DNA from: an uncultured Oscillospiraceae bacterium
GTDB lineage: Bacteria; Bacillota; Clostridia; Oscillospirales; Oscillospiraceae
DNA: 39,715 nucleotides
NCBI GenBank assembly: GCA_951801655.1
Contig: CATONV010000017.1
Location: 1-39,715 of the forward strand
Direction of reading: 5' to 3'
Shown: piece by piece, positions 1 through 39,715 of the stretch
Layout: the number at the start of each line of letters is the position of its first letter
Position numbering within the stretch: position 1 is the first letter of the stretch
Program-made: the position numbers and the translations under genes
The notes under the pieces: model-generated
Database searches by the model: none
Told to the model about the DNA's origin: nothing
Seen by the model: only the letters and a program-made list of their open reading frames with translations

Positions 1-228
1 ATTATCGCCGCCGTCATCATGGTGTGCGGCCTGGGCTTCAAAATCTGGGGCTTCAGCAATGAGTTCTCCGGCCTGACCTTCAACGTGGGAGGGACCTACA
101 TCACCCTCACCTCCCTGGCCATCGCCGCCATCGCCGGCATCGCCCTCAACGCCATCCTTCCCGGCAAGGACTACGAGTTCGGCTCCGACGTGACCAAGGG
201 CCGCTCCGGCGACTTTGGTCGGTATTAA
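1..228 (+). CDS. uraA: Uracil permease (NCS2 family), C-terminal fragment
   Basis: The open frame enters from the window edge in frame 1 and ends at TAA 226-228, so only the last 75 residues are visible. They hold a hydrophobic segment (TLTSLAIAAIAGIALNAIL) followed by the polar tail PGKDYEF. A last membrane helix running into LNAILPGKDY is typical of the C-terminus of uracil permeases of the NCS2 nucleobase:cation symporter family, which import uracil at the inner membrane. The transport motifs lie upstream of the window, so xanthine or another nucleobase cannot be excluded. A terminator follows directly, so this is the last gene of its transcript. Confidence 0.6.
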   Translation: MIAAVIMVCGLGFKIWGFSNEFSGLTFNVGGTYITLTSLAIAAIAGIALNAILPGKDYEFGSDVTKGRSGDFGRY

Positions 229-242
229 GATTACCTTTCAGC

Positions 243-272
243 GGGCCTCCGGCTGTGCCGGGGGCCTGTTTC
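243..272 (+). terminator. Rho-independent terminator after the permease
   Basis: The arms GCCTCCGGC and GCCGGGGGC pair around a TGT loop with one G-T pair, followed by a short T-rich stretch. It lies 15 nt after the permease stop. Confidence 0.65.
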
Positions 273-326
273 ATAAAAGCGGAATATACTTCTCATGAAA
301 AAATCATTAAATAAAGATAAAGCCCC

Positions 327-355
327 TTGCGCCCGGAGAGAAAATCGGATAGAAT
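327..355 (+). promoter_or_regulatory. SigA promoter for the 400-822 gene
   Basis: TTGCGC (327-332) and TAGAAT (350-355) are separated by exactly 17 bp, 45 nt upstream of the next start codon and downstream of the permease terminator. Confidence 0.6.
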
Positions 356-399
356 AGAGACACCAAGCGGGAAACCGTAATTTAAAGGAGGCATCTGCA

Positions 400-822
400 A
401 TGGATTTTAAGAACACCTTTGAGAATTTGAAGGACAGAGCTGTCGGTCTGGCGCAGGCTGGCGCGGCCCAGTCCAAGCGGTTGGCCGAGATTGCCAAGCT
501 GAAGACGGCCAACATGGCCGAGGAGGACGCGATCAAGAAGGCCTACATTGAGATCGGCAAGCTGTACTATGCTGAGCAGGGCGCCTCTCCTGACGGGGCC
601 TTTGTCGCCGCCTGCGAGAAGATTACTGCTTCCAAGGCGGCCATCGAGACCAACAACGAGCGCATCGCGGAGCTGAAGCAGCCCGGCGACCCTGAGCCCG
701 AGACCACGGTGGAGGTGGAGATTGAGACCGCCGCTGAAACTGTAGAGGAGGCGGTCGAGGCCGCCGCCGAGGCTGTGGCTGACGCGGCAGAGAACGTCGC
801 CGAGGAATTCAAGCAGGACTGA
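400..822 (+). CDS. Small acidic helical protein of unknown function
   Basis: This is a 140-residue soluble protein with no signal peptide or membrane segment. Residues 1-75 look like an amphipathic alpha-helical region (FENLKDRAVGLAQ onward), and residues 76-100 contain a second heptad-like stretch ending in ERIAELKQ. The last 45 residues are a low-complexity tail of Glu, Ala and Val. The start is set by AAAGGAGG at 384-391, 8 nt before ATG. It has its own promoter and its own terminator, so it is a single-gene unit. The family is not recognised. The helical head with a disordered acidic tail suggests a structural or scaffold role, which is inference. Confidence 0.8.
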   Translation: MDFKNTFENLKDRAVGLAQAGAAQSKRLAEIAKLKTANMAEEDAIKKAYIEIGKLYYAEQGASPDGAFVAACEKITASKAAIETNNERIAELKQPGDPEPETTVEVEIETAAETVEEAVEAAAEAVADAAENVAEEFKQD

Positions 823-832
823 TTTTCAACAG

Positions 833-861
833 GGAGGCCGTCCGGATGGACGGTCTCCTTT
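833..861 (+). terminator. Rho-independent terminator
   Basis: An 11-bp stem (833-843 with 848-858, one G-T pair) closes on GGAT and is followed by TTTGTCTGTCTT. Because it spans 846, a start codon at that position for the next gene is unlikely. Confidence 0.75.
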
Positions 862-920
862 GTCTGTCTTGCGCATGGAACGGCCTTCACCCGGGCAAAC
901 TGTGGCCGGGAGGGGAGTTT

Positions 921-1100
921 ATGGAGTCATATGAGCAGTATTACCGCCTGCCCCAGGATGTGGTGGGGCACGACGCCGCCCTGCTGTCCTACTGGGACCA
1001 GATGCCCGCCAAGGCCCAGCTGCGGCTGCTGGAGAGCAAAATCACCGTGTCCACCCTGGGAGAGCTGGAGATGCTGGCTGATGAGCTGGGACAGGAATAG
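921..1100 (+). CDS. Small hypothetical protein, 59 aa
   Basis: The ATG at 921 follows GGGAGGGGAG by a few bases. The peptide begins MESYEQYYRLP and contains AQLRLLESKITVSTLGELE, which should form two short helices. There are no cysteines, signal peptide or membrane segment. An upstream in-frame ATG at 846 would add 25 residues but lies in the hairpin of the preceding terminator, so the shorter form is preferred. No clear promoter is visible between the terminator and the start. The family is not recognised. Confidence 0.6.
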   Translation: MESYEQYYRLPQDVVGHDAALLSYWDQMPAKAQLRLLESKITVSTLGELEMLADELGQE

Positions 1101-1101
1101 C

Positions 1102-1130
1102 TTGCGCATTTTGACAAAACATGGTACGAT
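1102..1130 (+). promoter_or_regulatory. SigA promoter for the ArsC-family gene
   Basis: TTGCGC (1102-1107) and TACGAT (1125-1130) lie 17 bp apart, 27 nt upstream of the ATG. A TTGACA at 1111 is too close to any -10 to be used with it. Confidence 0.55.
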
Positions 1131-1157
1131 AGCGAAAAATGAAAGGGATGTGAATTC

Positions 1158-1508
1158 ATGTTGTTCCTATGGTACCCCAAATGTACAACCTGTCAAAAGG
1201 CCAAAAAATTCCTGGACGAGTGCGGCGCTGTATACCAGGCGCGGCACATTAAGGAGGAAAATCCCTCCGTTGACGAGCTGCGGGATTGGTGGCAGGCCAG
1301 CGGTATGCCCCTGAAAAAATTTTTCAACACCTCCGGTATGCAGTACCGGGCACTGGGGCTGAAGGATAGACTTCCCGGGATGGGAGAGGAGGAGCAGCTG
1401 GAGTTGCTGGCCTCCGACGGCATGCTAGTGAAACGGCCCGTGTTGGTGGGAGACAGTTTTGTACTCACCGGTTTTCGGCAGGCAGAATGGGAGGAAAAAC
1501 TGAAATAA
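1158..1508 (+). CDS. ArsC/Spx-family thioredoxin-fold protein
   Basis: This is a 116-residue protein of the ArsC/Spx/YffB family. The N-terminal strand LFLWYPKC leads into a C9-T-T-C12 motif, the redox pair seen in Spx-like members. The C-terminal VKRPVLVGDSFVLTGF is the usual family block containing the conserved KRP arginine. True arsenate reductases of this fold use a single N-terminal cysteine plus downstream arginines, whereas Spx proteins bind the RNA polymerase alpha subunit. The CxxC favours a Spx-like or generic redox role, and the sequence alone does not decide. It has its own promoter (1102-1130) and terminator (1642-1670). No ars genes are nearby. Confidence 0.8.
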   Translation: MLFLWYPKCTTCQKAKKFLDECGAVYQARHIKEENPSVDELRDWWQASGMPLKKFFNTSGMQYRALGLKDRLPGMGEEEQLELLASDGMLVKRPVLVGDSFVLTGFRQAEWEEKLK

Positions 1509-1641
1509 TTTCCAAATTACCAGAAGTGAGGCAAGAAATGCGTGCCTGTCCAGCGGGCAAAGGAAAACGGGCCGTTGGCACTGGAAATGGTGGGATTCCT
1601 CCCCACGGTTGAATCGGGAAAACTCAGGCCATAATGAGAGG

Positions 1642-1670
1642 GCGGACGGTTTGTCCGTCCGCTCGTTTTT
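1642..1670 (+). terminator. Rho-independent terminator after the ArsC-family gene
   Basis: A perfect 8-bp stem, GCGGACGG (1642-1649) with CCGTCCGC (1655-1662), closes on a 5-nt loop and is followed by TCGTTTTT. It ends 22 nt before the spoIVB start codon. Confidence 0.8.
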
Positions 1671-1692
1671 ATTTGGCAAGGGGGCGAAAATT

Positions 1693-2796
1693 TTGGAACA
1701 AGAGAAGAAAGGCCCGGGGGTGCTGGGACTGATCGTGCTGGGCGCTGTTCTCTGTCTGTCACTGGCAGGCGATTGGGGCCGTGCGGCTGCGGCATCCGCC
1801 CCGGCGGAGGTGGCAGTTCCCAGGCAGATGTCGGCCCCGGAGGCGCCTGCGGCGGTGGGCCGCAGGGTTATTCCGCTGGGCAAGGCGGTTGGCATTAAGC
1901 TGTTTTCCGACGGCGTGCTGGTGGTGGGACTGTCTCCGGTGGAGACGGAGGACGGCGCCTCCTACCCGGGACGGGACTGCGGGCTGAAGGCCGGCGACGT
2001 CATCACCCACATCAATGGCGGCGAGGTGGACACCATTGAGGAGGTTCAGGCGCTGGTGACCCAGAGCGAGGATGAGCCTCTCACCATACAGGCGGTTCGG
2101 GGCCAGCGTCAGCTCCAGTTGACGGCGGCTGCGGTGGAGAACAGCCAGGGAATCTGGCAGCTGGGGGTGTGGCTGCGGGACTCTATGGCGGGCATCGGCA
2201 CTATGACCTTTTATGATCCCTCCAGCGGCGTGTTCGGGGCGCTGGGCCACGGCATCAACGACGTGGACACCGCCATGCTTATGCCGCTGGAGTCGGGGAG
2301 CATTATGCCCGCCAGTGTGTCTGAGGTGAAAAAGGGAGAAAGCGGCTCGCCTGGCGAGCTCCATGGCCAGTTTGACCTGACCAGGGACCTGGGAACCCTG
2401 TACGCCAACACAAACCTGGGGATTTTCGGACAAATGCCCCAAGAGACGGTGGGCAATGCGGTGGAGCCGGTGGAGGTGGCCTCTCGGGACCAGGTGGAGA
2501 CCGGTCCGGCCACCATTTTGTCCAATATCCGGGGGGACGAGGTGGAGGAATTTCAAGTAAAAATTACTCACCTCTATCCCGAGGGGGACGGCACTCGAAG
2601 TATGATGCTGGAGGTCACCGACCAAACTTTGCTGGACGCCACGGGCGGTATTGTCCAGGGGATGAGTGGTTCTCCCATTTTGCAAAACGGCAGGCTGGTG
2701 GGTGCGGTGACCCACGTGCTGGTCAACGACCCCACCCGAGGCTACGGTATTCTGGCAGATAACATGGTTCGTCAGGCGACGGGAGAAACACGATAA
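1693..2796 (+). CDS. spoIVB: SpoIVB serine protease (sporulation signalling)
   Basis: SpoIVB is a forespore-secreted serine protease that cleaves SpoIVFA and so activates SigK processing in the mother cell. The 367-residue product has an N-terminal membrane or signal segment (LGLIVLGAVLCLSLAG), a PDZ domain at about residues 75-160 (CGLKAGDVITHING), and a C-terminal peptidase domain. The catalytic His is H186 in GALGHGIND and the catalytic Ser is S325 in GIVQGMSGSPI. The start is taken as TTG 1693, 8 nt after a G-rich ribosome binding site. An upstream TTG at 1609 would place the terminator hairpin inside the coding sequence. The gene lies directly upstream of spo0A, as in Bacillus and Clostridia, but a terminator separates them. 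Confidence 0.93.
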   Translation: MEQEKKGPGVLGLIVLGAVLCLSLAGDWGRAAAASAPAEVAVPRQMSAPEAPAAVGRRVIPLGKAVGIKLFSDGVLVVGLSPVETEDGASYPGRDCGLKAGDVITHINGGEVDTIEEVQALVTQSEDEPLTIQAVRGQRQLQLTAAAVENSQGIWQLGVWLRDSMAGIGTMTFYDPSSGVFGALGHGINDVDTAMLMPLESGSIMPASVSEVKKGESGSPGELHGQFDLTRDLGTLYANTNLGIFGQMPQETVGNAVEPVEVASRDQVETGPATILSNIRGDEVEEFQVKITHLYPEGDGTRSMMLEVTDQTLLDATGGIVQGMSGSPILQNGRLVGAVTHVLVNDPTRGYGILADNMVRQATGETR

Positions 2797-2801
2797 CAAG
2801 C

Positions 2802-2808
2802 TTCGACA
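2802..2808 (-). promoter_or_regulatory. Spo0A box (TGTCGAA on the minus strand)
   Basis: TTCGACA on the plus strand is a perfect match to the 7-bp core of the Spo0A recognition element. It sits between the spoIVB stop and its terminator, about 250 bp before spo0A. Confidence 0.4.
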
Positions 2809-2812
2809 GGGC

Positions 2813-2848
2813 ATGCGGGTCCAGGCGGGTAACCTGGGCCCGCATTTT
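2813..2848 (+). terminator. Rho-independent terminator after spoIVB
   Basis: Thirteen-base arms (2813-2825 and 2833-2845) pair with one G-T-type interruption around a 7-nt loop and are followed by TTTT. spoIVB and spo0A are therefore largely separate transcripts. Confidence 0.8.
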
Positions 2849-2879
2849 GTAGTAATAAGTTTTATTTATGTAGAAAAAA

Positions 2880-2970
2880 GGTCGAATATGCTGATAAAAA
2901 GAACCACAAATCTGAAAAAATGACTTGCATATTTTGCCATAATATGATAAATTGTAGGCGACCGGTCGAA
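2880..2970 (+). promoter_or_regulatory. spo0A promoter region with near-match Spo0A boxes
   Basis: This AT-rich stretch lies between the spoIVB terminator and spo0A. A weak SigA-like promoter is possible (TTGCAT 2925-2930, 17 bp, TAAATT 2948-2953). GGTCGAA occurs at 2880-2886 and 2964-2970, each one base off the TGTCGAA core. Autoregulation by Spo0A is known in spore-formers, but the assignment of these sites is inference. Confidence 0.35.
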
Positions 2971-3054
2971 ACGCACCGTAAACGCTGGAGTCGGGACCTT
3001 TTACCGGTCGTCACAGATTATTTTGACGTTTTAATTAGAAAGGAAGGAAAACGA

Positions 3055-3819
3055 ATGGAGAGCACGAAACGGATCGTGGTGGCCGATACAGGGATCGAGT
3101 TCAGAAAAAACCTGATTCGGGCACTGACAGAAGAACCTGATTTTCAGGTTATAGGCGAGACGGGCGATGGTGCTGAACTGATGCGCATCGTTCAGCGGGA
3201 CCATCCTGACGCTGTCGTGATGGACATGGTGCTCACCGGGGGGATGGATGGCCTGGATGTGTTGGACTCTCTCTCCCGACTGCAGCAGCGCCCCAAGGTG
3301 CTGATTCTGTCCGGTTATATCAAAGGCAGCGTGGTGGACGCGGCTGCGGCCAAGGGCGCGGACTATTTTGTCAGTAAGCCCTGCCGGATCACCGCAGTGG
3401 GGGAGCGGCTGAGACAGGTCATGACGCCTGGCGGCACAGAACCGGAGGAGGAGCGCAGCGCCAATCTGGAGAGTCAGGTGACGGCTATTATCCACGAGGT
3501 GGGCGTCCCCGCCCATATCAAGGGCTACCAGTACCTGAGGGAGGCTATCATCATTGCCGTCAACGACATGGACGTGATCAATGCGGTAACTAAGGTGCTT
3601 TACCCCGAGGTGGCCAAGCGATTCGGCACCACACCCAGCCGGGTGGAGAGGGCCATCCGTCACGCCATTGAGGTCGCTTGGGACCGGGGCGATCTGGAGA
3701 CCTTGCAAAAGTACTTCGGCTACACCGTGTCCAACGCCAAAGGCAAACCAACCAACAGCGAATTTATTGCCATGATTGCTGACCGTCTGCAGCTTGCGCG
3801 GCGGAAGACGGTCCTCTGA
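3055..3819 (+). CDS. spo0A: Spo0A, master response regulator of sporulation
   Basis: Spo0A is a phosphorelay-activated DNA-binding regulator that starts sporulation. The 254-residue product has a receiver domain (about 1-120) with acidic D11, phosphoacceptor D57 in VVMDMVL, switch S86 in LILSGY and K108 in FVSKP. The C-terminal Spo0A DNA-binding domain carries the diagnostic blocks [40 protein letters not shown] and KPTNSEFIA. The ATG at 3055 follows AGGAAGG by a normal spacing. A longer frame back to 2920 has no ribosome binding site and overlaps the promoter region. The gene follows spoIVB in the conserved order. Confidence 0.97.
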
Positions 3820-3829
3820 TGCCTAACCC

Positions 3830-3858
3830 TTGCCTTTCCTGCCGAAAGCTGTTATAAT
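3830..3858 (+). promoter_or_regulatory. Strong SigA promoter for the TSCPD gene
   Basis: TTGCCT (3830-3835) and a perfect TATAAT (3853-3858) lie 17 bp apart. Transcription should start near 3865. Confidence 0.75.
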
Positions 3859-3889
3859 GACAGTATAAGGTCTGAGCAGGGGTGAGGTT

Positions 3890-3906
3890 TGTCGCAATCT
3901 GTCGAA
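3890..3906 (+). promoter_or_regulatory. Tandem Spo0A-box-like sites in the TSCPD leader
   Basis: TGTCGCA (3890-3896) and the perfect core TGTCGAA (3900-3906) begin exactly 10 bp apart, on the same face of the helix. They lie about 25-40 bp downstream of the predicted start site. That position would suit repression or roadblocking. Confidence 0.4.
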
Positions 3907-3938
3907 GGCCGGTTAAAATTGGAAAGGAAGACGGCGCA

Positions 3939-4181
3939 ATGACTATACAATATACCCCCCGGGGCACCTGTTCCCGGCAGTTTCAAATTGAGGTGGAAGA
4001 GGGCGTCATCCAGTCGGTCCAGGTAGTAGGCGGCTGCGACGGCAACCTGAAGGGCCTGTCCTCTCTGCTGAAGGGAATGAAGGTGGAGGAGGCCATTGGG
4101 CGGATGGAGGGCATCCGCTGCGGGGGAAAACCCACCTCCTGCCCGGACCAGCTGGCCCAGGCACTGAAGACGGCACTGTAG
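3939..4181 (+). CDS. TSCPD domain protein (TIGR03905 type)
   Basis: This 80-residue protein belongs to the small stand-alone TSCPD family, related to the C-terminal domain of class II ribonucleotide reductases. Visible hallmarks are YTPRGTCSRQF near the start, GGCDGNLKGLSSLLKGM in the middle and the eponymous TSCPDQLAQAL near the end. Four cysteines (TCS, GGC, IRC, SCP) could bind a metal. The ATG at 3939 follows GGAAAGGAAG by 8 nt. It is a single-gene transcript with a strong promoter and a strong terminator. The function of the stand-alone family is unknown. Confidence 0.88.
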   Translation: MTIQYTPRGTCSRQFQIEVEEGVIQSVQVVGGCDGNLKGLSSLLKGMKVEEAIGRMEGIRCGGKPTSCPDQLAQALKTAL

Positions 4182-4186
4182 TATAG

Positions 4187-4219
4187 AAGCCCGGAACCGC
4201 TGATCGGTTCCGGGCTTTT
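4187..4219 (+). terminator. Strong terminator after the TSCPD gene
   Basis: The 13-bp perfect stem (4187-4199 with 4205-4217) closes on CTGAT and is followed by TTTT. The A-rich foot may also help end the convergent minus-strand transcript. Confidence 0.85.
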
Positions 4220-4245
4220 CGACTTGCCGGAGGAGAGGCCCGAGG

Positions 4246-5046
4246 TCAGCGCCGGCCGGGGCGCTGCTCCTGCCTGCGCTGAATGCCAAGCCGGGCGGCG
4301 TGGGGGGCGATATCCTCCCAGGGAGCCAGGAAGGTACGGATGCCCAGCCGGCGGGCCACCTCCACCTTTCGCCGCAGGGTGTCGCCGTCGTCAAACAGGA
4401 CAAAATGGGCCCCGCTGTCCCGACTCATGTAGGTAAAATACCGGGCGCACAGGTCTCCGGAGAAGAACACTGCGGGGGCCAATCGGCGTTTCAGTTCCTC
4501 CAGCTCCGGAGGAGTGAGGGGCTGGCCGCAGCCGGTGGGGGAGGGGAGAAAGAAGTCCTCCCGCCTCAGTTCCAGGGCCAGAACCACCCGGCTTTCGCCG
4601 AAACGCTCCAGTGCTTCCTCCAGCCGGCGCTGAAGGGAGCCCCCGGACAGAGAGGAGGGAATCATCACCCGGGCGTGGGGGGCGTGGGGCGCGTACCTCT
4701 CTGTAACATACAGCGACCAGCCCCGGCGGGCGAACCGCTCGTCCAGCTGTCCTGCAATCTGCTCCAGAGGAGGCAGGCGGTTTTCGAAATCCAGAAGGGC
4801 CCCGGAAAAGCTCCGGGCCTGGCACTCGCCCAGAATCTCCTGACACAGGGGGCCGGTAGGGCCCAAACCGTCAAAGTCCCGGTCGTCCACCACCATGAGT
4901 CCGCCCTTGGGTGCGGTGCTGTCCGCCCGGAACAGATGGGGTCCCGGTCCCAGACGGTAGGCCAGGTGGGCCGGGGTGACCTGCCAGCCCCGCAGGACGG
5001 GCAGCTGCTTGGGCGGCAGGGTGATGATAAAGGTGTCCTGTGGCAT
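4246..5046 (-). CDS. Hypothetical protein, 266 aa
   Basis: This is a soluble protein of unrecognised family. The ATG at 5046 follows AGGGGGA by about 5 nt. An ATG nine codons upstream lacks a site. The sequence alternates hydrophobic strands and helices (GALLDFENR, WSLYVTERYAPHAPHARVMIP, RVVLALELRREDF, PAVFFSGDLCARYF, GAHFVLFDDGDTLRRKV, GIRTFLAPWEDI). The pattern fits a TIM-barrel-like or related alpha/beta fold with acidic residues at strand ends. There is no signal peptide. It diverges from yqeG and converges on the TSCPD gene. A glycosidase-like or sugar-binding role is possible but not shown. Confidence 0.75.
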   Translation of the reverse strand: MPQDTFIITLPPKQLPVLRGWQVTPAHLAYRLGPGPHLFRADSTAPKGGLMVVDDRDFDGLGPTGPLCQEILGECQARSFSGALLDFENRLPPLEQIAGQLDERFARRGWSLYVTERYAPHAPHARVMIPSSLSGGSLQRRLEEALERFGESRVVLALELRREDFFLPSPTGCGQPLTPPELEELKRRLAPAVFFSGDLCARYFTYMSRDSGAHFVLFDDGDTLRRKVEVARRLGIRTFLAPWEDIAPHAARLGIQRRQEQRPGRR

Positions 5047-5057
5047 AGGAATCCCCC

Positions 5058-5086
5058 TTGTCCGAAGTTTCAACCTGTGATATACT
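5058..5086 (+). promoter_or_regulatory. SigA promoter for the yqeG operon
   Basis: TTGTCC (5058-5063) and TATACT (5081-5086) lie 17 bp apart, just upstream of the divergent minus-strand start. Transcription should begin near 5093, giving a leader of about 83 nt. Confidence 0.65.
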
Positions 5087-5103
5087 ACGCTGTACAGCCT
5101 ATG

Positions 5104-5157
5104 AAGTCGGAATGCGACTTAGAACAGAAACAGCCCCCCTTTCCAAAGGGGGCCTTT
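5104..5157 (+). promoter_or_regulatory. Two successive hairpins in the yqeG leader; the second is terminator-like
   Basis: AAGTCG (5104-5109) pairs with CGACTT (5115-5120). A second, GC-rich hairpin follows (5135-5142 with 5145-5152, pairing C5T3 with A3G5), then CCTTTT. The second resembles an intrinsic terminator and also resembles the hairpin at 31485. It ends about 18 nt before the yqeG ATG. Confidence 0.45.
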
Positions 5158-5175
5158 TGGAGAGGAGTGTATTCC

Positions 5176-5682
5176 ATGTCTTTATTGCCCATCCCCCGGG
5201 GAGTCTACCCCTCGGTGACGGATATCTCTCCCCGGATACTGGCGGAGAAAGGGGTCAGGCTGGTGCTGGCCGACCTGGACAACACTCTGGTCCCCTACAA
5301 GGTGAGCCAGCCGCCCCCGGCGGTGGCCGCCTGGAAAGAAGAACTGGCGAGATGCGGGATTCAGCTGTTCCTGCTGTCCAACAGCCGTAAGCCAGGCCGG
5401 GCCCGGCAGTTTGCGGAGCAGCTGGGAATTCCCTATCAGGGACACTCGGGCAAGCCGAAGAAGGCGGGCTATCTCAGGGCTATGGAGAGAATGGGGGTGA
5501 CGCCCGCCCAGACCGTTATGGTGGGGGATCAGATTTTTACCGACACCCTGGGGGCCAACAACGCCGGAGTGGCCCCTCTGCTGGTGGAGCCCATTCGGCT
5601 GGCCGGCAACCCGGGGCGGTACATCCGCTACGCTGTGGAGACCCCCTTCCGCCTGCTGGGGAAAAGGAGGCCCTTTGTATGA
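5176..5682 (+). CDS. yqeG: YqeG-family HAD IIIA phosphatase
   Basis: This is a 168-residue haloacid dehalogenase-type phosphatase. HAD motif I is VLADLDNTLVP with the nucleophile Asp and acid/base Asp, motif II is FLLSNSRK, the motif III lysine is in SGKPKK, and motif IV is VMVGDQIFTDTLGANNAG. The short cap-less length matches the YqeG/GEP4 family; the eukaryotic member GEP4 dephosphorylates phosphatidylglycerophosphate. In Bacillus yqeG is linked to other housekeeping genes. The ATG at 5176 follows GGAGAGGAG. The stop overlaps the next gene in ATGA, implying translational coupling. Substrate here is not shown. Confidence 0.9.
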   Translation: MSLLPIPRGVYPSVTDISPRILAEKGVRLVLADLDNTLVPYKVSQPPPAVAAWKEELARCGIQLFLLSNSRKPGRARQFAEQLGIPYQGHSGKPKKAGYLRAMERMGVTPAQTVMVGDQIFTDTLGANNAGVAPLLVEPIRLAGNPGRYIRYAVETPFRLLGKRRPFV

Positions 5683-6533
5683 GAGCGAAATTCGGCCCGG
5701 CGGGCAACAGCGACAGCTTTTCCAAGGTACACAAGTCCTCTCTGGCCGCCCCAAAGTGGATTGCCGACTTCGGTCTGGACTGCTACGAGTACCAGTGCGG
5801 CAAGGGGGTCCACGTGGGGGAGGACACTGCCGTTAAAATCGGGGAGAACGCCCGGGCGGCGGGAATTTCTCTGTCCCTCCACGCCCCCTACTTTGTCAAC
5901 CTGGCCAACCCCGACCCGGACGCCCTGAAAAAGACCGTCGGCTATATTACCGCCGGCTGTCAAGTGGCGGATTGGATGGGGGCGGGGCGGGTGGTGATCC
6001 ACTCCGGGGCGCTGATGAGGCGCAGCCGGCGGGAGGCCCTGGACATTGCCAAAAAATCCCTGGTCGAGGTGATCGCCGCCTGCGACGGCCAGGGGTTTGG
6101 GCAGATTGCCCTGTGCCCTGAGACCATGGGCAAGATCAATCAGCTTGGCGACCTGGACGAGGTGCTGGAGCTGTGTACCCTGGACGAGAGGCTGATCCCC
6201 TGCATCGACTTCGGACACCTTTACGCCCGCTCCCTGGGGGCGGACGACGGGGAAGCGGCCTTTGCCCACATGTTGGACCGGGTGGCCGAGGTGCTGGGCC
6301 CCAACCGGGCCAGTACCTTCCACAGCCACTTCTCCCACATCGAGTTCACCCCCAAGGGCGGGGAGAAGTGCCACCGCACCTTTGGCGACGACGGGGGCTA
6401 CGGCCCGGACTGGGCCCCGCTGGCGGCGGAGATCGCCCGCCGGGGCTGGTCGCCCACCTTTATCTGCGAGTCCGCCGGCACCCAGGCGGAGGACGCGCTG
6501 GCCATGAAGGAAATTTATAAGGTACTCTTGTAG
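5679..6533 (+). CDS. Endonuclease IV-like TIM-barrel protein
   Basis: This 284-residue protein has the AP-endonuclease family 2 / xylose-isomerase-like TIM barrel. Metal-ligand-like positions are visible: LSLHAPYFVNLA, VVIHSGAL, ALCPETMGK, PCIDFGHLYAR, and TFHSHFSHIEF with a following KCHRTFG. This is the order of His, Glu, Asp and His ligands used for the trinuclear zinc site of endonuclease IV (Nfo), which nicks DNA 5' of abasic sites. The surrounding motifs diverge from classic Nfo (CPETMG instead of LENTAG), so a sugar-phosphate isomerase-like role is possible. It starts inside the yqeG stop (ATGA). Its own stop TAG belongs to an intergenic palindromic repeat. Confidence 0.82.
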   Translation: MRAKFGPAGNSDSFSKVHKSSLAAPKWIADFGLDCYEYQCGKGVHVGEDTAVKIGENARAAGISLSLHAPYFVNLANPDPDALKKTVGYITAGCQVADWMGAGRVVIHSGALMRRSRREALDIAKKSLVEVIAACDGQGFGQIALCPETMGKINQLGDLDEVLELCTLDERLIPCIDFGHLYARSLGADDGEAAFAHMLDRVAEVLGPNRASTFHSHFSHIEFTPKGGEKCHRTFGDDGGYGPDWAPLAAEIARRGWSPTFICESAGTQAEDALAMKEIYKVLL

Positions 6534-6554
6534 GGGCGGACATGGTCCGCCCGC
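6529..6554 (+). repeat. Palindromic repeat, forward copy, supplying the upstream stop codon
   Basis: The sequence begins TTGTAGGGGCGG. GGGCGGAC (6534-6541) pairs perfectly with GTCCGCCC (6545-6552). The TAG at 6531-6533 is the stop codon of the preceding gene. Other copies lie at 15641, 15731, 16853, 17355, 17394, 19156, 24649, 24689 and 28147. Confidence 0.75.
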
Positions 6555-6620
6555 CTTGCGAGTATGCTGCTTCTGCTGGCGCACAGTGTACTCTCCCACA
6601 GACAAAAAGGAGTTAAAGCC

Positions 6621-7685
6621 ATGAACCATATTGAAAAAATCGCCGCCCAGCTGCCGGAGTACGGCCTGGACGCCATGATGATTACCAGCCAGTCCGGAGA
6701 GAGGTACGCCCTGGGCTTTCACGGAGAGGGGCTGCTGCTGGTCACCCGGGACGGGGCCCGATACTCCACCGACGGCCGCTACATAGAAGCGGCCCGGGAG
6801 AAGATTACCGGGGCAGAGGTGGTCCTCGCCTCCCCGGAGAAGGGGCACCTGGCCTTTGCAAAGGAGTATATTGAGGCCAAAAACCTGCATAACATCGGCT
6901 TTGAGAGCGGCGCCATGACGGTGGACGGCCACCGAAAGTACGAGCAGGCGCTGCCCGGTATCCTGGTGCCCGCACAGAAGCTGCTGGATGACCTGCGCGC
7001 CTCCAAGGACCAGGGGGAGCTGGCCCTGATGCGTCAGGCCCAGGAGATTACTGACGAGTCCTTTAAGGCCATTTTAAACTTCATCCGTCCCGGCATGACA
7101 GAGAGGGAGATCGCCGCCCGGCTGGTCTATGAGCTGATGAGCCGAGGCGGGGACAAGGTGTCTTTCGACCCCATCGTGGCCGCAGGGAGCAATGGTTCCC
7201 GGCCCCACGCCGTCCCCGGCGATCAGGTGGCGGACACGGGCATGTTTATCACCATGGACTTTGGCTGCAAGGTAGAGGGCTACTGTTCCGACATGACCCG
7301 CACCGTGGCCCTGGGCAGTCCCACCCAGGAGATGGAGGCGGTGTATAACGCCGTTCTGGCGGCCCAGCGGGCGGGAATCAATGCCGCCCGGGCGGGAGTC
7401 ACCGGTCAGGAGATCGACGAGGCGGCCCGCCGGGTACTCCGGGAGGCGGGCTATGGCGAATACTTCTCCCACAGCTTTGGCCACTCTCTGGGGGTGGATA
7501 TCCACGAGTCCCCCAACGCCGGCTCCAAGGAGACCCGACCCATGCCTGTGGGCGCCGTCATCTCCGCCGAGCCGGGTGTCTACATCCCGGGAAAATTCGG
7601 GGTGCGCATTGAGGATGTTCTCATCCTCAACGAAAACGGCTGCGAGGACATCACCCGGTCGCCCAAGGATTTGATTGTACTCTAG
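6621..7685 (+). CDS. M24-family Xaa-Pro aminopeptidase / dipeptidase
   Basis: This 354-residue cytosolic metallopeptidase has a creatinase-like N-domain (about 1-125, HIEKIAAQLPEYGLDAMMIT) and a pita-bread catalytic domain. The dinuclear metal ligands are recognisable in order: D in TMDFGCK, D in YCSDMTRT, H in SFGHSLG, E in SAEPGVYI and E in VRIEDVL. Such enzymes remove residues ahead of proline or split X-Pro dipeptides. The ATG at 6621 follows AAAGGAG by 8 nt. A start at 6564 would add residues without a site. The closest named family members are Bacillus YqhT/PepQ types. Confidence 0.92.
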   Translation: MNHIEKIAAQLPEYGLDAMMITSQSGERYALGFHGEGLLLVTRDGARYSTDGRYIEAAREKITGAEVVLASPEKGHLAFAKEYIEAKNLHNIGFESGAMTVDGHRKYEQALPGILVPAQKLLDDLRASKDQGELALMRQAQEITDESFKAILNFIRPGMTEREIAARLVYELMSRGGDKVSFDPIVAAGSNGSRPHAVPGDQVADTGMFITMDFGCKVEGYCSDMTRTVALGSPTQEMEAVYNAVLAAQRAGINAARAGVTGQEIDEAARRVLREAGYGEYFSHSFGHSLGVDIHESPNAGSKETRPMPVGAVISAEPGVYIPGKFGVRIEDVLILNENGCEDITRSPKDLIVL

Positions 7686-7748
7686 ATTGGCCTGAAGCCT
7701 TCCCACTGGAAGGAAGAGGGCTGAAAAGAACGTAGGGAGGGCCCAAAC

Positions 7749-8261
7749 ATGGACCGCGAAAAAACCTGCTGCTTCACCGGCCACCGGCCCGACAAGCTGC
7801 CCTGGGGGGAGGACGAAACAGACCCTCGGTGCCTGCGGCTGAAGGATAGTATTGCCCGGGCAGTGGAGGACGCCTATGTGTCGGGCATCCGGCACTATAT
7901 CTCCGGCATGGCCCGGGGAGGGGATTTATACTTTGCTGAGGCGGTGCTGACACTGCGGGAGGCGGAGGGCGATCTCGCCCTGGAGTGCGCCCGGCCCTGC
8001 GAGACCCAGGCGGACAGCTGGCCGGCAGCGGAAAAAGGGCGCTACCAGTCGATTCTGGACCGGTGCGACTTTGAAACCTTGGTCCAGCACAGCTATGACC
8101 GCTTTTGTATGATCCGCCGCAACCGCTACATGGTGGACCATTCCGGGCTGCTGATCGCCTTGTATAACGGGATCCCCAAGGGGGGGACCTTTCAGACCCT
8201 GGCTTACGCCATGAAAAAGGGGTTGACCATCCACACCATTGATCTGGAGGATTTTTTATGA
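7749..8261 (+). CDS. SLOG-family protein (DUF1273/YpsA-like)
   Basis: This 170-residue protein shows the YpsA/DUF1273 hallmarks CCFTGHRPDKLP near the start and ISGMARGGDLYFAE in the middle, with RNRYMVDHSGLLIALY and KGGTFQTLAYA later. This is the SLOG Rossmann-type fold thought to bind a nucleotide or ADP-ribose-like ligand. Bacillus YpsA influences cell division, but the biochemical role is unsettled. GGGAGG precedes the ATG. The stop overlaps queH in ATGA. Confidence 0.88.
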   Translation: MDREKTCCFTGHRPDKLPWGEDETDPRCLRLKDSIARAVEDAYVSGIRHYISGMARGGDLYFAEAVLTLREAEGDLALECARPCETQADSWPAAEKGRYQSILDRCDFETLVQHSYDRFCMIRRNRYMVDHSGLLIALYNGIPKGGTFQTLAYAMKKGLTIHTIDLEDFL

Positions 8262-8818
8262 ACACCCTGATGCACATCTGCTGTGCCCCCTGCGCCAACC
8301 GGCCGATCGCCCGCCTGAGAGACGAGGGACTGTCTGTTGTCGGCTTCTGGTTCAACCCCAACATCCACCCCTACACCGAGTACCAGGCCCGGAAGCGCAC
8401 GCTGGAGGAGTACTCCAGGGAGATCGGCATGAAGCTGGTCATCGGCGGAACCTACGATCTGCGGCCCTTTGTCACCGCCGTGGCGGGGAACCTTGACAGC
8501 CGCTGCGCCTACTGCTACCGAGTGCGCATGGAGGAGACGGCCCGGTACGCCGCCGCCAACGGCTTTGACAGCTTTACCACCTCGCTGCTCATCTCGCCGT
8601 ACCAGAATCACGAGGCCATTGCCGCCGCTGCCCGGGAGATGGGGGAGAGGTACAAGGTGGAGTTCCTCTACCGGGACTTTCGCCCTCTGTTCCAGGAGGG
8701 GCAGCAGTTTGCCCGGGACCACGGCTTCTACATGCAGAAATACTGCGGCTGTATTTTCAGCGAGGAGGAGAGATATATGGCGGCCAAGCGAAAAAAGAAG
8801 GCCGCGGCGGCCCAATAA
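8258..8818 (+). CDS. queH: Epoxyqueuosine reductase QueH
   Basis: QueH reduces epoxyqueuosine to queuosine in tRNA, the last step of the pathway, and replaces QueG in many anaerobes. The 186-residue protein has the full signature: MHICCAPC at the N-terminus, FWFNPNIHPYTEYQ, SRCAYCYRVRM, TTSLLISPYQNH and KYCGCIFSEEE. The conserved cysteines bind an iron-sulfur cluster and a second metal. The ATG at 8258 lies 7 nt after GGAGG and overlaps the SLOG stop. The basic tail (KRKKK) is a common end. No other queuosine genes are in the window. Confidence 0.95.
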   Translation: MNTLMHICCAPCANRPIARLRDEGLSVVGFWFNPNIHPYTEYQARKRTLEEYSREIGMKLVIGGTYDLRPFVTAVAGNLDSRCAYCYRVRMEETARYAAANGFDSFTTSLLISPYQNHEAIAAAAREMGERYKVEFLYRDFRPLFQEGQQFARDHGFYMQKYCGCIFSEEERYMAAKRKKKAAAAQ

Positions 8819-8822
8819 AAAA

Positions 8823-8855
8823 ATCCCGCCTCCTCACGGAGGCGGGATAAAATTT
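8823..8855. terminator. Bidirectional terminator between queH and gltS
   Basis: An 11-bp perfect stem (8823-8833 with 8838-8848) closes on TCAC and is followed by AAAATTTT. It is preceded by a run of A on the other side, so it serves both converging genes. Confidence 0.85.
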
Positions 8856-8858
8856 TGC

Positions 8859-10103
8859 TTACCCGAAAATGAGGGGCAGGACATTGAGGAAGATGGTGAT
8901 GATCACGCCGTTGAAGAAGTCGATGAACAGCGAGCCCACCAGAGGGACGATGAAGAATGCCTGGGGCGCGGGGCCGAAACGCTTGGTGATGGCCTGCATG
9001 TTGGCCATGGCGTTGGGGGTGGCGCCCATACCGAAGCCGCAGAAGGCGGAGGTCATGACGGCGGCCTCGTAGTCCCGACCCATCACGTTGAACACAACGA
9101 ACCGGGCGAAGAGGAACATCAGCAGCACCTGAGCGGCCAGCATGACCACCATGGGGACGGCCAGCTCAGCCAGCTGCCACAGCTTCAGGGACATGAGGGC
9201 GATGGCCAGGAAGATGGACAGGGACACGTTGCCCCACATGTCGATGGCCTTGGCGGGCAGAACGATGCGCTTGACGTCGCAGACGTTGCGGATGATGGCG
9301 GCGATGACCATGGCGCCGATATAGGTGGGGAAGGTAAACTTGATCTCCTTGCCCATCAGGACGATCTGAGCGTTGTTAAAAGCGGTGGTGATCAGGGTGC
9401 CCAGGCCGGAGGCCACCATCAGCAGGATAATGGCGTTGGTAAAGGCGTCGATGTCCAGCCGCTCAGCCTTTTCCTTTTCGGCCTCAGACTCGTTGTCCAT
9501 CTCCTCGATCTCGGCCTCGCTCTCAGTGGAGGTCAGACCCTTGCGGACGATGATGCTCCGGGCGGTGGGGCCGCCCATGAGGGAGCCGGCCACCAGGCCG
9601 AAGGTGGCGGCGGCCATAGCCATGACCTGGGCGCCGGCCAGGCCCATCTTTTCCAGCTCAGGCCCGTAGGAACCGGCAGTGCCGTGTCCGCCCACCATGG
9701 GGATGGAGCCGGCGGCCAGGCCCAGACGGGCATCCAGACCGAAGACCACGGCGATGACGGGACTGAGAATGTCCTGTAGGATGACCATTACGATGGCAAT
9801 GGCCAGGAAGGTAAACACCTTTTTGCCGCCCTTTTTCAGCAAGCGGAAGCAGGCGGTGTAGCCCACGCTGGTGAAGAACAACGTCATGAAGTAGTCCTTC
9901 ACATTTTCGTCAAAGGACAAGGCCAGCACGCCGGCGGCGTACAGGCCCAGGTGGACCAGGGCAAAAATCAGGCCGCCCACCACGGGTGCGGGGATACAGC
10001 AGGCTTTCAGGAACTGTACACGGTTGGTAAGGAAGCGGCCCAGCACGAACAGGAGCATGGCGACGCCCGCCGTCTGGTACATGTTCAGGGTGATTTCTAA
10101 CAC
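8859..10103 (-). CDS. gltS: Sodium/glutamate symporter GltS
   Basis: GltS imports glutamate with sodium. The 414-residue protein is almost wholly hydrophobic, about 10-12 membrane helices with a charged cytoplasmic loop near residues 195-215 (ESEAEIEEMDNESEAEKEK). It has the two pore-loop motifs typical of the family, GGHGTAGSYG in the first half and GFGMGATPNAMANM in the second. The start is GTG at 10103, 7 nt after AGAAGGAGAG. A terminator follows directly. The adjacent GlnK/GlnL-like pair suggests control by extracellular glutamate or glutamine, which is inference from context. Confidence 0.93.
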   Translation of the reverse strand: MLEITLNMYQTAGVAMLLFVLGRFLTNRVQFLKACCIPAPVVGGLIFALVHLGLYAAGVLALSFDENVKDYFMTLFFTSVGYTACFRLLKKGGKKVFTFLAIAIVMVILQDILSPVIAVVFGLDARLGLAAGSIPMVGGHGTAGSYGPELEKMGLAGAQVMAMAAATFGLVAGSLMGGPTARSIIVRKGLTSTESEAEIEEMDNESEAEKEKAERLDIDAFTNAIILLMVASGLGTLITTAFNNAQIVLMGKEIKFTFPTYIGAMVIAAIIRNVCDVKRIVLPAKAIDMWGNVSLSIFLAIALMSLKLWQLAELAVPMVVMLAAQVLLMFLFARFVVFNVMGRDYEAAVMTSAFCGFGMGATPNAMANMQAITKRFGPAPQAFFIVPLVGSLFIDFFNGVIITIFLNVLPLIFG

Positions 10104-10287
10104 AGTACTCTCCTTCTTTCTCCTAAATTCAGGACCGGCGATCCGCCAGCCGGCCCACGTTTCCAGGGAAATTCTATGACCTTGCCGACAAAAAGTTTCA
10201 AATTGTATCGATAAACGAAAAAGTTCTCAGAAAAGCACAAAGCAACACAGGAGAAATTGTGTAATTTAAACAATGAACAGTGCGGTG

Positions 10288-11124
10288 CTAGTCCTCCTCC
10301 ACCAAAATAATCAGCCCATCCAGAAATTTTTTCAGACTGGCCTTCCCCCGGGGGCCCTTCCCCTGCTGACAGGCCATCTCCGCCCGGACCTCGTGGAAGG
10401 GGAAGAGACGGGTGGCGTAGCGGAGAAAGAATTCGTTGTTGTAGTCCTCAATTCCCAGGCTGGCAATGTGACTCAGCCCCCTCTCCACCGCCCGGCGGAT
10501 GCGCTGTTCGGTGGACTTGGGCGGGCCGGGGAGGCGGGCGCACAGGGCGGATACGCCCATTTGAGATACGCTGCCGCCCTCCTCCAGCAGGAGAAGGCAC
10601 AAGTCGGTAATATCCTTGGAGCCCTTTTCCCCGGCCATGCCCAGCTGGCTTAGGATGTGGGTCAGCCTGCGGCGGCGAAGCTCCGCTGGGCCGGGCCGGG
10701 AGACGGGGGCCTCCCGGCCGGCAAAGACACTCTGAATGGTCTTTAAGGCCCTCTCATTTTCGATCTGGTTTTTCACATTGGTGATAACCTGGCGCACCTC
10801 GATAAGGTTGATAGGCTTCTGGATAAAGAAATCCACCCCTGCGGTATAGGCTTTGGCAATCATCTCCTTGGCCGACACCTGAGAGATCATGATAAATTTT
10901 GCTCCGCAGCCCCTCTCCTTCAGCTCCCGCACCACCTGAATGCCGTCCTTTCCGGGCATGAGCAGGTCGATGAGAACCAGATCAGGGGCCAGATCCAGCA
11001 CTCTGTCCAGGTCGAGAGGGCCGTCTCCGGTGTCGCCGCAGACGGCGCCCAGCCCGCCACGCTCCACGATGTCCTCTAAAATACCGATGACAGAGATATC
11101 GTCCTCTATGATAAAAATTTTCAC
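10288..11124 (-). CDS. GlnL/YcbB-type response regulator
   Basis: This 278-residue regulator has a receiver domain (1-120) with acidic D8/D9, phosphoacceptor D53 in LVLIDLLMPGKDG and Lys in FFIQKPI. The C-terminal half is a YcbB-type DNA-binding domain (SKDITDLCLLLLEEGG, then PGPPKSTEQRIRRAVERGL and EDYNNEFFLRYATRLFPFHEVRAEM). That domain is typical of Bacillus GlnL, which controls glutamine uptake and use. The start overlaps the kinase stop by 4 nt, so the pair is translationally coupled. gltS lies 185 bp downstream on the same strand and is the likely target. Confidence 0.88.
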   Translation of the reverse strand: MKIFIIEDDISVIGILEDIVERGGLGAVCGDTGDGPLDLDRVLDLAPDLVLIDLLMPGKDGIQVVRELKERGCGAKFIMISQVSAKEMIAKAYTAGVDFFIQKPINLIEVRQVITNVKNQIENERALKTIQSVFAGREAPVSRPGPAELRRRRLTHILSQLGMAGEKGSKDITDLCLLLLEEGGSVSQMGVSALCARLPGPPKSTEQRIRRAVERGLSHIASLGIEDYNNEFFLRYATRLFPFHEVRAEMACQQGKGPRGKASLKKFLDGLIILVEED

Positions 11125-12416
11125 AGCGTTTCCCCTCCAGTTACAGCATTCAAAGGCAGGTCTACGAAGAACGTGGTGCCCCTACCGGACTCGGACTCCA
11201 CCCGGACGGCGCCGCCCAGCTCATCCATGATGTATTGGACGGCGGGCAGCCCTACGCCCCGGTTGATATCCCCGGTGGCCTCGTTGAATTTGGTGGAATA
11301 GCCCACCTGAAACAGCATTTTCATGGCTCTGGGCGGGATGCCGGGGCCATCGTCCGCCACAGTGAGACGAAAGCGGTCTTCCTCTGTGCCGATTGTTACC
11401 CGTACGGTCCCCCGGCCCCGGTCGGCCTGGATTGCCTCCGCCGCGTTGGTGACAAGATTTTTCAAAACGGACAGCAGCCGGTAGTGTTCTCGAATGGGGA
11501 GGTCCCGGCGGTACTGACACTCCAGGCGGATACATTCCCGCTTTTTGCCCAGAAACTGCCGGGTAGATACCTCCAGGATAGACAGCAGGTCGGACAGGGT
11601 CATTGCCTGATGGTCGTAGGCCTCGGCCACGTCCTCTTCCAGACCGCGGATGATGCGCAGATTGTCTTTTTTCACCTCGTGGACGTCCCGAGCGATGGAC
11701 AGGGCCAGGGAGGTGAGCTCCTCAGGGGCCTGCCGGCCTTCCAGCTTCTCATAGAGGCGGTAGGCGCCGGACATGACTCCTTCAATGTCCTCAGCGTCCT
11801 TTTTGAGAAAGTACAGCTCTGTTTTCAGGTTGGCCGTCATGAGGAAGAGGCGGCGGTAACGCTGTTCGTGCTCTGAGCGGAGGAGAAGCTGACGGTAGCC
11901 CTGTCCCGCCCACAGAATGGCGCAGGCGGTAAGAGAACGCACCAGGGCCACCCCGGCCAGAGGCAGGAGATTGGTCAGCATGGTGAAGCGGCTGGACAAC
12001 CACAGGTTGAGCAGGTTGGAGGCGAAATCGCACAGCCAGAGGGAGAGGCTGAGACGAAGGGGCGGCGCCGCCCGCCGGTCTGAAATCAGCAGACAGAGCA
12101 GCGCGTCGTAACACAGATAGAACACCCCGCCGGGGTACTCGATGAGCAGAGAGTGAGAGAGGGGCATTCCGCCCAGCAAATCAATGGCCACCCGGATTAG
12201 AAGGACGCACAGTCCGGTGACCAGTCCGGTGTCCGGGCGGCGGCGGTCGCCCAGCAGCGTGATGAGCAAAACAGGGTAGAGAATGGCGGCGGCGGACACC
12301 CGAAAACCCTCCGCCCACAGGGAGAGATGGACCTGACTGGTGAGTGCTACCACCACGCCGATAAGCAGCTGCCGCTGCCAGACACTCAGCCGCAGATCGC
12401 GGTTTGCTGATTCCAT
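11121..12416 (-). CDS. GlnK-like membrane sensor histidine kinase
   Basis: This is a kinase of 431 residues from ATG 12416. Residues about 10-190 form five or six membrane helices, followed by a helical linker. The dimerisation block ARDVHEVKKDNLRIIRGL carries the probable phosphoacceptor His, in the HExKKDxxRIxxG form seen in GlnK-type kinases. The ATPase domain has NLVTNAAEAI (N box), ADDGPGIPP (G1) and GVGLPAVQYIMDELGG (G2). The start at 12416 is preferred because GAGAGGGGG lies 7 nt upstream. An ATG at 12452 overlaps the previous stop (ATGA) but has no site. It pairs with the downstream response regulator. Confidence 0.88.
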   Translation of the reverse strand: MESANRDLRLSVWQRQLLIGVVVALTSQVHLSLWAEGFRVSAAAILYPVLLITLLGDRRRPDTGLVTGLCVLLIRVAIDLLGGMPLSHSLLIEYPGGVFYLCYDALLCLLISDRRAAPPLRLSLSLWLCDFASNLLNLWLSSRFTMLTNLLPLAGVALVRSLTACAILWAGQGYRQLLLRSEHEQRYRRLFLMTANLKTELYFLKKDAEDIEGVMSGAYRLYEKLEGRQAPEELTSLALSIARDVHEVKKDNLRIIRGLEEDVAEAYDHQAMTLSDLLSILEVSTRQFLGKKRECIRLECQYRRDLPIREHYRLLSVLKNLVTNAAEAIQADRGRGTVRVTIGTEEDRFRLTVADDGPGIPPRAMKMLFQVGYSTKFNEATGDINRGVGLPAVQYIMDELGGAVRVESESGRGTTFFVDLPLNAVTGGETL

Positions 12417-12451
12417 GGACATGCCCCCTCTCAAAGGTGCTGACAATATCA

Positions 12452-13273
12452 TCAGGTGGGGTGCGCTACAGGGTTCAGGGCGCCGAAGGCACAGCCCACT
12501 GTCCCGCCCAGCAGGAGCAGCGTCTTGACCTGCCTTTGCAGTGAGGTTGCGGCGGGCAGGTCGGCGTAAGCTGTGTCCCGTGGACGCCGGAACAGGTGTT
12601 CAATAAATTCCTGGTCTTCCCTGTTCTCTCGCAGGATGCAAAACCGGTCCTGAAAGGCCAGAATGTTGGAGTTCCGGTTCAGCAGCGGCCTCAGCCGGGG
12701 GGAGAGAAGCCAGGAGTCGCAGGTATAGCATTCAGACCGGTAATGGGGAAAGCAGGTATGAAAAAACGACTCCGCCTGCGCCAGGGAGAAGTCTACCGCC
12801 TCCGGCGTCAGCTGGGCGTCTGAGGGGATGTGAAGGGCGAGTGCAGGTCTGTTCTCATAGGGCAGGAACTCATACTCCAGTGCGCCGATCCGAAAGAGAG
12901 ACAAACTGGTCTGCCGCCAGCTCCACCATCCCCGGTCGAAGTACATTTGCCCGCACTCCCTGAGAAAGCGGGGGAAACACCTCATGGTGTCAGTATATAT
13001 CTGGTCGGGAATATGCCGGTCCTGATAGCGGTCATACGCCCGCCGGGCACACTCCAGATAGCAGAACAGCAGCTTGAAGTGTCCGGGACCGTCGGAAAGG
13101 AGAGCGTTCAGCTCCCGGTAGGCGGCGGGCGCGGTCTCACGGTCCAGCAGCCTCTCCAGATAGGGCGCGGTCTGCTCCCAGGGGATCTCACGGGCGGCGC
13201 ACTCCAATTGCCCGATGACCTCGGGCTGTAAACCAATCAGATGGTAAAGCTCTTGTAATTCCATAGCATTCAT
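12452..13273 (-). CDS. Acyltransferase-domain protein (NAT_N / GNAT_C type)
   Basis: This 273-residue cytosolic protein resembles the two-domain family of an N-terminal helical NAT_N (DUF5596) domain and a C-terminal GNAT-like domain. Supporting blocks are DTMRCFPRFLREC, WWSWRQTSLSLFRIGALEYEF, ALHIPSDAQLTPEAVDFSLAQA, CDSWLLSPRLRPLL and NSNILAFQDRF. The reaction is unknown. The first ATG (13273) follows the T-run of the rplT terminator by only a few bases, and no ribosome binding site is visible for it or for the ATG at 13264. Its expression must therefore come from readthrough or an unusual promoter. It overlaps the upstream end of the kinase frame. Confidence 0.75.
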   Translation of the reverse strand: MNAMELQELYHLIGLQPEVIGQLECAAREIPWEQTAPYLERLLDRETAPAAYRELNALLSDGPGHFKLLFCYLECARRAYDRYQDRHIPDQIYTDTMRCFPRFLRECGQMYFDRGWWSWRQTSLSLFRIGALEYEFLPYENRPALALHIPSDAQLTPEAVDFSLAQAESFFHTCFPHYRSECYTCDSWLLSPRLRPLLNRNSNILAFQDRFCILRENREDQEFIEHLFRRPRDTAYADLPAATSLQRQVKTLLLLGGTVGCAFGALNPVAHPT

Positions 13274-13277
13274 TTTT

Positions 13278-13309
13278 CAAAAAGAGCGCCCCCGGTCGGG
13301 GACGCTCTT
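13278..13309 (-). terminator. Terminator of the infC-rpmI-rplT operon
   Basis: Read on the minus strand, AAGAGCG..CCCC pairs with GGGG..CGCTCTT around GACC (one mismatch) and continues into TTTTTG. It lies 12 nt after the rplT stop. Confidence 0.85.
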
Positions 13310-13320
13310 AAACATTACGA

Positions 13321-13677
13321 TTAGGCCAAAGCTTTCTTGGCGGTGTCGGTAAGCTGGGTAAAAGCGGCCTTGTCGTTGACGGCCAGCTCGGCTAGCATCT
13401 TGCGGTTGATGACAATGCCGGCCTTCTTCAGCCCGTTCATAAAGGTGGAGTAGTTCATACCGTTCATCTTGCAGCCGGCGCTGATGCGGGTAATCCACAG
13501 CTGACGGAAGTCGCGCTTCTTCAGCTTGCGGCCGGTGTAGGCGTACACGCCGGACTTCATCACGGCCTGGTTGGCCATCTTAAAGTGCTTGGACTTGGAG
13601 CCCCAGTAGCCCTTGGCCATCTTCAGGATTTTATTTCTTCTTTTGCGCGTCATCATCGCGCCCTTCACTCTTGCCAT
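13321..13677 (-). CDS. rplT: Ribosomal protein L20
   Basis: This 118-residue basic protein is full-length L20. It has [26 protein letters not shown] at the N-terminus (split here by its basic stretch), [30 protein letters not shown] and [10 protein letters not shown]20 organises 23S rRNA early in 50S assembly and in Firmicutes represses its own operon through the leader RNA. It is the last gene of infC-rpmI-rplT. Confidence 0.98.
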
Positions 13678-13697
13678 TGTTCGTTCCCTCCTCCGTC

Positions 13698-13910
13698 TTA
13701 CTTATACAGGATCATGCGCTTGACAGCGGCCTCGTTGGTCTTGTCGGCGATGGTGGTACCGCGCAGGGCCCGCTTGAGCTTGGTGGTCTTGCCGTGGCCA
13801 TTGAGCAGGTGACGCTTCTTGGTCATGGCCCGTTTGACCTTGCCGGTGCCGGTCAGAGAGAAACGCTTTTTGGCGCCGCTGTGGGTTTTAATTTTGATTT
13901 TGTTCGCCAT
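13698..13910 (-). CDS. rpmI: Ribosomal protein L35
   Basis: This 70-residue, strongly basic protein starts [17 protein letters not shown] and contains [16 protein letters not shown], the L35 family pattern. It is slightly longer than the usual 64-66 residues because of the tail VKRMILYK. The ATG at 13910 has an AAGGAG site upstream. It sits between infC and rplT as expected. Confidence 0.97.
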
Positions 13911-13978
13911 AACAGTTAAAACTCCTTTTCTTACTTTTTCCCGGGTTACTGTCCCGAACGGGGACGAACGGATCGGGC

Positions 13979-14506
13979 CTACTTTTTGTCTTTGGCGGGC
14001 TTGGGGGAGAGGAAGATGGACATATGCCGGCCCTCCAGCTTGGGGGACTTGTCCATGACGGCGACCTCGCCGCACTCCTCGGCAAACTTGAGCAGCAGGT
14101 CCTGACCGATGTTGGTGTGGGCCATCTCGCGGCCGCGGAAGCGGACGGTGACTTTGCACCGGTTGCCCTCGGCCAGGAACTTCTGGGCGTTGCGCAGCTT
14201 CACGTTGAAGTCGTTCACATCGATGCTGGGAGACATCCGGATCTCCTTGATCTCCACCACCCGCTGGTTTTTGCGGGCTTCCTTCGCGCGTTTGGTCTGC
14301 TCGAACCGGTACTTGCCGTAGTCCATGAGCTTGCACACGGGGGGGACGGCATTGGGGGAGATCTTGACCAGATCCAGGCTCCGCTCCTCGGCCAGGCGCA
14401 GGGCCTCCTGAGAGGACATGCGGCCCAGCTTTTCGCCGGACTCGGAGATCAGCAGGACCTCTTTGTCGCGGATCTCTTCATTGGTTTGATGACCTGTGTT
14501 AGCGAT
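13979..14506 (-). CDS. infC: Translation initiation factor IF-3 with an AUC start
   Basis: IF-3 keeps the 30S subunit free and proofreads start codons. The product (175 residues) has NEEIRDKEVLLI at the N-domain, RSLDLVKISPNAVPPVCKLMDYGKY and the C-domain EIKEIRMSPSIDVNDFNVK and VTVRFRGREMAHTNIG. The best start is ATC at 14506: GGAGGTG (14514-14520) lies exactly 7 nt upstream and no ATG, GTG or TTG sits in that window. An ATG at 14563 is in frame but would run through the leader hairpin and has no site. infC is known for rare AUU/AUA/AUC starts used for autoregulation. Confidence 0.95.
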   Translation of the reverse strand: MANTGHQTNEEIRDKEVLLISESGEKLGRMSSQEALRLAEERSLDLVKISPNAVPPVCKLMDYGKYRFEQTKRAKEARKNQRVVEIKEIRMSPSIDVNDFNVKLRNAQKFLAEGNRCKVTVRFRGREMAHTNIGQDLLLKFAEECGEVAVMDKSPKLEGRHMSIFLSPKPAKDKK

Positions 14507-14663
14507 GGGAAAGCACCTCCAGACAAAATAAAAATGTGGCTGCCGGTATGGCCCCCACATCACAGCAAAACAACACCGGAATATCCGGCGATGTTACTCC
14601 ATGTTAACCCTTTGGCGGAAGGCCTGGGGTGAGGACGGGGAACCGTGCCTGCTTTTTTGTACA
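14507..14663 (-). promoter_or_regulatory. infC operon leader with attenuator hairpin (L20-leader type)
   Basis: The roughly 157-nt untranslated leader has two hairpins. One at 14572-14594 is built on CCGGA/TCCGG. A second at 14536-14558 pairs GTGG with CCAC and GCC with GGC around an internal loop, and is followed on the minus strand by the U-rich tract ATTTTTATTTT (14524-14535). That layout fits the Firmicutes L20 leader, where L20 causes premature termination. Confidence 0.65.
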
Positions 14664-14669
14664 ACGCGC

Positions 14670-14698
14670 ATTATAGCACCGGAAAAAACATGTGTCAA
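14670..14698 (-). promoter_or_regulatory. Perfect consensus SigA promoter of infC-rpmI-rplT
   Basis: On the minus strand TTGACA (14693-14698) and TATAAT (14670-14675) are separated by 17 bp, a perfect match to the consensus. Confidence 0.9.
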
Positions 14699-14925
14699 GG
14701 GAAAATTGACACTTTTTATAAAAAAATTTGGGCGGCAGCCGTGAAAGAAGATTTACATAACGATAAAACATAAACGCGGGCCAAAAAAGTTTTACACATT
14801 TTCCACAGGTTTGTCCACAATACCGTGGAAGAACCCCCGCTATTTCAGGAACAAAGCGAGGAGAATGCGCCAAAATGAAAGAAGACTTTCTTGCGATAAA
14901 GTATATTTGGATAACATAATGCGGT
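14699..14925. other. AT-rich gene-free stretch with two DnaA-box-like sites
   Basis: No convincing gene lies in this stretch between the infC promoter and the 14926 gene. It contains A/T runs and, at 14799-14807 and 14811-14819, TTTTCCACA and TTGTCCACA. Each differs by one base from the DnaA box TTATCCACA, in the same orientation and 12 bp apart. No dnaA, dnaN or other origin genes are nearby, so this is not called an origin. Confidence 0.35.
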
Positions 14926-15624
14926 TTATTTAACAACCAGCTCTCCGGATAGAACAGTCTCCCGGGTGAGGACCTCTCCCTCGGACAGCTCTATCTGAAG
15001 GGTGGTCCTCTCCCAAAGGTCGTCTTCCTGCGGACCTGTGTGGCGATAGCGGGAGAGGGAGAGAAAGCGGATGGGGCCTGCCGGGGCAAGAACTTCGCAG
15101 ACTTCCATCAGCTGTTCCGCCATCTCCTCCTTGCAGGCGGCCTGTGTCAAAACAGGGGCGTCCGCGTCTTCATAGACATAGACGAAAACGGAGGCAGAGG
15201 CCTGTTCCGGGGCAGCCGCGGACCAGGATATATACCAGTGTGTCTCAAACTTTCCGGGTTGCCGCAGACCGTTGATTCGGAGAGACTTTTCAATCTCCAG
15301 TTCCTCCCACAGCGCCTCCTCCCGCACCTTGTCCCAGATCATCCCATCGGCGCAGCCCAGGGAATAGGACTGGCCGCCCTTGGTAAAGGAGAGCCAGTAG
15401 TAGCCATCCTCCAGATTGTACACGGCCCAGCTGCCCTCGGGTGTCCAGTCTGGGTGGACCTGGGCGGCGTAGGAGGTCATTCTCCGGGCGGCGAGCAGAT
15501 TACCGATCACCGGCGGAAAACCGAAGCGCAGGACAGTGTAAAGACAAACGGGGATTACCAGAAATATAAGGAAGAATGCGGCAACGATCAACCTGGGAAG
15601 ATACCGTTTCACCTTTTCTTTCAT
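14926..15624 (-). CDS. Membrane-anchored hypothetical protein
   Basis: This 232-residue protein has a short basic N-terminus (MKEKVKRYLPR) followed by one membrane helix (LIVAAFFLIFLVIPVCLYTVL). The extracytoplasmic domain is rich in aromatic strands (WAVYNLEDGYYWLSF, THWYISWSA, SASVFVYVYED). The ATG at 15624 follows AGGAGG by 5 nt. The family is not recognised with certainty; the layout resembles YfjL-like anchored proteins. It lies downstream of tsaD on the same strand, separated by a pair of palindromic repeats. Confidence 0.78.
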   Translation of the reverse strand: MKEKVKRYLPRLIVAAFFLIFLVIPVCLYTVLRFGFPPVIGNLLAARRMTSYAAQVHPDWTPEGSWAVYNLEDGYYWLSFTKGGQSYSLGCADGMIWDKVREEALWEELEIEKSLRINGLRQPGKFETHWYISWSAAAPEQASASVFVYVYEDADAPVLTQAACKEEMAEQLMEVCEVLAPAGPIRFLSLSRYRHTGPQEDDLWERTTLQIELSEGEVLTRETVLSGELVVK

Positions 15625-15640
15625 GATATCCTCCTGTTTC

Positions 15641-15759
15641 TGTAGGGGCGGGTATTACCCGCCCGTCCTCGTAGGATATAATACCGGAATCGCGCGGGTG
15701 GATGATATCTGCCCCGGCGGGTGTCACCGTGCGGCGGGCGGCCTGTGGCCGCCCCTGCA
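15641..15759. repeat. Pair of palindromic repeats in opposite orientation
   Basis: The left copy starts TGTAGGGGCGGG; GGGCGGGT (15646-15653) pairs with ACCCGCCC (15657-15664). The right copy is inverted: GGGCGGCC (15736-15743) pairs with GGCCGCCC (15747-15754) and ends CCTGCA. The pair brackets about 65 bp and looks like a small composite element between tsaD and the next gene. Confidence 0.75.
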
Positions 15760-15763
15760 ATCA

Positions 15764-16774
15764 TTATCCCAACGCAATGTCTCGTGTGGCGTAAGCATTT
15801 AAGTCCCAGCCGGCGGTGTGTCCCGCCTGGAACTCGTAAAAGCCTTGGCAGCCGATCATGGCGGCGTTGTCGCCGCAGTATTTCAGTTCCGGGAGGAAGA
15901 GACTGTCTCCACTCCGGGCGCAGGCGGCCTGAAGGTCGGCGCGGATGCGGCTGTTGGCGGCTACCCCGCCCGCCACGGCAATTTTCCCATAGCCCTTCTC
16001 CCGGGCGGCCAGCATCACCCGGGGGACCAGGGAATCACTCACCGCCTTCCCGAAGCTGGCGGCAAAGGCGGGTAGATCCAGGACCTCGCCCTTCTGCTGG
16101 CTGTTGTGAATCAGGTTGAGGCTGGCCGTTTTTAGCCCGGAGAAGGACATGTCCAGCTCCGCCCCGGACACGTGGGCCACGGGCAGGGGATACCGCCCGT
16201 CGTCTCCCCCCTGCGCCAGCCGGTCCATGGGCCCGCCCCCGGGGTAACCGATGCCCAGCACCCGGGCGACCTTGTCAAAGCACTCCCCGGCGGCGTCGTC
16301 CCGGGTCCCCCCCAGGACGGACAGCTCGGTGTAGGACCGCACGTCCACAATGGCGGTAGTCCCTCCGGAGACGCACAGGCAGACAAAGGGGGGCGTCAAA
16401 TCCGGGTGGGTGATGTAGTTGGCGGCGATGTGGCCCCGGACGTGGTGGACGGGAATGAGGGGCAGATCCAGGGCCAGGGCCGCCCCTTTGGCGAAGTTGA
16501 CCCCCACCAGCACCGCCCCGATGAGGCCCGGGGCGTAGGTGACGGCGATGGCGTCCAGATCGGTTTTGGACAGGCCGGCGTCTGAGACGGCCCTGTCCGC
16601 CAGACCGGAGACGGCCTCCACATGCTTTCGGGAGGCGATCTCAGGCACCACGCCGCCGTAAATGGTGTGCATTTCAATCTGAGAGGACACACAGGAGGAC
16701 AGTACCGTCCGGCCGTCCCTGACCACGGCGGCGGCGGTGTCGTCGCAGGAGGATTCAATAGCTAAGATGTTCAT
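15764..16774 (-). CDS. tsaD: tRNA threonylcarbamoyltransferase TsaD
   Basis: TsaD transfers the threonylcarbamoyl group to A37 of ANN-decoding tRNAs. The 336-residue protein has the full ASKHA-type signature: MNILAIESSCDDTAAAV, GGVVPEIASRKHVE, the metal-binding HHVRGHIAANY, SGGTTAIVDV, GGTRDDAAGECFDKVAR, GYPGGGPMDRLA, SGLKTA and VAGGVAANSRIR. ATG 16774 gives the standard N-terminus, and a GTG two codons upstream is possible. The ribosome binding site is weak. It follows rimI, the usual neighbour, but tsaB and tsaE are not present here. Confidence 0.96.
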   Translation of the reverse strand: MNILAIESSCDDTAAAVVRDGRTVLSSCVSSQIEMHTIYGGVVPEIASRKHVEAVSGLADRAVSDAGLSKTDLDAIAVTYAPGLIGAVLVGVNFAKGAALALDLPLIPVHHVRGHIAANYITHPDLTPPFVCLCVSGGTTAIVDVRSYTELSVLGGTRDDAAGECFDKVARVLGIGYPGGGPMDRLAQGGDDGRYPLPVAHVSGAELDMSFSGLKTASLNLIHNSQQKGEVLDLPAFAASFGKAVSDSLVPRVMLAAREKGYGKIAVAGGVAANSRIRADLQAACARSGDSLFLPELKYCGDNAAMIGCQGFYEFQAGHTAGWDLNAYATRDIALG

Positions 16775-16852
16775 AAACACACCGCTTTCAAGAGAATATT
16801 GCAGGGCGGAACAACCTTGGCCTGCCGCTTTTCAGACCAACATACGTGGTAA

Positions 16853-16878
16853 CGGCGCACCGGGTCGTCGCGCCCTAC
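16853..16878 (-). repeat. Palindromic repeat, inverted copy, supplying the rimI stop codon
   Basis: On the minus strand this reads GTAGGGCGCGACGACC and ends in GTGCGCC; GGCGC and GCGCC pair. The TAG of GTAGGG is the rimI stop. A degenerate forward copy (GCAGG..CCTGC) lies at 16801-16827. Confidence 0.55.
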
Positions 16879-17330
16879 GGGTTTTCTGGAAATTCTCGGG
16901 TCATGATGACGGCGTCCTCCCGGGGGTGCTGGTAGTAGCCGGGCCGCAGTCCGGCCCACTGGAAGCCGAATTTTTCATACAGGGCGATGGCAGCCGTGTT
17001 GGACTTGCGTACCTCCAGGGTGAGAAAGGCCAGGTTCACCTCTCCGAAGCGGCAGAACACCTCCAGCAGGGCGGAGGCCACCCCGTGGCGCCTGGCGTCA
17101 GGGACCACGGCGATGTTGTCGATGTAGCCTTCGTCCAGCACAGCGTGGAGGCCGGCGTAGCCCAGGATGTTGCCTTCCTCCCCGTCCTCCGCCACGATGA
17201 AGCTGGCCTGGGGGTCGAAGAGGGCGTCCTCCAGCAGATTTTCGCTCCAGGGGTCGGTAAAGCATTCCTTCTCCAGAGAGGCGATCTGGGGGATGTGGCT
17301 GCGGTCCATGGGGACGATTTCGTAGTACAT
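16875..17330 (-). CDS. rimI: Ribosomal protein alanine N-acetyltransferase RimI
   Basis: This 151-residue GNAT enzyme starts MYYEIVPMDRSHIPQIASLE. It has the RimI blocks CFTDPWSENLL, YIDNIAVVPDARRHGVASALL (acetyl-CoA loop RRHGVA) and LTLEVRKSNTAAIALYEKFGF. RimI acetylates the N-terminal Ala of ribosomal protein S18. The ATG at 17330 lies 8 nt after AAGGAG. An in-frame GTG three codons earlier is inside the spacer. The stop codon is part of a palindromic repeat. It is transcribed with tsaD. Confidence 0.93.
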   Translation of the reverse strand: MYYEIVPMDRSHIPQIASLEKECFTDPWSENLLEDALFDPQASFIVAEDGEEGNILGYAGLHAVLDEGYIDNIAVVPDARRHGVASALLEVFCRFGEVNLAFLTLEVRKSNTAAIALYEKFGFQWAGLRPGYYQHPREDAVIMTREFPENP

Positions 17331-17354
17331 TAGGAACACTCCTTCTCAAGGTGT

Positions 17355-17421
17355 GCAGGGGCCGACGACCTCGGCGGCCCGTCTTTATGTCACGGGGCGC
17401 GCCGGGTCGACGCGCCCTACA
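17355..17421. repeat. Pair of palindromic repeats between CPBP gene and rimI
   Basis: The forward copy runs from GCAGGGGCCG (17355) to CGGCCC (17380). The inverted copy pairs GGGCGCG (17395-17401) with CGCGCCC (17411-17417) and ends CTACA. On the minus strand its TAG (17417-17419) is the stop of the CPBP gene. Confidence 0.75.
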
Positions 17422-18091
17422 GGATACCGAAGAGAATAAATCCCACCGTATTGGTGCCCAGGTTGGCCCCCATGTGGACCAGCCAGGAGGGGAACAGGCT
17501 GCCCTCCCGGTCCAGCCAGTCGAAGAGAAGTCCGGCTGCGGTGAGTCCGGCCACCATCAGGAGGAGCAGCGCAGGGGAACCCCAATTGCTGGTGATGGAC
17601 ACATGGTACAGGGCGAAGGCCGGGGCGGAGAAGCTATAGGCCAGCTTCGTGTACCCGGCCCGGTACAGGGTAAGGAAGGCGAATCCCCGGAAGAAAAACT
17701 CCTCCAGCAGGGAGTTGCAGAAGGTGATATAGGCGGCGGCCAGGGGGAAGGTCTCCCGGGTGATGCCCTCCTTGGCGGCCAGGCTGGCCGGGATGGCGGA
17801 CAGGTCCAGCCAGGGGGACAGCAGCAGGTAGCCGCCCAGCAGGAACACCAGCACACTCAGGGCCAGGGGAGCGGCCAGCCTCACGGCCCCGGCCTTTCGG
17901 AGGACATGGAAGGGCCCCCTGTCCCCGGACAGGAGCGTGTACAGCCCGGCGCAGCCCAGAAAGACAGCGAGCTTCAGGGCGGACTTTACCGGGTAGGCGG
18001 GCCGCAGGACCCCCTCCACCCAGGCCATAGTCAGGACGCCCGCCGTTACCAGCAGGAGAGTGAGACGGACCTGTTTCTTTGCCCCGGACAT
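17417..18091 (-). CDS. CPBP-family intramembrane metalloprotease
   Basis: This 224-residue membrane protein has six to seven hydrophobic segments. The CPBP (Abi/CAAX-like) motifs are complete: E130-E131-xxx-R135 in LLEEFFFRGF, H163 in FALYHVS, and H206/N210 in LVHMGANLG. Family members process prenylated or small peptides or protect against bacteriocins. The substrate here is unknown. The ATG overlaps the upstream stop (TAATG), showing coupling with the amidase-like gene. Its C-terminus ends at the repeat-encoded TAG, so the native tail may have been altered. Confidence 0.88.
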   Translation of the reverse strand: MSGAKKQVRLTLLLVTAGVLTMAWVEGVLRPAYPVKSALKLAVFLGCAGLYTLLSGDRGPFHVLRKAGAVRLAAPLALSVLVFLLGGYLLLSPWLDLSAIPASLAAKEGITRETFPLAAAYITFCNSLLEEFFFRGFAFLTLYRAGYTKLAYSFSAPAFALYHVSITSNWGSPALLLLMVAGLTAAGLLFDWLDREGSLFPSWLVHMGANLGTNTVGFILFGIL

Positions 18092-18723
18092 TAGGCCGCC
18101 CCCGTCAGCACCCGCAGGGCCAGTCGGCCGAAGTGGCGGGCGGTGGTGTAGACGGCGTACCGGGTGGTGGTCTGTGCCGGGTAGGCGTCCTCACCCCAGT
18201 CCTGGGCGGAGGCGGGGGCGGGGCCCTCGTAGATCACATAGGGGACCAGGCGGCGCTCCAGCGCCCGGACGGTTGGGCTGTCGTTCTCAATTACCCCGGC
18301 CAGGCCGTATTGGGACAGAATGCCCTGGACGAAGGTGACGCAGGTGTAGGCCTTGGAGATGGCGGGCCGCAGGTGGACCAGGGAGGCCAGGGCGGCGGGA
18401 GTATTATAGATGTATTCCTCCCTCTCGTTCCAGAGCCGTTCCAGATCGTTGTGGAGATACGTCAGCTCCTGTTCCGGCACCTCCACACGGCATATTTTCA
18501 CCTTGGCTGTCCCGGCGAAGGACTGATACCGCAGGATGGACTCCACCACAAAGCCGCCGTAAAGGGGGATAGTCCGGTGGAGGCGGGCGAAGGAGTACAT
18601 CTTGCGGATGTCCCGGCTGAGAGAGAGGGACACGTGGTTGTATCGGTTCCGGGTGGCTCCCCGAATCAGCCGCCCCATCCCGGTAGGGGTGGCGGAAAAG
18701 ACTATATAGATTGCGTTATCCAC
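18091..18723 (-). CDS. Papain-like (permuted NlpC/P60) amidase-like protein
   Basis: This 210-residue protein has the pattern of permuted papain-fold YiiX-like proteins. The probable catalytic His is in RYNHVSLSLS near residue 30, and a Cys is in KAYTCVTFVQGIL about 100 residues later. The start is GTG 18723: GAGGTG lies 6 nt upstream. A longer frame to 18798 runs into the preceding gene and lacks a site. There is no signal peptide, so a cytosolic or membrane-associated hydrolase or acyltransferase is likely. It overlaps the upstream membrane-protein gene by 8 nt. Substrate unknown. Confidence 0.75.
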   Translation of the reverse strand: MDNAIYIVFSATPTGMGRLIRGATRNRYNHVSLSLSRDIRKMYSFARLHRTIPLYGGFVVESILRYQSFAGTAKVKICRVEVPEQELTYLHNDLERLWNEREEYIYNTPAALASLVHLRPAISKAYTCVTFVQGILSQYGLAGVIENDSPTVRALERRLVPYVIYEGPAPASAQDWGEDAYPAQTTTRYAVYTTARHFGRLALRVLTGAA

Positions 18724-19138
18724 GGATGTCACCTCGCTTATAGAGTTGGTGGAAACCGTATACCGCCCAGGCCAGTACGCAACCAACCGCCGGAGCAATG
18801 GACAGGATCATCAGAAGGGCCCATCCCAAGGCATCATAGCCGGTGGCGGTGAAAAAGCCGTAGGCAAACAACAGCACCGCGCCCACAATCACCAGCGCAG
18901 GGATTGCGGCCAACCGGCGCCGCTTTCGGCGGCACAGCAGGAGCTGGAAGCAGAACACCGGGACGGCGTGAAAGCCCAGGGACATCCAAAAAAGAAAGCG
19001 GCGGGCAAACCAGATTTCAAAGTGACTTGGAGCGAGCTGGCCGAAGTCGTAGGTGATATAGGTATAGACGATAGCCGCATAAACGGGCAGAGACAACAGA
19101 AACACAGTCAGCAAAATTTTATCGGTACGGTTATTCAC
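18716..19138 (-). CDS. Four-helix membrane protein of unknown function
   Basis: This 140-residue protein has four predicted membrane helices (ILLTVFLLSLPVYAAIVYTY, WMSLGFHAVPVFCFQLLLC, AIPALVIVGAVLLFAYGFF and WALLMILSIAPAVGCVLAW) with a basic loop CRRKRRR after the second. The start is GTG 19138, 6 nt after AGGAGGT. It is the first gene of a transcript running through the amidase, CPBP protease, rimI and tsaD. The family is not recognised. Confidence 0.75.
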   Translation of the reverse strand: MNNRTDKILLTVFLLSLPVYAAIVYTYITYDFGQLAPSHFEIWFARRFLFWMSLGFHAVPVFCFQLLLCRRKRRRLAAIPALVIVGAVLLFAYGFFTATGYDALGWALLMILSIAPAVGCVLAWAVYGFHQLYKRGDIRG

Positions 19139-19155
19139 GGGACGACCTCCTATCC

Positions 19156-19187
19156 TGTAGGGGCCGCCGCCCTCGGCGGCCCGTTTT
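19156..19187 (+). repeat. Palindromic repeat, single forward copy
   Basis: TGTAGGGGCC opens the unit. GGGCCGCCG (19161-19169) pairs perfectly with CGGCGGCCC (19174-19182) and is followed by GTTTTC. It lies in the predicted leader of the minus-strand operon. Confidence 0.75.
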
Positions 19188-19199
19188 CAGGTCATCCTC

Positions 19200-19228
19200 A
19201 GTGTATCAGAGAGAATTCCTCCCCACAA
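19200..19228 (-). promoter_or_regulatory. Probable promoter of the minus-strand tsaD-rimI operon
   Basis: On the minus strand TTGTGG (19223-19228) and TACACT (19200-19205) are 17 bp apart, between polA and the first gene at 19138. Confidence 0.5.
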
Positions 19229-19267
19229 TCAAATCGGGATAGTCGGTCGTTTTTAGCGGATAATCGG

Positions 19268-21964
19268 TCAGTGCGCCTCCGCCCAGGTTTTCCCTGGGTT
19301 TGTCTCGGCTAGCAGGGGGACGCTCAAAGCGGCCACGCCCTCCATCTCCTCCTCCACCAGCTTGCAGATGGCCTCGGCCTCAGCCTCCGGGCACTCAACG
19401 ATGAGCTCGTCGTGGACCTGGAGGACCAGCTTCCCCTCGAAATGCTCCGCCTTCAGCCGGTCCCGGACCCTTATCATGGCCAGTTTGATGATGTCGGCGG
19501 CGGTGCCCTGGATGGGGGCGTTGAGGGCAACTCTCTCCCCGAAGGAGCGGGTATTGAAGTTGGAGGATTTGATCTCGGGAATCCACCGCCGCCGCCCCCA
19601 GAGGGTGGACACAAACCCGGCTTTCCTGGCCTGTTCCACCACCCCGTCCATATAGGCCCGCACCCCGGAATAGTGGGCAAAGTAGCGGTCCATATAGGCC
19701 TTGGCCTCCTGGACGGACACCCCGATGTCCTGAGACAGGGAGAAGGGGGAGATGCCGTAGACAATGCCGAAGTTCACCGCCTTGGCGCTCCGGCGCATCT
19801 GGGGCTGGACCTCCTCCACCGGCACGTTGAACACCTGGGAGGCGGTGATGGTGTGGATGTCCTCGCCGGACTGAAAGCCTTCGATCATGGCCTCATCCCC
19901 GGCCATGTGGGCCAGCAGCCGCAGCTCAATCTGGGAGTAGTCGGCGTCCACCAGCACGTTTCCCGCCGGAGCGGCGAACATTTTTCTCAGCTCCGCCCCC
20001 AGCTCGGTGCGGACGGGAATATTTTGCAGGTTGGGCTCGGTGGAGGAAAGCCGTCCGGTGGCGGTGACGGTGTTTTGGAAGGAGGTGTGAATGCGCCCGT
20101 CGGGGCCAATCACTTTGCCCAGACCGTCCACGTAGGTGGACTTCAGCTTGGTGAGCTGGCGGTACTCCAGGATGCTGTCGATAATGGGGTGCTCGCCCCG
20201 CAGCTTTTCCAGCACATCGGCGTTGGTGGAGTAGCCGGTTTTGGTCTTTTTCACCGGAGGAAGGCCCAGCTTGTCGAAGAGGATGCTCCCCAGCTGCTGG
20301 GTGGAGTTGATGTTAAAGGTGTCCTCTCCGGCCAGGGCGTAGATGGTCTTCTGCACTTCGTTGATCCGCCCGGACAGCATTTCTCCAAATTCCGCCAGCG
20401 CCCCCCGGTCAATGAGGAAGCCCTCGGTTTCCATCTCAGCCAGTACAGGACACAGGGGCAGGTCCACTTTTTCGTACAGCTCCCACATGCCCAGCTCCTT
20501 CAGCCGGGCGGTGAGAGTCTCCCGCAGGGCGTCGATGAGGAGGCAGTGGCGCATCATGGCCTCGGCGGGGGCGTTCAGGTCGGACAGGGGGCCGAAGGCC
20601 CCCTCCTCCAGGTAGACAGACGCCTTGGGGAACTGCCGGCTGTAGTAGGTGAGGCCCAGCTTGTCCAGCTGATAGCTGCCGTCGGTGGGGGCCAGGAGGT
20701 AGGCGGCCACCTCGGTGTCGAAGACGAAGCCGGCGGGGGTGATCCCCTCCTCCAGCAGGGCCCGGCACAGGTTTTTTACGCCGTGGGCCGCCTTTTTGAT
20801 GGCGGGGTCGGAGAAGAGACTCCGAATCATTTCATTGTAATTCTCCAGCTTGTCCGCCCGCAGCAGGCTGGCGTTCCAGGAAGCGTTGTTCAGGTGGCAC
20901 GCCACGCAAACCACGTCCAGAGAGGGCAGGGCAACGACGTGGACCACATCCTTGGTCCGCCACAGCTCCAGCAGACTCCGGGCGTGTTCCGGGGTGATGT
21001 CTGTCTCCAGGTAGCAGCCCCCCTCCAGCACGGCGGGGACGTTCGATTGGACCGCCTGCTCCCCCTGGGGGGCGGTGAGACCGTATTTGTCAATGAGCCT
21101 GGCAAACTCCAGGTTCAGAAACAGCTGGTACAGCTGGTTATTGTCCGGGGCTTGGCGCAGGTTGTCCTCCGGCTTAAAGTCGATGGGGGCGTCGGTACGG
21201 ATGGTGGCCAGGTCGTAGGACAGCAGGGCGTTCTCCCTGCCCTCCTCCAGCTTCTTGATCAGGCCGGGTTTGGCGGGGGTGTCGGGGGCGGAGCAGATGT
21301 CGGGCATGTGGTCGTAGAGGTGGGCCACGGTGCGGTAGAGCCGGATCAGGGACATGGCGATCTTCTCACCCACCCCCTTGACGCCGGGGTAGTTGTCGGA
21401 GGAGTCCCCCATGAGGGCCTTCAGGTCGATCATGCTCTTGGGCTCAAAGCCGTACTCCTCCCGGAAGGCTTCCGGAGTGACGTCTCGGGTGGTAGTCCGC
21501 CCCATGCGGGTGGACACCAGTTTAACGGTGGTGTGGTCCGTTACCAGCTGAAGGGCGTCCTTGTCCCCGGTGACGATGTCGGTCTCCCACCCGGATTCCT
21601 CGTCCAGCCGGGCGATGGTGCCCAGCAGGTCGTCGGCCTCCCAGCCGTCCAGCTCGTACATGGGCACGTTCATGGCGGCCAGCACCTGCTTCAAAAGGGG
21701 CATCTGGCTGGCCAGCTCCTCGGGCATCCCCTTGCGATTGGCCTTGTAGCCCTCGTAGGCCAGGTGCCGGAAGGTGGGGGCGGAGCGGTCAAAGGTGACG
21801 CACAGGGCGTCGGGGGAGACCTCGTCCAACAGCTTGTTCAAGATGTTAAGAAAGCCGAGAATGGCGTTGGTGGGCTGGCCCTCTCGGGTGGTCAGGTTCT
21901 GACTCACCCCGTAGAAGGCCCGGTTGACGATGGAATTGCCGTCAAGAACCATCAGTTTTTTCAT
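19268..21964 (-). CDS. polA: DNA polymerase I
   Basis: This is an 898-residue polymerase for Okazaki-fragment processing and repair. Residues 1-300 form the 5'-3' exonuclease (LMVLDGNSIVNRAFYG, WEADDLLGTIAR, TGDKDALQLV, GDSSDNYPGVKGVG). Residues about 310-500 hold the 3'-5' exonuclease-like region. Its first block (VVHVVALPSLDVVCV) lacks the DxE metal site, so proofreading is probably lost, as in many Firmicutes PolA. The polymerase domain has motif A DADYSQIELR (near 674), motif B RRSAKAVNFGIVYG and motif C VHDELIVE (near 850). The ATG at 21964 gives the standard N-terminus. A frame back to 22036 overlaps the promoter. Confidence 0.97.
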   Translation of the reverse strand: MKKLMVLDGNSIVNRAFYGVSQNLTTREGQPTNAILGFLNILNKLLDEVSPDALCVTFDRSAPTFRHLAYEGYKANRKGMPEELASQMPLLKQVLAAMNVPMYELDGWEADDLLGTIARLDEESGWETDIVTGDKDALQLVTDHTTVKLVSTRMGRTTTRDVTPEAFREEYGFEPKSMIDLKALMGDSSDNYPGVKGVGEKIAMSLIRLYRTVAHLYDHMPDICSAPDTPAKPGLIKKLEEGRENALLSYDLATIRTDAPIDFKPEDNLRQAPDNNQLYQLFLNLEFARLIDKYGLTAPQGEQAVQSNVPAVLEGGCYLETDITPEHARSLLELWRTKDVVHVVALPSLDVVCVACHLNNASWNASLLRADKLENYNEMIRSLFSDPAIKKAAHGVKNLCRALLEEGITPAGFVFDTEVAAYLLAPTDGSYQLDKLGLTYYSRQFPKASVYLEEGAFGPLSDLNAPAEAMMRHCLLIDALRETLTARLKELGMWELYEKVDLPLCPVLAEMETEGFLIDRGALAEFGEMLSGRINEVQKTIYALAGEDTFNINSTQQLGSILFDKLGLPPVKKTKTGYSTNADVLEKLRGEHPIIDSILEYRQLTKLKSTYVDGLGKVIGPDGRIHTSFQNTVTATGRLSSTEPNLQNIPVRTELGAELRKMFAAPAGNVLVDADYSQIELRLLAHMAGDEAMIEGFQSGEDIHTITASQVFNVPVEEVQPQMRRSAKAVNFGIVYGISPFSLSQDIGVSVQEAKAYMDRYFAHYSGVRAYMDGVVEQARKAGFVSTLWGRRRWIPEIKSSNFNTRSFGERVALNAPIQGTAADIIKLAMIRVRDRLKAEHFEGKLVLQVHDELIVECPEAEAEAICKLVEEEMEGVAALSVPLLAETNPGKTWAEAH

Positions 21965-22003
21965 AGCGGAAGTCTCCCTCAATTGATTCAGTCTTGATGG
22001 TAT

Positions 22004-22032
22004 AGTATACCAGCTTTTACCCCGTTGGGCAA
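22004..22032 (-). promoter_or_regulatory. SigA promoter of polA
   Basis: On the minus strand TTGCCC (22027-22032) and TATACT (22004-22009) lie 17 bp apart, 40 nt before the polA start. Confidence 0.65.
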
Positions 22033-22071
22033 GCAAAACAGCGGGAAGAAAAAGTCTGACAAAAACTTTTC

Positions 22072-22100
22072 TTTTCTTCTTTCAAACCTTGTGCTATACT
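22072..22100 (+). promoter_or_regulatory. Extended -10 promoter of the MBOAT gene
   Basis: TATACT (22095-22100) is preceded by TGC, an extended -10. The -35 (TTTTCT, 22072-22077) is weak but correctly spaced at 17 bp. It diverges from the polA promoter. Confidence 0.5.
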
Positions 22101-22132
22101 TGTCCATAATCCGTCAAGCTGTGGAGGCGCCT

Positions 22133-23599
22133 ATGCTGTTTAATTCTCTGGCCTTTCTGGCCTTTTTCCCCTGTGTTCTCCTGTTATATTACGCCCTGCC
22201 CTTTCGCTTCCGGAAGTATATGCTGCTGCTTGCCAGCTACTACTTCTACATGTGCTGGAAGCCGGAGTTCATCGTCCTTATTTTGTTCTCCACTCTGGTG
22301 GACTACTGCTGCGGATTGGGGATGGTGCGCTGGCCTAAACGGAAGAAGTGGCTGCTGGCCGTCAGCCTGACCATGAACCTGGGGCTGCTGTTCTTCTTCA
22401 AGTACCTGAACTTCTTTGGGGAGACCCTCACCGCCCTGTGCCGGGCGGTGTCGATCCCCTTCTCCGCTCCGGCGCTGAACATCATCCTGCCGGTGGGCAT
22501 CTCCTTCTACACCTTCCAGACGCTGAGCTACACCCTGGACGTATACAAGGGAAAGCTGGAGCCGGAGAAGAACTTTGTTACCTTCGCCCTGTTTGTGTCC
22601 TTCTTCCCCCAGCTGGTGGCCGGACCTATTGAGAAGGCCTCCAACCTGCTGCCCCAGCTGAAGGCAGAGAGACCTTTTGACTACAGGGATGTCACCTGGG
22701 GAGCCAAGCTGATGGTGTGGGGCTTCTTCAAGAAAATGGTAGTGGCCGACCAACTGGCTGTGCTCATCGTGGACCCGGTGTACCTGAATCTGAAGGACTA
22801 CCAGGGCGGAGTGCTGGTGCTGGCCACCTTCGCCTTTGCCTTTCAAATCTACTGCGACTTCGGCGGCTACTCCGACATCGCCCGGGGCTGCGCCAAGATG
22901 ATGGGCATCGATCTGATGGTCAACTTCAAGTCTCCCTATTTTTTTTCCCACTCCATCGGCAACTACTGGCAGCGCAACCATATCTCTCTGAGCCGGTGGT
23001 TCACCGAGTATGTATACATTCCCCTGGGGGGCAGCCGCAAGGGGCGGGTCAAGCAGGTTTGGTTCACCACCGTCACCTTCTTCCTCAGCGGGCTATGGCA
23101 CGGGGCGGAGTGGTCCTTTGTGATTTGGGGCCTGCTCCAGGCGGTGTACCTCAACCTGGAACGGGCTTTCCACCGGGCCAAGGAGCCGCCCAAGTCGCCC
23201 CCTCTCCACCTGCTGGCTATTTTGACCACCTTCTGTCTGTCCTGCTTCTCCCTGATCTTCTTCCGGGCGGCCAACATCGGCGAGGCGCTCTATGTGGTCC
23301 GGAATACACTTTGGGACATCGGCAGTCCGGCGCTGTACGTCAAAACGCTCCTGACGAACCTGACGGGGCTGGAGGCCCTGAACCTGGGGGTGAGGGAGGC
23401 GGTTTTTGTGCTGGGGGCGCTGCTGCTGCTGTTCCTCTTTGACCTGGCCGACGAGAAGACCGACGCCATCGCACTGGTGTCCTCCTGGCCGGCGGCGATC
23501 CGCTGGGGGTGCTACCTGGGGCTGGTGATGATTGTGCTGATTTTCGGCGTTTACGGTCCGGGGTATGATGTGAGGGCCTTTACCTACTTCCAATTTTGA
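22133..23599 (+). CDS. MBOAT-family O-acyltransferase (AlgI/DltB-like)
   Basis: This 488-residue membrane protein has about 10-12 helices and the AlgI/DltB signature: MLFNSLAFLAFFPCVLLLYY at the start, ILPVGISFYTFQTLSY, FFPQLVAGPIEKA, FQIYCDFGGYSDIA, NYWQRNHISLSRWF, YIPLGGSRKG, and the catalytic H323 in LSGLWHGAEW. These enzymes move acyl groups across the membrane to polysaccharides or teichoic acids. The ATG at 22133 lies 5 nt after GGAGG. The next gene is its SGNH-like partner, matching the AlgI/AlgJ arrangement. No dlt or alg genes are nearby, so the acceptor polymer is unknown. Confidence 0.93.
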   Translation: MLFNSLAFLAFFPCVLLLYYALPFRFRKYMLLLASYYFYMCWKPEFIVLILFSTLVDYCCGLGMVRWPKRKKWLLAVSLTMNLGLLFFFKYLNFFGETLTALCRAVSIPFSAPALNIILPVGISFYTFQTLSYTLDVYKGKLEPEKNFVTFALFVSFFPQLVAGPIEKASNLLPQLKAERPFDYRDVTWGAKLMVWGFFKKMVVADQLAVLIVDPVYLNLKDYQGGVLVLATFAFAFQIYCDFGGYSDIARGCAKMMGIDLMVNFKSPYFFSHSIGNYWQRNHISLSRWFTEYVYIPLGGSRKGRVKQVWFTTVTFFLSGLWHGAEWSFVIWGLLQAVYLNLERAFHRAKEPPKSPPLHLLAILTTFCLSCFSLIFFRAANIGEALYVVRNTLWDIGSPALYVKTLLTNLTGLEALNLGVREAVFVLGALLLLFLFDLADEKTDAIALVSSWPAAIRWGCYLGLVMIVLIFGVYGPGYDVRAFTYFQF

Positions 23600-23608
23600 G
23601 GTGAGGAC

Positions 23609-24652
23609 ATGAAGGATAAGCTGAAATTTCTCTATAAAACCCTGGCCTTTCTGGTCCTGCTGGGACTGATTCTGTATCCCGTCCAGAAGGTGATGGCCCG
23701 AAAATCTCTGTCCGGCGCCTGGGACATGACCAACAAGGTGGCCGGCTTCTACAATGAGGCGGAAAACCAGTTCCAGGTGATGTTCTTCGGGCCCAGCCAC
23801 GCCTACGACGCCTTTAACCCTCTGGTGATCTGGGAAGAGACGGGGATTAAGAGCTACGTTTTCGCCACCCAGCAGCAGCCTCTGTGGGCCACCTACACCT
23901 ACATCAAAGAGGCGCTGAAGCGGCAGTCCCCCTCTCTGATTGTGGTGGAGTGCCGCATGGCGTGGGGGGAGAAGGAGTACTACCTTGGAGAGGACGACAT
24001 CGGAGTCACATTCTCCTATATGGACGACCTCCCTTTGTCCTGGAACAAGATAGAGCTGGCGAGACAGTCGGCCCCCGACCTGGAAAACCGGCTGTCCACC
24101 CTGTTCAACTTTATGATGTACCACGGCCGTTGGAACGATTTGCACCGGGAGGATTTCACCTTTGACCGCTCCCAGGCCCGGGACCCCTACAAGGGTTTTG
24201 TCATGCTCTCCCCCCGGGAGGAGCCACAGCCCAGGCCGGACGTTGAGGGCATTGAGGGAACGGCCCCTCTGCTGGAGAAAAACCAGTACTGGCTGGAGGA
24301 GATCATTAAGCTGTGCCGGAGAGAAGGGGTAGAGCTGTGGCTGCTGAAAACGCCCTCCAATCTGGAGCCGGAAGAAAAGCCTCTGCTGAACACGGTAAAG
24401 GCCACGGCGGAGAGATACGGCGTCCCCTTCCATGACTTCAACGGAGACTACGCCGACATCGGGCTGAATGAGAACATGTTCTACGACGCCCACCATCTGG
24501 ACGCCCTGGGTGCCGACAAATTCAGCCGATATTTTTCCAATGCCATGGCGGCGGCCCGGCCCAACCTGAAAGCGGACCCTGACGACCCGGCCTGGGCGGC
24601 GGACCTGGAGAACTACAAAACGGCGATGGAGGAGCTGGTAGTGATTCCGTAG
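23609..24652 (+). CDS. SGNH/AlgJ-DltD-like partner of the MBOAT acyltransferase
   Basis: This 347-residue protein has one N-terminal membrane helix (TLAFLVLLGLILYPVQKVM) and an extracytoplasmic SGNH-like domain. The nucleophile block is VMFFGPSHAYDAFNP, and the C-terminal catalytic block is FYDAHHLDALGADKFS (D-x-x-H). This arrangement occurs in proteins that complete O-acylation with an MBOAT partner. GAGGTGAGG precedes the ATG, 9 nt after the MBOAT stop, so the two form an operon. The stop codon TAG belongs to a palindromic repeat. Confidence 0.85.
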   Translation: MKDKLKFLYKTLAFLVLLGLILYPVQKVMARKSLSGAWDMTNKVAGFYNEAENQFQVMFFGPSHAYDAFNPLVIWEETGIKSYVFATQQQPLWATYTYIKEALKRQSPSLIVVECRMAWGEKEYYLGEDDIGVTFSYMDDLPLSWNKIELARQSAPDLENRLSTLFNFMMYHGRWNDLHREDFTFDRSQARDPYKGFVMLSPREEPQPRPDVEGIEGTAPLLEKNQYWLEEIIKLCRREGVELWLLKTPSNLEPEEKPLLNTVKATAERYGVPFHDFNGDYADIGLNENMFYDAHHLDALGADKFSRYFSNAMAAARPNLKADPDDPAWAADLENYKTAMEELVVIP

Positions 24653-24713
24653 GGCGGATGTGATCCGTCCGCAGAGACGCAAACAAGCAGGGGCGCATCC
24701 TATGGCCCCTACA
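24649..24713. repeat. Pair of palindromic repeats after the SGNH gene
   Basis: The forward copy GTAGGGCGGAT (from 24649) pairs with ATCCGTCC (24663-24670) and contains the stop codon of the preceding gene. The inverted copy pairs AGGGGC (24689-24694) with GCCCCT (24705-24710) and ends ACA. Confidence 0.7.
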
Positions 24714-24721
24714 ATCCCTCC

Positions 24722-24759
24722 AAAAACAGCGGGAAGCCCAGAGGGTTTCCCGCTGTTTT
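24722..24759 (+). terminator. Strong terminator after the acyltransferase operon
   Basis: AAAACAGCGGGAAGCCC pairs with GGGTTTCCCGCTGTTTT (one G-T pair) around a short loop. The A and T feet let it work on either strand. Confidence 0.85.
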
Positions 24760-24764
24760 GACCA

Positions 24765-24793
24765 TTGACTTCCCCATTCCGGTTGCCTATAAT
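24765..24793 (+). promoter_or_regulatory. SigA promoter of the antiporter gene
   Basis: TTGACT (24765-24770) and a perfect TATAAT (24788-24793) lie 17 bp apart. The leader carries a 6-bp GCCCGG/CCGGGC hairpin (24803-24821). Confidence 0.8.
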
Positions 24794-24842
24794 ACAGGGA
24801 CGCCCGGAAAGAAGCCGGGCTGTTGTTCTGGAGGGAAGAAAT

Positions 24843-26021
24843 ATGGATTATACATACTTATTGCTGCTGGCGATCATTTTGCTGTCCACCAAGGTTTTTG
24901 GACTGATGACGGAGCACGTCCACCTGCCCCAGGTGGTGGGGGCGCTGCTGGCGGGTATTGTGATGGGCCCCAGCGGTTTGGGTGTGCTGGAGAGCACCGA
25001 CTTTCTGGTAAAGGCGGCGGAGATCGGCGTGATTATGCTGATGTTTACCGCCGGAATCGATACCGACATGCAGGAGCTGAAGGCAACCGGCGTCCAGGCC
25101 AGCGTTATCGCGGTGCTGGGCGTGTTTGTCCCCCTGCTGCTGTGCGGCGGACTGTACTTCTTTTTCTTCTGCGGCGGGGAGTTTACCGCCTACAATCTGC
25201 TCAAGTCCGCCTTTATGGGTTCGGTTTTCTCCGCAACCTCCGTGTCCATCACGGTGGAGACCCTCAATGAAATGGGCAAGCTGAAAACCAGAACGGGCAC
25301 CACCCTGCTCAGCTCCGCCCTCATTGACGACATCATCGGCATCGTGGTGTTGTCTATCCTCAGCGCCTTCAGCTCCGGGGACTCCGACCCGGTGCAGGTG
25401 CTTGTCCATATCGTGTTGTTTTTTGCCTTTGTGCTGGCGGTGGGCCTGGTGGTCCGGCGGATTTTTACCTTCGTAGCCGAGGAACACTGGCACAGCCGCC
25501 GGGTGGCGGTGTGGTCGCTGGCCTTCTGCCTGCTCATGGCCTACTGTGCCGAGACCTGGTTCGGCGTGGCCGACATCACCGGGGCCTACTTCGCCGGGCT
25601 GATCCTGTGCAACGTGGCCCGCGCCCGGAAGTTTGTGGCCAAAAAGTTTACCGTGACCTCCTACATGGTGTTTACCCCGGTGTTCTTTGCCAGCGTGGGC
25701 ATGAAGACCAACCTGCGGGACATGAACTCCAGCATTTTGATTTTTGCCCTGCTGCTGGTGCTGGCCGCCGTGCTGTCTAAAATCGTCGGCTGCGGCCTGG
25801 GCGGACTGATGTGCCGTATGTCCCGCCACCAGTCTCTGGTGGTGGGCATCGGCATGGTGGCCCGCAGCGAGGTGGCCCTGATGGTGGCGCAGCGGGGGAT
25901 TGGAGCGGGAATGATCGATCCGTCCATTCTGCCCGCCATTGTGCTGGCGGTCATCTGCTCGGCCCTGCTCACGCCGGTGCTGCTGAAAACGGTGATCTCC
26001 AGAGGGCCTGAGCTGACTTGA
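24843..26021 (+). CDS. CPA2-family cation:proton antiporter
   Basis: This 392-residue membrane protein has about 12 helices. The first half has LPQVVGALLAGIVMGPSGLG and GVIMLMFTAGIDTDM. The ion-binding region includes SALIDDIIGIVVL, with the paired Asp typical of electrogenic antiporters. Later blocks are ADITGAYFAGLILCN, FTPVFFASVGMKT and GMVARSEVALMVAQRG. The family (KefB/NapA-type) exchanges Na+ or K+ for protons. There is no RCK/TrkA-N nucleotide-binding tail. GGAGGGAAG precedes the ATG. It is a single-gene transcript with a strong promoter. A T-run (26042-26047) without a convincing stem follows. Confidence 0.92.
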   Translation: MDYTYLLLLAIILLSTKVFGLMTEHVHLPQVVGALLAGIVMGPSGLGVLESTDFLVKAAEIGVIMLMFTAGIDTDMQELKATGVQASVIAVLGVFVPLLLCGGLYFFFFCGGEFTAYNLLKSAFMGSVFSATSVSITVETLNEMGKLKTRTGTTLLSSALIDDIIGIVVLSILSAFSSGDSDPVQVLVHIVLFFAFVLAVGLVVRRIFTFVAEEHWHSRRVAVWSLAFCLLMAYCAETWFGVADITGAYFAGLILCNVARARKFVAKKFTVTSYMVFTPVFFASVGMKTNLRDMNSSILIFALLLVLAAVLSKIVGCGLGGLMCRMSRHQSLVVGIGMVARSEVALMVAQRGIGAGMIDPSILPAIVLAVICSALLTPVLLKTVISRGPELT

Positions 26022-26060
26022 CCGAAGATTACTGGCCTGGTTTTTTGTTCCGCAAACGAT

Positions 26061-26924
26061 TCAGACGGCGGTCCAACGCCCGGCGGCCCCGCAGGGGAGG
26101 GCCAGTCCGCTTTCGGTGACAGGCAGACCTAGCTCGTCGGAGACGGTGTGTCCGCCGAATCGCTTGGATATCAGGGTCTCCAGGATGTAAGTGACCACAC
26201 TGGGGGCCAGGCCGGTGGTGTAGGAGTTTAAAATGAAGAACAGCGGCTGATCAGACAGCACGCCTGTCACCAGCTCCACAAAGGGGTAGAGGTTCTCCTC
26301 CAGCTTCCACACCTCGCCGGTGGGCCCCCGCCCGTAGGAGGGCGGGTCCATGATAACGGCGTCGTACCGCCGGCCGCGGCGTATCTCCCTCTCCACGAAT
26401 TTGGCGCAGTCGTCCACGATCCAGCGGATGGGGGCCGTCTCCAGGCCGGAGCTTTTGGCGTTCTCCCGGGCCCACTGGACCATTCCGCGGGCTGCGTCCA
26501 CGTGGCAGACAGAGGCGCCGGCCGCGGCACAGGCCGCCGTGGCCCCGCCGGTGTAGGCGAAGAGGTTGAGAACACTCACAGGCCGGCCGGCATTTTTGAT
26601 CTGGTCCATGGCAAAGTCCCAGTTGGCCGCCTGTTCGGGAAAGAGGCCGGTGTGTTTAAAGTTCATGGGCTTGACGTTAAAGGTGAGGGTCCCGTAAGCC
26701 ACCGTCCACCGCTGAGGCATGGAGCGGTTGAGCCACTGCCCGCCGCCGGTTGAGGAGCGGGCATATCGCCCGGCGTTTTTTTTCCAGCCGGGGTGGGTTC
26801 TGGGGGTGTTCCAAATGGCCTGGGGATCGGGACGGACCAGCAGCTGCTCTCCCCAGCGTTCCAGCTTTTCCCCGCGGCCACAGTCAATCAGTTCATAGTC
26901 GTTCCATTTGTCGGACAGCCACAT
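26061..26924 (-). CDS. Class I SAM-dependent methyltransferase (RlmI/RlmK-like)
   Basis: This 287-residue methyltransferase resembles the C-terminal catalytic half of 23S rRNA cytosine/guanine methyltransferases. Motif I is VLNLFAYTGGATAACAAAG, motif II is CHVDAARGMVQWARENA, and motif IV is DAVIMDPPSYGRGP. A family block KHTGLFPEQAANWDF precedes motif I. There is no PUA domain. The ATG at 26924 lies 8 nt after AGGAGG; a frame from 26954 runs upstream of that site. It converges on the antiporter gene. rRNA as substrate is inference. Confidence 0.87.
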   Translation of the reverse strand: MWLSDKWNDYELIDCGRGEKLERWGEQLLVRPDPQAIWNTPRTHPGWKKNAGRYARSSTGGGQWLNRSMPQRWTVAYGTLTFNVKPMNFKHTGLFPEQAANWDFAMDQIKNAGRPVSVLNLFAYTGGATAACAAAGASVCHVDAARGMVQWARENAKSSGLETAPIRWIVDDCAKFVEREIRRGRRYDAVIMDPPSYGRGPTGEVWKLEENLYPFVELVTGVLSDQPLFFILNSYTTGLAPSVVTYILETLISKRFGGHTVSDELGLPVTESGLALPCGAAGRWTAV

Positions 26925-27003
26925 AATCGTGTCCTCCTCATCATAGTGATCCAAATCTCCGCTAGTATACCATTGTCCGGTAGGTCCGTCAATGAAATAG
27001 TGA

Positions 27004-27032
27004 TTGTATTTTGGCGAAAGCTGTGCTAAAAT
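27004..27032 (+). promoter_or_regulatory. SigA promoter of the DivIVA-like gene
   Basis: TTGTAT (27004-27009) and TAAAAT (27027-27032) lie 17 bp apart, with an extended -10 TGC directly before TAAAAT. Confidence 0.6.
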
Positions 27033-27064
27033 ACCACATAATAATAAAGAGAGGTGTAACGGCT

Positions 27065-27778
27065 ATGGACCATCCCTTCCGCTCGGCCGCCCTGGGCGGC
27101 TTCAACAAGCAGGACGTGCTGTCTTTTTTAGAGGAGCAGGCCAAGCAGTCATCCCAGGCCCAGCAGGAGCTGAGCGGCCGCCTGGAGGAGGCGCAGAATC
27201 GGGAGGAGGAGCTGCGCCGGGAGAGGGAGGGCCTGTCCAAAGAACTGGAGGAGGTCCGCCGGGAGCTGGAGACTGCCCGCCAGGGCCGGGACAGCCTGTC
27301 CGCCCGGCTGGATGAGGCGGAGCAGGAGCTGGCCGCCAGCCGCAAGCAGGCAGAACAGCTGAAGCACGAGGTGGAGCGTTTGCGCCAGGACCGGGACGAG
27401 CTGCGCCGGCAGGTGGAGGCGGTCCGCCCCGACGCCCAGGCCTATGTGGAGCTGAAGGAGCGCACCGCCGGGGTGGAGCTGGAGGCCCACCGCCGGGCTC
27501 AGACCATCCAGGAGAAGGCGGAGCGGGACGCGCAGAAGGCCCGCCGCCAGGTGGAGCAGTGGCTGCAGCGGGTGGGGAGGGAGTACGACGCCCTGTGCAG
27601 CCAGGTGGAGTCCACCGTCTCCCACGCCGCCAGCGAGCTGGAAAAGGCCGGTGCCGGCCTGGATCGGCTCAATGAGCTGCTAAGCGGGCAGGGCGACGCC
27701 CTGGAGGGAGTCCGCCGGGCCTACGACGCCACCGAGACGGGCCGACCCGAGGCCCCTATGCCGATTGACGAGGAATGA
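27065..27778 (+). CDS. DivIVA-like coiled-coil protein
   Basis: This 237-residue protein begins MDHPFRSAALGGFNKQDVLSF, which matches the membrane-binding N-terminal DivIVA/GpsB motif (F-R..GG.....V..FL). Residues 25-140 are a charged coiled coil of Glu, Arg, Gln and Leu heptads. Residues 150-215 form a second helical region. DivIVA family proteins mark curved membranes and poles and recruit division or sporulation factors. The ATG at 27065 follows GAGAGGTG. The last eight codons (APMPIDEE) and stop are copied at 28194-28219 within a direct repeat. Confidence 0.85.
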   Translation: MDHPFRSAALGGFNKQDVLSFLEEQAKQSSQAQQELSGRLEEAQNREEELRREREGLSKELEEVRRELETARQGRDSLSARLDEAEQELAASRKQAEQLKHEVERLRQDRDELRRQVEAVRPDAQAYVELKERTAGVELEAHRRAQTIQEKAERDAQKARRQVEQWLQRVGREYDALCSQVESTVSHAASELEKAGAGLDRLNELLSGQGDALEGVRRAYDATETGRPEAPMPIDEE

Positions 27779-27822
27779 ATGATTGACAAGACAGCGCCTG
27801 CCCTCTATACTGAGGACAGGCG
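27751..27822 (+). repeat. 72-bp direct repeat, copy 1
   Basis: It spans the end of the divIVA coding sequence, its stop and the following promoter. It matches 28193-28264 at 68 of 72 positions. Confidence 0.9.
27783..27811 (+). promoter_or_regulatory. Consensus SigA promoter of the small-peptide gene
   Basis: TTGACA (27783-27788) and TATACT (27806-27811) lie 17 bp apart. The start site should be near 27818, giving a leader of about 55 nt. Confidence 0.8.
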
Positions 27823-27833
27823 CTGTTGCAAAA

Positions 27834-27867
27834 TGGCGGTTAGCCACTCCCTTGCGGAAAGGGGGTG
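27834..27867 (+). promoter_or_regulatory. Leader hairpins that sequester the ribosome binding site
   Basis: TGGC (27834-27837) pairs with GCCA (27843-27846). Directly after, CTCCCTT (27847-27853) pairs with AAGGGGG (27859-27865, one G-T pair). The second stem buries the ribosome binding site of the 31-residue peptide. Confidence 0.6.
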
Positions 27868-27872
27868 AAGCG

Positions 27873-27968
27873 ATGGGAAACGGGCGCTGGACGAAAGTCC
27901 TGCGTTTCGTGGTGTGTCTGATCATGACAGCTTTGCTGATGATGGTTACATCCCCAAACGCGCGTTAG
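27873..27968 (+). CDS. Small hydrophobic peptide, candidate type I toxin
   Basis: This 31-residue peptide reads MGNGRWTKVLR followed by a hydrophobic helix FVVCLIMTALLMMVT and the tail SPNAR. A basic N-terminus and a single membrane span with a polar end are typical of type I toxins and small membrane peptides. The ATG at 27873 lies 5 nt after GGGGGTG, a site inside a hairpin. The stop TAG sits in the stem of a strong downstream hairpin. Its promoter is near consensus. An opposing consensus promoter lies at 28052-28080. The longer in-frame opening from 27783 begins inside the -35 and is not used. A leader peptide or membrane regulator is the alternative. Confidence 0.6.
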   Translation: MGNGRWTKVLRFVVCLIMTALLMMVTSPNAR

Positions 27969-27996
27969 CCGCCCGGCTAGGCCCCGGACGGCTAAC
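27964..27996. other. Strong hairpin overlapping the peptide stop codon
   Basis: GTTAGCCG (27964-27971) pairs with CGGCTAAC (27989-27996). An inner CCGG/CCGG stem (27973-27976 with 27984-27987) closes on seven bases. T-runs on both sides are short, so it is a weak terminator at best in either direction, or an mRNA-stabilising structure. Confidence 0.6.
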
Positions 27997-28011
27997 AGTT
28001 TCTGTTGGCAC

Positions 28012-28043
28012 AAAGGGCTGACCGCTACGCAGCAGCGCCTTTT
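28012..28043 (+). terminator. Terminator of the small-peptide mRNA
   Basis: AAAGG-GCTG (28012-28020) pairs with CAGC-(G)-CCTTT (28033-28042), with one bulged G, and the T-run continues to 28043. The mRNA would end almost exactly where the antisense RNA begins. Confidence 0.55.
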
Positions 28044-28051
28044 ATGGTTTC

Positions 28052-28080
28052 ATTATATCTGCGTTCCGGCGGTCTGTCAA
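28052..28080 (-). promoter_or_regulatory. Perfect consensus promoter for the antisense RNA
   Basis: On the minus strand TTGACA (28075-28080) and TATAAT (28052-28057) lie 17 bp apart. No minus-strand gene lies downstream for more than 1 kb, so it appears to drive a non-coding RNA. Confidence 0.85.
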
Positions 28081-28146
28081 GGGGGTTACACTCGCGGAAG
28101 TGTCCTAACTGCGCATTGTATGCTGATTGACTTTTTATGATGTTTC

Positions 28147-28190
28147 TGTAGGGGTGGGGAGTGCGTCCACAAGCGGCCACAGGCCACCCC
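28147..28190 (+). repeat. Palindromic repeat, divergent copy
   Basis: CTGTAGGGGTGG opens the unit. GGGGTGG (28151-28157) pairs with CCACCCC (28184-28190). It abuts copy 2 of the 72-bp direct repeat. Confidence 0.6.
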
Positions 28191-28192
28191 AA

Positions 28193-28264
28193 GGCCCCTA
28201 TGCCCATCGACGAGGAATGAATGATTGACAAGACAGCGCTTGCCCTCTATAGTGAGGACAGGCG
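28193..28264 (+). repeat. 72-bp direct repeat, copy 2
   Basis: It contains a duplicate of the last divIVA codons (APMPIDEE and stop) followed by a promoter. The four differences from copy 1 include one in the -10 (TATACT to TATAGT). Confidence 0.9.
28225..28253 (+). promoter_or_regulatory. SigA promoter of the ribbon-helix-helix gene
   Basis: TTGACA (28225-28230) and TATAGT (28248-28253) lie 17 bp apart, within copy 2 of the direct repeat. Confidence 0.75.
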
Positions 28265-28293
28265 TTTCAGTTTATCAAGGCAGGTGAGGAGTT

Positions 28294-28464
28294 TTGAAGG
28301 ACACAAAATTTTTAAGCATCCGCATGGATGATAAACTGCACAATAAATTTCGCTATGTAGCCGGAGCGGAGGGCCGCTCCATGAACAGCCAGGTTTTGTA
28401 TCTGATTCGAAGATGTATCCGGGACTATGAGTTGAAAAACGGAGAAATAAAGTGCGAGCAATAA
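28294..28464 (+). CDS. Arc-like ribbon-helix-helix protein 1
   Basis: This 56-residue protein starts at TTG 28294, 6 nt after AGGTGA. The sequence MKDTKFLSIRMDDKLHNKF gives the short strand and first helix, and GRSMNSQVLYLIRRCIRDYE gives the turn and second helix of an Arc/MetJ fold. The family binds DNA as dimers through the N-terminal strand. It is a paralogue of the next gene. Its promoter is in a duplicated segment. The target is unknown; autoregulation is common in the family. Confidence 0.75.
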   Translation: MKDTKFLSIRMDDKLHNKFRYVAGAEGRSMNSQVLYLIRRCIRDYELKNGEIKCEQ

Positions 28465-28560
28465 TCAGCAAAAGATATCAATAGTCTGGAAAAGAAAGAA
28501 AAACGTATATTATGTATCCGATAAGCGCAAAATTGCGTACGAAGCGGAGCATGATATACG

Positions 28561-28740
28561 ATGAAAAAAGATGTAGTAGGGATTGGTCTGCGTGTCAGGC
28601 CTGAAATTCACAGAAAGCTGAAATACATTGCTGAGTATGAGGGACGGACCATCAACGGTCAGGCCCTGTACTTGATGCAGCAGTGCATCCGGGAGTTTGA
28701 GAAGGAGCACGGCCCCATTCCGGAGGACGAGTTGAAATGA
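28561..28740 (+). CDS. Arc-like ribbon-helix-helix protein 2
   Basis: This 59-residue protein, MKKDVVGIGLRVRPEIHRKL then YIAEYEGRTINGQALYLMQQ, has the same strand-helix-helix pattern as the preceding gene and shares EGR.. N.Q.LYL and CIR..E with it. A GGAG lies 11 nt before the ATG, a loose spacing. The stop overlaps the comFC start in ATGA, so the two are coupled. Arc-family proteins next to comFC may be conserved in relatives, but this was not checked. Confidence 0.78.
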   Translation: MKKDVVGIGLRVRPEIHRKLKYIAEYEGRTINGQALYLMQQCIREFEKEHGPIPEDELK

Positions 28741-29396
28741 GCCTCCGGGAGAAAGTGCTGGACCTGGTCTTTCCGCCAAAGTGTCCCTTCTGCCAGAAGA
28801 TTTTAGATGATCCCCGGGCACCGGTGTGCCCGGCGTGCCAGCCCGACCTGCCCTGGCTGGAGGAGAAAGCGGGGGAGAGGAAGGTGGATTTTGCCGACGG
28901 CTGCTTTTCCCCGCTGGCCTATCGGGACGCGGTGCCCGAGGCGGTCCGGCGGTACAAGTTCAGCCGGGTGCGGGCGCTGGGAAAGCCCTTCGCGGCTCTG
29001 ATGGCCCGGTGTCTCGGGGAGAGGCTGCCCCAGGGGGCCGACCTGATCTGCTGGGCCCCGCTGGCGAAGAAGCGCCTGCGGGAGAGAGGTTTTGATCAGG
29101 CGGAGCTGATGGCCCGGGAGGTGGGGCGGCTGCTGTCCATCCCGGCGGGGCCCGCCCTGCAAAAGGTGCGCAACACCTCTCCCCAGTCGGAGCTGGAGGA
29201 GGAGTCCGCCCGCCGGGCCAACGCCCGAGGCGCCTACAGCGCGTTGCCCGGCGTGGAGCTGACGGGCAGGCGGGTGGTGCTGGTGGACGACGTTGTCACC
29301 TCCGGCGCTACCCTCAGCGAGTGCGCCGCCCTGCTGCGCCAGGCGGGCGCGGCGGAGGTGTGGTGCCTTACGCTGGCTCAGGCCCGGCGGGACTGA
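28737..29396 (+). CDS. comFC: ComFC-type phosphoribosyltransferase-like protein
   Basis: This 219-residue protein has an N-terminal zinc ribbon with C16xxC19 and C31xxC34, and a C-terminal phosphoribosyltransferase domain with the PRPP loop VVLVDDVVTSGAT (about 182-194). Intermediate blocks are YKFSRVRALGKPFA, WAPLAKKRLRERGFDQAELMA and KVRNTSPQSEL. ComFC/GntX proteins assist DNA uptake or recombination during natural transformation. No other com genes are nearby. It is translationally coupled to the ribbon-helix-helix gene. Confidence 0.92.
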   Translation: MSLREKVLDLVFPPKCPFCQKILDDPRAPVCPACQPDLPWLEEKAGERKVDFADGCFSPLAYRDAVPEAVRRYKFSRVRALGKPFAALMARCLGERLPQGADLICWAPLAKKRLRERGFDQAELMAREVGRLLSIPAGPALQKVRNTSPQSELEEESARRANARGAYSALPGVELTGRRVVLVDDVVTSGATLSECAALLRQAGAAEVWCLTLAQARRD

Positions 29397-29473
29397 AGCC
29401 GGGGCAGTCCGCCCGGAGGCGGACAACATCAATTCAGGCGAGAAAAAAAGACGAAAATTGTTGGAAAAAACGG

Positions 29474-29502
29474 TTGAAAAGCGGGGGCGCTCAGGTTATA
29501 AT
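29474..29502 (+). promoter_or_regulatory. SigA promoter of mreB
   Basis: TTGAAA (29474-29479) and a perfect TATAAT (29497-29502) lie 17 bp apart. The leader has a CGTTTAA/TTAAACG hairpin (29512-29518 with 29530-29536). Confidence 0.75.
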
Positions 29503-29576
29503 AGATAGTGGCGTTTAAGAGCCGTACGATTAAACGGCCAGGAAATAATGACTAAATGGATAAGGTGGAACAGAAC

Positions 29577-30608
29577 ATGGGTTTCTTTAGTAAAGATATC
29601 GGCATCGACCTGGGTACTGCCTCGGTTTTGGTATATATCAAGGGCAAGGGTGTGGTCCTGCGGGAGCCCTCTGTGGTGGCCATGGACAAAAACACCGGCA
29701 AGCTGCTGAAGGTGGGCACCGAGGCCCAGGCTATGCTGGGCCGTACCCCCGGCAATATTGTGGCGATGCGTCCTCTGCGGGAGGGCGTCATCTCCGACTA
29801 CGATATGACCGAGAGGATGCTCAAGGAGTTTATGAAGAAGGTGACCTCCTTCTCCCTGTTCAAGCCCCGGCTGCTGATCTGTGTGCCCTCGGGCATTACC
29901 GAGGTAGAGGAGCGCGCCGTGGTGGACGCCGGCATTCAGGCGGGGGCCCGGCGGGCCTATCTGATTGAGGAGCCGGTGGCCGCAGCCATTGGCGCCGGCA
30001 TTGACATCACCAAGCCTGACGGCCATATGGTGGTGGACATTGGCGGCGGCACCGCCGATATCGCGGTCATTTCTCTGGGCGGAGTTGTGGAGTCGGCCTC
30101 CATCAAGGTGGCTGGCGACAAGTTCGACGAGGCGGTGGTCAAGTATATCCGCCGCAAGCACAATGTCCTCATCGGCGACCGGACCGCCGAGGAGCTGAAA
30201 ATTCAGATCGGCTGCGTTTTCCCCCGGCCGGAGGAAGTATCCATGGAGATCAAGGGCCGGTGCCTCATGACCGGTCTGCCCCGGGTATTCAACGTCACCT
30301 CCAGCGAGATGATCGAGGCCTTCGAGGAGACCTCCAATTCCATTCTGGAAGCCATCCACGGCGTGCTGGAGCGCACGCCCCCCGAGCTGGTGGCCGATAT
30401 TTCCACCAACGGCATCGTCATGACCGGCGGCGGTTCTCTGCTGTGGGGCTTTGACAAGCTGGTGCAGTCCCATACCGGCATCGAGACCCACGTGGCCGAC
30501 GACGCCATCTCCTGCGTGGCCTTCGGAACCGGCAAGAGTCTGGACAGCCTGGATCAGATGCAGGACGGCACCATGAACCTGTCCCGCCGTAAGCAGATGA
30601 ACTATTAA
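29577..30608 (+). CDS. mreB: Rod-shape actin MreB/Mbl
   Basis: This is a 343-residue bacterial actin. Phosphate-binding motifs are IGIDLGTASVLVYIKG at the N-terminus and VVDIGGGTADIAVISLGG in the middle, with the adenosine-binding block GIVMTGGGSLLWGFD near the end. MreB filaments guide lateral wall synthesis. The ATG at 29577 lies 8 nt after AAGGTGG. An ATG seven codons earlier has no clear site. mreC and mreD do not follow; a terminator does. This stand-alone layout suggests an Mbl-type paralogue. Confidence 0.95.
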   Translation: MGFFSKDIGIDLGTASVLVYIKGKGVVLREPSVVAMDKNTGKLLKVGTEAQAMLGRTPGNIVAMRPLREGVISDYDMTERMLKEFMKKVTSFSLFKPRLLICVPSGITEVEERAVVDAGIQAGARRAYLIEEPVAAAIGAGIDITKPDGHMVVDIGGGTADIAVISLGGVVESASIKVAGDKFDEAVVKYIRRKHNVLIGDRTAEELKIQIGCVFPRPEEVSMEIKGRCLMTGLPRVFNVTSSEMIEAFEETSNSILEAIHGVLERTPPELVADISTNGIVMTGGGSLLWGFDKLVQSHTGIETHVADDAISCVAFGTGKSLDSLDQMQDGTMNLSRRKQMNY

Positions 30609-30617
30609 AACAGCAGC

Positions 30618-30642
30618 AGCCGGCCTCTGGCCGGCTGTTTTT
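30618..30642 (+). terminator. Terminator after mreB
   Basis: AGCCGGCC (30618-30625) pairs perfectly with GGCCGGCT (30629-30636) and is followed by GTTTTTC. Confidence 0.85.
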
Positions 30643-30658
30643 CAAAAGGAGGAGAGAC

Positions 30659-31483
30659 ATGGAGACCATTGAGGAACTCCTGCAAACCTTGGGCAGGACC
30701 GTCGGCGTGGAGAACCTGACCTTGGGTGCGCTGTTGCGGGTGGCGGTTATGGTGCTGGTGGGGTGGCTGGTCATCCGTATCCTGATGCGGATGGTGGACC
30801 GGCTGCTGGACAAGAGTGGCTCGGTGGCCTCCATCAAGCCCTATATCCATACGGCGGTCCATGTTTTTCTCTGGTTTCTGCTGCTCCTGATGCTGGCAGG
30901 GACGCTGGGACTGGAGACCACCTCCGTCATCGCTCTGCTCAGCGTGGCGGGTCTGGCGGTCTCCATGGCGATGCAGAATACCCTATCCAACCTGGCGGGG
31001 GGGCTGGTGCTGCTGGTGACCAAGCCCTTTGGACCAGGGGACTATGTGGAGACCGATGGCATCAGCGGCACCGTGGCCGCAGTGAATATGTCCTACACCG
31101 TTTTCCACACCCCGGACAACAAGGAAATTTTTGTCCCCAACAGCCAGCTGTCCGCCGCCAAGATTATCAACTACAACCGTCTGGGCAGGCGGCGGATGGA
31201 TCTGACCTTTACCGCCTCCTACGACGCCTCCACCGCCCAGGTCCGAACGGCGATTCAGGAGGTGCTGTCCGCCACCCTGGGCATTCTGGACGATCCAGCC
31301 CCGGCGGTCTATCTGTCGGAATACCAGGCCAGCAGCATCCAGTATCTGGTCCGCCTGTGGACCCTCTCCGGGGACTACTGGGACGTATACTACGCTCTGC
31401 TGGAGGGGGTGCGGGAGTCCTTCGCCCGCCACGGGGTGGAGATGACCTACGACCACCTCAACGTGCATATTGTGGAGAAGTAA
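30659..31483 (+). CDS. MscS-family mechanosensitive channel
   Basis: This is a 274-residue small-conductance channel. Three membrane helices lie within residues 20-120, the last being the pore helix SVAGLAVSMAMQNTLSNLAGG. The beta domain follows with PFGPGDYVETDGISGTV and FHTPDNKEIFVPNSQLSAAKI, then the C-terminal alpha/beta domain. MscS channels release solutes on hypo-osmotic shock. AAGGAGGAG precedes the ATG. The gene sits 50 nt after mreB, past a terminator, with no obvious own promoter. Confidence 0.93.
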   Translation: METIEELLQTLGRTVGVENLTLGALLRVAVMVLVGWLVIRILMRMVDRLLDKSGSVASIKPYIHTAVHVFLWFLLLLMLAGTLGLETTSVIALLSVAGLAVSMAMQNTLSNLAGGLVLLVTKPFGPGDYVETDGISGTVAAVNMSYTVFHTPDNKEIFVPNSQLSAAKIINYNRLGRRRMDLTFTASYDASTAQVRTAIQEVLSATLGILDDPAPAVYLSEYQASSIQYLVRLWTLSGDYWDVYYALLEGVRESFARHGVEMTYDHLNVHIVEK

Positions 31484-31484
31484 A

Positions 31485-31507
31485 GCCCCCTTTCACAAGG
31501 GGGCCTT
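31485..31507 (+). terminator. Hairpin after mscS, possibly a dispersed repeat
   Basis: GCCCCCTT (31485-31492) pairs perfectly with AAGGGGGC (31497-31504) around TCAC. The following T-run is short (CTTGA). It closely resembles the hairpin at 5135-5157. Confidence 0.55.
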
Positions 31508-31528
31508 GACCCTGTGGGGGACATAGCC

Positions 31529-31999
31529 TTACGGCATAGCCAACCCGTGGAGAAATCCGTCCAGCTGGGGAGACAGGACCTCGCCCCCCACTACGGTGTT
31601 TTTGCAGATGAGCAGATTGGCCTGCACGCCCGACTCACCGGTGGGGTAGTTAAGCACCTCGTAGGTGTACCGCTTTACCCGTTTGCCGGCGTACTTGTGC
31701 AGATCGAACCCCTGGCTGCTCTGGAGGGCGAGATACTCGGTGTAGCTGTCATCCATCTCCTCGGGGATGAGAAGCTCCTGGGTTGCGATGGGCTCCTCCG
31801 CTACCTGCCAGCCGTAGGCGGACAGGTAGTCGATCCGGTCCTCATTGCTCCGGACCCCCTTGGGACTGGGCAGGGCGGAGGCGGAGACCTCACGGACCTG
31901 GCCGAAATTCAGGGCGATGGCGCAGCAGCACAGCAGAGCGGCCAGTCCAACCCCCAGTGTCAGTCTGCGCTTGGGCATTTTGGCAGTTACGATCAACAC
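31529..31999 (-). CDS. DUF4830 domain protein, membrane-anchored or secreted
   Basis: This 156-residue protein has a basic start (AKMPKRRLT) and a hydrophobic segment LGVGLAALLCCCAIALNF with a cysteine cluster that might be acylated. The rest matches the DUF4830 pattern: SNEDRIDYLSAYGWQV, IPEEMDDSYTEYLALQ, GFDLHKYAGKRVKRYTYEV, and GEVLSPQLDGFLHGL. The start is GTG 31999, 8 nt after AAGGAG. The function is unknown. It is convergent with mscS. Confidence 0.82.
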   Translation of the reverse strand: MLIVTAKMPKRRLTLGVGLAALLCCCAIALNFGQVREVSASALPSPKGVRSNEDRIDYLSAYGWQVAEEPIATQELLIPEEMDDSYTEYLALQSSQGFDLHKYAGKRVKRYTYEVLNYPTGESGVQANLLICKNTVVGGEVLSPQLDGFLHGLAMP

Positions 32000-32103
32000 A
32001 GCGCATTCTCCTTCCGTTGGCTTGTTCTCCCTTTACGGTATGCGGATCAGGAAGAAGATATGCCCCCTGGTTGAAGAAGGGCTTTCGAGAGGAGAGGGTG
32101 GCT

Positions 32104-32823
32104 ATGGAACGTATCGACAAGCTTCTCGCCTCCACAGGAAAGTGGAGCCGGAGAGAAGTAAAGGAGCTGATCCGTCAGGGCCGGGTTTTTGCGGACGGCA
32201 GGCCGGTATCCCGCCCGGAGGAGAAGGCGGATCCGGCGGCGGTCCGTCTTGAGGTGGACGCGGAGCAGGTGGACTGCACTCCATATGTTTACGTAATGCT
32301 TCACAAGCCGGCAGGACTGCTGTCCGCCACCGAGGACAGAGACCAGCCCACAGTTCTGGACCTGCTTCCGGAGCAGCTGCGCCGCCGGGGACTGTTCCCG
32401 GTGGGCCGGCTGGACAAGGATACCACCGGTCTGCTCCTGCTCACCGACGACGGGGCGCTGGCCCACCGGCTGCTCTCCCCGAAAAAACATGTGGATAAGG
32501 TGTACCGGGCGCGGGTAGAGGGCCGGGTGGACGAGGAGGATGTCCGCGCCCTGGCTGCCGGCATGGTGTTGGGGGACGGCCTGCGCTGTCTCCCAGCGGG
32601 TCTGGAGCCCCTGGAGGACGCGAGTGTCTGTCTGGTTACCCTGCGGGAGGGGAAGTACCACCAGGTAAAGCGGATGCTGGCCGCCCGGGGCAAGCCGGTC
32701 ATATCTCTGCACCGCCTCTCCATGGGCCCTTTGACGCTGGACATAGGGTTAAAACCCGGGAAATGGCGGTTTTTAACCCAAGAGGAGAGGGCGGAGTTGC
32801 TGGAGTTAGAGAGGACTATCTGA
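32104..32823 (+). CDS. RsuA/RluB-family pseudouridine synthase
   Basis: This 239-residue protein has an S4 RNA-binding domain (1-60, MERIDKLLASTGKWSRRE) and a synthase domain with the catalytic Asp in VGRLDKDTTGLLLLTDDG. Other blocks are YVMLHKPAGLLSAT and EGKYHQVKRMLAARG. Family members modify U516 of 16S or sites of 23S rRNA. Length and motifs fit the RsuA branch better than RluB. The ATG at 32104 follows GAGAGG. Confidence 0.93.
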   Translation: MERIDKLLASTGKWSRREVKELIRQGRVFADGRPVSRPEEKADPAAVRLEVDAEQVDCTPYVYVMLHKPAGLLSATEDRDQPTVLDLLPEQLRRRGLFPVGRLDKDTTGLLLLTDDGALAHRLLSPKKHVDKVYRARVEGRVDEEDVRALAAGMVLGDGLRCLPAGLEPLEDASVCLVTLREGKYHQVKRMLAARGKPVISLHRLSMGPLTLDIGLKPGKWRFLTQEERAELLELERTI

Positions 32824-32862
32824 ACTTTTAGTCGATTTGAACAAAAAAATTGAAAAAAACCC

Positions 32863-32892
32863 TTGCCAAACAGGGGGGATACCAGTTATAAT
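32863..32892 (+). promoter_or_regulatory. SigA promoter of the CdaR/PucR regulator
   Basis: TTGCCA (32863-32868) and a perfect TATAAT (32887-32892) are separated by 18 bp. Confidence 0.65.
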
Positions 32893-32930
32893 AGAGGCAG
32901 TGTACAAAAGATTGTGTAGGAGGGATCGCT

Positions 32931-34022
32931 GTGTCTAGCAGGATGTTCCAGGGAGTTGTACTCCAAATGAAGGATAACATCAGCCGCACGGTAGGTGTGG
33001 TGGACGCGGAAGGGATTGTGGTTGCCTGCAGCGAGCTCACCTGCATCGGCGAGCACTGGCCCGGTGCGGTAGCCGCTATCAACGGCGCGGAAAGCAGTCC
33101 GGCCCGATTTGAGGGCAGAACCTTTAAGCCTCTGGCGGGCTGGGGGGCTCAGTTCGACTACGCCGCCTTTGTCAAAGGGGAGGACGAGCTGGCCGCCTCA
33201 CTGTGCGCCATGGCCGTGGTGGCCTTCAACGGTGCGAAGACCTATTATGAGGAGAAGCACGATAAGGCTACCTTTGTGAAAAACATCATCTCTGACAATA
33301 TCCTTTTGGGGGACATCTACACCCAGGCCAAAGAGCTCCATTTTGTCTCTGAGGTGCCCAGGGCCGCCTTCCTGGTGCGGCAGCTGGGTCCCGCCGATGT
33401 CTCCGCCATCGACATCATCCAAAACCTGTTCCCCGACAAGCAGACTGACTTTGTCATCTCCATCAACGAGACCGACGTGGCCCTGATCAAACAGCTGCCC
33501 GAGGGGGCAGACTCCAAGGACTTGGGCAAGATCGCCAAGCAGATCGTCACCGCCGTCAGCCAGGAGCTGGGCGTGAAGGTGGTGGTGGGCATCGGCACCA
33601 TCGTCCCCCATATCCGGGATCTGGCCCGGGCCTATAAAGAGGCCGGGGTGGCCATCGACGTGGGCAAGGTCTTTGATACGGAGAAAACTGTTATCAACTA
33701 TGAGAATCTGGGTATCGGTCGGCTGATTTACCAGCTGCCTACCATCCTGTGCCAGATGTTCCTTCAGGAGGTCTTTAAGAAGAGCCCCATCGACGCACTG
33801 GACCAGGAGACCTTGCTCACCATCAATAAGTTCTTTGAGAATAACCTGAATGTGTCCGAGACGGCCCGAAAGCTCTTTGTCCACCGGAACACCCTGGTGT
33901 ACCGGTTGGAGAAGATCAAGAAGCTCACCGGCTTAGACCTGCGGGAGTTTGACGATGCTATCACCTTTAAGGTGGCGCTGATGGTCAAGAAATATCTGAT
34001 CTCCCGGGGAATTGAGTCCTGA
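32931..34022 (+). CDS. CdaR/PucR-type helix-turn-helix regulator
   Basis: This is a 363-residue regulator. The N-terminal half contains a sensor-like domain (TVGVVDAEGIVVACSEL), a GGDEF-like middle region carries DVALIKQLPEG and VGIGTIVPHIRDLARAYKEA, and the C-terminal HTH_30 domain ends NNLNVSETARKLFVHRNTLV then YRLEKIKKLTGLDLR. That end is diagnostic of the CdaR/PucR family of activators. The start is GTG 32931, preceded by AGGAGGGAT. The ligand is not known; sugar diacids or purines are typical in the family. A GC-rich terminator follows. Confidence 0.88.
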   Translation: MSSRMFQGVVLQMKDNISRTVGVVDAEGIVVACSELTCIGEHWPGAVAAINGAESSPARFEGRTFKPLAGWGAQFDYAAFVKGEDELAASLCAMAVVAFNGAKTYYEEKHDKATFVKNIISDNILLGDIYTQAKELHFVSEVPRAAFLVRQLGPADVSAIDIIQNLFPDKQTDFVISINETDVALIKQLPEGADSKDLGKIAKQIVTAVSQELGVKVVVGIGTIVPHIRDLARAYKEAGVAIDVGKVFDTEKTVINYENLGIGRLIYQLPTILCQMFLQEVFKKSPIDALDQETLLTINKFFENNLNVSETARKLFVHRNTLVYRLEKIKKLTGLDLREFDDAITFKVALMVKKYLISRGIES

Positions 34023-34033
34023 CGAGAGTGCAG

Positions 34034-34064
34034 GCGGCGCCGCCCGAAGGGGCGGCGCCGCTTT
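34034..34064 (+). terminator. Terminator after the CdaR/PucR gene
   Basis: A perfect 12-bp GC stem (34034-34045 with 34050-34061) closes on GAAG and is followed by TTT. Confidence 0.8.
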
Positions 34065-34096
34065 CGCGTTCCGGAAAAAAATTTTCCAATCTCCCC

Positions 34097-34125
34097 TTGC
34101 TATTTTGGAGGAAATAAGTTACAAT
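34097..34125 (+). promoter_or_regulatory. Distal ftsEX promoter
   Basis: TTGCTA (34097-34102) and TACAAT (34120-34125) lie 17 bp apart. Confidence 0.55.
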
Positions 34126-34203
34126 AAGGTTACAAAAATGACAAAGCGGTAAAAAACGACCGGAGACGACAGAAAAAGGAAAGCATCGTTCACAGATTAT
34201 ATA

Positions 34204-34232
34204 TTTACTTCAAAAATAATTTGTGATACACT
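34204..34232 (+). promoter_or_regulatory. Proximal ftsEX promoter
   Basis: TTTACT (34204-34209) and TACACT (34227-34232) lie 17 bp apart, in an AT-rich stretch 50 nt before ftsE. Confidence 0.55.
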
Positions 34233-34284
34233 GAAAAATCAGGTAGTCTTAGAGAAATATTGGCGAGCGAGGAGCAACGCGGGT

Positions 34285-34974
34285 ATGATTCGCTTTATCG
34301 ACGTACAGAAAGAATATGACAATGGCACCAAGGCGCTGAAGGGTGTCAGCGTACGCATTGACGACGGGGAGTTTGTCTTTCTGGTGGGGCCTTCCGGGTC
34401 CGGTAAGTCCACCCTTATCAAGCTGATCACGGCGGAGATCGCCCCCACCGAGGGCCGGGTGATGGTGAACGGCTTCAACCTGAACAACATCACGCCGCGA
34501 CAGGTGCCCCAAATGCGGCGCACGTTGGGAGTCATCTTCCAGGATTTCCGCCTTATAGAAAAGAAGTCGGTATATGACAATCTGGCCTTTGCCATGCGGG
34601 CCATTGGGGCCTCCAACCGAGAGCTGCGCCGGCGTATCCCCTATGTTCTTCAGCTGGTGGGTCTGGACCAGAAGGGGGACCGCTTCCCCGGACAGCTGTC
34701 TGGCGGTGAGCAGCAGCGGGTGGCCATCGCCCGGGCGCTGGTGAACAACCCCAGCATGATTATCGCCGACGAGCCCACCGGAAATCTGGACCCCCAGCGG
34801 TCCCTGGAGATTATGATGCTGCTGGAGCGTATCAACGAGCTGGGCACCACCGTGCTGGTGGTCACCCACGAGAAAAATCTGGTCAACCGTTTCAATAAAC
34901 GGGTGGTGACCATTGAAAACGGACGGCTCATCAGTGACGAGACAGGTGGTTACTACAATGTCGAGAAAGTTTAA
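34285..34974 (+). CDS. ftsE: Cell division ATPase FtsE
   Basis: FtsE is a 229-residue ABC ATPase that powers FtsX-dependent control of wall hydrolases. Walker A is GPSGSGKST, the signature is SGGEQQR, and Walker B is MIIADEPTGNLD, with the switch His in VVTHEK. The N-terminus MIRFIDVQKEYDNGTKAL is typical. GAGGAG lies 10 nt before the ATG. It overlaps ftsX by 17 nt. Confidence 0.96.
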   Translation: MIRFIDVQKEYDNGTKALKGVSVRIDDGEFVFLVGPSGSGKSTLIKLITAEIAPTEGRVMVNGFNLNNITPRQVPQMRRTLGVIFQDFRLIEKKSVYDNLAFAMRAIGASNRELRRRIPYVLQLVGLDQKGDRFPGQLSGGEQQRVAIARALVNNPSMIIADEPTGNLDPQRSLEIMMLLERINELGTTVLVVTHEKNLVNRFNKRVVTIENGRLISDETGGYYNVEKV

Positions 34975-35851
34975 CACGGGATATTATGTCAGTGAGGGGG
35001 TCCACTCCATCTTCACCCACGGTTTTATGTCCTTTGCCGCAGTGTGCATGATCGTGGCATGCCTGATCATCATGGGTTCCTTTACTCTGCTGGCGGCGAA
35101 TCTGGACAACACCCTGGGGGACCTGGAGAGCGAGAACGAGATGCTGGTGTACATAGACGACGCCCTTACCCAGGACCAGGCCCGGATGCTCCAGCCCACC
35201 CTGGCCCAGGTGGACAATGTGTCGCAGCTCACCTTTGTCACCAAGGAGAATGCTCTGGCCGACTACAAGGCCAAGCACAACGACAATATTGCCGTACTCG
35301 AGGACCTGCCGAACGAGGCCCTCCGGGACCGCTATCGGGTCCATGTTTATGACATCGAGAGGATGGCCGACACCCAGGCCGCCCTGGAGCAGGTGCCCGG
35401 CGTGGCCTGGGTCCGGGCCGCCATCGAGATTGCCGACGGCTTTGTCATGGTGCGCAACATCGCCACCGGCGTGGCCATGGTACTCATTGGGATTTTGCTG
35501 ATTATCTCCCTGTTCATCATCGCCAACACCATCAAGCTGGCCACCTTCTACCGCAGGGAGGAGATTGCCATTATGAAGATGTGCGGTGCCACCGATGGCT
35601 TTATCGAGTGGCCCTTTGTGGTGGAGGGGATACTGTTGGGGCTTACTGGAGCCCTCATCGCCTTCTTTGCCCAGTGGGGACTGTATCAGATGGTGGCCAA
35701 ATTCGCCATTCAGGGCAACGGCCTGTCCCTGGTCAACATGATCAGCTACAGCTCTATGGCCACCACCATCCTGGCTGTGTTCTGCGGGGTGGGCGTGTTT
35801 ATCGGCGTAGTGGGTTCGCTGTTCGCCATCCGGAAATTTTTACAGGTTTGA
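34958..35851 (+). CDS. ftsX: Cell division membrane protein FtsX
   Basis: This 297-residue protein has four membrane helices: one at about 20-45, then three in the C-terminal half (GVAMVLIGILLIISLFIIAN, ILLGLTGALIAFFAQWGLY, TILAVFCGVGVFIGVVG). The large extracellular loop (about 50-170) binds the hydrolase partner in homologues. The cytoplasmic block TFYRREEIAIMKMCGAT is conserved. The ATG at 34958 follows AGGTGG inside ftsE. A frame from 34913 has no site. Confidence 0.95.
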   Translation: MSRKFNTGYYVSEGVHSIFTHGFMSFAAVCMIVACLIIMGSFTLLAANLDNTLGDLESENEMLVYIDDALTQDQARMLQPTLAQVDNVSQLTFVTKENALADYKAKHNDNIAVLEDLPNEALRDRYRVHVYDIERMADTQAALEQVPGVAWVRAAIEIADGFVMVRNIATGVAMVLIGILLIISLFIIANTIKLATFYRREEIAIMKMCGATDGFIEWPFVVEGILLGLTGALIAFFAQWGLYQMVAKFAIQGNGLSLVNMISYSSMATTILAVFCGVGVFIGVVGSLFAIRKFLQV

Positions 35852-35908
35852 TTACAGCGCCGTTCTGATTGACGGCGCAGACATCAGGAATAACAGGAGG
35901 ACCTCCAG

Positions 35909-36013
35909 ATGAAGAATCAGAAAAGACAGAAGATGTTTGTGTCCATTCTGGCTGGCTTTTTGGCGCTGCTGATGCTGCTGCCCATCGTCGCCAATATTTT
36001 GATGGTGCGATGA
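35909..36013 (+). CDS. 34-residue single-span membrane peptide in the ftsEX operon
   Basis: This small protein reads MKNQKRQKM followed by the hydrophobic helix FVSILAGFLALLMLLPIVAN and ILMVR. AGGAGG (35895-35900) lies 8 nt before the ATG, which is an excellent site. It sits 57 nt after ftsX and 14 nt before the M23 gene on the same strand, in a different frame from longer openings. Position and topology suggest a role at the division machinery, perhaps with FtsX. That is inference; no family is recognised. Confidence 0.7.
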   Translation: MKNQKRQKMFVSILAGFLALLMLLPIVANILMVR

Positions 36014-36027
36014 GAGGAGAGAGGAGA

Positions 36028-37272
36028 ATGAGCCGGAAAAAGTTGTCTCGCCGTCTTTTGGGCGTGGTGCTGGTGCTGTCCATGGTGCTGCCTTTGACAG
36101 GCCCGGGGATGGTGCTGGACGCCTCCGCTGTCACTCAGGCGGAGATCGACGCGCTGAAGAACAGCGCCGGTAAGCTGGCCGATCAGAAAAAAGACATTCA
36201 GGCCCAGCTGAAGGCGGTAAAAGCGGACAAGGATGCCGCCATGAATAAGAAGCTGCTGATTGAGGATCAGATCGACGTTATTCGTCAGGAGATCGCCAAC
36301 ATCAATGAGCAGATCGCCATGTATGACAAGCTTATCACTGAGAAGACGGCGGAGCTGGAGCAGGCCGAGGCAGAGGAGAAGGCCCAGTTCGACCTGTTCT
36401 GCCGCCAGATGCGGTACATGGAGGAGCAGGGCGAGGTGTCCTACTGGTCCATCCTGTTCTCCTCCAGCGACTTTGCCGAGCTGCTGGACAACTACATGAT
36501 GATCCAGGAGATCATTGAGTATGACAACCAGGTCATCGACGACCTGGTGGCCCTCCAGGAGAAGGTGACCGCCGACCGCACCGTCCTGGAGGAGGCCCAG
36601 GCCCAGCAAGAGGCGGCCAAGGCCGAGCAGATGGCTGCCCAGGAGGAGCTGGAGGCCCAGGAGGCTGAGGTGGACAGACTCATCGCTGAGATCAACGCCC
36701 ACGAGGACCAGCTGGAGGCCATGGAGGAGGAGCTGAACAAGGCGGCCAAGGCCTTGGACAGCCAAATCAGAGCCAAGGAGAAGGAGTACGCCGCCCAAAT
36801 CGCCAAGGTGCCCAGCGAGTCCGGCTTTTTGTGGCCTCTGCCCGGGGGATATAATACCATATCCTCTCTGGCGGGCGGACGGATTCACCCGGTTACCGGC
36901 AAGCCCAGCAACCACGCGGGTATTGACATCCCCGCCCCCTCTGGAACCAACATCTATGCTGCCAAAAGCGGCGTGGTGATCCATGCAGCCAAGGGCACCG
37001 GCAGCAGCTGGTCCTACGGCAACTACGTGATCGTCTCCCACAGCGACGGCACCAGCACCCTCTACGCCCACATGAGCCGCATCGGGTGCAAGCAGGGTCA
37101 GACCGTTAAACAGGGGGATGTAATCGGCTACGTAGGCACCACCGGCCGCTCCACCGGCAACCATCTCCACTTTGAGGTCCGTGTGGGCAGCACCCGGAAG
37201 GACCCGGTGAACTACTTCAAGGATAAAACTCTCTACGTTACCAGCAAAGGCAAGAAGGTCTCTCTGTGGTAA
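36028..37272 (+). CDS. EnvC-like M23 peptidase of the FtsEX system
   Basis: This 414-residue secreted protein has a signal peptide (RRLLGVVLVLSMVLPLTGPG, cleaved near ASA). A long coiled coil (about 35-255) of Glu/Gln/Ala heptads is split by a conserved hinge YWSILFSSSDFAELLDNY. The C-terminal LytM/M23 domain has zinc ligands H296 and D300 in NHAGIDIPA and H381 in HLHFEV, with H379 nearby, so the site is intact. FtsX-activated hydrolases of this layout (EnvC, PcsB, CwlO types) split or regulate septal peptidoglycan. GAGGAG directly precedes the ATG. A terminator ends the operon. Confidence 0.93.
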   Translation: MSRKKLSRRLLGVVLVLSMVLPLTGPGMVLDASAVTQAEIDALKNSAGKLADQKKDIQAQLKAVKADKDAAMNKKLLIEDQIDVIRQEIANINEQIAMYDKLITEKTAELEQAEAEEKAQFDLFCRQMRYMEEQGEVSYWSILFSSSDFAELLDNYMMIQEIIEYDNQVIDDLVALQEKVTADRTVLEEAQAQQEAAKAEQMAAQEELEAQEAEVDRLIAEINAHEDQLEAMEEELNKAAKALDSQIRAKEKEYAAQIAKVPSESGFLWPLPGGYNTISSLAGGRIHPVTGKPSNHAGIDIPAPSGTNIYAAKSGVVIHAAKGTGSSWSYGNYVIVSHSDGTSTLYAHMSRIGCKQGQTVKQGDVIGYVGTTGRSTGNHLHFEVRVGSTRKDPVNYFKDKTLYVTSKGKKVSLW

Positions 37273-37276
37273 AGGA

Positions 37277-37305
37277 AATGCCCCGCCTGACGGCGGGGCA
37301 TTTTG
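37277..37305 (+). terminator. Terminator of the ftsEX operon
   Basis: AATGCCCCGCC (37277-37287) pairs perfectly with GGCGGGGCATT (37292-37302) around TGAC, followed by more T. A second weak hairpin with TTTTT lies at 37354-37376. Confidence 0.85.
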
Positions 37306-37428
37306 TCTGCTGAAGACTGTATACGGCGTGCAATAGGATTGGAGCAAGTTTTGCTGGTGGGTATTTACCAGTTTTTGTTGGTCAAGTTCGGTAAAAACGC
37401 TGAAATAATTGTTTTTACTCTATACAGA

Positions 37429-37477
37429 TTGACAATTTGAACAGACATGCTATAATGTACTAAAATAGTACATTATA
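37429..37477 (+). promoter_or_regulatory. Promoter with a perfect palindromic operator for the Rrf2 gene
   Basis: TTGACA (37429-37434) and TATAAT (37451-37456) are 16 bp apart with an extended -10 TGC. A perfect palindrome with 12-bp arms, TATAATGTACTA (37451-37462) and TAGTACATTATA (37466-37477), begins at the -10 and covers the start site. A repressor bound there would block initiation. Confidence 0.8.
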
Positions 37478-37492
37478 GGAGGAGTGGTCCCC

Positions 37493-37885
37493 TTGCTGAT
37501 GACACGGGAGATGGATTATGCGCTGCGTATACTGCGCGCGTTGTATCGGGAGCAGCAGCTGTCCGCCGCCGCCATTGCCCAGCGGGAGAACATGCCAAAG
37601 GCTATCACGCTGAAGGTATTAAAGGAGCTTCACGCCGCCGGTTTGGTGTCCAGTCGCAGGGGGGCCAGCGGAGGGTATGTGCTGAAAGAGACCTGCGAGG
37701 AACTGTACCTTTGGGACCTGTTTCAAGCCTTGGGAGAACCGGTATATGTCAACCGATGCCAGCGGCCCGGCTACCGGTGTGAGAACCGGCCCGAGGGAGA
37801 CTGCGGTCTGTGCCGGGAACTGTCCAGAATTCAGAGTGCGCTGGACAGGGAGCTGCATAAAACGCCGTTGAGCGCCATATTCTAA
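37493..37885 (+). CDS. Rrf2-family regulator, probable iron-sulfur or redox sensor
   Basis: This 130-residue protein has the Rrf2 winged helix (MLMTREMDYALRILRALYR, SAAAIAQRENMPKAITLKVL, RRGASGGYVL). Cysteines C89, C96, C104 and C107 in the wing-distal loop (NRCQRPGYRC and GDCGLC) resemble the Fe-S cluster ligands of IscR/NsrR/RsrR types. The start is TTG 37493, 10 nt after AGGAGG; a GTG at 37484 is too close to that site. It is the first gene of an operon with the acyl-CoA dehydrogenase fusion and very likely represses itself. Confidence 0.9.
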   Translation: MLMTREMDYALRILRALYREQQLSAAAIAQRENMPKAITLKVLKELHAAGLVSSRRGASGGYVLKETCEELYLWDLFQALGEPVYVNRCQRPGYRCENRPEGDCGLCRELSRIQSALDRELHKTPLSAIF

Positions 37886-37917
37886 TCGAATTTTATATAA
37901 GAGGAGGAAGTATCTGT

Positions 37918-39715
37918 ATGCTGTATCAAACCACACAGGAGCATGAGGCGCTTCGTGCCAAGGTACGGGAGTTTGCCGAAACCGAGGTCAAGCCGATCGC
38001 CTTCATGCTGGACCAGAACAACCAATTTCCCACCGAAGCGGTAAAGAAGATGGGGGAGCTGGGTCTGATGGGCCTGCCCTATGAGAAGAAGTACGGCGGC
38101 GCTGGACTGGACGCACTGAGCTACGCCATCGCCGTAGAGGAGTTGGCCCGGGTGGACGGCGGCGTGGGCGTGATCCTGTCGGCCCACACCTCTCTGGGCA
38201 CCTACCCCATCTACGCCTTCGGCAGCGAGGAGCAGAAGAAAAAGTACCTGCCCGACCTGTGCTCCGGCCGGAAAATCGGCGCCTTCGGCCTGACCGAGCC
38301 CAACGCCGGTTCCGACGCCGGCGGCACCGAGACCACCGCCGAGGACATGGGGGACCACTATCTCCTCAACGGCGAGAAAATCTTCATCACCAACGGCGGC
38401 GAGGCCGACACCTACGTGGTATTCGCCGTTACCACCCCCGGCATCGGCACCCGGGGCATCTCTGCCTTTATCGTGGAAAAGGGTTGGGAGGGCTTCACCT
38501 TTGAGGAGCACTACGACAAAATGGGCATCCGCTCCTCTGCCACTTGCCAGCTCAACTTCAACGGTGTGAAGATTCCCAAGGAGAACTTGCTGGGCGAGGA
38601 GGGCCAGGGCTTCAAAATCGCCATGTCCACTCTGGACGGCGGTCGCATTGGCATCGCCGCTCAGGCCCTGGGCATCGCCCAGGGGGCCTACGAGGCCGCC
38701 GTGGAGTACTCCAAGGAGAGAGTCCAGTTCGGCAAGCCCATCTGCCAGCAGCAGAACATCGCCTTTAAGATCGCCGACATGGCCACCAAGCTGCGCTGCG
38801 CCCGGTTCCTGGTCTACTCCGCCGCCGAGCTGAAGCAGGCCCACGTCCCCTACGGCATGGAGTCCGCCATGGCTAAGCAGTACGCCTCCGACATTGCCCT
38901 GGAGGTCACCAACGACGCCCTCCAGATCTTCGGCGGCTGTGGCTATCTGAAGGGCATGGAGGTGGAGAGGTTCTACCGGGATGCGAAGATCACCACCATC
39001 TACGAGGGCACCAACGAGATCCAGCGGGTCGTCATCGCCTCCCACATTCTGGGCAAGGCGGCCAAGGAGGCCCCCGCCGCCGCCGCAGCTGGCCCCCGGG
39101 GCCCTGAGACCGGCGCCCGGAAGCGACTCATCCTTAAGGACGGCACCGCCCAGGAGAAGGTGGAGACCCTAGTCGCCAACCTGAAAAAGGACGGCCACGA
39201 CTTCACCGTGGGCATCCCCATGGACACCCCCATCACCCAGGCTGAGAGAGTGGTCTCCGCCGGCCAGGGCATCGGGGAGAAGAAAAACATGAGACTCATC
39301 GAGGACTTGGCCAAGGCCGCCGGCGCGGCGATTGGCTCCAGCCGCCCTGTGGCCGAGACGTTGAAGTACGTCCCCCTTAACCGCTATGTAGGTATGTCCG
39401 GCCAGAAGTTTAAGGGCAATCTGTACATCGCCTGCGGCATCTCCGGGGCCATTCAGCACCTGAAGGGCATCAAGGACGCCTCCTGCATCGTGGCAATCAA
39501 TAAAAATCCCAACGCCAAGATTTTCAAAAACTGCGACTACGGCATCGTGGGCGACGTGCTGGAGATTCTGCCTCTGCTCACCAAGGCCCTGGACACCGGC
39601 GAGAAGCTCCCTGCCCCGCCCATGACCAAGATGAAACGCATGGCCCCCAAGAAGGTCTACCAGCCCCGGAAGCTGTACATCTGCAACGGCTGCGGCCACG
39701 AGTACGACCCCATGC
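37918..39715 (+). CDS. Acyl-CoA dehydrogenase fused to ETF-alpha and rubredoxin domains (partial)
   Basis: The open frame runs off the window after 599 codons. Residues 1-378 form a full acyl-CoA dehydrogenase: GLTEPNAGSDAGG, FITNGGEADTYVVFA, RIGIAAQALGIAQGA, QIFGGCGYLKG and the catalytic base E363 in IYEGTNEIQR. An Ala/Pro linker (about 380-400) leads to residues 401-575, which match the FAD-binding C-terminal domain of ETF alpha (AERVVSAGQGIG, GAAIGSSRPVAET, YIACGISGAIQHL, YGIVGDVLEILPLL). At 586 rubredoxin begins, LYICNGCGHEYDP, with C589xxC592. The design lets electrons pass from acyl-CoA FAD to ETF FAD to iron in one chain. The substrate is likely short-chain. GAGGAGG precedes the ATG. 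Confidence 0.92.
   Translation, partial: MLYQTTQEHEALRAKVREFAETEVKPIAFMLDQNNQFPTEAVKKMGELGLMGLPYEKKYGGAGLDALSYAIAVEELARVDGGVGVILSAHTSLGTYPIYAFGSEEQKKKYLPDLCSGRKIGAFGLTEPNAGSDAGGTETTAEDMGDHYLLNGEKIFITNGGEADTYVVFAVTTPGIGTRGISAFIVEKGWEGFTFEEHYDKMGIRSSATCQLNFNGVKIPKENLLGEEGQGFKIAMSTLDGGRIGIAAQALGIAQGAYEAAVEYSKERVQFGKPICQQQNIAFKIADMATKLRCARFLVYSAAELKQAHVPYGMESAMAKQYASDIALEVTNDALQIFGGCGYLKGMEVERFYRDAKITTIYEGTNEIQRVVIASHILGKAAKEAPAAAAAGPRGPETGARKRLILKDGTAQEKVETLVANLKKDGHDFTVGIPMDTPITQAERVVSAGQGIGEKKNMRLIEDLAKAAGAAIGSSRPVAETLKYVPLNRYVGMSGQKFKGNLYIACGISGAIQHLKGIKDASCIVAINKNPNAKIFKNCDYGIVGDVLEILPLLTKALDTGEKLPAPPMTKMKRMAPKKVYQPRKLYICNGCGHEYDPM

Follow-up and report, generated by a model that had tools for sequence, protein, structure and literature searches.

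The described systems closest to the locus reported here are the type I toxin-antitoxin modules bsrG/SR4, bsrE/SR5 and txpA/RatA, and the Hol_Tox loci of Bacilli. They have a small membrane-type peptide, a buried SD sequence and a convergent antisense RNA that lies over the 3′ part of the toxin mRNA. The bsrG mRNA is predicted to fold, in order, into a helix between its 5′ and 3′ ends, an SD hairpin and a stop hairpin. Convergent promoters and a short membrane toxin are also features of Fst/RNAII (par), which carries direct repeats at the two 5′ ends. The aapA/IsoA modules of Helicobacter and hok/Sok, whose hosts belong to other phyla, combine a short hydrophobic toxin and an antisense RNA with long-range pairing of the mRNA ends. 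To our knowledge, few type I modules have been studied in gut Clostridia. Passages of two reviews describe antitoxin binding at the mRNA 3′ end, a buried RBS and cleavage by RNase III; they place SR4 on the 3′ part of helix P1 in bsrG RNA, and note that some bsrG loci encode BsrE/H instead (PMC6562991, PMC7430163). In the B. subtilis systems, as far as the first of these passages goes, the antisense RNA lies over the 3′ portion of the toxin message, and decay of the duplex depends on RNase III (PMC6562991). The section on Clostridia in a further source, in the part available, concerns C. difficile (PMC6563280).

The window (the whole stretch of 39,715 nucleotides that was analysed) comes from an uncultured Oscillospiraceae bacterium and carries, beside divIVA, a locus that we consider very likely to be a chromosomal type I toxin-antitoxin module. 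This reading is built on the sequence elements, their conservation and their covariation, from which we infer transcription, toxicity, antitoxin action and the part played by RNase III. In the proposed mechanism, a + strand mRNA would encode a 31-residue putative membrane toxin. The mRNA would close on itself, with its ends paired in two helices (P1 and P2) and its SD sequence held in a hairpin, and the start-codon region could pair with the end of the ORF; together these features would make for poor translation. A strong convergent promoter would give an antisense RNA of about 90 nt that spans the stop codon, is complementary to the 3′ part of the toxin message and probably ends at the stop-codon hairpin. 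Pairing of the two RNAs would open the mRNA to attack by RNase III and so keep the toxin off.

Both promoters named by the sequence-only reading are present. The sense (toxin) promoter on the + strand, TTGACA-17-TATACT at 27783-27811, scores 11/12, and at least 11/12 is reached in 31/46 copies of the module. On the − strand, TTGACA-17-TATAAT (28080-28052) is perfect at 12/12. Taken as the best score in a range of positions, this antisense promoter is 12/12 in 41/46 copies and at least 11/12 in 45/46 (the selecting script took only copies whose ORF was intact), against 6/1000 and 19/1000, respectively, at random places. A scan for promoter-like sites found three in 2 kb, compared to 0.6 (sd 0.8) in shuffles. 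The third, at 28225-28253, is part of a partial second copy made up of the divIVA end and the promoter. The two 5′ ends carry inverted repeats, not direct ones as in par.

The predicted toxin mRNA (27818-28043, + strand, 226 nt, both ends predicted) folds at −113.7 kcal/mol (z −6.4), and none of 200 shuffles folded as low. In this fold the first 12 bases are paired to the 3′ end of the same molecule, a feature that does not appear in the sequence-only reading. The leader of roughly 55 nt described there agrees with a predicted start at about 27818 and the ATG at 27873 (55 nt), and its second hairpin does cover the SD sequence (27846-27866, pairing 27846-27853 with 27859-27866). Helix P1 joins 27819-27829 to 28029-28039, and helix P2 joins 27836-27845 to 28016-28025. 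A separate terminator near 28043 was not confirmed: a scan for intrinsic ones returned nothing, and all that lies there is the P1 3′ strand followed by TTTT (28040-28043). By comparison, bsrG and several Hol_Tox plasmid loci have a distinct terminator hairpin in the space from the 3′ strand of P1 to the antisense promoter.

The structure was examined in an alignment (A1) of 42 of the 46 examined copies; L017, L045, L063 and L087 were left out for cut flanks or divergence. With P1, P2, the SD hairpin and the stop hairpin in place, 91.5% of cells are paired, compared to 31-51% when the structure is slid along the alignment. P2 is paired in 97.4% of cells and the SD hairpin in 84.4%. Double changes occur in 24/41 pairs, against 14.8 (sd 2.0) in shuffles, and the double-change cells number 132 against 46.5; the covariation score is 0.276 against 0.183. 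None of 500 shuffles was as high in any of these three measures. By helix, double changes fall in 10/11 pairs of P1, 4/10 of P2, 4/8 of the SD hairpin and 6/12 of the stop hairpin, so the leader stem covaries along with the others. Further pair types do not stand out (53 vs 50.3, with 66/500 shuffles as high). RNAalifold on A1 recovers P2, the stop hairpin and part of the SD hairpin, and also pairs bases around the start codon with the last part of the ORF; it does not recover P1. In a cognate test of 5′-3′ pairing on 43 copies, the mean was −37.8 kcal/mol for cognate, −31.2 for non-cognate and −23.9 for shuffled partners, a mixed result in that two copies pair more weakly with their own end than their non-cognate mean.

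A helix of this kind invites comparison with hok and AapA, in which case the full-length mRNA would be inert through its 5′-3′ helix and become active by trimming of its 3′ end. The covarying helix fits this, as a 5′-3′ helix is described for aapA mRNAs in the part of the source available (PMC6733600). However, when the 3′ end is trimmed in silico (27818-28012), the local SD hairpin stays intact in the predicted fold, and thus the 5′-3′ helix alone does not explain the SD block. The predicted antisense RNA here, unlike those of aapA/IsoA and hok/Sok, covers the 3′ part of the mRNA, as passages on the B. subtilis systems describe (PMC6562991). We therefore think it unlikely that activation by trimming is how this module works, and prefer a type I module of the bsrG kind.

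The antisense RNA itself is predicted to run from about 28045 to 27952 on the − strand, with a presumed 3′ end, and to form two hairpins (−45.6 kcal/mol, z −2.3). The hairpin over the stop codon was correctly called from the letters and pairs 27964-27976 with 27984-27996. With at least nine perfect pairs it is found in 110/148 modules and 59/600 random places; at seven pairs the figures are 146/148 and 241/600. T-runs of at least four follow this hairpin in 26/44 and 63/102 modules on the antisense side, and in 6/44 and 15/102 on the sense side. Since they are commoner on the antisense side, the stop hairpin, together with the last codons of the toxin gene, may serve as the terminator of the antisense RNA.

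The 31-codon ORF (27873-27968, + strand) encodes a peptide, described earlier as basic/hydrophobic, that has a basic N-terminus and one hydrophobic stretch and is probably a membrane toxin. It has no family in Pfam (E up to 1), NCBIfam or PHROGs, and no match to Hol_Tox, in agreement with the sequence-only reading, which did not recognise it as a described family. Its sequence thus differs from that of the Hol_Tox group. Family peptides read MGNGRWxKxLRFxVC...PKAC or alike. Conservation of the frame, whose absence the sequence-only reading named as refuting, comes out in its favour: all 21 DNA matches in the genus that span the ORF have it open. Against this stands a single additional copy (G034; L029/L042), in which an internal deletion has removed the leader and the start of the ORF. 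Median dN/dS is 0.49 in frame, 0.66 in the +1 frame and 1.26 in the +2 frame (554, 550 and 549 non-independent pairs). This is modest support for coding, as the in-frame value is moderately low and the +1 frame stands at 0.66, so that selection on the peptide is not cleanly separated from constraint on the RNA. A protein encoded on the antisense strand was considered and rejected; antisense frames are open across the ORF in 36/44, 30/44 and 2/44 copies, and the first two of these counts weigh against the toxin-antitoxin reading.

The genome holds a second copy of the module, 80% identical, beside pth on another contig (C10; the window copy beside divIVA is on C17). DNA matches occur in 23/61 genomes of the genus, many of them only short parts, and peptide matches in 16/60 relatives (E up to 1) and 20/300 genomes of the family (E up to 0.01). 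Tandem copies are present in G021, G153 and G237. A T-box leader lies beside tandem modules (L027, 1032-1267, − strand), and a search of 14 family loci against Rfam returned only this T-box, at one locus, and sub-threshold matches that we take for chance. Scanned by itself over 84,980 species, the leader motif was matched 41 times, in 39 stretches that include records of Oscillibacter, Evtepia, Pseudoflavonifractor, Flavonifractor, Intestinibacillus and Anaeromassilibacillus. Two of these matches are cut by the end of their stretch and were excluded. Of the remaining 39, the family ORF is present in 38 and an antisense promoter of at least 11/12 in 37, in a set that is not species-independent of the searches in relatives because the genome collections overlap (e.g., L239/L012, L245/L011). 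No DNA match to the module was found in plasmids. Among phages there is one match to the whole module, in MT836974.1, an unverified human faecal phage contig; the module there (L274, 4976-5240) has an open ORF of 28 codons. The 15 other phage matches are 30-base matches in mycobacteriophage deaminase genes, and the peptide alone had no match in the phage search.

To look further afield we used a model, R1, whose 139 positions and 8 pairs cover the 3′ part together with the antisense promoter. R1 matches 123/345 genomes of the order and 27/398 of the phylum at E up to 0.01. It matches the element on the opposite strand too, because the two ends of the element look alike. From 137 and 29 listed matches, 117 full ones were retained after dropping duplicates and cut-off, opposite-strand and weak matches. 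An SD-led ORF of 15-60 codons ends at most 45 bases from the start of the match in 104/117, compared to 145/1497 random places. The peptides, judged by eye, fall into several seemingly unrelated types: the K/NAC type of the window module, TYSELF..KKK, MEYITLILI..KKK, VTFH..VTIRIKR, Hol_Tox and others. Pfam assigned 3/10 of the typed peptides to Hol_Tox. In the window's own genome, R1 found matches beyond C17 and C10 on C48, C38 and C85, with other peptides, and one on C99 in which no ORF was found. The peptides at L093 (G000:C48:8523-8660), L094 (C38) and L097 (C85) are of the TYSDMF..KKK and VTFH..VTIRIKR types. End pairing could be scored in 103 of the 104 SD-led loci (one leader is too short). 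The cognate mean is −43.1 kcal/mol and the non-cognate mean −31.5; the cognate partner ranks first in 31/103 and within the best tenth in 71/103. Relative to shuffles, z is below −2.5 in 82/103 loci, and in 21 it is not. A second model, R2, rebuilt from 65 members, matches 37/61 genomes of the genus, at up to 22 places in one genome, and 30/398 genomes of the phylum (E up to 0.001).

Alternatively, with its inverted ends and inward promoters, the element could be a conserved regulatory RNA pair or a mobile repeat, along the lines of an sRNA gene or a MITE-like element, with the ORF as a mere bystander. The ends of the module are inverted repeats, its copies lie beside different genes (divIVA on C17, pth on C10) and also in tandem, and one is on the unverified phage contig. 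What makes this improbable is that the SD-led ORF in the 104/117 distant matches keeps a like length, is basic and hydrophobic, and ends at the same hairpin. In addition, the helix formed by the inverted ends shows base-for-base covariation, and the promoters outside it differ.

The surroundings in the divIVA locus have features of their own. A 15-bp palindrome whose loop contains the −10 box covers the sense promoter (27791-27826). Its pairing is clade-specific: 11-15 of 15 positions pair in seven copies, which come from divIVA loci and from C10 of the same genome, and no more than 9 of 15 in the other copies listed. The divIVA end and the palindromic promoter (27737-27822) are repeated at 28179-28264 with 91% identity, ahead of a ribbon-helix-helix (RHH) gene, in what looks like a duplication minus the toxin cassette. 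In G050 (L022), a perfect 15-bp palindrome without a toxin ORF lies between divIVA and the RHH gene, and this is an empty or emptied site. The RHH gene in the window is of the Arc type (28294-28464; Pfam Arc, E 5.4e−5), and a second RHH-like stretch follows it ahead of comFC; relatives have the two in the same interval between divIVA and comFC. The palindrome as an operator for the adjacent RHH gene was weighed and tentatively set aside: RHH and comFC are residents of the divIVA locus whether or not the module is there, and in G050 the palindrome follows divIVA where there is no toxin ORF. That the module is a leader or attenuator for RHH and comFC, upstream of which it also stands in the divIVA loci of G016, G003, G028, G009, G005 and G034, is highly improbable, given that the C10 module follows pth with no comFC in the flank read, that G050 has RHH and comFC without the module, and that an attenuator would have no use for a convergent consensus promoter.

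For the type I module, the likeness of the RNA layout to the bsrG kind is well supported. The order of helix, SD hairpin and stop hairpin is the same, and folding shows the 5′-3′ complementarity in the bsrG mRNA from phage SPBc2 as well (z −6.4). Among Hol_Tox plasmid loci this complementarity reaches z −2.6 or below in 6/8, with −1.2 in L282 and +1.2 in L284. Common descent with the bsrG kind is likely. RF01412 (BsrG) matches three loci found by R1 (L134, L138, L145) below its gathering score. In the reverse direction, R1 was run on nine RF01412 loci and matched three of them (L215, L216, L226) at the same place with E up to 0.001. On bsrG in phage SPBc2, R1 gave E = 1.0, third of three matches and not significant; R2 gave no match there, and its best among the eight Hol_Tox plasmid loci was E = 0.0085. 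The RNA has no Rfam match at gathering, and in 27760-28110 neither BsrG nor another relevant family matches up to E = 10. The sequence-only reading did not recognise the RNA as a described family, and this needs qualifying in that its layout is of the bsrG/bsrE kind. A literature search, mostly without full texts, recognised neither the peptide family nor such modules in its genera. The sequence is best read as an RNA layout like that of BsrG/BsrE that carries a toxin of a new family.

In relatives the same RNA layout surrounds quite different peptides, which suggests that conservation lies in the RNA design and that the toxin varies. The sequence of type I toxins drifts fast, and modules are usually sought by toxin sequence, according to passages of PMC6562991, in which swapping of toxins on one RNA chassis is also suggested for BsrG and BsrE. 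We lean slightly towards a single ancient RNA chassis on which unrelated peptides have been exchanged, with up to 22 modelled copies per genome. Such a chassis would consist of the 5′-3′ helix, the SD and stop hairpins and a convergent antisense gene, the stop hairpin and last codons acting as the antisense terminator. The module raises the question of what role a 5′-3′ helix plays in the toxin mRNA of a Gram-positive bacterium. Should it be the RNA scaffold that is conserved, type I modules in gut Clostridia could be searched for by that scaffold, and whether toxins are swapped on one RNA chassis could be asked directly.
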